IMG/VR virus record: IMGVR_UViG_3300027763_000099
Coordinates: 1 to 42,938 of that record
Length of the DNA: 42,938 nt
Source of the DNA: a virus
Strand: one strand, 5' to 3'
The translations under genes and the position numbers were made by a program. The notes beneath the pieces are model-generated. The model saw nothing but the letters and a program-made list of their open reading frames with translations, searched no databases and had not been told where the DNA came from. Positions 1 to 42,938 of the stretch are shown one piece after another (the stretch's first letter is position 1; the number at the start of each line of letters is the position of its first letter).

Positions 1-24
1 TGGTATTTTTTTTTATCATAAAAG

Positions 25-1647
25 TTAAAAATCACATAAATCAAAAACAGTACCTCCACAATTTGCAGCTCCATTACCTGTTATTGTAAGAGTTGTGTAT
101 GGTGTCAAAGTTGTAAAGGTGAATATACCTGAACCAATATTACCTTGAGGGGATGTTTGAGGACAAGGAGATGCCTCTATGTTATTACTATTAATTTTAG
201 CGCAACAATAACTACAACTTGAAATAGATGGGTTACCTGAATTTGTCGTAAACGCAAAGGTTTCATAATTTGTTGGACTTAAATAATTATAACCATTTAT
301 TCTTAAACTTATATTATTTACGGGTTGACTAAATGTTAAAGTATATGAGAATGGGTAATTCACAGGTAAAACACCATTACCTAAATATAAAAACCCGTTT
401 TGTATTAAAGGACCCGTAAGACACCAACCCAAGAAACCACCAAGTATTCCTTCTTCTATGGTACCTGTTCCATTACCTGTAATTGTTATACCATTAACCG
501 TAATTGAATTACCGACTTGAGGTAAGTTAGTTATTGATGAACACTCAATACAACCAACCGGAGTTGTCGGTGTAGGTGTTGGGGTTGATGTCGGTGTAGG
601 TGTTGGGGTATTTGAAGGACTCGGAATACAATCCAAACACTTACCTTCATTTTCAGGACCAAGTTCTGACACTAATTCTATTTTATCAACACCACTTATG
701 TTATCCACTAAACCTAAGAAAGTTGCACAAATAGATTCATCATTAATTATTGTTTTATAAACATAACCTTGTATAGGGATTTCACCATTTATAAGAATTA
801 GATCGGCACTAAAATATTCAGTTCCTGTAAAACAATCTCTAAATTTCTTACTATTTGAACATCTTATGTAATCATCAATAATATTAAATGTAACTAAACC
901 TGAAACCAAACAATCTATTGTTGGTGTTGGAGTTGGACTTGGTGTGTCGCTAGGTGTTGGTGTGGGTGTTGGGGTATATGTTATACCTGTTGCGACAAAA
1001 TTTAAACTATTACACACATTAGATGGTGTTGGAGTTACTGTAGGGGTTGGTGTTGGTGTTGATGTTGGAGTAACAGTTGGAGTTGGAGTGACATCACAAT
1101 TAAATAATGCCTCAAAATCAATTATGTCACAACTATTATATGTTGTTGTTGTACTTACAACACAATATCCTTCAGTAAAAAATGTTTCACATAAATCAGG
1201 ACAATTACTAAGACAAGGCGATTTACCAAAAAGTTCACAAGGGCCATCTAATACGGAAGAAACGCACCAACAAGTCTCGCCTGTCGAATAGTAAATCAAA
1301 TAACTCCCACTTTGTCCTGTATAATATGGGAAACCGTTATAAGATCCATTAAACGTATAGTTATCGTCATACGTGTCTGTACCTGAGATACAGTATTCTG
1401 TATTACATTCGGCACAAGGTTCTATGGTTTCTATGGTTCCCCTGTCACTTGTTTCACCAACTGTATATGTATTAATCCCGTCAGAATAAAATCCATTATT
1501 TACCAACACTGTACATAAGGAATCTGAATAGATTAAGGATCCCAAGTTTAAATCATCACCATAAATTGATATAGTTTTAATTTCGTCACAAAGTAATTCA
1601 GGACTAGTTGATGAGTAGGAAAACGTTCCAAGTAAAACACAAGTCAT
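25..1647 (-). CDS. Virion surface/fibre-like protein with Pro-Thr linkers
   Basis: A 540-residue protein whose globular segments are separated by three low-complexity Pro/Thr linkers (roughly residues 187-212, 225-243 and 342-366), each built of TPTPT-type dipeptides. The segments between linkers are rich in Cys, Gly, Asn and Thr and look like small beta-sandwich modules. No signal peptide or membrane segment is evident. Multi-domain, linker-joined, beta-rich proteins of this sort are typical of phage surface decorations and fibres, so a virion role is inferred, not shown. It lies 1 base downstream of the 71-residue gene in the same orientation, opposite to the replication genes, which suggests a separate late unit. 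The linker DNA is a GT-rich microsatellite-like tract that could change length by slippage. Confidence 0.55.
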   Translation of the reverse strand: MTCVLLGTFSYSSTSPELLCDEIKTISIYGDDLNLGSLIYSDSLCTVLVNNGFYSDGINTYTVGETSDRGTIETIEPCAECNTEYCISGTDTYDDNYTFNGSYNGFPYYTGQSGSYLIYYSTGETCWCVSSVLDGPCELFGKSPCLSNCPDLCETFFTEGYCVVSTTTTYNSCDIIDFEALFNCDVTPTPTVTPTSTPTPTPTVTPTPSNVCNSLNFVATGITYTPTPTPTPSDTPSPTPTPTIDCLVSGLVTFNIIDDYIRCSNSKKFRDCFTGTEYFSADLILINGEIPIQGYVYKTIINDESICATFLGLVDNISGVDKIELVSELGPENEGKCLDCIPSPSNTPTPTPTSTPTPTPTTPVGCIECSSITNLPQVGNSITVNGITITGNGTGTIEEGILGGFLGWCLTGPLIQNGFLYLGNGVLPVNYPFSYTLTFSQPVNNISLRINGYNYLSPTNYETFAFTTNSGNPSISSCSYCCAKINSNNIEASPCPQTSPQGNIGSGIFTFTTLTPYTTLTITGNGAANCGGTVFDLCDF

Positions 1648-1648
1648 A

Positions 1649-1864
1649 TTATACGGTAATGGTATTAGTTTTTATACAATTATTATTGTCAACAATTTTT
1701 ACAATAAAATCTGTTAAAGAAGAGTATACGTAAGGAACCTCAAATGTGTAAGGTACCGTACTAAATGTACTAACATATATACAGGTTGTTAAAGTTGTAT
1801 CACAAACCCACACGTTATAAGGTGAAGATCCTGTTAAATTTGTTATTGTTACGTTTGTTGGCAT
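1649..1864 (-). CDS. Small beta-rich virion-like protein
   Basis: A 71-residue protein without signal peptide or membrane segment. The composition (Thr, Val, Tyr, Asn, with Cys at three positions) and alternating hydrophobic pattern suggest one small immunoglobulin-like beta domain. It ends one base before the Pro/Thr-linker gene begins, so the two are almost certainly co-transcribed, with this one first. On the minus strand a TATTTATTA motif (1879-1887) stands 14 bases before its ATG, the same upstream signal found before several other presumed late genes here. A small structural component is the best guess; no family was recognised with certainty. Confidence 0.5.
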   Translation of the reverse strand: MPTNVTITNLTGSSPYNVWVCDTTLTTCIYVSTFSTVPYTFEVPYVYSSLTDFIVKIVDNNNCIKTNTITV

Positions 1865-1912
1865 AAATATATTATCTATAATAAATATAGAAAATTGAAA
1901 AAACTTGTGAAG

Positions 1913-1944
1913 TTGATTAACTTAATTATTTGGACTATATTTTA
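1913..1944 (+). promoter_or_regulatory. Candidate promoter for the primase operon
   Basis: TTGATT (1913-1918) is followed after 18 bases by TATATTTT (1937-1944), close to the Bacteroidota -7 box TAnnTTTG. The primase ATG follows 4 bases later, so the message would have almost no leader. It sits in the divergent gap between the minus-strand structural genes and the replication genes. Inferred from motif match only. Confidence 0.45.
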
Positions 1945-1948
1945 GGTA

Positions 1949-2848
1949 ATGGAAGAAAATGAGGCTTTAGTTGAATTATTAGAAGAAATTTTGGGAGACC
2001 ACGGGTTGCATTATGACAACAGAGGTCAAATATCCTTCAATTGTCCCGTTTGCGATGAAGGTAGAAATAAACATAATTTGGAAATAAATTACATAAGTAA
2101 TGTTTATAAGTGTTGGTCTTGTGGTGATATTGAGAATACTCACGGATCTTTGGGTAAGTTATTTGACAAATTTGGTAATAAAAAACAAAAAAAGTTATAT
2201 TATATTTTAAAACCAGAAACCGTACCCGTAAAAGAAAAAAAATACAAAAAATTAAAGTTACCTGAAAGTTTTACGTTATTTAAAGACTCTCATAAAATTT
2301 ATCCTGTTAGAAGACAGGCTTATAATTATTTACAAAGTCGTGGAATAACAGATGATATTATTGAAAAATATGGTATTGGTTTTTGTGATAAGGGAAGTCA
2401 TGTTGGTAGAATAGTTGTTCCATCGTACGATAAAAAAGGAGAATTAAATTATTATGTTGCCCGTAGTTGGGACCCACATACTAAATTTAAATATAAAAAC
2501 CCAGAAGCTGAGAAAGACAAAATAATCTTTAATGAAAAACTAATAGATTGGAAAAAAGACATTTATTTGGTTGAGGGAGTATTCGATGGATTTTTCTTAG
2601 AGAACTCAATACCAATGTTGGGTAAACATATGTCAGAAATGTTATTTGATAAAGTTTATAATAACGCAAAAGGAAATGTGATAATTGCGTTGGATGGGGA
2701 CGCATGGAATAATGCAATTAAACTTTACCACGAATTAAATGGTGGAGAATTATATGAAAAAATAAAAATAGTAAAATTACCTAAAGATCAAGACGTATGT
2801 GATTTGAGAGGTAATATAAATGAATACTTTATAGAAATAAGAGATTAA
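1949..2848 (+). CDS. DnaG-type DNA primase (zinc finger + TOPRIM)
   Basis: A 299-residue primase-like protein. Cys32, Cys35, Cys55 and Cys58 form a CHC2/ribbon-type zinc finger for template recognition. A TOPRIM domain follows, with the catalytic Glu at about 209 in VEGVFDG and the metal-binding acidic pair D249/D251 in ALDGDA. This order matches the bacterial/T7/T4 primase family, which makes RNA primers for lagging-strand synthesis. It is shorter than bacterial DnaG and has no C-terminal helicase-interaction or helicase domain, so a separate helicase outside the window is expected. The stop codon overlaps the next start (TAATG), coupling it to the RecB-like nuclease. The start is supported by the promoter-like box just upstream. 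Confidence 0.88.
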   Translation: MEENEALVELLEEILGDHGLHYDNRGQISFNCPVCDEGRNKHNLEINYISNVYKCWSCGDIENTHGSLGKLFDKFGNKKQKKLYYILKPETVPVKEKKYKKLKLPESFTLFKDSHKIYPVRRQAYNYLQSRGITDDIIEKYGIGFCDKGSHVGRIVVPSYDKKGELNYYVARSWDPHTKFKYKNPEAEKDKIIFNEKLIDWKKDIYLVEGVFDGFFLENSIPMLGKHMSEMLFDKVYNNAKGNVIIALDGDAWNNAIKLYHELNGGELYEKIKIVKLPKDQDVCDLRGNINEYFIEIRD

Positions 2849-3702
2849 TGGATTTATTATTAATAGCAGAAGAAATAAGACAAATTATTTCAGAAAAACA
2901 AAAAGAATTACAATTAACTTTTGAGGAAGAATCTCACAAGTACACAATGATTGACCTTGAGGGTAATCTAACTTCTAAATTTCCCTCAGTTTCAAAATTA
3001 ATGAAATTGTTTTATGAGGAATTTGATTCAGAAGGAATTGCGGAATATAAATCAGGTGGTAATCCTGACGAAAAAGAACGTTTATTAAAAGAATGGTCAG
3101 ACGCCGGAACATACTCAACAAATATGGGATCTCGTGTTCACTACATACTTGAAACTCATACATTAAAAGAATTTGGTATTGAAAAAGAAATAAGACAACC
3201 AATATTTGAGTGTGATGCCGAACAGATAGTCAAAGGAGACTCGATGATAGTTGCCGGTAAACGATACATTGATTTAATCAAAGAAAGAGGTTGTATTTTA
3301 TTGGACACTGAAATTGTTTTGGGACATCCTGAATTAGGATATACGGGACAACCTGATAAGGTTTGGTTGGTTATTGGGGTTAATGGTAAACTTGGTATTT
3401 TAATAACAGATTGGAAAACAAATAAGGAAAAAAACTTTGTTACCAACAAATACACAAAACCAATGAGAAAACCATTTGAGGACTTACCAAATAACGCTCT
3501 CGGACATTATAATACTCAGTTACCATTCTACGGTAAACTACTTTTAAAAATGTTAGAAGGGTCTAAGTATGAAGACATACAATTAATGGGTTGTATAGTC
3601 GTAAGATTAACGGACGAAAGAGAGTACGTTGAGTACAGAGTCTCAAGAAAAACAATTAAAACAATCCTTGAAATGGATATGACCAAATACTTGAAAAAAT
3701 AA
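2848..3702 (+). CDS. PD-(D/E)XK (RecB/Cas4-type) nuclease
   Basis: A 284-residue protein with the hallmarks of the RecB-like PD-(D/E)XK nuclease fold. An early GSRVHYILE helix provides the usual upstream His (motif GxxxH). Asp170 lies in GQPDKVW, Asp188-x-Lys190 in TDWKTNK, and a Gln/Tyr pair in the following helix (TQLPFYGKL) matches the QxxxY motif of RecB nucleases. The protein probably degrades or trims DNA ends during replication or recombination. It overlaps the primase stop codon by one base, which indicates translational coupling in the replication operon. No helicase or Fe-S cysteine cluster is present, which separates it from Cas4/AddB. Confidence 0.8.
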   Translation: MDLLLIAEEIRQIISEKQKELQLTFEEESHKYTMIDLEGNLTSKFPSVSKLMKLFYEEFDSEGIAEYKSGGNPDEKERLLKEWSDAGTYSTNMGSRVHYILETHTLKEFGIEKEIRQPIFECDAEQIVKGDSMIVAGKRYIDLIKERGCILLDTEIVLGHPELGYTGQPDKVWLVIGVNGKLGILITDWKTNKEKNFVTNKYTKPMRKPFEDLPNNALGHYNTQLPFYGKLLLKMLEGSKYEDIQLMGCIVVRLTDEREYVEYRVSRKTIKTILEMDMTKYLKK

Positions 3703-3720
3703 AATAAAAAACTATATTTT
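3691..3720 (+). promoter_or_regulatory. Candidate promoter, TATATTTT box
   Basis: TTGAAA (3691-3696) and TATATTTT (3713-3720) are separated by 16 bases, and the 29-residue micro-gene's ATG begins 4 bases after the second box. This is a near match to the TAnnTTTG box found before many genes in the window. It overlaps the end of the nuclease gene. Confidence 0.35.
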
Positions 3721-3724
3721 TACC

Positions 3725-3814
3725 ATGGAAAGTACAATCACACCTATTTGGTATACCAACACTAGTTGGGACTACCCAAAATTTAAAATAAACATAAATT
3801 ATATTATAAAATAA
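3725..3814 (+). CDS. 29-residue micro-protein
   Basis: A very short reading frame encoding 29 residues, rich in Tyr, Trp, Ile and Lys, with no recognisable domain. Two features argue that it is real. A TATATTTT promoter-like box ends 4 bases before its ATG, and its stop codon overlaps the start of the zinc-ribbon gene (TAATG), the same coupling seen throughout this operon. Without it the space between nuclease and zinc-ribbon gene would be empty. It may be a leader peptide that couples translation of the next gene, or a small host-acting peptide; the sequence cannot distinguish these. Confidence 0.45.
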   Translation: MESTITPIWYTNTSWDYPKFKININYIIK

Positions 3815-4026
3815 TGGACGATATTATTAAACCAAGAATTGATCTTAAAAAACAAGAAACAATTAAATGCGAAAAATGTGAATCTAAATTCTTCAAAGAA
3901 GTTACGATGATAAAAAAAGTACCTAAGTTATTGACAGGAACCCCAGAGGATACCATTGTACCGTTCCCAACCTATATGTGTGATAGTTGTGGATTCGTAA
4001 ATGAAGAATTTTTAATTTTTGAATAA
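3814..4026 (+). CDS. Small zinc-ribbon protein
   Basis: A 70-residue protein with two CxxC pairs, CEKC near residue 20 and CDSC near residue 58, spaced like a zinc ribbon. Both pairs are complete, so metal binding is likely. No catalytic motif is present, and such proteins in phages may bind nucleic acid or RNA polymerase, which is inference only. The start overlaps the stop of the 29-residue gene and the stop overlaps the start of the 48-residue gene (both TAATG), placing it in a tightly coupled run of small genes. Confidence 0.65.
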   Translation: MDDIIKPRIDLKKQETIKCEKCESKFFKEVTMIKKVPKLLTGTPEDTIVPFPTYMCDSCGFVNEEFLIFE

Positions 4027-4172
4027 TGGAAATAGGGAAAATGACAATAAATGAGGCATACCCACACCTTAAAAGTGTGGATTTGTCTTATGGATTAAAC
4101 TTAAATAGAGTTAGGGAATTTAGATTTGCTAGACTTATATTAGTAAACCTTTATAATAGAGAATTGGTATGA
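4026..4172 (+). CDS. 48-residue hypothetical protein
   Basis: A 48-residue frame coupled on both sides: its ATG overlaps the preceding stop by one base and its TGA overlaps the following ATG by four (ATGA). The second half is Arg/Leu/Asn-rich and likely helical. No domain is recognised. The double overlap with neighbours that are themselves convincing is the main reason to annotate it, and nothing else in this strand explains those 147 bases. Confidence 0.6.
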   Translation: MEIGKMTINEAYPHLKSVDLSYGLNLNRVREFRFARLILVNLYNRELV

Positions 4173-4408
4173 CACACAAAGAATTTTACGTTTGGTTAGA
4201 TGGTTTTATGACCAACAGAGATTGGACGACAATTAAAGAGGTTGATATTGAAAGTATTAAAGAAAAAATGAAAAAAGTTAATAATAACGATCCATTTTTT
4301 CCTAACCCAAGAACAATGGTCTCTCCAATTCAAATACCAATACCACATAACCCTTTTAAAGAAGATGGTTATGATGATTTAGGTTCACCACCAAAAATTA
4401 TTATGTGA
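4169..4408 (+). CDS. Hypothetical protein, 79 residues
   Basis: The N-terminal half is a helical segment with the pattern KEFYVWLDGFM, often seen in small phage proteins. The C-terminal half is Pro-rich and probably unstructured. No catalytic or metal site is visible. Its start overlaps the previous stop (ATGA), making it the last gene of the small coupled run that begins with the 29-residue peptide; a 44-base gap then separates it from a gene with a different upstream signal. Function unknown. Confidence 0.6.
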   Translation: MTHKEFYVWLDGFMTNRDWTTIKEVDIESIKEKMKKVNNNDPFFPNPRTMVSPIQIPIPHNPFKEDGYDDLGSPPKIIM

Positions 4409-4430
4409 TTAATTTTTTAAAGTATTAAGG

Positions 4431-4439
4431 TATTTATTA
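4431..4439 (+). promoter_or_regulatory. TATTTATTA upstream motif
   Basis: TATTTATTA ends 13 bases before the ATG of the 118-residue gene. The same nonamer, or its TATTTATAA variant, stands within 2-16 bases of at least ten other gene starts here on both strands. I infer a phage-specific (possibly late) promoter element. Confidence 0.4.
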
Positions 4440-4452
4440 GTAAATTAAAATT

Positions 4453-4809
4453 ATGAAAAACATACTATCAAGTTTAACAAACAATGAAAAAAATAGAATT
4501 CTTGAAATGCATAAAAAGGCAACATCTAAATTTTATTTATTTGAAAATACTCTACCTACAGACATAAAATGGCAATCTTGTGATGGTAATTTAAATACTT
4601 TATCTTCCGAGTCAATATCATTTTTAACTCCTTCAGGTGAAGAAAATGGAAAAAAATTATATAAATTCACTAAAACTCCCGAAGATAAGGCAGGAAGTTA
4701 TGATGTAAAAGGATGTGTTTGTGAAGATACATGTGTAACAGAAGAAGAATCTTTTTATATTGAAGAAGGGGACGGAACAAATATTTTAAGACTTTATGAA
4801 GGATTTTAA
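4453..4809 (+). CDS. Possible late/internal protein with cleavable-type N-terminus
   Basis: A 118-residue protein. The first ~18 residues form an amphipathic helix (MKNILSSLTNNEKNRILE) related in pattern to N-termini of other proteins in this window; ILE could be a processing site of the kind cut by T4-type prohead proteases, by analogy only. The rest is Ser/Thr/Glu-rich with four Cys clustered around residues 84-95 (VCEDTC). No enzyme motif is seen. It has its own TATTTATTA signal upstream and a strong terminator downstream, so it is probably a monocistronic unit interrupting the replication genes. Confidence 0.55.
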   Translation: MKNILSSLTNNEKNRILEMHKKATSKFYLFENTLPTDIKWQSCDGNLNTLSSESISFLTPSGEENGKKLYKFTKTPEDKAGSYDVKGCVCEDTCVTEEESFYIEEGDGTNILRLYEGF

Positions 4810-4830
4810 TTTTTAGTAAAAGAATTATTA

Positions 4831-4857
4831 AACCCACCCCAAAAAGGTGGGTTTTTT
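4831..4857 (+). terminator. Rho-independent terminator
   Basis: CCCACC (4833-4838) pairs with GGTGGG (4846-4851) around a 7-base loop, extended by flanking A-T pairs and followed by TTTTTT. It closes the 118-residue gene and isolates it from the gp47-like gene. Confidence 0.85.
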
Positions 4858-4862
4858 GTTGA

Positions 4863-4894
4863 TTGACAATTAATTTAAAATAGTTTATATTTTG
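4863..4894 (+). promoter_or_regulatory. Promoter for the gp47/gp46 operon
   Basis: TTGACA (4863-4868), 17 bases, then TATATT (4886-4891), which reads on as TTTG. This matches the general sigma70 consensus and nearly matches the Bacteroidota box. The gp47-like ATG at 4898 follows directly, so the transcript would be leaderless or nearly so. Confidence 0.6.
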
Positions 4895-4897
4895 TGT

Positions 4898-5677
4898 ATG
4901 ATAAAAACTATTATACATTTTTCTGATTTACATATAAGATTATTTAAAGATCACGACTTATATAAATCAATTTTAGAAGAGGCTATTAATCAATGGAGAG
5001 AACTTGAACCTGATAGAATTGTATTTACGGGAGATTTAGTACACTCTAAAAATCAAATGACACCTGAGCTTATTGAAATGGTTTCTTGGATATTAAAAGA
5101 ATGTTCATACATTGCACCAACAATTATAATACCAGGTAATCACGATTTCTTAGTTAATAATACAGAAAGATTAGACGCACTTTCACCCGTAATTAATTCA
5201 CTAAACAACCCAAATATATTTTATTACAGAGATAGGGGTGTGTATGAGGATGAAAATATAAGTTGGTGTGTCTATTCTCAATATCAAGGAAACATACCAC
5301 CTGATTTAAATGTTGCAACTGGAATTAAGGTTGGATTATTCCATGGACCAATATCAGGACTTAAAACTGATTTAGGTTTCGAATTTGGGGAAGAGGCGTA
5401 TGATGTTGAAAAGTTTGATGGACTTGATGTTGTTTTATGTGGAGATATTCACAAAAGAGCGGAATTTAAGTTTAAGACAGGTAAAGGTTATATGATTGGA
5501 TCAACAATACAAAACAATATTGGTGAAAGTATCGGTAGACATGGTTATGGTGTTTATAATGTTGAAACAAACGACTATACTTATAGAGACTTATTTAACC
5601 CAAAACCTTTTTTAAAATTCTCAATGAAGTCATTTGAAGATATTGAAAAAGGAACGGAAAAAATACAAAATTTTTAA
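4898..5677 (+). CDS. SbcD/gp47-like recombination nuclease subunit
   Basis: A 259-residue metallophosphoesterase of the Mre11/SbcD/T4 gp47 family, the nuclease half of the complex that processes DNA ends for recombination-dependent replication. All phosphoesterase motifs are in order: SDLHIR (Asp10, His12), TGDLVHS, PGNHDF, a His in GLFHGP and the final GDIHKR. The length fits the catalytic core without a long capping domain. I chose ATG 4898 and not an upstream TTG because the first beta strand (IIHFSDLH) must begin almost at the N-terminus and the promoter box ends just before it. The ATPase partner is encoded at 6979-9354, separated by three small genes. Confidence 0.9.
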   Translation: MIKTIIHFSDLHIRLFKDHDLYKSILEEAINQWRELEPDRIVFTGDLVHSKNQMTPELIEMVSWILKECSYIAPTIIIPGNHDFLVNNTERLDALSPVINSLNNPNIFYYRDRGVYEDENISWCVYSQYQGNIPPDLNVATGIKVGLFHGPISGLKTDLGFEFGEEAYDVEKFDGLDVVLCGDIHKRAEFKFKTGKGYMIGSTIQNNIGESIGRHGYGVYNVETNDYTYRDLFNPKPFLKFSMKSFEDIEKGTEKIQNF

Positions 5678-5680
5678 TTA

Positions 5681-6331
5681 ATGGAATTACCAAAAGACTT
5701 AAAAGACAAAGTTTGGAATTATTGTAGATTAAATGATATAACCGACGTAAACGGTTTTATTATTAAAACAATAAAAAAAGGGTTAGATGTTGAAGTTTAT
5801 GGGCTTTTGGGTAAAACACTTAATGAAGGTGAAAAAGACTTAAAAACGGGTATTGTTGGTGAAAAACAGGTAGAAATTGAGGTAATCCGTGAAATACGGG
5901 TGGAAGTACCTGTTGAAGTTATTAAAGAAGTTGAGAAAATTGTCACAAAAATAGAATACATTAGTGACAAAACAGGTGAAAATGAACTGTTGTTAAAAAT
6001 ACAACAGTTGGAAGAAGAAATGTCTAAAAAGGATGAAGAATTAGATAAAGAAAGACAAATATTTTCCACTAAGACGGAAGAAATAGAAAATATTTTCCAT
6101 TATGAGATGTCTAAAAAGGATAAAGAGTTAGACGAACTTAGACGTAATTTAGACATTAAAAAAGATGACGACCAAGTAAAGTTACTTCAAGAGACACTAC
6201 AGAAATTAAGAAAAGAGATTTCAGAAAAAAATAAAAAAATAGAAGAGTTAGAAAAAATAAACAAAGAACCTAACAATAATGCGATGAACGCATTTTTTAT
6301 GAAAGGATCAAACTTAAAAGATATATTATGA
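5681..6331 (+). CDS. Coiled-coil protein in the gp47-gp46 operon
   Basis: A 216-residue protein. Residues 1-45 form a compact helical head, followed by a Glu/Val-rich stretch with EVPVEV-type alternation (about 65-90) and then a long charged coiled coil (about 95-200) containing two related EEMSKKDEELD / YEMSKKDKELD heptad blocks. The C-terminus is short and Asn/Met-rich. No enzymatic motif is present. It lies three bases after gp47 and overlaps the next start (ATGA), so it is co-expressed with the recombination nuclease; a scaffolding or tethering role is possible but not demonstrated. Confidence 0.7.
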   Translation: MELPKDLKDKVWNYCRLNDITDVNGFIIKTIKKGLDVEVYGLLGKTLNEGEKDLKTGIVGEKQVEIEVIREIRVEVPVEVIKEVEKIVTKIEYISDKTGENELLLKIQQLEEEMSKKDEELDKERQIFSTKTEEIENIFHYEMSKKDKELDELRRNLDIKKDDDQVKLLQETLQKLRKEISEKNKKIEELEKINKEPNNNAMNAFFMKGSNLKDIL

Positions 6332-6729
6332 TAGAATTAGTAATTTGGGCAATGGTTGCCTATGGTATGACAAACATTTTAGTTTATGGGTCAATATTTA
6401 ACGGATTAAGAAACTCAATCCATAAATGGGGAAATAATAAATATGCTCCCTTTAATCACTTTGGTAAATTTTTATCTGAATTAATATCTTGTGTTTTATG
6501 TACATCTACTTGGGTAGGGTTCTTCCTGTCCTTGGCGTACTTTTCTCCGAACACTTGTTTCATTGGACTTAATAAATATTTATCGGTATTTTTTGATGGG
6601 ATATTATCCGCAGGTTTTGTGTGGGCAATAAATTCTATAATTGAATGGTTTGAAGAAAACAGACCAATGAAACAAAATCAATATGTTGAAGAAACAACAG
6701 AAACTGAAGAACAAATTTTAAACGATTAA
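6328..6729 (+). CDS. Integral membrane protein, DUF1360-like
   Basis: A 133-residue protein with about three hydrophobic segments: residues 2-22, 50-72 and 85-111. The second contains SCVLCTSTWVGFF, resembling the CxxCxxxWxG signature of DUF1360-type membrane proteins. The C-terminal 25 residues are acidic and cytoplasmic in a simple topology model. Its presence between gp47 and gp46 is unexpected for a recombination operon and could reflect membrane association of replication, although chance operon membership is equally possible. The start overlaps the preceding stop (ATGA). Confidence 0.6.
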   Translation: MIELVIWAMVAYGMTNILVYGSIFNGLRNSIHKWGNNKYAPFNHFGKFLSELISCVLCTSTWVGFFLSLAYFSPNTCFIGLNKYLSVFFDGILSAGFVWAINSIIEWFEENRPMKQNQYVEETTETEEQILND

Positions 6730-6741
6730 ATAATAAATAAA

Positions 6742-6975
6742 ATGGGAAAAAAAGATAAAGAACACAGAGCAAAGGTTGCAAAAAGAAATGCAAAAGTAAA
6801 AGAACAAAAATCAGGAATGCAAAAAGCATTTGATATCTTAATGAAACAACAAATAGAAAGATTACAAGAAAATAATGGGGTTGACGTTAGTTTATCGGGA
6901 CAACCATTAACTTTTAATGTTGTTGATCAAGATACTCCTGAAATTAATGAAGAAAATAAGGAAGAAGACAAATAA
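6742..6975 (+). CDS. Small charged hypothetical protein
   Basis: A 77-residue protein with a very basic N-terminus (about 25 residues dominated by Lys/Arg), a central amphipathic helix (about 27-45) and an acidic C-terminal tail. The asymmetric charge suggests binding to nucleic acid or to a partner. No known domain is recognised. It lies 12 bases after the membrane protein gene and 3 bases before the gp46-like gene, hence in the same operon. Confidence 0.55.
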   Translation: MGKKDKEHRAKVAKRNAKVKEQKSGMQKAFDILMKQQIERLQENNGVDVSLSGQPLTFNVVDQDTPEINEENKEEDK

Positions 6976-6978
6976 TAA

Positions 6979-9354
6979 ATGGATCTCTTTAATCCACCAA
7001 AAATATACAACTACAAAATTATGATAAAAGATTTAGACTTTACTAAGTTTGAAAACCCAACAATACAAGTTGTTTGGGAGGACTTACAAGAAAATTTTAC
7101 TCAAGATAAAATTAAAAGTGTTAAATACTATTTTCAAAAAAAATATAATACAACAAACGTCAACGTATTAACAAAAGTTAAAAACGTAGATCAAGAAACA
7201 ATGCAAACAGTTGATGTGTCTGTTAATATCACTGATAGTAATTATCAAATAGATCTTTTGAAAAATTTTTTACAATCTAAAGGTTATGATAAAAACTTAG
7301 ACCAAATATTAGATCTAAACAGAACTGTAGAACATAAAATGGAAGAAGGTGACGTTGATGTAACCCAATTTAAAAAATGGTACATTAGAAATATTGAGTT
7401 CTCAAATTTTCTATCCTATGGTGAAAATCAAAAATTAAATTTTGATACTTTAAATGGATTAATTGTTGTTGAGTCCGACCCACCAAATTTTGGAGGGAAA
7501 ACAGTTTTGTCTGTGGACTTATTAATGTTCTTATTCTTTAATGAGACAACAAAAACAACCAAGGCCGAAGAAATCTTTAATCGATTTACCGATAAAGACT
7601 CGGTAGTTGTTAAAGGTGAAATCACAATTGATGGTGAAGATTATATAATCTTAAGAAAAATTGAAAGAAAGAAATCAAAAAAAGGTGATTGGAATGTAAA
7701 AACAGAATTAGATTTCTTTAAAAAACTTTCCGACGGTAGTTTACAAAATTTTACTGGTGAACAAAGAAGAGAAACCGAAGCTTTCATTAAAAATTCTATT
7801 GGAACAAAAGAAGATTTTTTAATGACAATACTTACAACTTCGACAAATCTTGAAGAGTTGTTGGAGTCAAAACCAACTGCAAGAGGGCAAGTCCTATCAA
7901 GATTTATGGGTCTTGAGTTTTTAAAAAGGAAAGAGGAGGTCGCGAAAGAAATATATAGTTCGTTTGGAAAATCAAAACTATCAAATTTGTATAGTTCTGA
8001 ACAATTAAAAACGGATATAGAAACTTATGCGACTAAAATTGTTGAATACAATGATCAGATTGAGGAAAACAAAAAAGAACTAGAGGACATCGAAGATAAG
8101 ATATCCAAAGGTAAAGAATATCGTGACGATATGTTAAAGAAAAAACATAACGACATTGATAAAGAAATTGCTCTGATGAACCCTGATAAAACTCAAGACG
8201 AGGTTGTTAAGTTAAAAAAAGAAAAAGAAGAATTCTTAGTTAAGTTAACCGAACTTAAAGTTATTGAACCATCTTCGTTTTATTATGAGGATGATCACGA
8301 TAAAGTTAAAGATGAATACAACAAATCATTTAAACAAATGGTTGAGGTTGAAAGTAAGATTAAATCAATTGAAGAATTAAAGAGTTCTGTTGACGGTGGA
8401 ATCAAATGTGAACACTGTGGAATTGACTTAATGATGGCCTCAATCACACAATCTAAAATTGCCGAACTTGATGGTTATATCATGCAAAAAGACCAAATTT
8501 ATACCATAATGCAGGTTTTAACCGGCACAGAACAAACATTTGTTAGACTTAAAAAAGAATTTGATGAGTATGAAAAAAACAAATTAATCAAAGAAAAATA
8601 TGATTTAAGTGTGGAAAGTTGTGACCTTAAGATTAATGGTTTAAATGATAAATTAAAAAGATGGTCCGAAGTACAAGACAAGATCAAATTAAATACCCAA
8701 ATAGACGGTCAATTAATAAAGGCAGATCTTCGTTTAGAGGAATTAGATAGATTAAAAAAGAATAAGAACACTGAAATATCTAACTGTGAATACAATATAA
8801 AAACAAATGAAGAAAAAATAGAACATAATAAAAAATTAATCGTTAAAATAAAAGAAGAGGACGAAAAAGATAAAATTTATAAAATGTATCTTGAATCTTA
8901 CGGAAAAAATGGGGTATCAAAATCAATAATGAAAACTATGATGCCACTAATTAATTCTGAATTACAAAGATTAATGGAAGATAGTTCATATTTTAAATTG
9001 GAGGTGAGAATTAATGATAAAAGTGAGGTTGAATTTATTATGGTTGATAATGGAACTGGTATTGAAAAATTGATGGTTTCAGGTTCAGGTTACGAAAAAA
9101 CAATTGCTTCGTTAGCGTTAAGATCGGTATTAAGTAAGGTTTGTTCGTTACCAAAACCAAATGTTGTTGTCTTTGATGAGGTATTTGGTAAAATATCTAA
9201 CGATAATTTAGAAATGGTTTCCGAATTTTTCATCAAAATTAAGACATATTTTGATAAGATATTCCTTATTTCGCACAATCCTTTGGTTAATCAATGGGCA
9301 GACTCAACGGTTAAGATATCCAAACAAAATAATGTCTCAAGACTATCAAAATAA
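6979..9354 (+). CDS. SbcC/gp46-like recombination ATPase
   Basis: A 791-residue SMC/Rad50-type ATPase, partner of the gp47-like nuclease. The ATPase head begins near residue 134 (IRNIEFSNFLSYG); the P-loop is NFGGKT (G172-G173-K174-T175), less glycine-rich than the usual GxNGxGKS/T. Long coiled coils flank a zinc hook, CEHC at 477-480. The C-terminal half supplies the signature-like VSGSGYEK, Walker B VVVFDEVF and the H-loop LISHN. About 130 residues precede the ATPase, which T4 gp46 lacks; they look alpha/beta and are unassigned. Sequence supports an ATP-dependent DNA-end-processing complex. It follows the 77-residue gene by three bases. Confidence 0.88.
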   Translation: MDLFNPPKIYNYKIMIKDLDFTKFENPTIQVVWEDLQENFTQDKIKSVKYYFQKKYNTTNVNVLTKVKNVDQETMQTVDVSVNITDSNYQIDLLKNFLQSKGYDKNLDQILDLNRTVEHKMEEGDVDVTQFKKWYIRNIEFSNFLSYGENQKLNFDTLNGLIVVESDPPNFGGKTVLSVDLLMFLFFNETTKTTKAEEIFNRFTDKDSVVVKGEITIDGEDYIILRKIERKKSKKGDWNVKTELDFFKKLSDGSLQNFTGEQRRETEAFIKNSIGTKEDFLMTILTTSTNLEELLESKPTARGQVLSRFMGLEFLKRKEEVAKEIYSSFGKSKLSNLYSSEQLKTDIETYATKIVEYNDQIEENKKELEDIEDKISKGKEYRDDMLKKKHNDIDKEIALMNPDKTQDEVVKLKKEKEEFLVKLTELKVIEPSSFYYEDDHDKVKDEYNKSFKQMVEVESKIKSIEELKSSVDGGIKCEHCGIDLMMASITQSKIAELDGYIMQKDQIYTIMQVLTGTEQTFVRLKKEFDEYEKNKLIKEKYDLSVESCDLKINGLNDKLKRWSEVQDKIKLNTQIDGQLIKADLRLEELDRLKKNKNTEISNCEYNIKTNEEKIEHNKKLIVKIKEEDEKDKIYKMYLESYGKNGVSKSIMKTMMPLINSELQRLMEDSSYFKLEVRINDKSEVEFIMVDNGTGIEKLMVSGSGYEKTIASLALRSVLSKVCSLPKPNVVVFDEVFGKISNDNLEMVSEFFIKIKTYFDKIFLISHNPLVNQWADSTVKISKQNNVSRLSK

Positions 9355-9380
9355 TTAAAAAATATTTATTCATTAAAAAT

Positions 9381-9411
9381 TCTGTAAATCAAAAAAAAAC
9401 AACTATATTTG
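9381..9411 (+). promoter_or_regulatory. Bacteroidota-type promoter
   Basis: TCTG (9381-9384), 19 bases, TATATTTG (9404-9411). The downstream box is an exact TAnnTTTG; the upstream box differs by one base from TTTG. Transcription from about 9417 would give the 176-residue gene a leader of roughly 40 bases. A TATTTATTC motif at 9362-9370 may be a second start signal. Confidence 0.65.
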
Positions 9412-9459
9412 TACAACAATAACAGTATAGTTGTTTTAATTCTTACGAAAATTATAAAA

Positions 9460-9990
9460 ATGAAATATATCTTATTTATCTACCGTTGTGACGATAAAAA
9501 AAACAAAACCGAATTTGTTGGAGGAATTGCTCAAGAATTAAGTCCAATTGTTAAATCAGACGAAATTAAATTTGTTTTTGGTGATACAAACGCGGTTTAC
9601 CATTTTGAAACAGAAATGTCATTTCCTGAATTGAATATCTATTTGGAATTAGTTAGTAAAGACTTTGATGACTTTACGTACTTCTTAATCCCAAAAGGAA
9701 GGAATTTTGCAAGTAATATTGAGAAACAAAATTTAGACCACCTAATGGATCTTTATCCAAATAAGAAAAAAAGAAAAAGTAATAAAGGTATCTTTGAATT
9801 ACCTAAAATTGAACTCAACGAAGAGGAGTTTATAAAAAATTATCTATCATCTGTTGATTATAAGGAAAAAAATGAAGATATTTGTATCCTTACAGTTGAT
9901 GAGATATTAGATAAAATAACAGATAATGGTATTAACTCTTTAACTAAATCAGAAAAAAATAAACTTGACGAATATTCTAAAAACGTATAA
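9460..9990 (+). CDS. Hypothetical protein with a rhomboid-tail-like C-terminus
   Basis: A 176-residue protein; ATG 9460 is preferred because the upstream TTG start would fall on the promoter box. Residues 1-110 look like a mixed alpha/beta domain without catalytic motifs. The last ~30 residues (VDEILDKITDNG, then SLTKSEKNKLDEYS) resemble a short helical module found at the C-terminus of several Bacteroidota proteins, including rhomboid-family ones, from memory of that family. This suggests use of a host-type interaction tag. The gene ends one base before the sigma factor start, so the two are co-transcribed. Confidence 0.55.
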   Translation: MKYILFIYRCDDKKNKTEFVGGIAQELSPIVKSDEIKFVFGDTNAVYHFETEMSFPELNIYLELVSKDFDDFTYFLIPKGRNFASNIEKQNLDHLMDLYPNKKKRKSNKGIFELPKIELNEEEFIKNYLSSVDYKEKNEDICILTVDEILDKITDNGINSLTKSEKNKLDEYSKNV

Positions 9991-9991
9991 T

Positions 9992-10792
9992 ATGAAAGAC
10001 AAAAATGTTGGGGCACCAATAAACCAAGAAGAAATTCAACACTACCTTAAAGACATTAGGAAAATAAAAGTTATGACTCCCGATAGAGAAAAGGAAATGG
10101 CAAAACTTATGAAGTCAGATGAAATAAGTGTGGACCAAAGAAAACAAATTGAGGAAGAATTACTTAGAGGTAACTTACGTTTTGTGATAACAGTCGCAAA
10201 ACAATACCAAAACCAAGGATTGGATCTTTCAGATTTAATCGCTGAAGGTAATTTAGGTCTTATGAAGGCAATTAAACACTTTGATTGGAATAAGGACTTA
10301 AGATTTATCTCATACGCAGTGTGGTGGGTTAAACAATCTATAATCCAATCATTAAATGATAACGCAAGAACAATAAGACTACCAGTTAATGTTGTTCAGG
10401 ATCTACAAAGAGCAAAGAAAGAGTTAGAACAAACAGGTAAAAAACTTGAAGATAAGTTCTCATCTTTACCATCAATAATTGATTTAGATATGAAAATTAA
10501 TGATGAAGGAGATACTTTAATTGACATGATCTCAAACCCAGATGCCGAACAACCTGATTCAGCATTTAATACTAAAGATTTATTAAAAGATAAATTAATG
10601 TCTTTGTTAAATGTTTTAGACGATCGTGAAAAAATAATTGTTGGAGATTATTTTGGGTTAACAGGAACACCAAGAACCCTTGAGGACATTGGGACTGATT
10701 TTGGCCTAACAAAAGAAAGAGTTAGACAGATTAAAGAAAAAGCGTTACGAAGACTTAGAAATGGTGGTTCTGTATTATTTGAATATATTTAA
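9992..10792 (+). CDS. Sigma-70 family RNA polymerase sigma factor, RpoD-like
   Basis: A 266-residue sigma factor; ATG 9992 follows the preceding stop directly. Region 1.2 is near residues 10-45, region 2 contains the core-binding NLRFVITVAKQYQNQG and the melting/-10 recognition segment FISYAVWWVKQSI, and region 4 ends with the helix-turn-helix TLEDIGTDFGLTKERVRQ. The protein lacks region 1.1, as do the short Bacteroidota primary sigmas it resembles, but the segment between regions 2 and 4 is clearly shorter than in those (region 3 reduced). It could redirect host polymerase to phage promoters, possibly the TATTTATWA class, serving like T4 gp55 or supplementing host sigma. That assignment is inferred. 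Confidence 0.9.
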   Translation: MKDKNVGAPINQEEIQHYLKDIRKIKVMTPDREKEMAKLMKSDEISVDQRKQIEEELLRGNLRFVITVAKQYQNQGLDLSDLIAEGNLGLMKAIKHFDWNKDLRFISYAVWWVKQSIIQSLNDNARTIRLPVNVVQDLQRAKKELEQTGKKLEDKFSSLPSIIDLDMKINDEGDTLIDMISNPDAEQPDSAFNTKDLLKDKLMSLLNVLDDREKIIVGDYFGLTGTPRTLEDIGTDFGLTKERVRQIKEKALRRLRNGGSVLFEYI

Positions 10793-10812
10793 ATAATTTT
10801 TCATACTTTTTG

Positions 10813-10843
10813 TTTGGTGGTTTAAAAAAAATCATTACCTTTG
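10813..10843 (+). promoter_or_regulatory. Bacteroidota-type promoter
   Basis: TTTG (10813-10816), 19 bases, TACCTTTG (10836-10843): an exact match to the known Bacteroidota consensus. The start point, about 4-7 bases later, falls after the ATG at 10846, which argues that the downstream ATG at 10867 is the true start of the next gene. Confidence 0.8.
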
Positions 10844-10866
10844 TAATGTATCTAAAACGAAATATT

Positions 10867-11313
10867 ATGACAACTGACATCATCAAAGTAACTGAAGGGA
10901 TAATGTCCGGAGATGTATTCTACGGATCTTTTAACACAAACATCAAAGGTAAAAGAATTACCGTTGGGGTATCTAACCACCTTAAAGATGTGAACAAAGA
11001 ATACGAATTCCGTATCGCAAATAAATGTCAGGCAGGGTTTATCAATATCCACGACACTAAAGGAACCGCAGAATCAGTAATCCGTGGATACCAAAAAAAC
11101 TCATTGGTTAATATCCAAGCAAAAAATGAGTACGGATACTGGATGAACGTTTACACTGTCAAAGGAGGTAAATGGTACTCAATCGACAAAGGGTTCTTGG
11201 ACGTGTTAACCGTAGGAACTATGAGAGAGTCATTCCCTGATATGTGTGACATGGAATTGTGGGGTAGAATGGGAGCAAAAACTTGGGCAGACAAATCATT
11301 TAAACAAAATTAA
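10867..11313 (+). CDS. Hypothetical protein, 148 residues
   Basis: A soluble protein with a beta-rich pattern and no signal peptide or metal motif. ATG 10867 is preferred over 10846 because the latter lies between the -7 box and the expected transcription start. The region has more C/G-ending codons than the genes before it, often a sign of high expression or different origin; this was judged by eye, not computed. The following 111-residue gene starts 4 bases after the stop. Function unknown. Confidence 0.6.
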   Translation: MTTDIIKVTEGIMSGDVFYGSFNTNIKGKRITVGVSNHLKDVNKEYEFRIANKCQAGFINIHDTKGTAESVIRGYQKNSLVNIQAKNEYGYWMNVYTVKGGKWYSIDKGFLDVLTVGTMRESFPDMCDMELWGRMGAKTWADKSFKQN

Positions 11314-11317
11314 AATT

Positions 11318-11653
11318 ATGGGAACCTACATTTATACCTACAAGAAAAAATTTGATAAGAACGCAACCTTCAACGGAGAGAAGGTTGTTGTTGGACAAGC
11401 AACATTTATGTGTCGTCAAGATTGGTCAGGTAATTACTCACCATCTGAGAAGAGAGAAATGACAAGAGCTTACGCTTTGACTAAAAATGACCAACCTGAA
11501 TATATTACATTCGATGGTGAAATGGTTTATAAAAATAATAAAAAAGGTGTTTGGTCGGACGGAAGTGGTTTTTATGGTGGTATTAATCACGAAAATGATT
11601 TTGTCGGGAAATTAGAAAAAGAAGGAAGAAAATACGTAGTTGAAACAAAATAA
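11318..11653 (+). CDS. Hypothetical protein, 111 residues
   Basis: A soluble, basic, Gly/Tyr/Lys-rich protein with a likely beta-sheet N-terminus (GTYIYTYKKKF). A single Cys sits near residue 32, and no catalytic signature is seen. Start chosen at ATG 11318, immediately after the previous stop, because upstream codons in this frame overlap the preceding gene. It probably shares the promoter at 10813-10843. Function not recognised. Confidence 0.55.
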   Translation: MGTYIYTYKKKFDKNATFNGEKVVVGQATFMCRQDWSGNYSPSEKREMTRAYALTKNDQPEYITFDGEMVYKNNKKGVWSDGSGFYGGINHENDFVGKLEKEGRKYVVETK

Positions 11654-11664
11654 AAATAAGTGAT

Positions 11665-11847
11665 ATGGAAAAAGAAACAGTTGAAGAAGCAGCTACTAAA
11701 GTATTAGATAGGAAATACCCTTATCATCGACCATCAGATGCAGGTTATTGGAAAGATATGTTTATATCAGGAGCTAAATGGATGGAAGAAGAGATGGAGA
11801 AACTCAAGGACTTTGATACTTGGAAAGAATGGAAAAATAAAAATTAA
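11665..11847 (+). CDS. Small hypothetical protein with FIxGAKW motif
   Basis: A 60-residue, mostly helical acidic protein. The segment DMFISGAKWMEEEME follows the pattern 'F..GAKW..E' seen in many small phage proteins of unknown function, known to me only as a recurring signature. It is 11 bases downstream of the preceding gene and 20 bases upstream of the zinc-ribbon gene, so it belongs to the same run of small genes. Confidence 0.6.
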   Translation: MEKETVEEAATKVLDRKYPYHRPSDAGYWKDMFISGAKWMEEEMEKLKDFDTWKEWKNKN

Positions 11848-11867
11848 TAAAAAATATATAAATTAAA

Positions 11868-12314
11868 ATGGGAAGTGTAATTGACTTTATTGAATGTCCA
11901 AATTGTAAACAAGAAGCCTTTAGTGATTTCTATTACAAAACAGGAGAAGAATATTTAAATTGTAACAATTGTGGATATCATAGATCTGGATTTTATAAAA
12001 GAGGTGAGGATGGTAAATTTCTTACCGAGGATGGTACTGAAAATTACACTTTTGATAATCTAATATGGGAAACTAATGAATTAAAAAATCCATACGGTTC
12101 TTACCGGTTAAAAGTTTATCAATCACCAGCAACTCAGTGTGGTTCTTTTGAAACTGAGGAACAATATAATGAATTTAAATTAAATCTTAATGAGGATGTT
12201 GAAATTGAATTCTGTTCTGTGTCAAGATTTGTTGATGGTGAGATCAAAGTTGAAATGTTAATTAACAATGGTCCTGAAGTTGATTCTTCTGGTTTTACAA
12301 TTGAAGATCGTTAA
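11868..12314 (+). CDS. Zinc-ribbon protein, 148 residues
   Basis: Residues 10-40 hold two CxxC pairs, CPNC and CNNC, spaced 22 residues apart as in a classic zinc ribbon. The remainder is a soluble alpha/beta domain rich in Glu, Phe and Asn, with two further isolated Cys. Nothing identifies an enzyme. A strong terminator lies 27 bases after the stop, so this is the last gene of the unit that starts at the 10813 promoter. Confidence 0.6.
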   Translation: MGSVIDFIECPNCKQEAFSDFYYKTGEEYLNCNNCGYHRSGFYKRGEDGKFLTEDGTENYTFDNLIWETNELKNPYGSYRLKVYQSPATQCGSFETEEQYNEFKLNLNEDVEIEFCSVSRFVDGEIKVEMLINNGPEVDSSGFTIEDR

Positions 12315-12340
12315 TTTAAAATAACAACCCTATCATATAT

Positions 12341-12367
12341 AAACCCCCACCTAAAATGGGGGTTTTT
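12341..12367 (+). terminator. Rho-independent terminator
   Basis: AAACCCCCA (12341-12349) pairs perfectly with TGGGGGTTT (12357-12365) around a 7-base loop and runs into a T tract. It ends the early-type gene run that starts at 10867. Confidence 0.9.
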
Positions 12368-12379
12368 CTTTATCTTTTA

Positions 12380-12388
12380 TATTTATTA
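12380..12388 (+). promoter_or_regulatory. TATTTATTA upstream motif
   Basis: TATTTATTA lies 16 bases before the ATG of the membrane protein at 12405, directly after a terminator, where a new transcript must begin. This position is one of the better arguments that the motif is a promoter element. Confidence 0.45.
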
Positions 12389-12404
12389 AGTATAGTTTAT
12401 TAAT

Positions 12405-13538
12405 ATGAAAGAAAAATTTTTACCTTGGTTTATGTTATTTTGTGCGTTGGGTTTATCTGGAACTGCGGCATATTATTCAGTAGTTGGTTTATCAATAGTA
12501 TTTGTTGGTGTAGCATTACCCGTTATCATTATGGGATCATTTCTTGAAATATCCAAGATTGCAATTGCAACATACTTACACGATAAATGGAAAGAAACCT
12601 ATGGTATTCTTAAGATTTACCTATCAATTGCTCTTATAGTACTATCTATAATTACCTCTTTAGGGATATACGGACTGTTAAGTACCGGTTTTCAGAGTAA
12701 TATCGCAAAACTTGAAATAAATGAAAAACAAGTTAAAAATATTGAAGTCAAAAAGAAACGATTTGATGAAGTTAAAGTTGAGTTAACCAAAGAAAAAAAC
12801 ACTTTAGATGGAGACATTACTAAGTTAAGAGATGGGGTATCTAATAACACAACAACACAATCTATAGATAGAAGAACAGGACAGGTAATTACAAGAGCCA
12901 ACGACGGTAATAGAAAATTATTTGAATCTCAATTATCGCAAGCACAAGTTAGAAGGGACACTATAGCAAAAAGAATTGATAATATGAATGATAGTATCAC
13001 ACAACTTGATATTGATATTTTAAACATGGAATCAAAAGAAATTTCAGGAAGTGAATTGGGAGCTCTAAAGTATGTTAGCGAACTACTTGATTGGGATATT
13101 AAAAGAACGGCAAATCTTTTTATTTTAATTCTGATATTTGTGTTTGATCCATTGGCAATCACGTTAGTTATTGCAACAAACCAAGCGTTTAAAGGAAAAA
13201 GAAAAGACGAACTTACCCCCCAAGTTACCCCCCAAGTTACCCCCCAAGTTACCATACATGATGAGGTTGAGATTCCTGAAAGTTATTTAACTCATCATAC
13301 CCCTCAAGTTACCGACGAAGTACCGACTAAGTACCGACTAAGTACCGACGAAGTAAAAAAGGTTTGGGAAAGGGTTAAAAAATTAAGAAAAAAAGGTTTA
13401 TTACCTCTTGAACAAACAGAAGAAGAAAAGATTGATGAACCTACCGCATTGGTATTTACCCCATATGAAATTGAAGATTTGGGGGAAACCGACTATGTTG
13501 AAGAAAACAATAAGAAAAGATTGATTTATAAAAAATAA
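12405..13538 (+). CDS. Multi-pass membrane protein with coiled coil and repeat tail
   Basis: A 377-residue protein with hydrophobic segments at about 5-25, 27-55 and 66-88, a long charged coiled coil (about 100-210), another hydrophobic segment at about 240-262 and a cytoplasmic-type tail. The tail carries three perfect TPQV repeats followed by a region encoded by 11-base tandem repeats, then a Lys/Glu-rich end. Such topology resembles phage 'coil-containing' membrane proteins of unknown role. Placement just before an amidase-like and two spanin-like genes suggests involvement in lysis or envelope interaction, which is inferential. Its stop overlaps the amidase-like start (TAATG). Confidence 0.6.
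   Translation: MKEKFLPWFMLFCALGLSGTAAYYSVVGLSIVFVGVALPVIIMGSFLEISKIAIATYLHDKWKETYGILKIYLSIALIVLSIITSLGIYGLLSTGFQSNIAKLEINEKQVKNIEVKKKRFDEVKVELTKEKNTLDGDITKLRDGVSNNTTTQSIDRRTGQVITRANDGNRKLFESQLSQAQVRRDTIAKRIDNMNDSITQLDIDILNMESKEISGSELGALKYVSELLDWDIKRTANLFILILIFVFDPLAITLVIATNQAFKGKRKDELTPQVTPQVTPQVTIHDEVEIPESYLTHHTPQVTDEVPTKYRLSTDEVKKVWERVKKLRKKGLLPLEQTEEEKIDEPTALVFTPYEIEDLGETDYVEENNKKRLIYKK
13215..13250 (+). repeat. Three 12-base tandem repeats (TPQV)
   Basis: ACCCCCCAAGTT occurs three times in succession, encoding TPQV each time; a fourth, one-base-different copy stands at 13299-13310. The unit is a multiple of three, so copy-number change would only lengthen or shorten the protein tail. Six-C runs inside each unit are additional slippage sites. 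Confidence 0.9.
13311..13354 (+). repeat. Four 11-base tandem repeats inside the coding region
   Basis: ACCGAC(T/G)AAGT occurs four times head to tail. Because 11 is not a multiple of three, each copy is read in a different frame, and gain or loss of one copy would shift the frame of the C-terminal 60 residues of the membrane protein. Confidence 0.9.
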
Positions 13539-14134
13539 TGGTGGACATAATAAAATATGGAAACTTTAAATCTAAAAATGTATCAGATTTAAAAAAACAA
13601 ATCATATTAATACATTCCTCCAGATATTCTGAAGAATATATTACATCCCTAAAATACAGGCACAACGAGTCATACAATAAAATACCTAACTATTTTATTG
13701 ATCGGGAAGGTAAAATAGTTAAGTTATTGGAGGATCAAGAATACTCAAAATTTTTTAATAAAAATGATTTAAATAAAAACGCAATTTTTGTTTGTTTAGA
13801 AAATTTAGGTTGGTTAGAAAAACAACCATTAAAAACTGGTTACATTAACTGGATTGGCAATATTTATAATAGTGAAGTTTTCCAAAGAAGATGGAGAGAT
13901 TATTATTATTGGCAACCATATACTGAAGATCAGATGAAATCTACTTCAGACTTATGTTTAAAATTATGTGGTGATAACAATATTGAGGTCAAAATTTTGG
14001 GAAACAACACAAAAATAAATGGTATTGAAAATTTTGAAGGTATTGTCACAAAAAGTAATTATTTAAGTGAGATTACAGACTTAAGTCCGGCCTTTAATTT
14101 TGAATTATTTAGTAAATTATTAGAAAATGAATAG
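13538..14134 (+). CDS. Amidase_2-like protein, active site partly lost
   Basis: A 198-residue protein with the outline of N-acetylmuramoyl-L-alanine amidases (PGRP/Amidase_2 fold): an early ILIHSS strand with His26, the core PNYFIDREGKIVKL and a following NAIFVCLENLGWL strand. The C-terminal segment where the family has a second zinc-ligand His and a DPGP loop reads IVTKSNYLSE...DLSPAFNF, so the His appears replaced and the Asp retained. It may be a degenerate or altered cell-wall amidase, or a binding protein on the same fold. Linked spanin-like genes support an endolysin-related role. The start overlaps the preceding stop. Confidence 0.6.
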   Translation: MVDIIKYGNFKSKNVSDLKKQIILIHSSRYSEEYITSLKYRHNESYNKIPNYFIDREGKIVKLLEDQEYSKFFNKNDLNKNAIFVCLENLGWLEKQPLKTGYINWIGNIYNSEVFQRRWRDYYYWQPYTEDQMKSTSDLCLKLCGDNNIEVKILGNNTKINGIENFEGIVTKSNYLSEITDLSPAFNFELFSKLLENE

Positions 14135-14702
14135 ACAGGAAGAAATAAAAAAATTATTGTCAGCATCAAGAAATCTTCTTAACAAAGATATGGTGAAGGA
14201 ATCAACAGACATACTTAATAAGTATTACGGTATAATTAAGGAATCTGATGATGAATATGAAACCGCAGAACCCAACGACGAAGATAATGAAGAAACTCCT
14301 GAAGATAGAAAGTTTGAAAAGAAAACAACCTATAGGATTTCAGGAGGACTTATGACAATAAATGGTAAAGATAAAAAAGAATTACAATTAACAACAGACG
14401 ATAAAAACGCATTTCAGGAATCAATGGACGAGTTTGTTGGTGAAGTATCTGAATTAGTTGATTTTAATACTCTTAATTTATACCCAAATAACGTAGAATG
14501 GTCAGGTAAAATACAAGACTTAGATATTGAATTTTTCTTCTCTATTGGTGAAACAAATGGGGTTTACATAAACGGAGACATGATAAACATTAATGATGAA
14601 TTTGTTGAATTTACCACTAAGTTAAGAACTTATTACGAAAAGTTTAAGGCAAAATGGTCAAAAGTTATCGCTAACAGAAAAAAAACACCAAAAGAAAAAT
14701 GA
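14127..14702 (+). CDS. Hypothetical acidic protein, 191 residues
   Basis: The N-terminal ~40 residues are helical (KKLLSASRNLLNKDMVKES), followed by a strongly acidic linker (about 42-62) and an alpha/beta domain. The early helix resembles N-termini of T4-type internal head proteins in general pattern, with VKE-S and IKE-S as possible processing sites, but this is weak. It overlaps the amidase-like gene by eight bases and the following spanin-like gene by four (ATGA), so it is coupled with the lysis-type genes. Function unknown. Confidence 0.55.
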   Translation: MNRQEEIKKLLSASRNLLNKDMVKESTDILNKYYGIIKESDDEYETAEPNDEDNEETPEDRKFEKKTTYRISGGLMTINGKDKKELQLTTDDKNAFQESMDEFVGEVSELVDFNTLNLYPNNVEWSGKIQDLDIEFFFSIGETNGVYINGDMININDEFVEFTTKLRTYYEKFKAKWSKVIANRKKTPKEK

Positions 14703-15052
14703 AAAATTTTTTAGTTAAATATTATAAAGAAATCTTATTAGTAGTATTAACATTATTATTAACAATAATTCTAATTAAGATATTTAAACCAATTGAAGAT
14801 AGGTCTGAATTATTAAATTATAAGTTAGATCAATTAGATCAAAACATTAGTAAAGTTAAAAACTTACAACTACAATTAAATGATTCTATCACATCATATA
14901 AAAAAGATATTGAAAAGATTGATGAAAATATATTAAAAATAAAAAGTGAAAAAACAACCGTAAATAATTATTACGAACAAAAGAAAGATCAAATAAAAGG
15001 AATGGACAAAAAAGAAATTGACAGTTCGTTCAAACAAAGATACAAATATTAA
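14699..15052 (+). CDS. Inner-membrane spanin-like protein
   Basis: A 117-residue protein with one N-terminal membrane segment (about residues 9-29, all Leu/Ile/Val) and a charged coiled coil filling the rest. This N-in, single-TM plus periplasmic coiled-coil plan is that of Rz-type inner-membrane spanins, which join an outer-membrane partner to fuse the two membranes during lysis. No sequence signature proves it, so the call rests on topology and on position between an amidase-like gene and a second coiled-coil membrane protein. Confidence 0.5.
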   Translation: MKNFLVKYYKEILLVVLTLLLTIILIKIFKPIEDRSELLNYKLDQLDQNISKVKNLQLQLNDSITSYKKDIEKIDENILKIKSEKTTVNNYYEQKKDQIKGMDKKEIDSSFKQRYKY

Positions 15053-15054
15053 TT

Positions 15055-15471
15055 ATGAAAAAAATTATTTTATTAACATTTTTTATGGTGTCTTTTATAG
15101 GTTTTAGTCAAACTAAACCACAAAAAGAAGATACCACTACAATATGTTTTCCTGTTAATGTGGGGAAACAAATACTATTAGATCTTAATGACTTAGATAA
15201 ATTAAAAAAACAATCTATTTTAGATCAAAAAGAAATAAAAGAATTAGAAACCAAAGTAATTAAAGAAGAGGGTGTTGTTAAATTTTTGGAACAAAAAGAT
15301 AAAAATAGTGAAATAATAATAAAAGATACCGAAGAAAAGGTAACACTATTAGATACTGAAAACAAAGAGTTAAGAAAAGATATTAAAAAAATAAAAACAA
15401 AAAACACAATTATTGAAATAGTTTCAGGATCAATAGTTGGAGCATTAACATATATTTTAATTTTTAAATAA
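15055..15471 (+). CDS. Secreted coiled-coil protein with C-terminal anchor (lysis-type)
   Basis: A 138-residue protein beginning with a signal peptide (MKKIILLTFFMVSFIGFSQ), with FSQ a typical flavobacterial cleavage context. A charged coiled coil spans about 45-115, and a hydrophobic helix at about 118-137 (IVSGSIVGALTYILIF) ends the protein. Such signal-coil-C-terminal-anchor proteins sit beside lysis genes in phages of Bacteroidota and may act as spanin or holin-associated factor. The gene starts 2 bases after the spanin-like gene. Confidence 0.5.
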   Translation: MKKIILLTFFMVSFIGFSQTKPQKEDTTTICFPVNVGKQILLDLNDLDKLKKQSILDQKEIKELETKVIKEEGVVKFLEQKDKNSEIIIKDTEEKVTLLDTENKELRKDIKKIKTKNTIIEIVSGSIVGALTYILIFK

Positions 15472-15473
15472 AA

Positions 15474-16199
15474 ATGGAAGATTGGAAAGGGGCAATACAA
15501 AAAAGTTTTTCCGAAGTAATTGCAAATGCTAGAGGTTATGAGGGTGGAGGTCAATTAGATCCTACCTCTGCCATCCAATCAAAAAACGATTTATTATCAA
15601 CAATACAAACAGAAGAAGATAACGGAGAAAATACAAAAAATCATTATATGGATTTTTTAAAAGATAAGAAGGATATAATTGAAATGTACAAACTTATTAA
15701 AAACAAAAAGTTATCAAAAAACAAGATAAAACAGGAAATGAAAAAATATTTAAAAGATCCTGAAGAATTAAAGGATTTTTTAGAAATGGTAGTTACTACT
15801 AAAAAAAATAATTCAGAAACCAAAGAGGCGACCGCAACAGGAGGATCAGGATCCTTTGAACCTTTATTTTCAGGTGAAGAACCGAAAAAAATTGAGGCAA
15901 CTGAGGCAACCTCATCTTCATCTTCCGGATCATATGAAACAACAGGAGCTTGGGCTAAATCTATGAGTAAGAAAAATTGGAGAGGTAGAGCCAAAACACA
16001 ATTACCTGGAGGAAAATTTGTTCAGGTTAAAAAAAAATGTAAACGTTTCCCATATTGTAACCAAGGTGATATCAAAGCTCTTAACATTTTTGAGAATCAA
16101 TCGGTAGAAAATGTAATAAAAAGAATAAGTGATAAGTATGAAATTCATGAGGATATTATTAAAGATATTATCTTAAGTGAAATGAATAAACTTGGATAA
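15474..16199 (+). CDS. Structural/internal-type protein with repeated Ser-Gly linkers
   Basis: A 241-residue protein: helical N-terminal region (1-105), then two related linkers (EATATGGSGSFEPLF near 118 and EATSSSSSGSYETTGAW near 143), then a basic C-terminal domain with GKFVQVKKKCKRFPYCNQ (two Cys) and a helical end. The linker-plus-basic-domain combination recurs in proteins of environmental phages as I recall it, but no function is known to me. The C-terminal pair KKKCKRFPYC could bind metal or nucleic acid. It follows the lysis-type genes by two bases and is probably the first of the virion-related genes. Confidence 0.5.
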   Translation: MEDWKGAIQKSFSEVIANARGYEGGGQLDPTSAIQSKNDLLSTIQTEEDNGENTKNHYMDFLKDKKDIIEMYKLIKNKKLSKNKIKQEMKKYLKDPEELKDFLEMVVTTKKNNSETKEATATGGSGSFEPLFSGEEPKKIEATEATSSSSSGSYETTGAWAKSMSKKNWRGRAKTQLPGGKFVQVKKKCKRFPYCNQGDIKALNIFENQSVENVIKRISDKYEIHEDIIKDIILSEMNKLG

Positions 16200-16204
16200 T
16201 CATA

Positions 16205-16213
16205 TATTTATAA
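16205..16213 (+). promoter_or_regulatory. TATTTATAA upstream motif
   Basis: TATTTATAA ends 11 bases before the ATG at 16225, supporting that start over the upstream in-frame ATG at 16192, which overlaps the preceding gene. Member of the recurring late-type motif class. Confidence 0.4.
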
Positions 16214-16224
16214 TAAAAAAAGAA

Positions 16225-17667
16225 ATGAAAAACTATAGAGGAAAAATATCCGAAAAATACGATACAATGAAATTCAATAAAGCCGGAAATTCTTTTGATT
16301 ATGTGGAAGAAGATCTTAATGAAAGACTATATGGTAAACAAAGAAATATAGACAAAAACAAAAACGGTAGAATTGATAGTGAAGATTTTAAAATGTTAAG
16401 AAACAAAAAAGAAACAAAAGAAAGTATGGAAAAAGACCTTAGCGAAAAACTATATGGTAAACAAAGAAATATAGACAAAAACAAAAATGGTAGAATCGAT
16501 AGAGAGGACTTCAAAATGTTAAGAAACAAAAAAGAAACAAAAGAAGGTCGTGGAGAATGTATGGAATGTGGAGGTAAATGGCCAATGGAAGAAGAAACAA
16601 TCTACGAATTTGAGGTTAATGAAAGTGATGTTTGTGAGTGTGGTGGATTGAAAATGGAGGGAGAATGTTCTGAATGTGGAATGAAAGAGTCTGATCTTTT
16701 AGAATTTAAAGGTGATGATTATAAAGATTTAAGTATGTTTAACCCTTATTATGGTGATCATGAAGAGGAGTGTTCACATTGTAATGGAACAGGATACGAC
16801 GAATTTAATGACACTGAATGTGAATGGTGTGGAGGAGAAGGTTTTTCTCAAGGTATCGACTTCCAGTACGAACCAAAACTTGAAGAAGACATGTTTGATA
16901 ATGCGAAAAAAACATCTGATTTTTGGAATGACGGAGAAAAAACCTTCAGAACAAAAATGTATGAGTACGAAATATTCAACGATAAGTTAGGTAGAACCGT
17001 AAGATTAAGTGAAGAACAAGTTGTTAATTTAATTGAGACTTTGGCCGAAGAGAAATTAAAACCATCTAAAAAAACTAGAGGATATTCTGAGTATGAAAGA
17101 TCTTTTGATAAATCAGGAAAAGAAAATCAAGATTACTACAAAGAAGTTTCTAAAAAAATGAAAGATTACATGAAAGATGGATCTAAAGAGTCATTTACTA
17201 TGGAACCTAAACATTTCCCAATGGGTAATGGAGAGATAGAAGAAATGGATAAGATGGCGTATGTTCCTTCAGATAGTGTTGCAGAATACGTTGAAAACTT
17301 TACTGCAGCAGCATTAGAAAATATTGAATACGATGAATTCGCACCTAATAAAGAGTGGGTTGAAGATAATGTTCTTGGATCGTCAAGAACAGGAAACAAC
17401 CCTAAATGGGCAAATGCGGTAGAAACACCAACAAACAAAAGAAGAAATGAAATTAGAGAAAAGAATTTGTTAGGTCAAATTAAGAAAAAGGCTTATAATA
17501 AATCTCCACAACCTATTGTTAAAGATAGACCAGGAAGTGATGATGCTTCTGATCTTTTAAATAAAGTTGAAAGTGGGGAAAAAAGAAGTAGTAAAAAGTC
17601 TAAAAAAATTAACGAGGATTTAGAAAGAATAGGAAATTTAATTTCATACGGTAGAAAAACACAATAA
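16225..17667 (+). CDS. Large internal-type protein: EF-hand repeats and DnaJ-like zinc motif
   Basis: A 480-residue protein. Residues ~30-115 hold two nearly identical 41-residue repeats, each with a calcium-loop signature DKNKNGRIDxEDF typical of EF-hands/dockerins. Next come scattered Cys pairs (MECGGKW, CECGG, CSECG) and a CxxCxGxG pair of DnaJ type (CSHCNGTG, CEWCGGEG, about 194-220). The C-terminal half is helical and charged and contains RLSEEQVVNLIETLAEE, which resembles the N-terminal 'LTE' helix of other proteins here. No enzyme signature is seen. A virion-core or scaffold role is plausible from context and motif sharing, but unproven. Confidence 0.55.
   Translation: MKNYRGKISEKYDTMKFNKAGNSFDYVEEDLNERLYGKQRNIDKNKNGRIDSEDFKMLRNKKETKESMEKDLSEKLYGKQRNIDKNKNGRIDREDFKMLRNKKETKEGRGECMECGGKWPMEEETIYEFEVNESDVCECGGLKMEGECSECGMKESDLLEFKGDDYKDLSMFNPYYGDHEEECSHCNGTGYDEFNDTECEWCGGEGFSQGIDFQYEPKLEEDMFDNAKKTSDFWNDGEKTFRTKMYEYEIFNDKLGRTVRLSEEQVVNLIETLAEEKLKPSKKTRGYSEYERSFDKSGKENQDYYKEVSKKMKDYMKDGSKESFTMEPKHFPMGNGEIEEMDKMAYVPSDSVAEYVENFTAAALENIEYDEFAPNKEWVEDNVLGSSRTGNNPKWANAVETPTNKRRNEIREKNLLGQIKKKAYNKSPQPIVKDRPGSDDASDLLNKVESGEKRSSKKSKKINEDLERIGNLISYGRKTQ
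16326..16551 (+). repeat. Tandem 123-base coding duplication (EF-hand unit)
   Basis: The stretch beginning at 16326 recurs at 16449 with few substitutions, mostly synonymous, an offset of 123 bases (41 codons). Each unit carries one DxNxNGxIDxxDF calcium-binding-like loop. The near identity indicates a recent duplication or ongoing homogenisation. Confidence 0.9.
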
Positions 17668-17692
17668 TTTACATAAAAATATAATAACCTAT

Positions 17693-17728
17693 AATTATCC
17701 ATAGATGAACTCTATGGATAATTTTTTT
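17693..17728 (+). terminator. 13-bp perfect hairpin with T tract, overlapping a start codon
   Basis: The arm 17693-17705 pairs perfectly with 17711-17723 around a TGAAC loop, followed by seven T's. By itself this is an excellent terminator for the 480-residue gene. The ATG at 17705 begins in the last base of the left arm, and the second ATG at 17714 lies in the right arm, so the same hairpin would also hide the next gene's start. Confidence 0.8.
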
Positions 17729-18178
17729 AACTATATCTCTAAACCTATCAATAAAGAAGATATTGATACTTGGTTTAAAATTAACAATATCTTACCGGAA
17801 AAATTAGAATTGTATTATGATTTTTCATATTCATTATATGATTTAATTAAAAAAACATTTTTAGGGGAGGAAGATAATTCTGAAACCAAAATAAAAATGT
17901 CGGAAGAAGATATAGTCAATCATTTTAAATGGTGTTGGAATAAAACAATAGATAATTTTGGTAAAGAAGGTATATTTTTTACCAACGAGGGAAAACACTA
18001 CGAATACTTTGTATTATTTTTTATAGAGATCTTTTATAATCAAAACGATAAAAAAATTAAAGAATCAATAGGGGAGTTTTTTGATGACATATTCAACATA
18101 GAAAAAACTTTCACACAATCAGATCTTGACATAATGTTAAATATATACAAATCATTAGATAACAATTTAACTGTTTAA
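17705..18178 (+). CDS. Hypothetical protein, 157 residues, start inside a hairpin
   Basis: A soluble, acidic, largely helical protein with many aromatic residues (WFKINN, HFKWCWNK, EYFVLFFIEIFY). No known domain. Possible starts are 17705 and 17714; both lie inside the hairpin at 17693-17728, and the next Met is about 80 residues in, so one of the two must be used if the gene is expressed. Read-through messages would hide the start, while transcripts beginning inside the hairpin would not, a mechanism known for some T4 genes. I give the longer frame; function unknown. Confidence 0.55.
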   Translation: MNSMDNFFNYISKPINKEDIDTWFKINNILPEKLELYYDFSYSLYDLIKKTFLGEEDNSETKIKMSEEDIVNHFKWCWNKTIDNFGKEGIFFTNEGKHYEYFVLFFIEIFYNQNDKKIKESIGEFFDDIFNIEKTFTQSDLDIMLNIYKSLDNNLTV

Positions 18179-18238
18179 TATTTACTAAGATCTTAAAATT
18201 GATATTTTTAATATTAAATAAACATATAATAATAAAAA

Positions 18239-18409
18239 ATGGAAACACTTGAAAAAATCAAAGTTTTAACAGAACAACTTAGCGTAGATACCACAAAATT
18301 TTTTGAGGGTAATAAAAGTGCGGGAACAAGAGCAAGAAAATCGGCTCAGGAGTTAAAGGCTTTAATGCAACAACTAAGAGGTGAAATTTTAGAAAGTAAA
18401 AAAGTATAA
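18239..18409 (+). CDS. Histone H1-like (Hc1-type) small protein
   Basis: A 56-residue helical protein whose central motif, TKFFEGNKSAGTRARKSAQE, is the hallmark of the short histone H1-like proteins common in Bacteroidota chromosomes. These bind DNA through basic helices and are thought to affect nucleoid structure. The phage copy is complete, with the Gly-Asn-Lys and TRARK cores conserved. It might compact phage DNA, displace host nucleoid proteins or act in packaging; nothing in the sequence decides. The following membrane gene starts one base after the stop. Confidence 0.8.
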   Translation: METLEKIKVLTEQLSVDTTKFFEGNKSAGTRARKSAQELKALMQQLRGEILESKKV

Positions 18410-18410
18410 T

Positions 18411-18605
18411 ATGACAAACATTAATACATTATATCTTTTTGTATTTATATTTTCAATATTATCAATATTTAGAATTTTTCTAAAATTTGTTATTTCCCTA
18501 CTACATAGTAATCCTAAACCAATTGATTTAAGTGGTAGGGAAATATTTTTGTATGGTTTATCTTTAACTTATATAATAACATTTTTAATACAAACAAACG
18601 AATGA
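18411..18605 (+). CDS. Small membrane protein, two TM segments
   Basis: A 64-residue protein with hydrophobic segments at about 6-32 and 45-60 joined by a short polar loop. The size and topology would fit a small holin, but there is no signature, and lysis-type genes lie 3 kb upstream. It sits between the histone-like gene (one base gap) and the next gene, which it overlaps by four bases (ATGA). Unknown function. Confidence 0.55.
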   Translation: MTNINTLYLFVFIFSILSIFRIFLKFVISLLHSNPKPIDLSGREIFLYGLSLTYIITFLIQTNE

Positions 18606-19018
18606 GCATGTTCCAAGAATTTAATATCTTATTTCCGTACTTACAATCGGTAAGAAAATTAAAAAATTATCTATCATTTGACATAGAATTTCCAGACACT
18701 TGGAAATTACCTAAAAAATTTGTCGATGAAAAAAGCGTACTAGAAAGTAAAACCCAAACCCCTAACGTAAGGTTGTTTTCTTTTGTTAGTGAATTTAATG
18801 AACAATTAATTGATAATCAGATCACTAATATAAAAAATATAATTGCTTACAATAAGGAGAGAGAAGACAAAGATAAATTATTTCAACAAAAGATAGACGA
18901 ACTAAAACATATTTTTGAAAAACAAAAATTAAATGACCTACAAGGATTGAAATTTGAAATAAAATCACCTAAAATTGAGTTAGAAGATGATGAAGAAGAA
19001 AAGCAAATTGGAAGCTGA
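18602..19018 (+). CDS. Hypothetical protein, 138 residues
   Basis: A soluble protein with a hydrophobic N-terminal half and a charged helical C-terminal half (about 75-115), ending in an acidic tail. No domain is recognised. It overlaps the upstream membrane gene by 4 bases and the next frame by 32 bases, both typical of compact coupled phage genes. Confidence 0.55.
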   Translation: MSMFQEFNILFPYLQSVRKLKNYLSFDIEFPDTWKLPKKFVDEKSVLESKTQTPNVRLFSFVSEFNEQLIDNQITNIKNIIAYNKEREDKDKLFQQKIDELKHIFEKQKLNDLQGLKFEIKSPKIELEDDEEEKQIGS

Positions 19019-19187
19019 GATTGATTGGCTAAAAAATGAAATAGAAAGAGACTCTAAAGATTTAAATTTTGAAAAAAATAACTTTATCAATAAGATCAAA
19101 GAATTAAAAAAAGAGGATATATTACCAAAAAAACCTAAGAAACTTACTTTATGGGAGAAACTGAAAAAAATATTAATGATATCTTAG
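18987..19187 (+). CDS. Short coiled-coil protein
   Basis: A 66-residue, highly charged coiled-coil peptide with a C-terminal LWEKLKKIL helix. The start overlaps the previous gene by 32 bases (a second ATG at 18990 is equally possible). Its C-terminal Trp-Glu-Lys-Leu tail resembles the FWERLF tail of the next protein, suggesting a shared amphipathic binding helix, for example to polymerase or membrane. Overlap with the following gene is 37 bases. Confidence 0.45.
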   Translation: MMKKKSKLEAEIDWLKNEIERDSKDLNFEKNNFINKIKELKKEDILPKKPKKLTLWEKLKKILMIS

Positions 19188-19480
19188 AAAAATTAGTTAT
19201 TGTTACTGATGCCGCTAATAATATTTTTCCTTCAGGAAAAACAATTTTGGTGTATGAATTAGACAATGAAGATTTTAAAGAAGTACAAAAAAATTTTAGA
19301 AAAGTTGATAGTAATAGATTAAGATTTAAAGTTGAAATTTCAGGGACAGAAATTGTTTTTATCAATAATAAAATTTACGAGGAAGAAGTTATTGAAGAAG
19401 AAGTTATTGAAAAGAAAAAAATAAGTTTTTGGGAAAGACTATTCCCTAGTAAACGTAGTAAACCTTCTATAAAGAAATGA
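19151..19480 (+). CDS. Hypothetical protein with amphipathic FWERLF tail
   Basis: A 109-residue protein: an N-terminal helical segment, a beta-rich core (about 28-78), an acidic EEEVIEEEVIE linker, and a basic-aromatic C-terminus (ISFWERLFPSKRS). The tail is similar in style to the preceding coiled-coil protein. No domain recognised. The last 42 bases overlap, in antisense, the end of the minus-strand gene at 19439-20077. Confidence 0.5.
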   Translation: MGETEKNINDILEKLVIVTDAANNIFPSGKTILVYELDNEDFKEVQKNFRKVDSNRLRFKVEISGTEIVFINNKIYEEEVIEEEVIEKKKISFWERLFPSKRSKPSIKK

Positions 19481-20077
19481 TTTATCAATACCTTTAGACT
19501 CTAAAATAGTATAAAGGTATTTTTTTTGTTGTTTAGAGGTATCCTTAACCAAGATACAATCCAACCTACCATTTTTTATTAAATAATCCTCAAGAACATC
19601 TATAAATCTTGAGCATTCATCAATAGATTTTAAAGAAACCAAATTTACCTTATCATCATTTTGTATTGCAACTTTATTATTAAGTTTAGATATTAGTTTT
19701 ATTCCTGACCTTGTTAGATACTTTTTAATAAAACCACCGAAAGATATTTTATTCTTTTCATCAACATCATATAGTAACTCTTCAATATTATAATCAACAA
19801 TCTTAGTAAGACGGTAATCAGGATCATCAATATCCACTTTTATTTGTCTTCCTAGTTCGTCTTTAACAAAATATAAATTAAAGTCTGTTGAACCTGATTC
19901 TAAAAAACCAATCTCATACTTACAAGGTTTACCATTCTCGAATGATTTTGAAAATAAAACATTGTTACTTGTTTTAAGGGTATCGTTAAAATATTTGTTT
20001 GCCCTCTCTAATGTTTTAAATTTATTTAAAATCTTTTTTCTTTTCTTATTTTTAAATAAGACTATTAGATATTTCAT
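19439..20077 (-). CDS. Hypothetical protein, 212 residues
   Basis: A Lys-rich, mixed alpha/beta soluble protein on the minus strand. The N-terminus (MKYLIVLFKNKKRKKIL) is a strand followed by a basic helix; the middle holds a GFIKKYLTRSGIKLI segment. No catalytic motif. Its 3' end overlaps the convergent gene by 42 bases, and its ATG is 44 bases from the divergent J-protein gene. Function unknown. Confidence 0.6.
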   Translation of the reverse strand: MKYLIVLFKNKKRKKILNKFKTLERANKYFNDTLKTSNNVLFSKSFENGKPCKYEIGFLESGSTDFNLYFVKDELGRQIKVDIDDPDYRLTKIVDYNIEELLYDVDEKNKISFGGFIKKYLTRSGIKLISKLNNKVAIQNDDKVNLVSLKSIDECSRFIDVLEDYLIKNGRLDCILVKDTSKQQKKYLYTILESKGIDKSFLYRRFTTFTRE

Positions 20078-20121
20078 ATTTTTTATCCTATATTACAAAT
20101 AATACAACAAAAAATTAATAA

Positions 20122-21045
20122 ATGAACTCTGAAAATTATTATAACATATTAGGCGTTGAGGAGACGGCAACACAAGACGAAATTAAGAAGGCTTATAGAA
20201 GTTTAGCAAAGGAAAACCACCCAGATAAAGGCGGGGATGAAGAATTGTTTAAGAAAATATCTGGTGCTTATGATGTGATTGGGGATGACAATAAACGTAG
20301 AGAATATGACATCCAAAGAAAGAACCCATTCGGCAATTCAAAGTTCGACCAATTTTCGGATATGTATGAGATGTTTAATAATCAATTTAGACAACAAAGA
20401 AAACCATCAAGAGTAATCAACTTAAGTGTGGATGTTTTAAAAAGTTTCACTAATGAAAAAGTTTCGTTAAATTATAAAAGAAAAGAAAAGTGTGATCCTT
20501 GTAATGGTACTGGTGGTGATAAAAAAGTTTGTGAAACATGTAAAGGAGAAGGGATTACTTGGAAACAAATGGGGAGTGGAATGTTCGTACAAATGGTACA
20601 ATCTCCATGTGACTCTTGTCGAGGATTTGGAACAATTATAACGAATGCTTGTTATGCTTGTCATGGATCTGGTACAAAAGATGAGGTAAAGTCAGTTGAA
20701 GTTAAAGTACCACATGGTATTGATGATGGACAAATGTTGAGACTAAATGATATGGGCGATTATGGTAATGGAATATACGGGGATTTATTATTAAAAATTA
20801 GTTTAACAAATGAGAGTGGATTTGAAAAATTTGGGGAACATTTAATTTATAATAAGTTTTTTAATTTAGAAGAGATTAACAAGGATAATTTTATAGTTCC
20901 ACACCCTGATGGGGACATATCGGTCAATTTCCCAAAACATATGGATACATCTAAACCATTGAGAATTAAGAGTAAAGGATTTAGATTACAGACTGTTATA
21001 GGAGATCTGCTAATAAGACCATATTTGAAATATGATAGGGATTAA
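20122..21045 (+). CDS. dnaJ: DnaJ-type co-chaperone
   Basis: A 307-residue J-protein. The J domain (about 1-66) carries the essential His33-Pro-Asp motif (NHPDK) that stimulates DnaK ATPase. The Gly/Phe region is short. Four CxxCxGxG-type elements (CDPCNGTG, CETCKGEG, CDSCRGFG, CYACHGSG) fill about 124-190, forming the two zinc centres, followed by the beta-barrel substrate-binding domain. It is shorter than the ~375-residue bacterial proteins at the C-terminal end, where dimerisation normally occurs. No DnaK gene is in the window, so it probably recruits host DnaK to phage targets such as replication or head assembly. It is flanked on both sides by minus-strand genes. Confidence 0.93.
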   Translation: MNSENYYNILGVEETATQDEIKKAYRSLAKENHPDKGGDEELFKKISGAYDVIGDDNKRREYDIQRKNPFGNSKFDQFSDMYEMFNNQFRQQRKPSRVINLSVDVLKSFTNEKVSLNYKRKEKCDPCNGTGGDKKVCETCKGEGITWKQMGSGMFVQMVQSPCDSCRGFGTIITNACYACHGSGTKDEVKSVEVKVPHGIDDGQMLRLNDMGDYGNGIYGDLLLKISLTNESGFEKFGEHLIYNKFFNLEEINKDNFIVPHPDGDISVNFPKHMDTSKPLRIKSKGFRLQTVIGDLLIRPYLKYDRD

Positions 21046-21200
21046 AACCAAGATACGATGTCTTGAACCAATCTAACGGCTCCGTAAATTGCCAAAGAAA
21101 ATAATAATCCACCTGAGATTACTAAAAACATTTGTAAATTTTCTTGTCCTTTATTACATTTACGACATCCTGTGACTTTAGTTGCTTCTTTCTTTTCCAT
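21042..21200 (-). CDS. 52-residue membrane protein with CxxC
   Basis: The N-terminal ~20 residues are charged and include GCRKC; a single hydrophobic segment (about 24-41) follows, then a short Trp-Phe end. The CxxC could bind metal or be a redox pair on the cytoplasmic side. The 3' end overlaps the DnaJ stop by four bases in antisense. The next minus-strand gene (168 residues) lies immediately upstream, making this its likely co-transcribed neighbour. Confidence 0.6.
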   Translation of the reverse strand: MEKKEATKVTGCRKCNKGQENLQMFLVISGGLLFSLAIYGAVRLVQDIVSWF

Positions 21201-21207
21201 AAATTAA

Positions 21208-21714
21208 TTATAATAACACGGTTCTTAAATGAAAATACTTTTCTATTATAACTTTTCTTGCTTGGACAACATCTCTACCGTAAAGTTTTAAATAATTACC
21301 ATTATCGGAAAAAGTACTTGACACCACTAAAAAAGTATTATCTTCGCCACGAGCAAGGATAAATTCAATGTAGTCAAAAACCTCCTCATCTTCATTATTA
21401 TTTCTTTTGTGTACAAATTTTATTTTTTTCTCTTCCGGGTTTAATGAAAATTCATTAAGTATTTTTCTATATTTGTCTCTTATTAATTTTGAAATCATAA
21501 GGTTAGGGACACCAACTCGTGTATGTATATTAATATTGGAACTAATCGCAGTTAGAATTATGTCTTTTATTTCATCATAACTTAAATTACTCTTTCTATC
21601 TTCTGTTTGATGAGTTGTTGAAATAAATTTAACTCCTTCAGGAGAAGTAAATAACCTATGGTACTTACCTCTATTTTCTAAAATTAAATTTTTAAGAACA
21701 TTTAATGTTTTCAT
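21208..21714 (-). CDS. Late-type hypothetical protein, 168 residues
   Basis: Begins with a short amphipathic helix (MKTLNVLKNLILEN) similar in style to the N-termini of other TATTTATWA-preceded proteins; ILE could be a T4-like prohead-protease site by analogy. The rest is a soluble alpha/beta domain with a basic central part (KKIKFVHKRNN). On the minus strand TATTTATTA (21718-21726) lies 3 bases before the ATG. Function unknown. Confidence 0.55.
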   Translation of the reverse strand: MKTLNVLKNLILENRGKYHRLFTSPEGVKFISTTHQTEDRKSNLSYDEIKDIILTAISSNINIHTRVGVPNLMISKLIRDKYRKILNEFSLNPEEKKIKFVHKRNNNEDEEVFDYIEFILARGEDNTFLVVSSTFSDNGNYLKLYGRDVVQARKVIIEKYFHLRTVLL

Positions 21715-21734
21715 TATTAATAAATATAATGAAA

Positions 21735-21760
21735 TAAAAAAAGGGGACCAAAAGTCCCCT
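21735..21760 (-). terminator. Minus-strand rho-independent terminator
   Basis: GGGGAC (21743-21748) and GTCCCC (21754-21759) pair around a 5-base loop. Read on the minus strand, the stem is followed by seven or eight T's (A's at 21735-21742). It closes the 32-residue gene before the start of the 168-residue gene. Confidence 0.85.
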
Positions 21761-21762
21761 CT

Positions 21763-21861
21763 TTATATTTTTCCTGTTAGGAAGGTATTTTGACCTGTCT
21801 CTAATAACCGTAAGATGACATCACGACTTGCGTTTTTTAAATGGTGTACCAAATCATCCAT
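21763..21861 (-). CDS. 32-residue peptide with its own promoter and terminator
   Basis: A very short frame (32 residues, helical, His/Leu/Arg-rich) that would normally be ignored. It is bracketed by an exact TTTG-N20-TATATTTG promoter on its own strand and by a strong terminator starting 3 bases past its stop. A 12-bp palindrome sits in its leader. Together they make an independent transcription unit. Alternatives are a regulatory RNA or a leader. The stop codon is intact and coding seems the simplest reading. Confidence 0.55.
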   Translation of the reverse strand: MDDLVHHLKNASRDVILRLLETGQNTFLTGKI

Positions 21862-21869
21862 TTTGTTTA

Positions 21870-21881
21870 GTGGTTAACCAC
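21870..21881. promoter_or_regulatory. Perfect 12-bp palindrome, operator candidate
   Basis: GTGGTTAACCAC is a perfect palindrome located 8 bases upstream of the 32-residue gene's ATG and just downstream of its promoter, where a repressor dimer would block transcription. A hairpin in the RNA is the alternative. Confidence 0.45.
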
Positions 21882-21891
21882 ATCCACAATA

Positions 21892-21923
21892 CAAATATAG
21901 TTGTTTTATATTTATCCACCAAA
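21892..21923 (-). promoter_or_regulatory. Bacteroidota-type promoter on the minus strand
   Basis: On the minus strand TTTG (plus 21920-21923), 20 bases, TATATTTG (plus 21892-21899): an exact consensus match driving the 32-residue gene. The expected start lies near 21886. Confidence 0.8.
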
Positions 21924-21980
21924 GTTTTTTTATATTTTTTTCTTGTTGATTAATTACTATAAGTTTATTATTTTTTGAAT

Positions 21981-22820
21981 ATGTTAAGTTATATCGGAGG
22001 AAAAAGTAAAATAGGAAAGTGGATCGTCCCTTTCTATGATAAGAATATGGAAACGTATGTTGAGACGTTTGGAGGAATGTTTTGGTGTTTTTATAATATG
22101 GACTTAAAAGAGTTCCCCAACCTAAAGAAAGTTGTTTACAACGACTTTAACCCATTAAACTACAACTTATTTAAGTGTATCCAAAACCCAACGGAGTTAT
22201 TGAAGGCAATAAACTCAATTGATTGTCAAAAATTTGGTGAGGTGACAACTCCACCATTATATAAAGAACAATTTACCAGGTTCCAAGCTGAAATATTTAA
22301 TGAAGGTTTCAGCGTAAAACCTGGCGATTATGAAGTTGCAGCAAAATATGTTTACGTTTTAACTCAAGTATTTAGTGGATCAAAACCTGAAACAAGTTCT
22401 TTTATTGATCTTAAAGGTAAGTACAAGTCAAAGTATTTGACGTTTAGAGATAAACTATCAAAGCCTGATTGGATTGATCATTTTATTAAGATCACAAAAG
22501 TGGAAAATATGGACTTTGCGGATGTAATTAAAAAATATGACTCACCATCCACATACATTTATTTGGATCCACCATATTGGAAAACAGAAAACTATTATTC
22601 TAACCATGATTTTGATAGACAAGACCATGAAAGATTGGCAAACACGTTGAAAAACATTGAAGGTAAGTTTTCTTTATCGTATTATGATTTCCCTTTATTA
22701 TCCGAATGGTTCCCTAAAAATGAATACAGATGGGAATCAAAGGAGTTTGCAAAGGCCGCGGCAGCAAAAAAAGGTAAAAAACAAAATATGGGAGAAGAGA
22801 TATTAATAATGAACTATTAA
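21981..22820 (+). CDS. dam: DNA adenine methylase, D12 (Dam) class
   Basis: A 279-residue class D12 N6-adenine methyltransferase. The AdoMet-binding N-terminal loop is YIGGKSKIGKWI, followed by ETFGGMF and the NDFNP strand end; the catalytic motif is DPPYW in YIYLDPPYW. The order (AdoMet region first, DPPY later) fits the alpha group. It probably modifies a short adenine-containing site to block host restriction or mark phage DNA. GATC sites are common in the window, consistent with but not proof of Dam specificity. I start at ATG 21981; an upstream TTG adds two residues. Confidence 0.85.
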   Translation: MLSYIGGKSKIGKWIVPFYDKNMETYVETFGGMFWCFYNMDLKEFPNLKKVVYNDFNPLNYNLFKCIQNPTELLKAINSIDCQKFGEVTTPPLYKEQFTRFQAEIFNEGFSVKPGDYEVAAKYVYVLTQVFSGSKPETSSFIDLKGKYKSKYLTFRDKLSKPDWIDHFIKITKVENMDFADVIKKYDSPSTYIYLDPPYWKTENYYSNHDFDRQDHERLANTLKNIEGKFSLSYYDFPLLSEWFPKNEYRWESKEFAKAAAAKKGKKQNMGEEILIMNY

Positions 22821-22841
22821 GATTTTTTTTCATAATTCTAA

Positions 22842-22850
22842 TATTTATTA
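22842..22850 (+). promoter_or_regulatory. TATTTATTA upstream motif
   Basis: Ends 13 bases before the ATG of the 644-residue protein, after the methylase stop. Member of the repeated late-type motif. Confidence 0.4.
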
Positions 22851-22863
22851 ATAAAAAAATATC

Positions 22864-24798
22864 ATGGAACTTGTTAAATTATTATCAAATATAGTTAAAG
22901 AAAATACGAATAAAAAAAATAGGTTATTACTTGAATATCCAGAATCTACCGTTAAAAAACTTGTTGGAAAATTTTCTGGCCAAACAGAAGATTCGATTGA
23001 GGTTATTAAACAAACAATATCTGATTTTGAAAGATTTAAAGGTACTTTACAGGGTAATGAGAGAGATATCTTTACTTATGACTATCAAAAACTAAAAGAT
23101 GTTGTAAACTCCAAGTCTGAGAGTCAAAAGTCTAAAAAATCTTTTGATGACATTTATAAGACTTTCATGGAAAAAAATGCCGGAGCAGATAAAAGATTAA
23201 CAAAGTTAAACATTAAGAAATTTTTTGAAATGAAAGCTTTGGATTCTAAGAAGTTCAGAAAAGACATTTTAACTATGACATCCATAGAACTTTCTGCTTT
23301 AATAAGAAGAGACTTTGAAAATTTTATGAAAGAAAAGTTAACTGAAAAGTTGGTTAAAGAAAATCCCCAAGAAAATATAGAACAAGTCGTTAATAGGGTT
23401 GATAGATATATTGCAAACTATCCTTTGGTCCCTATTAATACTAAACCGGCGGGTATGATGACTTTTATTGAGTTTGAACATGTTGTTGACGTTTTACCTA
23501 TGCAGGATGAATATAAAATGCCTGAAGTTGATGTTAATGATGTTGATGTCACATATGAGGATGACACTATATTAATATTTGCACCTGATCAAAAACATAA
23601 GTGTATTAATATTAGAAAAAAATTCGCTCCTGATAGAAGATGGTGTACATCTTGGGAGGGATCCTCAAACTATTATTACAATTATAGATTAAGACAGAAT
23701 TTAACTTTATACTATGTAATTAATAAAAATTTAAAAGAAAGTGATGTTAATTATGCGGTGGTAATCTTAGTTGATAACGATTGGAGAAATAACACACAAT
23801 TTAGATTAGCGGATGGAACTAACTCAGGTAGATTCGCAGGATCTACGATTATGCCTTTTAGTGAGATTGTACAAAAAATACCAAACCTAAACGGAAAAGA
23901 AAAATACTTCAAACCTAATCCATACTCAAGTGAACAACAAAGTATGATGATGACTTTTGAAAGAAAAAATTTAACAACAGACGATGCGATAAAGGAATTA
24001 GGATCAGAAGAGAATGTTGAATTATGGTTAGAATTAAGAACACCTGACTTAACAACTGTTGGTAATGGTGATCAAATATGGGCAAACTTTACGCCATACT
24101 TAAGACACAAATACATTGGTATGGATGGTAAGATTAATGGTGAAATGCTTAAAGTAAGTGACAAAGAAAGTAAGGATTATTACCTTTCAAAGAAAAGAAA
24201 ATCGTTGTTGTTAACAGATATTGACAAATTAAGTGAAGCGGATGTTTCCTTAATTATGAGTGATGAGATGGCTCCTTACCATGAGGCACTTATTAATTCA
24301 TATGCAAAACAATTGGCTAAGAAAAATCTTGACCTGTCATATTTACCTATTTCTTTCCCTAATGATTCTGTTGCCAAATTTGCTATGATGTTTGGGTTAG
24401 AAACTTTATTCGAAATGTTACCTAAAGATACTCAGTTTATTAACTTAGAAAACAAATCAGATAAAGTAAAACCATTTGATGTGCCAGCAAATATATCAAG
24501 ATTTAAAAATTTAAAGACCTTTGTTGCTGACAACATAATAAAAAGTTTACCTGAATCTATTGGTGAGTGTGGGGTATTATCATTCCTAAACGTTACCGGG
24601 AATAAGGAACTTAAAACTTTACCAAAATCATTATCAACATTATACTGTCTGACATTTGTGTCAGTGTTAGATTCTGGTATTGATGTTGATAGACTACCTA
24701 AAGAGTTATTTAAATACATGATACCAACCGAAGACTTCTTTATTGTTAATTTCCCACCGGAACTTAAAAAGAAAAGAGGTTGTAAAAGCGAAGACTAA
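22864..24798 (+). CDS. Large protein with WCT domain and leucine-rich repeats
   Basis: A 644-residue protein in three parts. Residues 1-25 form an amphipathic helix (MELVKLLSNIVKEN) of the type seen at other late-type N-termini. A helical region follows to ~190. The centre (about 228-310) has strand-rich sequence around RRWCTSWEGSSNYYYNYRL and a following LTLYYVI strand, a Trp-Cys-Thr pattern I recall from other phage proteins but cannot assign. Near the C-terminus, residues ~555-620 show leucine-rich-repeat spacing (LKTF, IKSLPESIGE, LSFLNVTGN, LKTLPKSL, LTFVSVLDSG). A virion or internal protein is likely from the upstream signal; function unknown. Confidence 0.55.
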   Translation: MELVKLLSNIVKENTNKKNRLLLEYPESTVKKLVGKFSGQTEDSIEVIKQTISDFERFKGTLQGNERDIFTYDYQKLKDVVNSKSESQKSKKSFDDIYKTFMEKNAGADKRLTKLNIKKFFEMKALDSKKFRKDILTMTSIELSALIRRDFENFMKEKLTEKLVKENPQENIEQVVNRVDRYIANYPLVPINTKPAGMMTFIEFEHVVDVLPMQDEYKMPEVDVNDVDVTYEDDTILIFAPDQKHKCINIRKKFAPDRRWCTSWEGSSNYYYNYRLRQNLTLYYVINKNLKESDVNYAVVILVDNDWRNNTQFRLADGTNSGRFAGSTIMPFSEIVQKIPNLNGKEKYFKPNPYSSEQQSMMMTFERKNLTTDDAIKELGSEENVELWLELRTPDLTTVGNGDQIWANFTPYLRHKYIGMDGKINGEMLKVSDKESKDYYLSKKRKSLLLTDIDKLSEADVSLIMSDEMAPYHEALINSYAKQLAKKNLDLSYLPISFPNDSVAKFAMMFGLETLFEMLPKDTQFINLENKSDKVKPFDVPANISRFKNLKTFVADNIIKSLPESIGECGVLSFLNVTGNKELKTLPKSLSTLYCLTFVSVLDSGIDVDRLPKELFKYMIPTEDFFIVNFPPELKKKRGCKSED

Positions 24799-24799
24799 A

Positions 24800-25090
24800 A
24801 TGAAAAACGTAGACATAGAGGTTTATATTAGTAACCTCATTAATTTTTTTGAAAAAAATCCTAATGATTTGCTTGTTTTAATAGGTGACTTACAAAAGGA
24901 TGAATTCTATGTAAAATTAAAAGAAAGAGCTATTTCTAATTTTGAAAAGGGTCAGGATTATATTTTAACAAAGTCACAAATTGTTGAGGTGGTATTGGAA
25001 TTAAAATTACCTATCATTAAGGGAGAAAAAAAACCTTATATTGATAAGATAATACAAAGAACAAAATTTGGTGATATTATTTTAAATTAA
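24800..25090 (+). CDS. Hypothetical protein, 96 residues
   Basis: A helical soluble protein with the order VEVYISNLINFFEKNPNDL, then a long charged helix and an IVEVVLELKLP segment. No motif of catalytic type. Start ATG 24800 is chosen because upstream codons in this frame overlap the 644-residue gene by about 56 bases. It follows that gene by one base and is probably co-transcribed. Confidence 0.6.
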   Translation: MKNVDIEVYISNLINFFEKNPNDLLVLIGDLQKDEFYVKLKERAISNFEKGQDYILTKSQIVEVVLELKLPIIKGEKKPYIDKIIQRTKFGDIILN

Positions 25091-25091
25091 T

Positions 25092-25122
25092 TTTGTTTAT
25101 TTAAAATAAACCATTACATTTG
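25092..25122 (+). promoter_or_regulatory. Bacteroidota-type promoter
   Basis: TTTG (25092-25095), 19 bases, TACATTTG (25115-25122). Exact consensus. Transcription should start near 25128, giving the DUF932 gene a leader of about 20 bases and excluding the upstream TTG start. Confidence 0.8.
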
Positions 25123-25146
25123 TTTTATAATTTTAAATCTAAAGAC

Positions 25147-25902
25147 ATGATCTACACACCAGAACTTATTAAAACACAAGCACCTTCAGTATTTGCAACT
25201 TCAGCCTCACCTAAGATGACAGAAAAGTACACATTTGTACCAACAGACCAGGTTTTGGAATTCTTTGATAGAGAAGGTTGGCAAATCGCATCAGTAAAAC
25301 AAACAGGGAAGGGAGTACATTCTCTACACGAGATCAGATTCCGTAATAGTGAACTACCAAAAGTAGGTGACACTTTGGTTGAGGCGATCGTAAAAAACTC
25401 ACACAACGGTTCATCGGCATTTTCATTGAGTGCAGGACTATTCAGACTTGTGTGTTCAAACGGATTAACAGTACCAACCGCAGTCGCTGAGAGATTCACA
25501 ATGAGACATAACCACTTTCAATTAGACGACGTTAAAGAGTTGGCAGACAACTTTTCTAAAAAACTTCCATTTATTGAACAATCTGTTGGTCGTATGATGT
25601 CTCGAGAACTAACGGTTGATGAAAAAATAAATTTCGTACGTGAATCTGCAAAAATTAGATTTAATGCTGAAAAAACATTAAATGATATGGAAATCTTGGG
25701 TCTTCTAACGCCTAATCGACAAGAAGATGAAGGAGATGACCTTTGGAGAGTTTTTAACACCGTACAAGAGAAATTTATCCGTGGTGGGGTACAAGTGTCA
25801 AACCAAAGAGGTAATATGGCAAAGATGCGAAAAATTGATAACATAATCGCACAAAACACAATTAACACAAAACTTTGGGAATTGGCCGAAGAAATGATTT
25901 AA
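25147..25902 (+). CDS. DUF932 protein
   Basis: A 251-residue protein of the DUF932 type common in phages and plasmids. The pattern VPTDQVLEFFDREGWQI, then a His-bearing segment HEIRFRN, KNSHNGSSAFSLSAGLFRLVCSNGL and a long helical C-terminus agrees with that family. The molecular function is unknown; the family often travels with plasmid/phage DNA metabolism genes. Strong consensus promoter and terminator bracket it, so it is an independent, probably early and highly expressed unit. Codon use is more C-ending than in neighbours (by eye). Confidence 0.8.
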   Translation: MIYTPELIKTQAPSVFATSASPKMTEKYTFVPTDQVLEFFDREGWQIASVKQTGKGVHSLHEIRFRNSELPKVGDTLVEAIVKNSHNGSSAFSLSAGLFRLVCSNGLTVPTAVAERFTMRHNHFQLDDVKELADNFSKKLPFIEQSVGRMMSRELTVDEKINFVRESAKIRFNAEKTLNDMEILGLLTPNRQEDEGDDLWRVFNTVQEKFIRGGVQVSNQRGNMAKMRKIDNIIAQNTINTKLWELAEEMI

Positions 25903-25907
25903 TAAAG

Positions 25908-25937
25908 AAGTGGTGACTTTTTCACCACTTTTTTTAT
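25908..25937 (+). terminator. Rho-independent terminator
   Basis: AAGTGGTGA (25908-25916) pairs perfectly with TCACCACTT (25922-25930) around CTTTT, followed by a T tract. Ends the DUF932 unit. Confidence 0.9.
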
Positions 25938-25946
25938 TCTTATATT

Positions 25947-26285
25947 ATGGATAAAAAAGATTATTTTGGAAAGGAAGATGAGTTCTTAAAATCAATTTAC
26001 GATAAAGAAGGTAAACTATTATCCAAAAATAGGGTACAGGGAACTCTTAATTTAACTCCTGAATTATTACTTGAAAAGAATTATAAGATAGAGTATTGTG
26101 ATATGTTAACATATGAAAATGGGTTTTTTTATACGGATACCATTTTTAGAAATAAGTCTGACATATTCATATATTTATCAAAAAAGGAAACAAATGAAGT
26201 TGGTTATCAAACCATGATATATTTTGACCCTGAAAGATTAGAAGAAATAAAATTCTTCATAAAAAATTTAATAAAATTAAAATAA
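25947..26285 (+). CDS. Hypothetical protein, 112 residues
   Basis: An alpha/beta soluble protein with acidic, Lys-rich composition. The N-terminus (MDKKDYFGKEDEFLKSIYD) is helical and the C-terminus ends in a basic helix. No motif. The stop overlaps the thioredoxin start (TAATG), so it heads a small operon with thioredoxin, a lipoprotein and glutaredoxin. Confidence 0.55.
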   Translation: MDKKDYFGKEDEFLKSIYDKEGKLLSKNRVQGTLNLTPELLLEKNYKIEYCDMLTYENGFFYTDTIFRNKSDIFIYLSKKETNEVGYQTMIYFDPERLEEIKFFIKNLIKLK

Positions 26286-26599
26286 TGGAAATTAGTGGTG
26301 ATGAACTAACAAAAAAAATAAACTCAGGTAAAAAAGTTATTGTTGAGTTTTGGGCGGAATGGTGCGGACCATGTAAGATGATGAAACCAGTTTTTGAAAA
26401 AGTATCAACGGAAAATGAAACAGAAGTTGAAATGTATACGATGAATGTGGATCTTAATAAAGAGATTAGTTCAACTCTAGGGATTAGAAGCATCCCTACT
26501 GTAAAAATTTTCAATGAGGGAAATGTTGTTGATACACGAGTTGGTGTTATGGCCGAAAACAACATAAAAAGTTTAGTTAAAAATCTTTTATTAAATTAA
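26285..26599 (+). CDS. trxA: Thioredoxin
   Basis: A 104-residue thioredoxin with the classical active site WCGPC (Trp26, Cys27, Cys30), the conserved cis-Pro in SIPTVKIF and the buried N-terminal strand IVEFWAEW. It reduces disulfides, most relevantly those of ribonucleotide reductase during phage DNA synthesis; in some phages it is a polymerase processivity factor. It overlaps the previous stop, and its own stop lies one base before the lipoprotein ATG. With the nearby glutaredoxin it forms a redox module. No reductase gene is in the window. Confidence 0.93.
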   Translation: MEISGDELTKKINSGKKVIVEFWAEWCGPCKMMKPVFEKVSTENETEVEMYTMNVDLNKEISSTLGIRSIPTVKIFNEGNVVDTRVGVMAENNIKSLVKNLLLN

Positions 26600-26600
26600 T

Positions 26601-26741
26601 ATGTATAGAATAATTTTATCAGTTTTGTTAACCTTTGTTTTATTTTCATGTAAGACAACAAAATCCGCTAATTGCGATGCTTATGGGTCGAACCAAAATA
26701 AAAACTATTATAATGATAGTATAAATTACTTAAATAAATAA
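26601..26741 (+). CDS. Small lipoprotein, 46 residues
   Basis: A short frame beginning with a typical lipoprotein signal: basic residue, hydrophobic core and a lipobox LFSC at about residues 14-17. The mature part is about 30 residues, polar, containing NCDAYG, and ends in Asn/Tyr-rich sequence. Such tiny lipoproteins are common in Bacteroidota and their phages. It may alter the envelope, for instance by excluding superinfecting phage, which is conjecture. Gene lies one base after thioredoxin and three before glutaredoxin. Confidence 0.65.
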   Translation: MYRIILSVLLTFVLFSCKTTKSANCDAYGSNQNKNYYNDSINYLNK

Positions 26742-26744
26742 AAT

Positions 26745-27032
26745 ATGGATAAGATAGTTGTACTATATACCATGAAAAGTTGTTCTTATTGTCACGACTT
26801 AAAAAATATGTTGGATAAAGAAAACATTAAATACTTTGATAGGGATATTGACGATTATAAAGAGGAGTATGATATTTTTACAGAAATAACAAAGAATGAA
26901 TACGTACCATCTTTTATGACAATAGAGAACCCAAACTCAAAAAGACCAAAAACTAAATTATTTGCTCCTGAAAGAGATTTTGACGAAATTGAAGATGGGG
27001 TGAAAATAATAAAAGAATTTTTTAAGAAATAA
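26745..27032 (+). CDS. Glutaredoxin-like protein
   Basis: A 95-residue thioredoxin-fold protein whose first strand (IVVLYT) is followed by a CSYC active site (Cys13, Cys16) and a second-strand FDRDID segment; the later YVPSFMTI matches the TVP-type cis-Pro loop with V-P. This fits glutaredoxin more than thioredoxin. It could reduce ribonucleotide reductase. It closes the redox operon and is followed by a bidirectional terminator. Confidence 0.8.
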   Translation: MDKIVVLYTMKSCSYCHDLKNMLDKENIKYFDRDIDDYKEEYDIFTEITKNEYVPSFMTIENPNSKRPKTKLFAPERDFDEIEDGVKIIKEFFKK

Positions 27033-27058
27033 AAAAACCACCTAATAGTGGTTTTTCT
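27033..27058. terminator. Bidirectional terminator between convergent genes
   Basis: AAAAACCAC (27033-27041) pairs with GTGGTTTTT (27048-27056) around a 6-base loop, with A's on one side and T's on the other, so it can stop transcription from both the redox operon and the minus-strand gene that ends at 27059. Confidence 0.85.
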
Positions 27059-27754
27059 TTATAATAAAACTACATGTTCTAATCTGTCCTGTACCATGTA
27101 TGGCTTATTGTTATCTTGGTATAAAATGTCTTCAATAAGGTTATAGTTAGTTAATTTATTATTGAACTCATTTAGGTTAAAATCAAAAACATCCAAAATC
27201 AAAGATTTAATTTCATTAGGACTAACTTTAGATTTAGATAAAATTTCAATTTTAAAATCTTCATCAGAGTCAACATCAGTTGTGAAATAAAATTTTAAAT
27301 CTTTTACACCAAGCAAACTATACATATGATTGAATATGTAGTTAGAGTAATACACCATAGATCTACCACAACTTAAACTATGTCCGTAAGGAAATTCTGA
27401 AGTCGTTATAATGTTTGTCACAGGTTCAGGAACATTATAATACAGATCTTTAGTAACATTCACCCAACCACATTCTAATGGTTCTAAAGTTGCACCATAG
27501 GTGATTATATCAATTATATTCATGTGATCAATACCAACGTCATCTAAATAAGATTTAAATTTAATAAAGAACTCTCCTTTTATTGATTGTAGATCAAGTA
27601 TCTCCTTACTGGTACTTTTACCTGCGACAACAATAAAGCTATTACAGTCAGAAACTTGTATTATAGTTTTTTCTGTTTTATCTATCTTTGAAAGAATAAA
27701 ATCAGAAAATAAATTTACTATAAATCTTTTTGAATTTTTGTTTAATAATCTCAT
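27059..27754 (-). CDS. Hypothetical protein, 231 residues
   Basis: Mixed alpha/beta protein starting with a basic helix (MRLLNKNSKRFIVNLF). The central segment (SEFPYGHSLSCGRSMVYYSNYI) is Ser/Tyr/Gly-rich with a His and Cys and could be a binding site; no family known to me fits. A CTATTTATAT motif lies about 45 bases before the start on its own strand. Function unknown; terminates at a shared bidirectional terminator. Confidence 0.6.
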   Translation of the reverse strand: MRLLNKNSKRFIVNLFSDFILSKIDKTEKTIIQVSDCNSFIVVAGKSTSKEILDLQSIKGEFFIKFKSYLDDVGIDHMNIIDIITYGATLEPLECGWVNVTKDLYYNVPEPVTNIITTSEFPYGHSLSCGRSMVYYSNYIFNHMYSLLGVKDLKFYFTTDVDSDEDFKIEILSKSKVSPNEIKSLILDVFDFNLNEFNNKLTNYNLIEDILYQDNNKPYMVQDRLEHVVLL

Positions 27755-27829
27755 AATCTATTTTTTTATAATGGATATGAGTTTTATTTTAATATATAAA
27801 TAGTTAAGTGATTTAGTTTAAAAAACGTA

Positions 27830-28942
27830 TTATATATAGTCTGTAAAAAGATCGTTTATATTTTTTCTAATATAGGTCCAATCTGCATAATCAGGTACTC
27901 TAAAGTCAATTTCGTCATATACATCATTATCCATTAGATGTCCTAACATACTAACATAACCACCCCAGTATTCTAAATTTGATTCATTATATCCACTACC
28001 ACCCTCAAGGCCAATAAATTCCATAATATCCCTTTTAAAATCCCCGATCTTAATATACGATGCCCATTTTGTTTTATCTCCTGACTTAATCTGAACGTCC
28101 TCAATCTTAGAGGAAAAAAATTCCTCAAGACCACCATAAACAAGTGCGTAACATTCATCTTGATATGCACCATTATAGGCGTTATTATGTATAGAATATA
28201 ATTCACTTTTTAAATCGGATAGATCACCATCAAGAAGTTCGTTCATTGCCTCAGAATCCTTTAGTAACTCATTAACATCATTTTGGGTTATCATAAAAAA
28301 CTCGCCTCTATTTTGAGACTTTGCCAAATCATGAAAAAAATCAGAACTATAATCGTCAACAACCAAATCCTGATTACCGATCATTTTTAAAATATAATTT
28401 TCTAAATGTCTATAGTTAGATTCATCAAGTTCCTCAATTACATCACTATATACGTCAGATGTTGTGTCCCAATAAGGTTCCCACATATCTTCACCAAAAA
28501 CATGTTCGGCAACATTTCTAGCCGTCGTATCACGACCTCTACCATCAAAAAGAGGGGCCAATTCATCTCGATCCCTTAAATATAACCAAAATCCATCATC
28601 TCTAATTTCTACATCGGTTATAATATTATTCGTTATATATTTAAATGCGTTATTTGGAGCAACTGAAATCCAATAAGATAAAAAGTAATTTCTAAGTTCA
28701 TTATCAAAGTCATCATACTCTTTTCCTTTTAAATAACCATTCTCATTTAAAAACCCAAAAAAATCAGGACCTTCATTATAATCTTCACTATCTAATACCT
28801 CAACACTAATTTCTTCAGATAAACCTTTTACTGCAACGTACTTTAAAAAAGTACGGACTCTTTTAAAGTATGGTTTTACGCTCTTTTCCCAATACCCATT
28901 ATTGAATAGTTCAATTAGTTCTTTTAAGTTTGAATTGTCCAT
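27830..28942 (-). CDS. Acidic late-type protein, 370 residues
   Basis: A strongly acidic soluble protein. The stretch FDGRGRDTTARNVAEHVFG and the following DMWEPYWDTT are striking and look like a conserved core, but no enzyme family is recognised. No signal peptide. TATTTATAA lies 2 bases before the ATG on the minus strand, placing it in the late-type class. Together with the plus-strand acidic protein at 29231 it may be a virion or internal protein. Confidence 0.6.
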   Translation of the reverse strand: MDNSNLKELIELFNNGYWEKSVKPYFKRVRTFLKYVAVKGLSEEISVEVLDSEDYNEGPDFFGFLNENGYLKGKEYDDFDNELRNYFLSYWISVAPNNAFKYITNNIITDVEIRDDGFWLYLRDRDELAPLFDGRGRDTTARNVAEHVFGEDMWEPYWDTTSDVYSDVIEELDESNYRHLENYILKMIGNQDLVVDDYSSDFFHDLAKSQNRGEFFMITQNDVNELLKDSEAMNELLDGDLSDLKSELYSIHNNAYNGAYQDECYALVYGGLEEFFSSKIEDVQIKSGDKTKWASYIKIGDFKRDIMEFIGLEGGSGYNESNLEYWGGYVSMLGHLMDNDVYDEIDFRVPDYADWTYIRKNINDLFTDYI

Positions 28943-28954
28943 AATTATAAATAC

Positions 28955-28980
28955 AAAAAAGGTGGAAAAAACTCCACCTT
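28955..28980 (-). terminator. Minus-strand terminator
   Basis: AAGGTGGA (28959-28966) pairs with TCCACCTT (28973-28980); on the minus strand the stem is followed by T's. It ends the 47-residue gene to its right, just before the acidic late-type gene begins. Confidence 0.8.
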
Positions 28981-29005
28981 AATTTCTTTGGCCAAAGGAA
29001 ATTAA

Positions 29006-29149
29006 TTACTTTTTATTATAATATTTTTCAACTATCTTCTTTACTGACTCTTGAACTGATTGATTTTTAACCTGTTCATTTTGAGGTCTTGCTGCCTGTT
29101 GAGGAGCTGAAGCTTGTTGATTTCCTTTATTTTTACAACCACATCCCAT
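29006..29149 (-). CDS. 47-residue Cys-rich-start protein
   Basis: A short minus-strand frame beginning MGCGCKNKG, with a Gln/Pro-rich middle and a helical basic end (VQESVKKIVEKYY). Cys3 and Cys5 could bind metal or be lipid-modified. Small MGCGCK-type proteins occur in several phages, from memory. A terminator follows at 28955-28980, and the gene is not otherwise explained. Confidence 0.55.
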   Translation of the reverse strand: MGCGCKNKGNQQASAPQQAARPQNEQVKNQSVQESVKKIVEKYYNKK

Positions 29150-29217
29150 AACAAATTGTTTTTTAATGTTTATTTAAACATAAATATCAGTCTATTGTCT
29201 TATTTGTAAATGTTTCA

Positions 29218-29226
29218 TATTTATTG
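29218..29226 (+). promoter_or_regulatory. TATTTATTG upstream motif
   Basis: TATTTATTG ends 4 bases before the ATG at 29231, supporting this start over the in-frame ATG at 29210. If it is a promoter, the message starts at or very near the AUG. Confidence 0.35.
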
Positions 29227-29230
29227 TTAT

Positions 29231-30742
29231 ATGAAAAAGAAAATAAGACTTACTGAAAATAAACTTGTTAGTATTATTCTTAAATTAATTAAAGAAGATG
29301 AAATTGAAAAAGTTTATATTTCACCTGAACAATATATGCAATATTTAAGACAAGTTGGTTTTATGGCTCATGCAATACCTTATTTACCAAAATTTAGGGG
29401 TAAAAAACTTGTTGTTAAAGGTGACCTTAATCTTAGTAATGTTGATGGTAAACAAAAGATTTATAAAATTGGGGACATTGAGGTTGAAGGAGGTTTGAAT
29501 GTTTCATACACAAATGTTAAATCATTGGATGATGTTAAGGTTACGGGACATAAAACTTTTTGGCAAACCCCTTACGAAAAGGTTATTGAAAGAAGACAAC
29601 TACAAGCCAAATATAATGAACAAAATGAAAAAAGAGAAGATGGTGATTGGGATATAGAAAATACTGGTTACGAAAGTCCAAGAGCCAATGCGGTTTTTCA
29701 ATATGCGGTAAATGATGGGCATTTACAATCTCTTGATGATGACGAAAAAATAGAACTTAAGGAACTTAAAATAAGAATAAAAAATAAAGAAGAAGAGCAA
29801 GAAAATTTAAGTACAGATACTGATGAATATGACTACAGTGACAAATTTGATGAGATACAAGAAGAAATAGATAGTATACAAGAAGACATTGATAGATTAA
29901 TTGAAGATAAAAATGATGTATATGATCTATATCCGACAGGTTCCCATTATAATTTGGCCGAGTTTGAGTCATTGTCAACAAAAATGAGATTTGCGGTTGG
30001 TGAATATAGGGAAGCCGATGATTCATTGGAGGATTATTATGAACAACAAATTGATGACCTTGATAATTATTTTTCTAAAGAAACTCTATCAAGTTATGTT
30101 GATGAAGATAAAATAAAAGAATATTATAGGGATTCTGTAGAAGAATGGATAAGAGATGAACCTGATAGTTACGGGGTTGAAAAAGAATTAAGTAATTCTC
30201 AAGAAGAAGAAATTTGGTTACTAGAAATGGAAAAATGGGTTTACGAAAATGAAGGAGTAAGAGCCCCAATCAGGTACCCATCAAAAGAAAAAGATGGAAC
30301 ATTTGATTTTTATGATTCTGAGGATAATGAATTACAATATAGAAGAGAAGGAAATAATTCAATATTATATAAGGAGGGTCAAGTTGTTCCACCAAGACAA
30401 TTATATGACGATGAGGACACCGAAGAACATGAAACCGATCGTGAAAATAGGATTAGTGAAATAGACTCAGAGATAGATGATATAAAAGAAAGTCCTGATG
30501 GGGATCCTGACGAAAGTAGTATTGAAGAGGCGGTTGATAATTACTTAGAAAATGAGATAGGTTATGATCCAGCCGGATGGTTAGATAATATGGGTGGGGA
30601 TATTGCCGATTTTATTGATACAAGAGAGTTATTAGATGATTTAGTTAGAAATGGGGATTATGGTGATTTAAATGGTTATGATGGTAGTTATGATACAGTT
30701 AACATTAATGGTACTAATTATGTTGTAATGAGAATAGACTAA
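29231..30742 (+). CDS. Acidic late-type protein with 'LTE' N-terminus
   Basis: A 503-residue protein. The N-terminus KIRLTENKLVSIILKLIKE is a hydrophobic-amphipathic helix matching those of the metallopeptidase (36882) and an internal segment of the 480-residue protein; IKE-D is a possible processing point by T4 analogy. Residues ~50-105 show a beta-repeat pattern (KLVVKGDLNLSNVDG... IEVEGGLNVSYTNVKSLDDV). The remainder is highly acidic, with a coiled coil around 180-220. No enzymatic motif. A virion-internal or head-associated protein is plausible. Confidence 0.55.
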   Translation: MKKKIRLTENKLVSIILKLIKEDEIEKVYISPEQYMQYLRQVGFMAHAIPYLPKFRGKKLVVKGDLNLSNVDGKQKIYKIGDIEVEGGLNVSYTNVKSLDDVKVTGHKTFWQTPYEKVIERRQLQAKYNEQNEKREDGDWDIENTGYESPRANAVFQYAVNDGHLQSLDDDEKIELKELKIRIKNKEEEQENLSTDTDEYDYSDKFDEIQEEIDSIQEDIDRLIEDKNDVYDLYPTGSHYNLAEFESLSTKMRFAVGEYREADDSLEDYYEQQIDDLDNYFSKETLSSYVDEDKIKEYYRDSVEEWIRDEPDSYGVEKELSNSQEEEIWLLEMEKWVYENEGVRAPIRYPSKEKDGTFDFYDSEDNELQYRREGNNSILYKEGQVVPPRQLYDDEDTEEHETDRENRISEIDSEIDDIKESPDGDPDESSIEEAVDNYLENEIGYDPAGWLDNMGGDIADFIDTRELLDDLVRNGDYGDLNGYDGSYDTVNINGTNYVVMRID

Positions 30743-30781
30743 TATTTACTGATTAACAAATTATGATTATTATTATGTCAA

Positions 30782-31552
30782 ATGAGAAGAAAAAAGAAAA
30801 TAGAATTTTTGATGGACACCGATTGGATGTTCGAAAAACCAATTGACAGAGAACACAAAGAATATAAATTATTGTCGTACTTTCAAAAAATGGGAGATAA
30901 ACTTGATAAAATGGAACTTTATCCTGGATTCATAGAACTTTCATTACATCTCGCAAATTTGCAGACACTTATTAAAGATAAAAAAATTATCTACACAAAT
31001 AAGAAATTAGACTCAGTAGACGATGAGTTATTAGTTAAGGATCTAAAGTTAAAAGAGATACCTGAACTAAATGATGATGAATCAAAAGAATTTATACAAA
31101 TATTAAGTTATAGTGCCCCTAGAATGTTAGAGTATTTTAACATAGCAAAATCTGTTTGGACAATAGTTTATGAGAATGTGGACATAAAACCAAATAGAAG
31201 AGCAAAAGAAACCCTGTCAGACACCGGGTACTTCTACTTCAACAACACATCAGATAATAAAATACATGTTTGGGAATATAACATAAAACCGGCGGCCAAA
31301 GGTTCCATGGAAAGTAAAACAAAGGTAAATTTAATTTATTCTGACGTTAAAGATTTGACATTTACAAAAATAATTAATAATTTTTCAATATGGAATTCTG
31401 AAAATAATAAGTTACCGGTTTTTGAAATGACAAGTAAAGGGATTTTTCCAATACAGGAAACATTGTTACCTATCTTTAAAAGAAAACTGATTTCATATAT
31501 TAATCAGAAAAAAATCTCAGAAAATTTTAAAAAAGAAAAAGAAACGATTTAA
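30782..31552 (+). CDS. Conserved-type hypothetical protein, 256 residues
   Basis: A soluble alpha/beta protein starting with a basic tract and then IEFLMDTDWMFEKPIDREHKE, followed by a helical region, and ending with a basic helix. The MDTDWMFEKPID start reminds me of a protein recurrent in phages of this group, but no function is known. It is immediately before DUF3310 (adjacent, no gap), thus part of the same operon with the methyltransferase. Confidence 0.6.
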   Translation: MRRKKKIEFLMDTDWMFEKPIDREHKEYKLLSYFQKMGDKLDKMELYPGFIELSLHLANLQTLIKDKKIIYTNKKLDSVDDELLVKDLKLKEIPELNDDESKEFIQILSYSAPRMLEYFNIAKSVWTIVYENVDIKPNRRAKETLSDTGYFYFNNTSDNKIHVWEYNIKPAAKGSMESKTKVNLIYSDVKDLTFTKIINNFSIWNSENNKLPVFEMTSKGIFPIQETLLPIFKRKLISYINQKKISENFKKEKETI

Positions 31553-31768
31553 ATGGAACAAGTTAATCACCCCAACCATTACGGTGGTGAAGAAAATCCA
31601 TACGAAGCAATCAAAGTCATTGATGCTTGGGATTTGGGTTTTAGTTTAGGAAACACCGTAAAATATATCTCAAGAGCAGGTAAGAAAAATAAAGATAAAG
31701 AACTTGAAGATCTTAAAAAGGCACTTTGGTATTTACAACATCACATTAAAACATTGGAAAAAAAATGA
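31553..31768 (+). CDS. DUF3310 protein
   Basis: A 71-residue protein with the hallmarks of DUF3310: VNHPNHYGG at the start, IDAWDLGFSLGNTVKYISRAGKK in the centre and a C-terminal helix DLKKALWYLQHHI. The family is widespread in phages, sometimes fused to nucleotide-metabolism domains, and its biochemical role is not settled. The stop overlaps the methyltransferase start by four bases (ATGA). Confidence 0.88.
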   Translation: MEQVNHPNHYGGEENPYEAIKVIDAWDLGFSLGNTVKYISRAGKKNKDKELEDLKKALWYLQHHIKTLEKK

Positions 31769-32616
31769 TAGAAACAGGAAAAATAATAACTGGAGATTGT
31801 GTTGAAGTGATGAAAACCTTACCTGAAGGTTGTGTTGATTTAATTGTTACCTCACCACCATACGGTGTTGGTATTGCTTATGATACTCATGATGATGACG
31901 TGGAGTTTCAAGAATACTTGGTCTTTGCAAGGAATTGGTTAACTGAAGCCTATAATGTGTTAAAAGATGATGGTAGAATTGCGTTAAACATACCGTATGA
32001 AATTAACAGACAAAAGAAAGGAGGAAGAATCTTTTTTGTTTCTGAGATGTATCAAATAATGAAAGAGATAGGGTTTGGGTTCTTTGGTATTGTTGACCTT
32101 GAAGAACAATCACCTCATCGTAGTAAAACAACTGCGTGGGGATCTTGGATGTCACCGTCAAGTCCTTATATATATAACCCAAAAGAATGTGTTATTTTGG
32201 GTTATAAAAAATTACACATCAAAAAGGTTAAAGGAGAACCACAGTGGAAGGGAACACCAACTGAAATTATTCAGGAGGATGGAACCATAAAAAATAAAGT
32301 GGTATATGAAGAACAAGATAAGAAAGAATTTATGGAACTTGTTTTTGGTCAGTGGAATTACTTTGCAGATACTAAATCACTCACCAAGGCGACCTTCTCA
32401 ATGGACATCCCAACAAAGGCGATTAAAATATTGTCCTACAAAAACGATGTAGTATTAGACCCATTTGTTGGGTCAGGAACAAGTTTGGTAGCAGCAGAGA
32501 TATTGGGGCGTAGATGGTTGGGTATTGAGTTATCACCAAATTATACTGAGATTGCCAAAACAAGAGTTGAATATTTTAAAACATTAGGTCAAATAAAAGA
32601 AATCCCATTTTCATAA
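31765..32616 (+). CDS. N6-adenine/N4-cytosine DNA methyltransferase (beta group)
   Basis: A 283-residue methyltransferase with catalytic TSPPYG near residue 32 followed much later by the AdoMet-binding motif DPFVGSGTS near 233. This order, catalytic before AdoMet motif, defines the beta group. SPPY in that group commonly indicates N4-cytosine but also occurs in N6-adenine enzymes. It likely protects phage DNA against restriction or has epigenetic roles; no cognate nuclease gene lies beside it. It overlaps DUF3310 by four bases, and its stop codon is inside a terminator hairpin. Confidence 0.87.
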   Translation: MIETGKIITGDCVEVMKTLPEGCVDLIVTSPPYGVGIAYDTHDDDVEFQEYLVFARNWLTEAYNVLKDDGRIALNIPYEINRQKKGGRIFFVSEMYQIMKEIGFGFFGIVDLEEQSPHRSKTTAWGSWMSPSSPYIYNPKECVILGYKKLHIKKVKGEPQWKGTPTEIIQEDGTIKNKVVYEEQDKKEFMELVFGQWNYFADTKSLTKATFSMDIPTKAIKILSYKNDVVLDPFVGSGTSLVAAEILGRRWLGIELSPNYTEIAKTRVEYFKTLGQIKEIPFS

Positions 32617-32628
32617 ATGGGGTTTTTT
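32601..32628 (+). terminator. Terminator overlapping the methyltransferase stop
   Basis: AATCCCATTT (32601-32610) pairs with AAATGGGGTT (32615-32624; one G-T wobble) around TCAT, then six T's. The methyltransferase TAA (32614-32616) is in the loop/right arm. Confidence 0.85.
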
Positions 32629-32639
32629 ATTTTATATGG

Positions 32640-32648
32640 TATTTATTT
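32640..32648 (+). promoter_or_regulatory. TATTTATTT upstream motif
   Basis: Directly after a terminator and 3 bases before the ATG of the DHH protein; a new transcript must start here, so the motif is a good promoter candidate. Confidence 0.4.
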
Positions 32649-32651
32649 AGT

Positions 32652-34031
32652 ATGAAAAGACTAATTAAAGAATCGGGTATTAGAGACATCAAAAATTTAT
32701 CAAAAAGATACCCTAAAGCAAAAATTTATTTTCATCAAGATTTAGATGGTGTAACAACCGCCATTGCGATGAAAGAATATTTAGAGTCAAATAACATAAA
32801 TGTTGTGGATGCTGAAATTATTCAATATGGAGATAAAGAGTTTGCAATTAAAAAATTAGACGCTAAAGGTGATATAATGCCTGTTTTAGTTGATTTTGCT
32901 CACGGTAAACCAATGTTTGTTATTCATACAGATCACCACGACACTCAAGCCGGAGTTGAGGACGGAACTGCAACTTCTTTTAGAAGTTCAAGATCTAATG
33001 TAGAGACAATATCTCAAAGTGTTTCACCTAAAGAAATATTCCCTAATGAAGATATTACATTAATTTCTACCGTAGACTCCGCAAATTTTGCTCAATATAA
33101 TATTTCTGTTGATGAAGTTATAAATTATCTATTTAAGATAGATAGAAATTCTGACGTTAAAAGAAATAAAATGTTAATGGGATTAGTTGCAAACAAATTA
33201 CTATTGGCATTTAAAAACAAACCAGGATTCTTAGAGGAATTAGTTTTAGATTGTAAACCTTCTTTACTTAATATACTACTTAAGATAAAATCTATAATGA
33301 AAAGAGAAGGTTTTGATAATGAAGAAAAACTAACACAAAACCAACAAAAATATATTCAAAGTATGAATGTTAGTCCTAACGTAAATGTTAGTGGAAACAT
33401 ATTGGTACAATACGGTGGAGGTTATATGACACCACAAGGATCTTACGATAGATACACGCCTTTTAAAAATAATCCTGACGCTGACTTTTTAGTTATTGCT
33501 TGGCCAATGGGATTAGTTCAGGCTTCCTGTAACCCATATAAAAAAGAAAGAGCACTTAAAGGTGTTGATTTAGGTGAAATAAAAAATGAGGTTTTGGATG
33601 AGATGAATCCAGAATTAGAAAGTATTATAGTCCCATTATCAACATTAAAAGTTGTTTCAGAACAAAAAGCAACATTCAAATCAGTCGGATTTACATTCAA
33701 AGACTTTATGGCGATATATGGCAAAAGTCCTTCCTTAAAAGTTTTTGGTAGAAAAGAGACATTGTTCCCGATTATAGAAAATATAATGGATAGACCTTAC
33801 AGAAATTTAAGTGTAAAACAAGTTGCACTATTGGACAAAGTTGTGTTAAATGGTAGAGACATCATAAATGCTAATTCAGGTGGACATAAATGTATTACTA
33901 ATATTTCAGGTATTAATTCTTTATATAGAAAAAAAGATGGGAATGGACAAAAAAGTTATGTTGATCTAACAAAAGAAATACAACAGAAGTTTTACGAAAT
34001 TTTACAAACAAAGATTAATAGTGAAAAGTAA
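32652..34031 (+). CDS. DHH-family phosphoesterase
   Basis: A 459-residue protein of the DHH superfamily (RecJ, NrnA/oligoribonuclease-like, PPX-like). Metal-binding motif I is HQDLDG (His28, Asp30, Asp32), the DHH motif is TDHHD (Asp94, His95, His96), and the C-terminal DHHA1-like end carries SGGHK (Gly410-Gly411-His412) for substrate binding. It probably removes mononucleotides or cleaves small phosphoesters. The start, MKRLIKESG, has a short IKE-S that resembles a T4-type processing site, and it has its own late-type motif. Its last 17 bases overlap the convergent DUF192 gene. Confidence 0.8.
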   Translation: MKRLIKESGIRDIKNLSKRYPKAKIYFHQDLDGVTTAIAMKEYLESNNINVVDAEIIQYGDKEFAIKKLDAKGDIMPVLVDFAHGKPMFVIHTDHHDTQAGVEDGTATSFRSSRSNVETISQSVSPKEIFPNEDITLISTVDSANFAQYNISVDEVINYLFKIDRNSDVKRNKMLMGLVANKLLLAFKNKPGFLEELVLDCKPSLLNILLKIKSIMKREGFDNEEKLTQNQQKYIQSMNVSPNVNVSGNILVQYGGGYMTPQGSYDRYTPFKNNPDADFLVIAWPMGLVQASCNPYKKERALKGVDLGEIKNEVLDEMNPELESIIVPLSTLKVVSEQKATFKSVGFTFKDFMAIYGKSPSLKVFGRKETLFPIIENIMDRPYRNLSVKQVALLDKVVLNGRDIINANSGGHKCITNISGINSLYRKKDGNGQKSYVDLTKEIQQKFYEILQTKINSEK

Positions 34032-34362
34032 TCTTATTACCCTCAACGATATTATATTCTTCACAATGTCCTGCCGGTATTTCTAATATCATATCACCAT
34101 ACCCTTCAAATCTTTCACACTCTTCTTCTTTACAAGGAAGACAGTTGTGGTGTATTTCCGTTACTTCGTTATTTTTTATGAATATAATATCTAAAGGGAT
34201 TATACAGTTTTTCATCCAAAAACTATGATCACCATCTTCCATAATAAATAACATACCATCAAAAGAATTATTGAATTTTTTATTCATCATTCCATTTGAG
34301 ATATCTTTTTGTGTGATAACAGGTTTAACTGTGTATTTGTTATTATTTATGATTATATCCAT
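34015..34362 (-). CDS. DUF192 protein
   Basis: A 115-residue protein with the DUF192 signatures: SFDGMLFIM, a FWMKNCIIPLDIIFI core, and the later LEIPAGHCEE. Family function is not established; members are found in bacteria, archaea and phages. The 3' end overlaps the DHH gene by 17 bases in antisense. On the minus strand TATTTATAA (34365-34373) is 2 bases before its ATG, and the same palindromic AT stretch serves the divergent Nudix gene. Confidence 0.85.
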   Translation of the reverse strand: MDIIINNNKYTVKPVITQKDISNGMMNKKFNNSFDGMLFIMEDGDHSFWMKNCIIPLDIIFIKNNEVTEIHHNCLPCKEEECERFEGYGDMILEIPAGHCEEYNIVEGNKITFHY

Positions 34363-34373
34363 ATTTATAAATA
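34362..34373. promoter_or_regulatory. Divergent late-type motif
   Basis: The sequence TATTTATAAATA (34362-34373) reads as TATTTATAA toward the Nudix gene (ATG 10 bases on) and as TATTTATAA toward the DUF192 gene on the other strand (ATG 2 bases on): one nearly palindromic element for two divergent genes. Confidence 0.45.
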
Positions 34374-34380
34374 TATTAAC

Positions 34381-34806
34381 ATGGCAGAATTTAACAGATA
34401 TTCAGGTGTGGTGGTAAAAAACAAAGATAAAGTTTTACTTTGTAAAAGGTCACCGAATAAAACTTTACCAAATGAATGGTCCATACCATCTGGTAAGGTT
34501 GAAGGAAATGAAACCCCAAAAGAGGCGGCTATAAGGGAGTTTTATGAGGAAACTAATATTAAATTAAAAGGTGATTTAAATATTGTTGACATTCTTAATA
34601 TGTACAAAAGAGATGGAGAAACTAAAAAAGGTCTTATGTATGTATATCAATATAATACAAATCAAGAAATTAATCCGGATCTAAAAAAGGCTAGAGATGG
34701 GTTTGAACATACCAAATGTGGGTATTTTACAAAAACAAATAACCCATTAAATGAAAAAAACAAAGATTTTAAGAAAATAATTATGAATATCTTTAATAAA
34801 GATTGA
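34381..34806 (+). CDS. Nudix hydrolase
   Basis: A 141-residue Nudix protein with a complete Nudix box, starting Gly38 (GKVEGNE) and continuing to REFYEETNI, the metal-binding REUxEE core. It hydrolyses nucleoside-diphosphate-linked compounds; ADP-ribose, NAD(P)H, oxidised dNTPs and RNA caps are typical substrates, not distinguishable here. ATG 34381 is preferred because the region upstream overlaps the divergent DUF192 start. The 71-residue DUF3310 and two methylases are within 3 kb, suggesting a nucleotide/DNA metabolism neighbourhood. Confidence 0.9.
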   Translation: MAEFNRYSGVVVKNKDKVLLCKRSPNKTLPNEWSIPSGKVEGNETPKEAAIREFYEETNIKLKGDLNIVDILNMYKRDGETKKGLMYVYQYNTNQEINPDLKKARDGFEHTKCGYFTKTNNPLNEKNKDFKKIIMNIFNKD

Positions 34807-34825
34807 TTTTTGTTAAAGTACCATA

Positions 34826-34926
34826 TATTTATTTAACACAAAAAGCATTACCCCTTTCAAAACTAGTAATGGTTTATCAAAATTAAATCCACAAAATTGT
34901 AAAATTTCTTTGTGGATTTTTTTTAT
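34826..34926 (+). ncRNA. Possible short non-coding RNA
   Basis: The 156-base gap between the Nudix gene and the 63-residue gene has a TATTTATTT motif (34826-34834), a 6-bp stem CATTAC/GTAATG (34846-34851 with 34866-34871) and a strong terminator at 34885-34926, with no reading frame longer than a few codons. This would give an RNA of about 85 bases. It could instead be just the 3' end of the Nudix transcript. Confidence 0.3.
34885..34926 (+). terminator. Rho-independent terminator
   Basis: AAATCCACAAA (34885-34895) pairs perfectly with TTTGTGGATTT (34909-34919), a 13-base loop, followed by a long T tract. Ends the Nudix transcript or the possible small RNA. Confidence 0.88.
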
Positions 34927-34940
34927 CTAATATTTTCTTT

Positions 34941-34948
34941 TATATTTG
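34941..34948 (+). promoter_or_regulatory. TATATTTG box
   Basis: An exact TAnnTTTG box 14 bases before the ATG at 34963, right after a terminator. No clear TTTG stands at the usual distance upstream (the nearest is 28 bases away), so it is a partial promoter match. Confidence 0.5.
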
Positions 34949-34962
34949 TCTAAATAAAAAAT

Positions 34963-35154
34963 ATGAGAAGCACTAAATTGTATATTGCCGTGAATAGTCA
35001 TCTTAGCGACGCATTGATTGAAATGGGATTTAATCCTGAGTTGGCTAAAGAAAGAATTCGGTTTGTTAAAATCCTAACAAACAGATACGAAGACCTTAGT
35101 CAGGAGATCTCAATTGACAAGTTGAATGAAATTTGGTTAGAAATGAAAAATTAA
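34963..35154 (+). CDS. Small helical protein, 63 residues
   Basis: A compact, probably three-helix soluble protein (SDALIEMGFNPELAKERIRF). No known domain. Own TATATTTG promoter box upstream and a separate promoter for the next gene downstream; thus a single-gene early-type unit. Function unknown; many phage host-takeover proteins are this kind. Confidence 0.55.
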   Translation: MRSTKLYIAVNSHLSDALIEMGFNPELAKERIRFVKILTNRYEDLSQEISIDKLNEIWLEMKN

Positions 35155-35165
35155 TTATAATAAAA

Positions 35166-35197
35166 TTTGTGGTTTTTAAATAAATAATGTATATTTG
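35166..35197 (+). promoter_or_regulatory. Bacteroidota-type promoter, leaderless
   Basis: TTTG (35166-35169), 20 bases, TATATTTG (35190-35197), then TGGT and the ATG at 35202. Exact consensus; the transcript would begin at about the A of ATG. Confidence 0.85.
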
Positions 35198-35201
35198 TGG
35201 T

Positions 35202-35477
35202 ATGAATAAGACGGGTTTTAATATTAGAGTTATGAATGAAAAGTTTGGTGATCTTATCAACGAAACTTTCATGGACCAAATACAATTTAAATTGTTCCTT
35301 AAAATGATACACGGGTGTGTTGAATTAGGAGAAGACCTTACATTCTTCAATGGAGATACATTTTTTGTGAACATACCTAATAGAATTCTAAAAGACTCTG
35401 TTATTGTTACAAACATAAAGGAAATAACAATGGTAGAACAAGTTAAGAGTAAAATTGAGGCACTTGTGACAAAATAG
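35202..35477 (+). CDS. Hypothetical protein, 91 residues
   Basis: A small alpha/beta protein (NIRVMNEKFGDLINETFMDQ at the start, EDLTFFNGDTFFVNIP in the middle). No motif. ATG 35202 is preferred over the in-frame ATG at 35187 because the latter lies before the -7 box and would not be transcribed from the exact promoter at 35166-35197. Function unknown. Confidence 0.55.
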   Translation: MNKTGFNIRVMNEKFGDLINETFMDQIQFKLFLKMIHGCVELGEDLTFFNGDTFFVNIPNRILKDSVIVTNIKEITMVEQVKSKIEALVTK

Positions 35478-35480
35478 TTT

Positions 35481-35567
35481 CTTTGTTAACTTTAAAACAA
35501 AGTGGTGGAAGATCGACACAATCCTTGTGCGACCCTAAAAAGGAATCAGAAATGGTTCCTTTTTTTT
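35481..35567 (+). other. Structured intergenic region with three hairpins
   Basis: Three potential stems follow one another: CTTTGTT (35481-35487) with AACAAAG (35496-35502); CACAA/TTGTG flanked by CG pairs around 35514-35532; and the terminator stem at 35537-35564. No reading frame. It may be only an elaborate 3' end, or a processed small RNA. Confidence 0.35.
35537..35567 (+). terminator. Rho-independent terminator
   Basis: AAAAAGGAA (35537-35545) pairs with TTCCTTTTT (35556-35564) around a 10-base loop, with further T's. It ends the 91-residue gene; its T tract also supplies the TTTG of the next promoter. Confidence 0.8.
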
Positions 35568-35595
35568 GTTTATTTAAAAAAAAACATTATCTTTG
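35565..35595 (+). promoter_or_regulatory. Bacteroidota-type promoter, leaderless
   Basis: TTTG (35565-35568), 19 bases, TATCTTTG (35588-35595), then TCTT and ATG 35600. Exact consensus, overlapping the preceding terminator's T tract. Confidence 0.85.
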
Positions 35596-35599
35596 TCTT

Positions 35600-35812
35600 A
35601 TGAAAATAACAAAGAAAGAACAATTATTTATGGATCTCTTGGAAAGAGAGGGTGTTGTATGGCAATTTGATTATGTTTTTTACACCACTAAAGATAAAAA
35701 GGGTTATGATAAAGTAATCGCGTACAAGGCTTGGAATATTGCTTTTGATTTGTTAGAAAAAGGGATGATTAAAGTTAATCCTGGAAATAATTTTGGTTGG
35801 GTAAAGGCGTAA
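35600..35812 (+). CDS. Hypothetical protein, 70 residues
   Basis: A small soluble protein with a helix at the start (KKEQLFMDLLEREG) and a possible winged-helix-like outline, not certain. ATG 35600 is selected because the only longer alternative in this frame lies upstream of its promoter, across the terminator. It precedes the kinase gene by three bases and would share its transcript. Confidence 0.6.
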   Translation: MKITKKEQLFMDLLEREGVVWQFDYVFYTTKDKKGYDKVIAYKAWNIAFDLLEKGMIKVNPGNNFGWVKA

Positions 35813-35815
35813 GAT

Positions 35816-36205
35816 ATGGAAAAAGTATTATATATTGTTAGAGGAATTCCGGGATCAGGAAAATCAACATTTGCAAAAACTTTGGGAGGGCAACATTATG
35901 AAGCGGATATGTTCTTCATTAGTGAGAATGGGGAATATAATTTTGATTTTACTAAAATCAAAGATGCTCACCAATGGTGCCAAGGAATGATTAAAACAGA
36001 CATGATATTGGAGTACCCAAAGATTGTGGTTTCCAATACCTCAACACAAGAGTGGGAACTTGAAGTATACTTTGAATTGGCAAAAGAATATGGGTATACT
36101 GTTTTTTCAGTGGTAGTTGAAAACAGGCATGGGGGAGTAAACCAACATGGAGTACCTGAAGATAAGTTAGAACAAATGCGTAATCGTTTTAATATAAAAT
36201 TATGA
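35816..36205 (+). CDS. P-loop kinase, polynucleotide-kinase-like
   Basis: A 129-residue AAA_33/PNK-type P-loop protein: Walker A GIPGSGKST (about 10-18), a short Asp-containing EADMFF segment likely to be the phosphate-acceptor side, NTSTQEWELE, and a C-terminal VENRHGGVNQHGVPE lid region seen in NEDD4-binding/PNK-like kinases. It may phosphorylate nucleic-acid 5' ends or nucleosides. The stop overlaps the start of the metallophosphoesterase (ATGA), so kinase and phosphatase are made together, as in 5'/3' end-healing enzymes. Confidence 0.78.
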   Translation: MEKVLYIVRGIPGSGKSTFAKTLGGQHYEADMFFISENGEYNFDFTKIKDAHQWCQGMIKTDMILEYPKIVVSNTSTQEWELEVYFELAKEYGYTVFSVVVENRHGGVNQHGVPEDKLEQMRNRFNIKL

Positions 36206-36855
36206 GTTTTAAAAAAATATTGACAACAGGAAAAGTGTGGATTACAAGTGATACACACTACGGTCACAAAAATATTGTAAGAGGAACTACCAATTGGAGA
36301 ACACAAGATGGTGAAGTACCGGTGGGTTCTACTCGTGACTTTCAAACTATTGAACAGATGAATGAACGTTTGATTGATGGTATAAATCATTTTGTGGGTC
36401 AGGAAGACACTCTAATTATGTTGGGTGATGTTTCATTTGGTGGATTTGATAATATTGGAATCTTTCTTGAAAGGTTGGTTTGTCACAACATTCACTTAAT
36501 ATTAGGGAATCACGATCACCATATTGACAGAAACTATGATTTTGTTCAAAAAAGGTTTTTAAGTGTTCAACATTATTTGGAAGTGAACATTGAAGGTAAA
36601 GATTTTGTGTTATGTCACTACCCACTACAAAGTTGGAATGGACTAAACAAAGGTGTAATACACCTTCATGGGCACGTTCACTTACCGGAAAATAGAAAAT
36701 TTGGTAATGGTAGAAGAATGGACGTTGGTGTTGATGGTAATGGGATGGATCCATATAGTATTTCTGATATCATTAAAATAATGGATAAAAGAACAGTTGG
36801 TTCTGATATGTCAGGAGATCATCACTTGGATGGATTAGTTGGTGTTGTGGGTTAA
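36202..36855 (+). CDS. Calcineurin-type metallophosphoesterase
   Basis: A 217-residue phosphoesterase with SDTHYGH (Asp17, His19, His22), GDVSFGG, GNHDHH, CHYP and HGHVH, all five metal-site motifs in order. This is a compact phage type. Substrates could be cyclic or terminal phosphates on nucleic acids or small molecules. The translational coupling to a polynucleotide-kinase-like protein suggests nucleic-acid end healing, as in bacterial Pnkp, but no ligase is present in the window. Confidence 0.82.
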   Translation: MSFKKILTTGKVWITSDTHYGHKNIVRGTTNWRTQDGEVPVGSTRDFQTIEQMNERLIDGINHFVGQEDTLIMLGDVSFGGFDNIGIFLERLVCHNIHLILGNHDHHIDRNYDFVQKRFLSVQHYLEVNIEGKDFVLCHYPLQSWNGLNKGVIHLHGHVHLPENRKFGNGRRMDVGVDGNGMDPYSISDIIKIMDKRTVGSDMSGDHHLDGLVGVVG

Positions 36856-36870
36856 ATCGCAACACCATAA

Positions 36871-36879
36871 TATTTATAT
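36871..36879 (+). promoter_or_regulatory. TATTTATAT upstream motif
   Basis: Two bases before the ATG of the metallopeptidase-like gene, following a GGTGTTG/CAACACC hairpin (36841-36866, no T tract). A member of the late-type motif class, differing only at the last positions. Confidence 0.35.
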
Positions 36880-36881
36880 GT

Positions 36882-38138
36882 ATGACAAAAATTATTATTA
36901 CAGAAAGACAAATGGACTTGATAGTAAAAAATCTATTAAGTGAGGCAGTTGGTGTTCCAGAAGGTATTATTGAATCAGCAGAAAAATTATATGAAATCAT
37001 TTTGAATCTATTAAAAGGTATGGACGATTACAATACCACACAAACATTTACTGAAAACAATTTAGATTTAACAATATCTGATTATAAAATACACGAGTTA
37101 GAATTACGAGTTGAAATTAACGAAATGGATGATTATGATGGACCTCTTGTTATGATGTCTGCTGGAGTTGCAAGCCAATTTAATTTTGATAAAAAAATAT
37201 TAATGAAGGTGCATAAATTAGATAATAGTATTGAATTATCTTTAAATTTTGGATCAAATGAGGATAATTGGGATTCTGAAGACATTTATAACTATTTTAG
37301 TAAAGATAAGGTTGAATTTATATCTGTAATTGCTCACGAAATTAAACATAAGTTTGATAAACAAAAAAAAGAAACGGATTTGATAGGTAAAGATGCTGAT
37401 TACCAAGCATACACTAGTTCAGGATTAAACTTTGGAATTCCAGTGATTAATGAATTTATGAGACACAGTTATTTTATTCAACACGTTGAGAACCTTGTTA
37501 GACCAACTGAAATTGCAACAAGAATGAAATTAACCGGTATTACAAAAGAAAAGTTTAGAGAATTTTTTGAAAACGATAAAGTAGTTAAAGAACTAAAAGA
37601 AATTAGATATTTTAGTTATACTAATTTAGTTAAAAAACTACACGAACAAATGGATAGAATTGATTCTTTATTATCACATGCTGGAGTACCTTATGAAGAT
37701 ATGTCTGAAGATAAAAAAATATATGTACTTATGGATTTGGTTTATATTAATCTAATAAGTGCTAAAAAAGATATTTTTGATAGAATGACAGAGGATATGA
37801 ATGATAGAGCCGCGGCATTTATGAGAATGATGGGTATGGGGCATATGGTTAAAGATAATAATAGTGAAGGATTGGAGAAAGTTAGAAATAAGTTTTTAAA
37901 CCACATTGCTAGATACCGAAATAAAGAAGAACGGTTCTTTGTTGATGAGTGCGAAAGATTTAATTATGTTGCAACAAAATTAATTAAAAGACTTTCTAAA
38001 ATATATTCACTTATTCCTGATGAGAAAGAACAAACAAACGAATCTATATTAAATTGGGATTTACACCAGAAACTTATGGAAAAAAAATACGGTAAAAGAA
38101 AAATAGAAACCGAAATTAAAGATTGGAAGATTAAATAA
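36882..38138 (+). CDS. HExxH metallopeptidase-like protein, late-type N-terminus
   Basis: A 418-residue protein with VIAHEIKHKFD (His152, Glu153, His156) as a zinc-metallopeptidase motif; a downstream VRPTEIATRMK supplies a Glu suitable as third ligand (gluzincin-like). The N-terminus KIIITERQMDLIVKNLLSEA matches the LTE-helix pattern, and LSE-A fits the (L/I)-x-E/A cleavage consensus of T4-type prohead proteases well. The rest is helical with a Met-rich segment around 305-325. A protease packaged in the head and delivered to the host is an attractive but unproven idea. Confidence 0.65.
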   Translation: MTKIIITERQMDLIVKNLLSEAVGVPEGIIESAEKLYEIILNLLKGMDDYNTTQTFTENNLDLTISDYKIHELELRVEINEMDDYDGPLVMMSAGVASQFNFDKKILMKVHKLDNSIELSLNFGSNEDNWDSEDIYNYFSKDKVEFISVIAHEIKHKFDKQKKETDLIGKDADYQAYTSSGLNFGIPVINEFMRHSYFIQHVENLVRPTEIATRMKLTGITKEKFREFFENDKVVKELKEIRYFSYTNLVKKLHEQMDRIDSLLSHAGVPYEDMSEDKKIYVLMDLVYINLISAKKDIFDRMTEDMNDRAAAFMRMMGMGHMVKDNNSEGLEKVRNKFLNHIARYRNKEERFFVDECERFNYVATKLIKRLSKIYSLIPDEKEQTNESILNWDLHQKLMEKKYGKRKIETEIKDWKIK

Positions 38139-38201
38139 TAAACTAAAATCATAGTTTGCTCAATACGAGGATTTATTAACCACTAATCCCAATTATATTC
38201 G

Positions 38202-38210
38202 TATTTATTA
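38202..38210 (+). promoter_or_regulatory. TATTTATTA motif within an inverted repeat
   Basis: TATTTATTA stands in the 158-base gap before the secreted protein, inside an inverted repeat CACTAAT/ATTAGTG (about 38180-38213). A similar TATTTATTT (38283-38291) is 5 bases before ATG 38297. Which of the two drives the gene is unclear. Confidence 0.35.
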
Positions 38211-38296
38211 GTGAACTCGACCGGCCCATGGAAGATGGGGGTTTCCTAAAAAGATTCTTCAAGAGAGTAAATAATTTTATTTTATTTATTTTTACT

Positions 38297-41044
38297 ATGA
38301 AGAATATATTGCTTGGACTTTTTGTTCTATTTTCATCTTTCTTATTTTCTCAATCATGTCTCCACACTATTAAACGAACAGATACCTTTGGTGATGGGTG
38401 GAATGGAGGAACAGTCGCAGTTTCCGTTAACGGAGTAACCGTTTTATCTAATTTAAGTTGTGTTGGATTAGGTCCTACTAATTCTACATTTACCGCATCT
38501 GTTGGGTCAACCATTAGAGTATACCGAACACTCGCAGGGTCTTACCCTTCCGAAATGCGTATACAGGTTCTAAATGGCTCAGGATCTATCATAATCAATA
38601 CTATACAACCAGTTGCCGGAACCGCAACTACGGGAGGACAAACAGTATTAGGTAGTTGTGCCGCAGTTGCTGCCGGCCCATGTACTAATACTTCCTCTTA
38701 CATGACGGCAACTGCACCATCAACACCAACAACTGTAACCATCAGTACTTGTCAATACCAAACTGAATATAATACAATTTATTCTTGTGTTGCAGGACAA
38801 ACATATCAATCATATTACAATTTAGGTGGATATATCACAGTTAGATCTGGAACTTATAATGGTACTGTAGTAACTAGTGGAAACTCTCCACTAAATTGGG
38901 TTTGTCCGTCCTCAGGAACATATTTTGTTCATTACAACACAAATAACACTTGTGGAACTGCTTCAAGTTGTGGAACATCTTATATTACTTGTCTAACTTG
39001 TGCACCACCACCACCCCCATCCAACGATTTAGTATGTAACTCAACTCCAATTACTTGTGGTCAAACACTATCAGGAACCACCGTAAATGCAACTAACTCT
39101 GGAACGGGTGAAAATGGTTTATGTTCTGTTAGTCAAACACAACCCGGTGTTTGGTATGTTATTTCAGGAAACGGACAAATTATGACCGCAAATCTTTGTG
39201 CAACGGCATGGGATAGTAAAATGTCTGTATTTAGTGGTCCTAATTGCTCAACATTATCATGTGTTGGAGGTAATGATGATTTTGGGCCCGCTTGTTCTAG
39301 TTCATCAGCCTCATTTTCATGGACTTCGTCAATTGGAACAAATTACTATATATTAGTTCATGGGTATAGCGCAAGTAGTAGTTTTTCTATTGGTCTAACT
39401 TGTATATCTCCCCCGCCAGCAGACCCAACATCAATATCTGCGACACAAAATACTATTTGTAATGGATCATCTACCACTCTAACCGCAAATGGCGCTTTGG
39501 GTGTGGTTTATTGGTATATAGGAGGTTGTGCATCCACTTTCGTGTCAACTGGAAATTCCATCTCGGTAAGTCCTGCATCAACCACTACATACTATGCGAG
39601 AAATCTAAACGGAGGTCTTTTTAGTAGTGGGTGCGCTTCAACAACAATAACAGTTAACCCTAATCCCACTGTAACTATAAGTGCGGCAACCAATACAATA
39701 TGTAACGGATCAAATACCCAATTGATATCTAACATTAGTGGAGTGTCATCACCAGGAAATCTTGTTGTAACCATCTCCACCAGTGGATTCTTAGACGAAA
39801 GTTCTTGGACTTTAACAAATAGTTTAGGGGCTGTAATTGGTTCAGGTGGACCTTATGGTTTAGGGTCAACAAATATAATTCCAATCGGTTCATCGGCAAA
39901 TGGCCCATATACATTTAATGTGGAAACTCAAGGAATATGGAATGACAACACGGCAAATTATTTGGTAACTTGTAACGGAACAACGGTCCTAAGTGGAAGT
40001 TTAGTTGGTGGACAGAGCATAACACAATCAATATCATCTTGTGGGTCTTCTCCCGGTGTAACATATCTATGGACACCTTCAAACGGACTTACAAATGCAA
40101 GTGCTCCAAGTCCATTTGCTTCTCCTACGACTACACAGACCTATCAATTAACCGCAACGGCAAATGGATGTTCGGCATCAACTTCAACAACAATAACCGT
40201 AAATCCTTCTGTTGGTTTTGTGTCTACAATATCTGGTAATAATACCATAATTGCCGGAACACAAGAAAGTTATTCAATAACACCGGTAGCAAACGCAACA
40301 TACCAATGGGCATACACACAGTCCGTAACCGCACAACTTTGGATAAACGTTCCAAATTCTAACTCTCCATCAATTACATTTACTTGGCCACAGACAACAA
40401 CTAATGGTTCTGTTAGGGTTACGGTATCAAACGCTTCAAATTGTGGAACTCAAACCAGATTTTTTAATATTATTACTAATGGTGCTCTTCCTGTGGAACT
40501 ATTATCTTTTGATGGGTCTTGTAATAACAACTTAATTACTTTAAATTGGAAAACGGCAACCGAACATAACTCTGACTATTTTGATGTTCTTAAATCAAGA
40601 GATGGTATTAATTGGTCTAAATTAACAACTTTGAATTCGGCAGGAAACTCAACTCAAGAGTTAACCTACACGACAAAAGATGAAAACGCAATTGATGGAA
40701 ATAACTATTATAAACTTCTTCAATATGACATAGACGGAGTGAATAAAGAGTATGGACCAATAAATGTTATTTGTAATGGAAATTCAAAAGGTTATTTTCT
40801 CATATTTCCAAATCCTAGTTCTGGAGATTTTCAAGTTGTGTTAAACAATAAAAATATGATTGGTAATGGAAAACTAATAATTAAAGATACAAAAGGATCT
40901 GAAATTTTTAATAAAGAAATTAATATTGTTTCAGGGATTAATTTATATAATATTGGTGATTTAAATATAGTAGATGGAATCTATTATATTCAGGTAAGTA
41001 ATGGAAATTTTTCAACACAAGTAATAAAACAAATAATTAAATAA
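38297..41044 (+). CDS. Secreted multi-domain protein with T9SS sorting domain
   Basis: A 915-residue protein that begins with a Sec signal (MKNILLGLFVLFSSFLFSQ) and ends with a type A T9SS C-terminal sorting domain: FPNPSSGDFQVVL near residue 835, then IKDTKGSEIFNKEI and a final IDGIYYIQVSNG...KQIIK. Between them are a DGWNGG-type beta domain (about 30-110), a Cys-rich module, a PPC-like domain (PGVWYVISGNGQ to YYILVHGYS), Ig/PKD-like repeats with ICNGS starts and a PVELLSFDG domain. This layout is typical of flavobacterial surface adhesins or secreted enzymes, not phage proteins. No lipobox or catalytic motif was found. An upstream ATG at 38228 would bury the signal peptide, so 38297 is preferred. 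Confidence 0.85.
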   Translation: MKNILLGLFVLFSSFLFSQSCLHTIKRTDTFGDGWNGGTVAVSVNGVTVLSNLSCVGLGPTNSTFTASVGSTIRVYRTLAGSYPSEMRIQVLNGSGSIIINTIQPVAGTATTGGQTVLGSCAAVAAGPCTNTSSYMTATAPSTPTTVTISTCQYQTEYNTIYSCVAGQTYQSYYNLGGYITVRSGTYNGTVVTSGNSPLNWVCPSSGTYFVHYNTNNTCGTASSCGTSYITCLTCAPPPPPSNDLVCNSTPITCGQTLSGTTVNATNSGTGENGLCSVSQTQPGVWYVISGNGQIMTANLCATAWDSKMSVFSGPNCSTLSCVGGNDDFGPACSSSSASFSWTSSIGTNYYILVHGYSASSSFSIGLTCISPPPADPTSISATQNTICNGSSTTLTANGALGVVYWYIGGCASTFVSTGNSISVSPASTTTYYARNLNGGLFSSGCASTTITVNPNPTVTISAATNTICNGSNTQLISNISGVSSPGNLVVTISTSGFLDESSWTLTNSLGAVIGSGGPYGLGSTNIIPIGSSANGPYTFNVETQGIWNDNTANYLVTCNGTTVLSGSLVGGQSITQSISSCGSSPGVTYLWTPSNGLTNASAPSPFASPTTTQTYQLTATANGCSASTSTTITVNPSVGFVSTISGNNTIIAGTQESYSITPVANATYQWAYTQSVTAQLWINVPNSNSPSITFTWPQTTTNGSVRVTVSNASNCGTQTRFFNIITNGALPVELLSFDGSCNNNLITLNWKTATEHNSDYFDVLKSRDGINWSKLTTLNSAGNSTQELTYTTKDENAIDGNNYYKLLQYDIDGVNKEYGPINVICNGNSKGYFLIFPNPSSGDFQVVLNNKNMIGNGKLIIKDTKGSEIFNKEINIVSGINLYNIGDLNIVDGIYYIQVSNGNFSTQVIKQIIK

Positions 41045-41079
41045 AAAAATATTAATATTTTTGATATAAAAATAAATTA

Positions 41080-41107
41080 AATCCCTTCTTTACGGAGGGA
41101 TTTTTTG
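41080..41107 (+). terminator. Rho-independent terminator
   Basis: AATCCCT (41080-41086) pairs with AGGGATT (41096-41102) around a 9-base loop, followed by T's. Ends the T9SS-type gene; its T tract contributes the TTTG of the next promoter. Confidence 0.8.
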
Positions 41108-41135
41108 TTTTATTAAAAAAACTTTTATATCTTTG
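41104..41135 (+). promoter_or_regulatory. Bacteroidota-type promoter, leaderless
   Basis: TTTG (41104-41107), 20 bases, TATCTTTG (41128-41135), then TGGT and ATG 41140. Exact consensus, same spacing as at 35202. Confidence 0.85.
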
Positions 41136-41139
41136 TGGT

Positions 41140-41376
41140 ATGAATATGACAGATTTTAGAGATTCCGAGAAGTTTTTATTATCCTTGAACGTTGGTGAAG
41201 GTTATAATGATATTGTTGTTACCAAAAAAACAAAAAAAAGGATATACCTATCAAACGGAAAAATTGTTACCATTAAAAATGGTGGTGGTTTTTTATATTT
41301 GGATTCACCCAAAAACGGTATTAATCAAATTCTTAGAGATATTGAGGGGTTTTTAATTTATAAAATTTATTGTTAA
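41140..41376 (+). CDS. Hypothetical protein, 78 residues
   Basis: A small alpha/beta protein with a basic centre (TKKTKKRIYLSNGKIVTIKNGG) suggesting nucleic-acid binding. No known family. First gene of a leaderless early-type operon; the next gene starts immediately after its stop. Confidence 0.6.
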   Translation: MNMTDFRDSEKFLLSLNVGEGYNDIVVTKKTKKRIYLSNGKIVTIKNGGGFLYLDSPKNGINQILRDIEGFLIYKIYC

Positions 41377-41550
41377 ATGAAAAAACCCTGTAAAGAATGC
41401 CCACACTTCATTCGTAATCGTCACAACGATACTATTGTTGATTTTGCTGAGAGAACCGGTAAGAAACACAATTGTCATATGACAGAAGGAAAAAAAGATT
41501 TGTGGAATGTTAAAGATAAAAAATTAGAATGTTATGGAAGTAAAAACTAA
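41377..41550 (+). CDS. Small Cys-rich protein, 57 residues
   Basis: A basic 57-residue frame with CKEC at 5-8, a HNCH segment near 31-34 and a final ECYG; the spacing suggests a zinc-binding fold. The layout (KPCKECP... NCHMTEG... CYGS) recurs in small phage proteins I remember, function unknown. Starts the base after the previous stop and overlaps the next gene by 17 bases. Confidence 0.6.
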   Translation: MKKPCKECPHFIRNRHNDTIVDFAERTGKKHNCHMTEGKKDLWNVKDKKLECYGSKN

Positions 41551-41974
41551 ATTTGGGACATATATAAAAATGGAAACAGAGAGTAGTACAAAACTAACTG
41601 GCAATAAAATCACAAGGTTTGTTGAGAGATTAAAAAAAATTGGTATTGATGTAAAACTATCAGGAAACTTTCCTTGGGTTTATATTGATGAGATTTGTGG
41701 TGTGAGGGTTACTGAAACATTTCTTGCAAATCATGGGTTTACCTTGATATTTCTTCCTGGTAGAAACGATAGTCCCGTATCTGAATTTACAGATATTGAA
41801 GAAATATTCAAACTCATACGAAAGTATGTTAAAAAGGCGAAGTGGTTACAAACTGAAAAGTTAAAGGCACAGATTGAAGTATTTGAATGGTTAGATAGTA
41901 AAGATTACCTAACAGATGAAGTGGATATTCTCAGAAAAGAGTTTGAACAACAATTAAAAAAAATTAAAAGATGA
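41534..41974 (+). CDS. Hypothetical protein, 146 residues
   Basis: A basic alpha/beta protein; the central part (ITRFVERLKKIGIDVKLSGNFPW then VYIDEICGVRV) looks like a compact RNA- or DNA-interaction fold, but no family is certain. The C-terminal third is a charged coiled coil. Alternative start at 41570 exists. Overlaps the previous gene by 17 and the next by 4 bases. Confidence 0.55.
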   Translation: MEVKTKFGTYIKMETESSTKLTGNKITRFVERLKKIGIDVKLSGNFPWVYIDEICGVRVTETFLANHGFTLIFLPGRNDSPVSEFTDIEEIFKLIRKYVKKAKWLQTEKLKAQIEVFEWLDSKDYLTDEVDILRKEFEQQLKKIKR

Positions 41975-42393
41975 AAAATAATAAATTATTTTTGGATGAT
42001 ATCAGAATTCCAAAAGACGCAATAAGATTAATACCATCAGAATTCAATAAATTTTATTGGGAGAATGATTGGGATATAGTAACAAACTACGATAATTTTG
42101 TTCAGTACCTTGAAGATAACGGTGTTCCGGAGTTTGTTTCATTTGACCACGACCTGGCTGATTTTCACTACGACTTTAAACCTGAAGATTATGAAGGTAT
42201 GTCTGAAGATGAAATGAATATGAAATTTGGTTCTATGGAAAAAACTGGACTTGATTGTGCAAAGTTCCTTGTTGAGTATTGTGTAAACAAGAACGTACCA
42301 TTACCAAAATATTTGGTTCATTCGGCAAATCCTGCAGGAAAAGAAAATATTGAGAAATTTTTAGAAAACGCAAAAAAACATTTATCTTTGTAA
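41971..42393 (+). CDS. Cyclic-phosphate-processing receiver-like (cPPRd) protein
   Basis: A 140-residue protein with the receiver-like start KLFLDDIRIP, a central FVSFDHDLAD acidic cluster and VHSANPAGKENI near the end, the signature layout of the cyclic-phosphate-processing receiver domain proposed for RNA repair. The conserved LDD, DHDL and HSxNP are all present. It may open 2',3'-cyclic phosphates at RNA ends. Together with the kinase and phosphoesterase at 35816-36855 it suggests an RNA-end healing set. It overlaps the upstream gene by four bases. Confidence 0.75.
   Translation: MKNNKLFLDDIRIPKDAIRLIPSEFNKFYWENDWDIVTNYDNFVQYLEDNGVPEFVSFDHDLADFHYDFKPEDYEGMSEDEMNMKFGSMEKTGLDCAKFLVEYCVNKNVPLPKYLVHSANPAGKENIEKFLENAKKHLSL
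42383..42390 (+). promoter_or_regulatory. TATCTTTG box inside the preceding gene
   Basis: TATCTTTG, then TAAT, then ATG 42395: the same N4 spacing as the exact leaderless promoters. The upstream box is only TTTT-like, so it is weaker. Confidence 0.5.
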
Positions 42394-42394
42394 T

Positions 42395-42643
42395 ATGAAA
42401 CTAATTAAATTAACATCATATAAAGACGATAAACCGATTTACATTAATGTGAATCAAATCGGATATTTCTATGAAGGAAAACAAAGTGATGATTGGTTTG
42501 AGGGTAAACCAATCGAGATGAAACATACTTGGATAGGTTTAGTGGTTAATGATAAAAGTGATTTTAAAGTTAAAGAAACCCCAGAAGAAATTATTGTAAA
42601 AATTAAAATGATTAAAAACGCAAACAGTACACGAACAATATGA
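42395..42643 (+). CDS. FlbD-like small protein
   Basis: An 82-residue beta-rich protein (MKLIKLTSYKDDKPIYINVNQIGYFYEG, in parts) whose pattern of 'I.LT...G..I.VN...I' and later FKVKETPEEIIVKI resembles small FlbD-like proteins found in bacteria and phages. Function in phages unknown. It ends with ATGA overlap to the next gene. Confidence 0.55.
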   Translation: MKLIKLTSYKDDKPIYINVNQIGYFYEGKQSDDWFEGKPIEMKHTWIGLVVNDKSDFKVKETPEEIIVKIKMIKNANSTRTI

Positions 42644-42938
42644 ATTTAGACAAATTAACAATGGACGAACTTATTTCATTAAGAAATGAGATACAAGGAA
42701 GAATACATTCCTACACAGATGGGTATTTGTATATCTGTTCTGTCCGTCAGTTCGGTAGTGTATGGGAAGAAAACCCAAGTAGTTTATATGGTTTGAAAGA
42801 ACTTTGTGATTCATATTACGGAGACAATGGTATTGTTGATGTTTATACTAACAACCCAAATTTGGAATTTCCTGAGATGGAGTTTGAAAATTATGGTGAC
42901 GTTATGTTTATTAAATCCGAGGATGATTACAGAGAGTG
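42640..42938 (+). CDS. Hypothetical protein, truncated by window end
   Basis: At least 99 residues read open to the window edge. The start (MNLDKLTMDELISLRNEIQ) is a helical motif; a Tyr/Cys-rich strand segment (YTDGYLYICSVRQFGS) follows, then an acidic region. No domain recognised. Coupled to the preceding gene by ATGA. Confidence 0.55.
   Translation, partial: MNLDKLTMDELISLRNEIQGRIHSYTDGYLYICSVRQFGSVWEENPSSLYGLKELCDSYYGDNGIVDVYTNNPNLEFPEMEFENYGDVMFIKSEDDYRE

Follow-up and report, generated by a model that had tools for sequence, protein, structure and literature searches.

A predicted secreted multi-domain protein in a phage record

The window analysed here is a linear virus record of 42,938 bases (IMGVR_UViG_3300027763_000099), and every feature described below lies on its + strand. 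An open frame with domain matches at 38297..41044 encodes a putatively secreted, multi-domain protein of 915 amino acids, to which we refer as the cargo. Directly 5′ of this gene lies a conserved, putative RNA leader (38216–38296), itself preceded by a promoter-like box, and a terminator-like hairpin with a T run, read from the sequence, follows the gene (41079..41107). A mechanical ORF call places the start further upstream, at 38228, and the added stretch falls in the non-coding leader. We rejected this extension because the length of a loop in the leader differs among relatives by numbers of bases that are not multiples of three and the frame runs into stops in some of them (for example, L007), so that it is not kept. 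Position 38297 is the likely start as judged from the sequence.

Residues 1–18 (38297..38350) read as a Sec signal peptide, MKNILLGLFVLFSSFLFSQ, which is of the Bacteroidetes kind and ends with the glutamine, here the next residue, that is expected from the Q-rule (PMC10653852). Visual inspection and a simple rule both pick out the putative signal peptide clearly, and the N termini of relatives are of the same kind. The middle of the protein contains an Ig_7 domain (CHU_C-associated Ig-like; 39416..39661; PF19081, 37.8 bits against a cut-off of 27.3), and a predicted model and fold matches place an FN3/Ig-like β-sandwich that starts with LPVELLSF at 40493..40774, 5′ of the sorting domain. Because of these Ig/FN3-like modules, the cargo likely has a binding, adhesin-like role.

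The C-terminal domain (CTD; 40802..41038) contains the sequence IFPNPSSG, and its FPNP motif, a profile match of the fragment and a predicted β-sandwich point to a type A-like sorting domain of the type IX secretion system (T9SS). An earlier note on this DNA had pointed to a Sec signal and a T9SS-type sorting domain at the two ends of the product, and that observation holds. The profile scores of the sorting domain lie on either side of the cut-off: the last 191 amino acids alone match TIGR04183 with 25.5 bits, above the 23-bit cut-off, and the 915-amino-acid protein as a whole falls slightly below it (21.9 bits, E = 1.3 × 10−4), as it does below the gathering score of PF18962 (18.3 bits versus 27). 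The related cargo L143 reaches 35.2 bits with PF18962. At a lax limit of E = 10, all 17 members of the C-terminal (FPNP-type) alignment match TIGR04183; when whole records were scanned, there were matches in 12 of 15 relatives, 10 of them above the cut-off, and a second set gave matches in 5 of 13. The model predicted for the C-terminal fragment (mean pLDDT of 86) consists of two β-sandwiches, the last of which has seven strands that span residues 109 to 190 of the fragment and correspond to the CTD. The two highest-ranked Foldseek matches in the PDB are two chains of PorU (TM of 0.37–0.39 over two domains), itself a CTD protein (PMC10202324), with many FN3 proteins close behind; the VIA-align rows, mostly tandem FN3 domain pairs, fail to set the CTD apart. 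The predicted fold alone is no proof of membership among T9SS substrates. The sequence is best read as that of a protein exported by the T9SS of the host, and we consider it quite likely that the window protein would leave the cell by this route.

Phage ownership and gene neighbourhood

A protein-query scan of viral contigs found 34 loci with relatives of the 915-amino-acid protein, on contigs of up to 292 kb. Matches in an annotated phage collection are confined to four megaphage records and are weak, covering 9–13% of the protein. The window has the gene content of a large phage, including an SbcC-like gene (phrog_77, E = 4.1 × 10−37). In a selection of 10 large records, a gp23 capsid match at E = 0.01 or better is present in 9 and exceeds the curated cut-off in 8, the match in G006, one of these, being to a 46-position piece only; Terminase_6N is matched in 4 of 15 relatives. 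The adjacent upstream gene encodes a 418-amino-acid protein with a HEIKH motif and is common to many relatives (cluster 1). The phage ownership asserted earlier is supported by these relatives and capsid matches. An assembly chimera or misassembled piece of host DNA, which had been raised as a concern, was rejected, since 34 viral contigs encode relatives and in many of them the upstream genes are also the same. The genes 5′ of the leader belong to many clusters, and leader and cargo therefore occur together in different neighbourhoods. The cargo gene family is best explained as belonging to large, mostly T4-like phages whose predicted hosts are Bacteroidota.

A conserved leader on viral contigs

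Upstream sequences were compared for 25 of the 34 relatives, and in all 25 a block of about 52 nt is nearly unchanged 5′ of the gene, where the surroundings differ. A strict pattern based search places the leader on 55 viral contigs, once per stretch. Relaxed patterns added three more contigs (L101–L103) and then another seven, a covariance model added L033–L035, and BLAST found the leader in LR745206.1, a 634,780-bp megaphage, 5′ of a gene for a 117-amino-acid secreted protein. In total, there are 69 records besides the window, namely 68 viral contigs (63 datasets) and one megaphage, a set that includes some near-identical phages. One further candidate (L148) was dropped as a chance match, being GC-rich, at 14.4 bits and with no signal peptide. 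The window leader scores 100 bits in cmsearch with a model that contains this same copy (as L001).

Among the candidates scored in 20 records, exactly one strong copy was found in 17 (E < 10−11, with nothing else below 0.09), and three megaphages (LR756500, LR756502 and LR756504) have no leader match below E = 0.5. These counts cover 150 candidates per record where several large records had more, and stricter filters for four megaphage records, so that weak second copies may escape them. The 292-kb record, searched in pieces, also gave one strong match. No leader was found near the T9SS-like genes of LR756500, LR756502 and LR756504, or near the other T9SS-like gene of LR745206. When 84,980 genomes of bacteria and archaea were scanned with a pattern that diverged copies would escape, no true match was returned; five cellular pattern matches, all of which lack the rest of the element and come from unrelated phyla, were taken as chance. 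The window has no match in Rfam 15 at the gathering threshold, and the nine matches at a lax threshold have E values of 0.39 or worse and are all far under their gathering scores.

Probable structure of the leader

Covariation and cmsearch define a core of about 52 nt (38216..38267) with three helices: P0 (38216–38218 with 38265–38267), P1 (38219–38222 and 38225–38229 with 38235–38243) and P2 (38244–38246 with 38252–38254). A conserved, unpaired UUCUUCAAG stretch lies 5′ of the 3′ strand of P0. Of the 15 core pairs, 5 are changed on both sides (shuffle mean of 1.1), and none of 500 shuffles reached the covariation score of the core. Across 34 of the 35 distinct cores, 98.4% of cells pair as the three-helix model requires, and pairing falls to 57% when the partners are slid by one column. 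The alignments behind these analyses comprise 34 of 36 leaders (A1; L029 and L092 dropped) and a hand-chosen 34 of the 35 distinct cores then known (A2; L092 dropped for its long P2 loop).

The helices differ in how they vary. P0 is CUC/GAG in 32 cores, UCC/GGA in 1 and CAC/GUG in 1, and its compensatory changes thus come from one aligned copy each (L145 and L033). Those of P2 come mainly from one pair, the third, which among 34 cores is C-G in 13, U-A in 11, U-G in 2 and unpaired in 7. The loops of P2 range from UUCG, as in the C(UUCG)G loop of L101, to an insert of about 20 nt. P1 hardly varies, and the changes it has are on one side only. Unaided, RNAalifold predicts P1 and P2, and not P0, and the folding energy of the core is no better than that of shuffles. 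Inspection by eye also suggested that the P1 loop might pair with UUCUUC, an idea rejected as this pairing is not kept in variants.

Between the core and the gene, folding of the linker against shuffles reveals, in most copies, a further hairpin, P4 (38265..38291 in the window), which adjoins the start codon and varies in sequence between phages. Measured against dinucleotide shuffles, better folding at P < 0.05 was seen for 26 of 35 distinct linkers (mean z of −2.49), and against composition shuffles for 25 of 30 (mean z of −2.66), compared with 23 of 382 other gene starts under the latter procedure (mean z of −0.06). P4 is wholly absent from 4 of 35 linkers (L101, L142, L143 and L146). As folded in the window, it takes up the GAG of P0; it uses the last base of P0 in 31 of 35 linkers. 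Of 35 whole leaders folded to minimum energy, one forms P0, and that one is without P4. Because they share bases, P0 and P4 compete, which may represent a switch or may be a sign that P0 is weak.

The element thus has a conserved structured core with compensatory changes and a position 5′ of a gene, as is expected of a riboswitch or cis-regulatory leader, and on these sequence patterns it is most likely an RNA. What the earlier note had described as a phage-type upstream motif proves to be this conserved structure behind a promoter-like box. We regard it as highly probable that the leader is a genuine RNA structure and is linked to secreted phage cargo.

The promoter-like box

Comparison of upstream regions identified a TATTTAT box at 38202..38208, 7 nt 5′ of the leader. 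This sequence or a near relative (TATAAAT, TATGTAT or TATATAT) occurs 6–8 nt 5′ of the leader in 27 of 37 distinct upstreams; the box lies elsewhere in 5 and is absent in 5. Across 545 upstreams of phage genes, ATATTTAT is biased in strand (110 sense versus 26 antisense), and in the 292-kb record TATTTAT is found 10–39 nt before the start codon in 84 of the 104 genes that have the box. It was not found 5′ of the three gp23 genes whose upstream sequence was examined, and therefore does not mark every late gene. The simplest reading is that the box is a phage promoter and that the transcript would start at or near the leader. The late promoter of T4 is TATAAATA. The putative promoter described here resembles it as an A/T box in phages that mostly have a gp23-type capsid match, and differs from it in being mostly TATTTAT and in its absence from the three gp23 upstreams.

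The leader precedes genes for diverse predicted secreted proteins

In all 49 strict-pattern contigs with enough downstream sequence, the next gene starts with a signal peptide as judged by eye, in some after an upstream in-frame ATG, and this holds also where the N-terminal domains are unrelated. The 14 leader records added later all precede signal-peptide genes too, which brings the total to 63 of 63 readable cases. Under a strict automatic rule, 30 of 37 distinct N termini are signal-peptide-like compared with 17 of 545 control ORFs (P = 1.5 × 10−31, Fisher test); the other 7, which look like signal peptides by eye, are rejected by the rule because of a proline, an asparagine or an upstream ATG. 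Other signal-peptide genes of the same phages, including four in a row in L033, have no leader, and the leader is therefore not needed for export and is no general export tag. As found, the leader stands before genes for such predicted secreted proteins only, a pattern that hints at a control reserved for the export of viral proteins in the course of infection.

The proteins behind the leader are diverse. The 39 cargo proteins (38 complete ones and L102) fall into eight N-terminal classes, and their bodies form five groups without detectable mutual similarity, the largest with 34 members. Two kinds of C terminus are equally frequent among the 38 distinct complete cargos: a CTD of the FPNP/YPNP type in 18, and in another 18 a conserved short tail with the consensus NLxGQEV followed by GxVIEIYxDG and KRxIR. 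L010 has neither, and L142 (117 amino acids) falls narrowly below the PF18962 cut-off with 25.6 bits. The idea that the short tail is a shortened type A CTD was rejected: none of the 17 short-tail proteins scanned matched a T9SS model, and no profile link joins the tail to the CTD. A fold search with the short tail gave no match at E ≤ 0.001. The C termini were aligned as 17 of the 18 of FPNP type (A3; L029 dropped, and the window in place of its copy L001) and 17 of the 20 others (A4; L010, L023 and L142 dropped).

Possible roles of the leader and its cargo

Taken as a whole, the observations are best explained, we think with reasonable though modest confidence, by a promoter-driven structured leader that acts in cis on one T9SS-exported cargo. 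A phage promoter of the TATTTAT type would drive transcription of the cargo gene and yield an mRNA whose 5′ leader comprises the structured core, usually followed by the hairpin beside the start codon. The leader would act in cis, with translation initiation or mRNA stability as the most likely target, and for each phage genome it would time or limit the production of one particular exported cargo. In most copies P0 and P4 have bases in common, which would make a switch between the two a natural candidate mechanism. The cargo would pass through Sec by means of its signal peptide and fold in the periplasm, from which the host T9SS would carry it over the outer membrane via the CTD, to be displayed or released. 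The readings put forward in the earlier note, namely superinfection blocking, a change in attachment or a captured host gene, are conceivable. Regulation of expression in cis is, taken by itself, rather probable.

A more far-reaching proposal, which we put forward tentatively, is that the leader represents a new class of regulatory RNA in giant phages of Bacteroidota. The RNA would sense a signal in the infected cell, and P0/P4 switching would gate the translation of a single exported surface protein per phage. The phage could in this way use the T9SS of its host to remodel the cell surface at a defined moment ahead of lysis. The signal may be a metabolite, the state of the envelope or of secretion, or a phage protein.

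The leader might instead be a passive 5′ element that stabilizes the mRNA or enhances its translation, thereby raising the amount of an abundant surface protein with no sensing or regulation. Hairpins at the 5′ terminus commonly protect mRNAs, the leader lies directly behind the promoter-like box, and P4 would loop out the variable linker and hold the core near the start codon. However, a mere stabilizer would not need near-invariant unpaired letters such as UUCUUCAAG, and might be expected before other abundant genes as well, yet just one strong copy was found in 17 of the 20 records; we consider a passive role unlikely.

Selection on DNA rather than RNA is an improbable basis for the conserved block, which would then be a recombination anchor for cargo swapping, a replication origin or an operator. 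A single copy per record, along with exchangeable bodies and C termini, would fit a cassette site or an origin, and the near-invariance of P1 resembles a protein-binding site in DNA. Against this, the compensatory changes in P0 and P2, the variable P2 loops and the symmetric yet dissimilar P4 hairpins point to selection on RNA; the orientation of the block is constant and its distance to the start codon is short, and in the one record examined for an origin the cumulative GC skew has no turning point at the leader.

It is very improbable that the leader works in trans as a small RNA, with or without processing, and that the secreted gene does no more than carry it. The single copy per record and the very strong conservation of the core would suit such an RNA, but the downstream gene always encodes a secreted protein, whatever its body, and P4, where present, nearly reaches the start codon, which argues for action in cis. 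There is, finally, little to recommend the view that the cargo is a fibre or decoration protein of the virion and not an exported protein of the host surface, even though Ig-like domains are common in phage structural proteins and the fold matches include tail-tip and fibre proteins of phages, given that virions assemble in the cytoplasm whereas signal peptides occur throughout this family and FPNP-type CTDs in nearly half of the complete cargos (18 of 38).

Relationship to known systems

The phage leader, interpreted as acting in cis on its exported cargo, resembles riboswitches, ribosomal-protein leaders and other structured 5′ leaders in combining a conserved core with a variable hairpin beside the start codon, and differs from them in having no Rfam match and in being tied to secreted phage cargo. 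Searches of open-access papers gave no title or abstract on a leader RNA of such genes. The novelty apparently lies in the shared structured leader, which seems to have no previous description and is a candidate new RNA family; phage T9SS cargo as such has already been published. T9SS tags on phage genes were an isolated curiosity, and they become a testable system through a conserved RNA which, in many large phages, flags a single gene whose product would be an exported surface protein. The leader alone offers a way to find further genes of phage secretomes, and a handle on how phages may alter the cell surface of Bacteroidota, in which T9SS-exported adhesins serve gliding.

The suggestion in the earlier note that such a cargo would be out of the ordinary for a phage is not supported, as T9SS-tagged phage genes are on record (PMC7468147, PMC6949934). 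Cryophage carries three in one phage, for an endoglucanase, a GH39 protein and a PA14 protein (PMC7468147, Nat Commun 2020). Like the genes studied here, they encode type A sorting domains; they vary between Cryophage variants and were proposed to use the host T9SS (PMC7468147). Unlike Cryophage, for which the available text of PMC7468147 describes no leader RNA, the cargos reported here are adhesin-like proteins that occur in many large phages and share a structured leader. In crAss-like phages, proteins with T9SS sorting domains are found near BACON ORFs and one crAss-like ORF is itself T9SS-tagged (PMC6949934), so that both cases involve T9SS-tagged proteins in phages of Bacteroidota; the crAss-like case concerns another phage group and other proteins, and no leader is described in the available text of PMC6949934.

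The CTD shares with the T9SS type A domain (TIGR04183/PF18962; PMC10202324) its FPNP motif, its C-terminal position, a seven-stranded Ig-like fold (predicted here) and an accompanying Sec signal peptide (putative here). The known type A substrates, as PMC10202324 presents them, are the host's own proteins; those described here are cargos of phages, and 18 of the 38 complete ones end in the other, short tail.

Gene neighbourhood of the leader

The gene that most frequently adjoins the leader, the conserved structured RNA directly 5′ of the cargo gene, on its upstream side is represented in the window (36882-38138) by one for a 418-aa protein, which carries a zinc-peptidase-like HEIKH motif and has no Pfam match. 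At two leader-bearing viral loci (L101 and L143), a further cargo-cluster protein is encoded directly 5′ of the leader; these neighbours suggest that cargo genes occur in tandem.

Five consecutive signal-peptide proteins are encoded in another leader-bearing contig (L033, 1771-8673); several have ends resembling the T9SS type A-like sorting domain, and the leader precedes only the last of the five. The gene before this run matches the T4-type capsid protein gp23 in the corresponding large viral record, G015. A series of signal-peptide proteins without the leader is present at L134 2147-9550, in the 292-kb phage record G009, and one of its members matches TIGR04183, the sorting-domain profile. 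The gp23 genes of G009, G015 and a further large record, G016, each match in two separate pieces that lie in a single open frame, a pattern that an insertion in the capsid protein would produce.

Other features of the window

Judged by eye, positions 13538-15471 comprise a possible lysis cassette: an amidase-like gene is followed by genes for a small coiled protein anchored in the membrane and for a protein that has a signal peptide and, at its C-terminus, a membrane segment, a layout like that of spanins. A 122-nt direct repeat (90% identity, 16304-16548) lies within a gene that has EF-hand matches, and the phage protein encoded at 22864-24798 has weak leucine-rich-repeat matches, under the cut-off.
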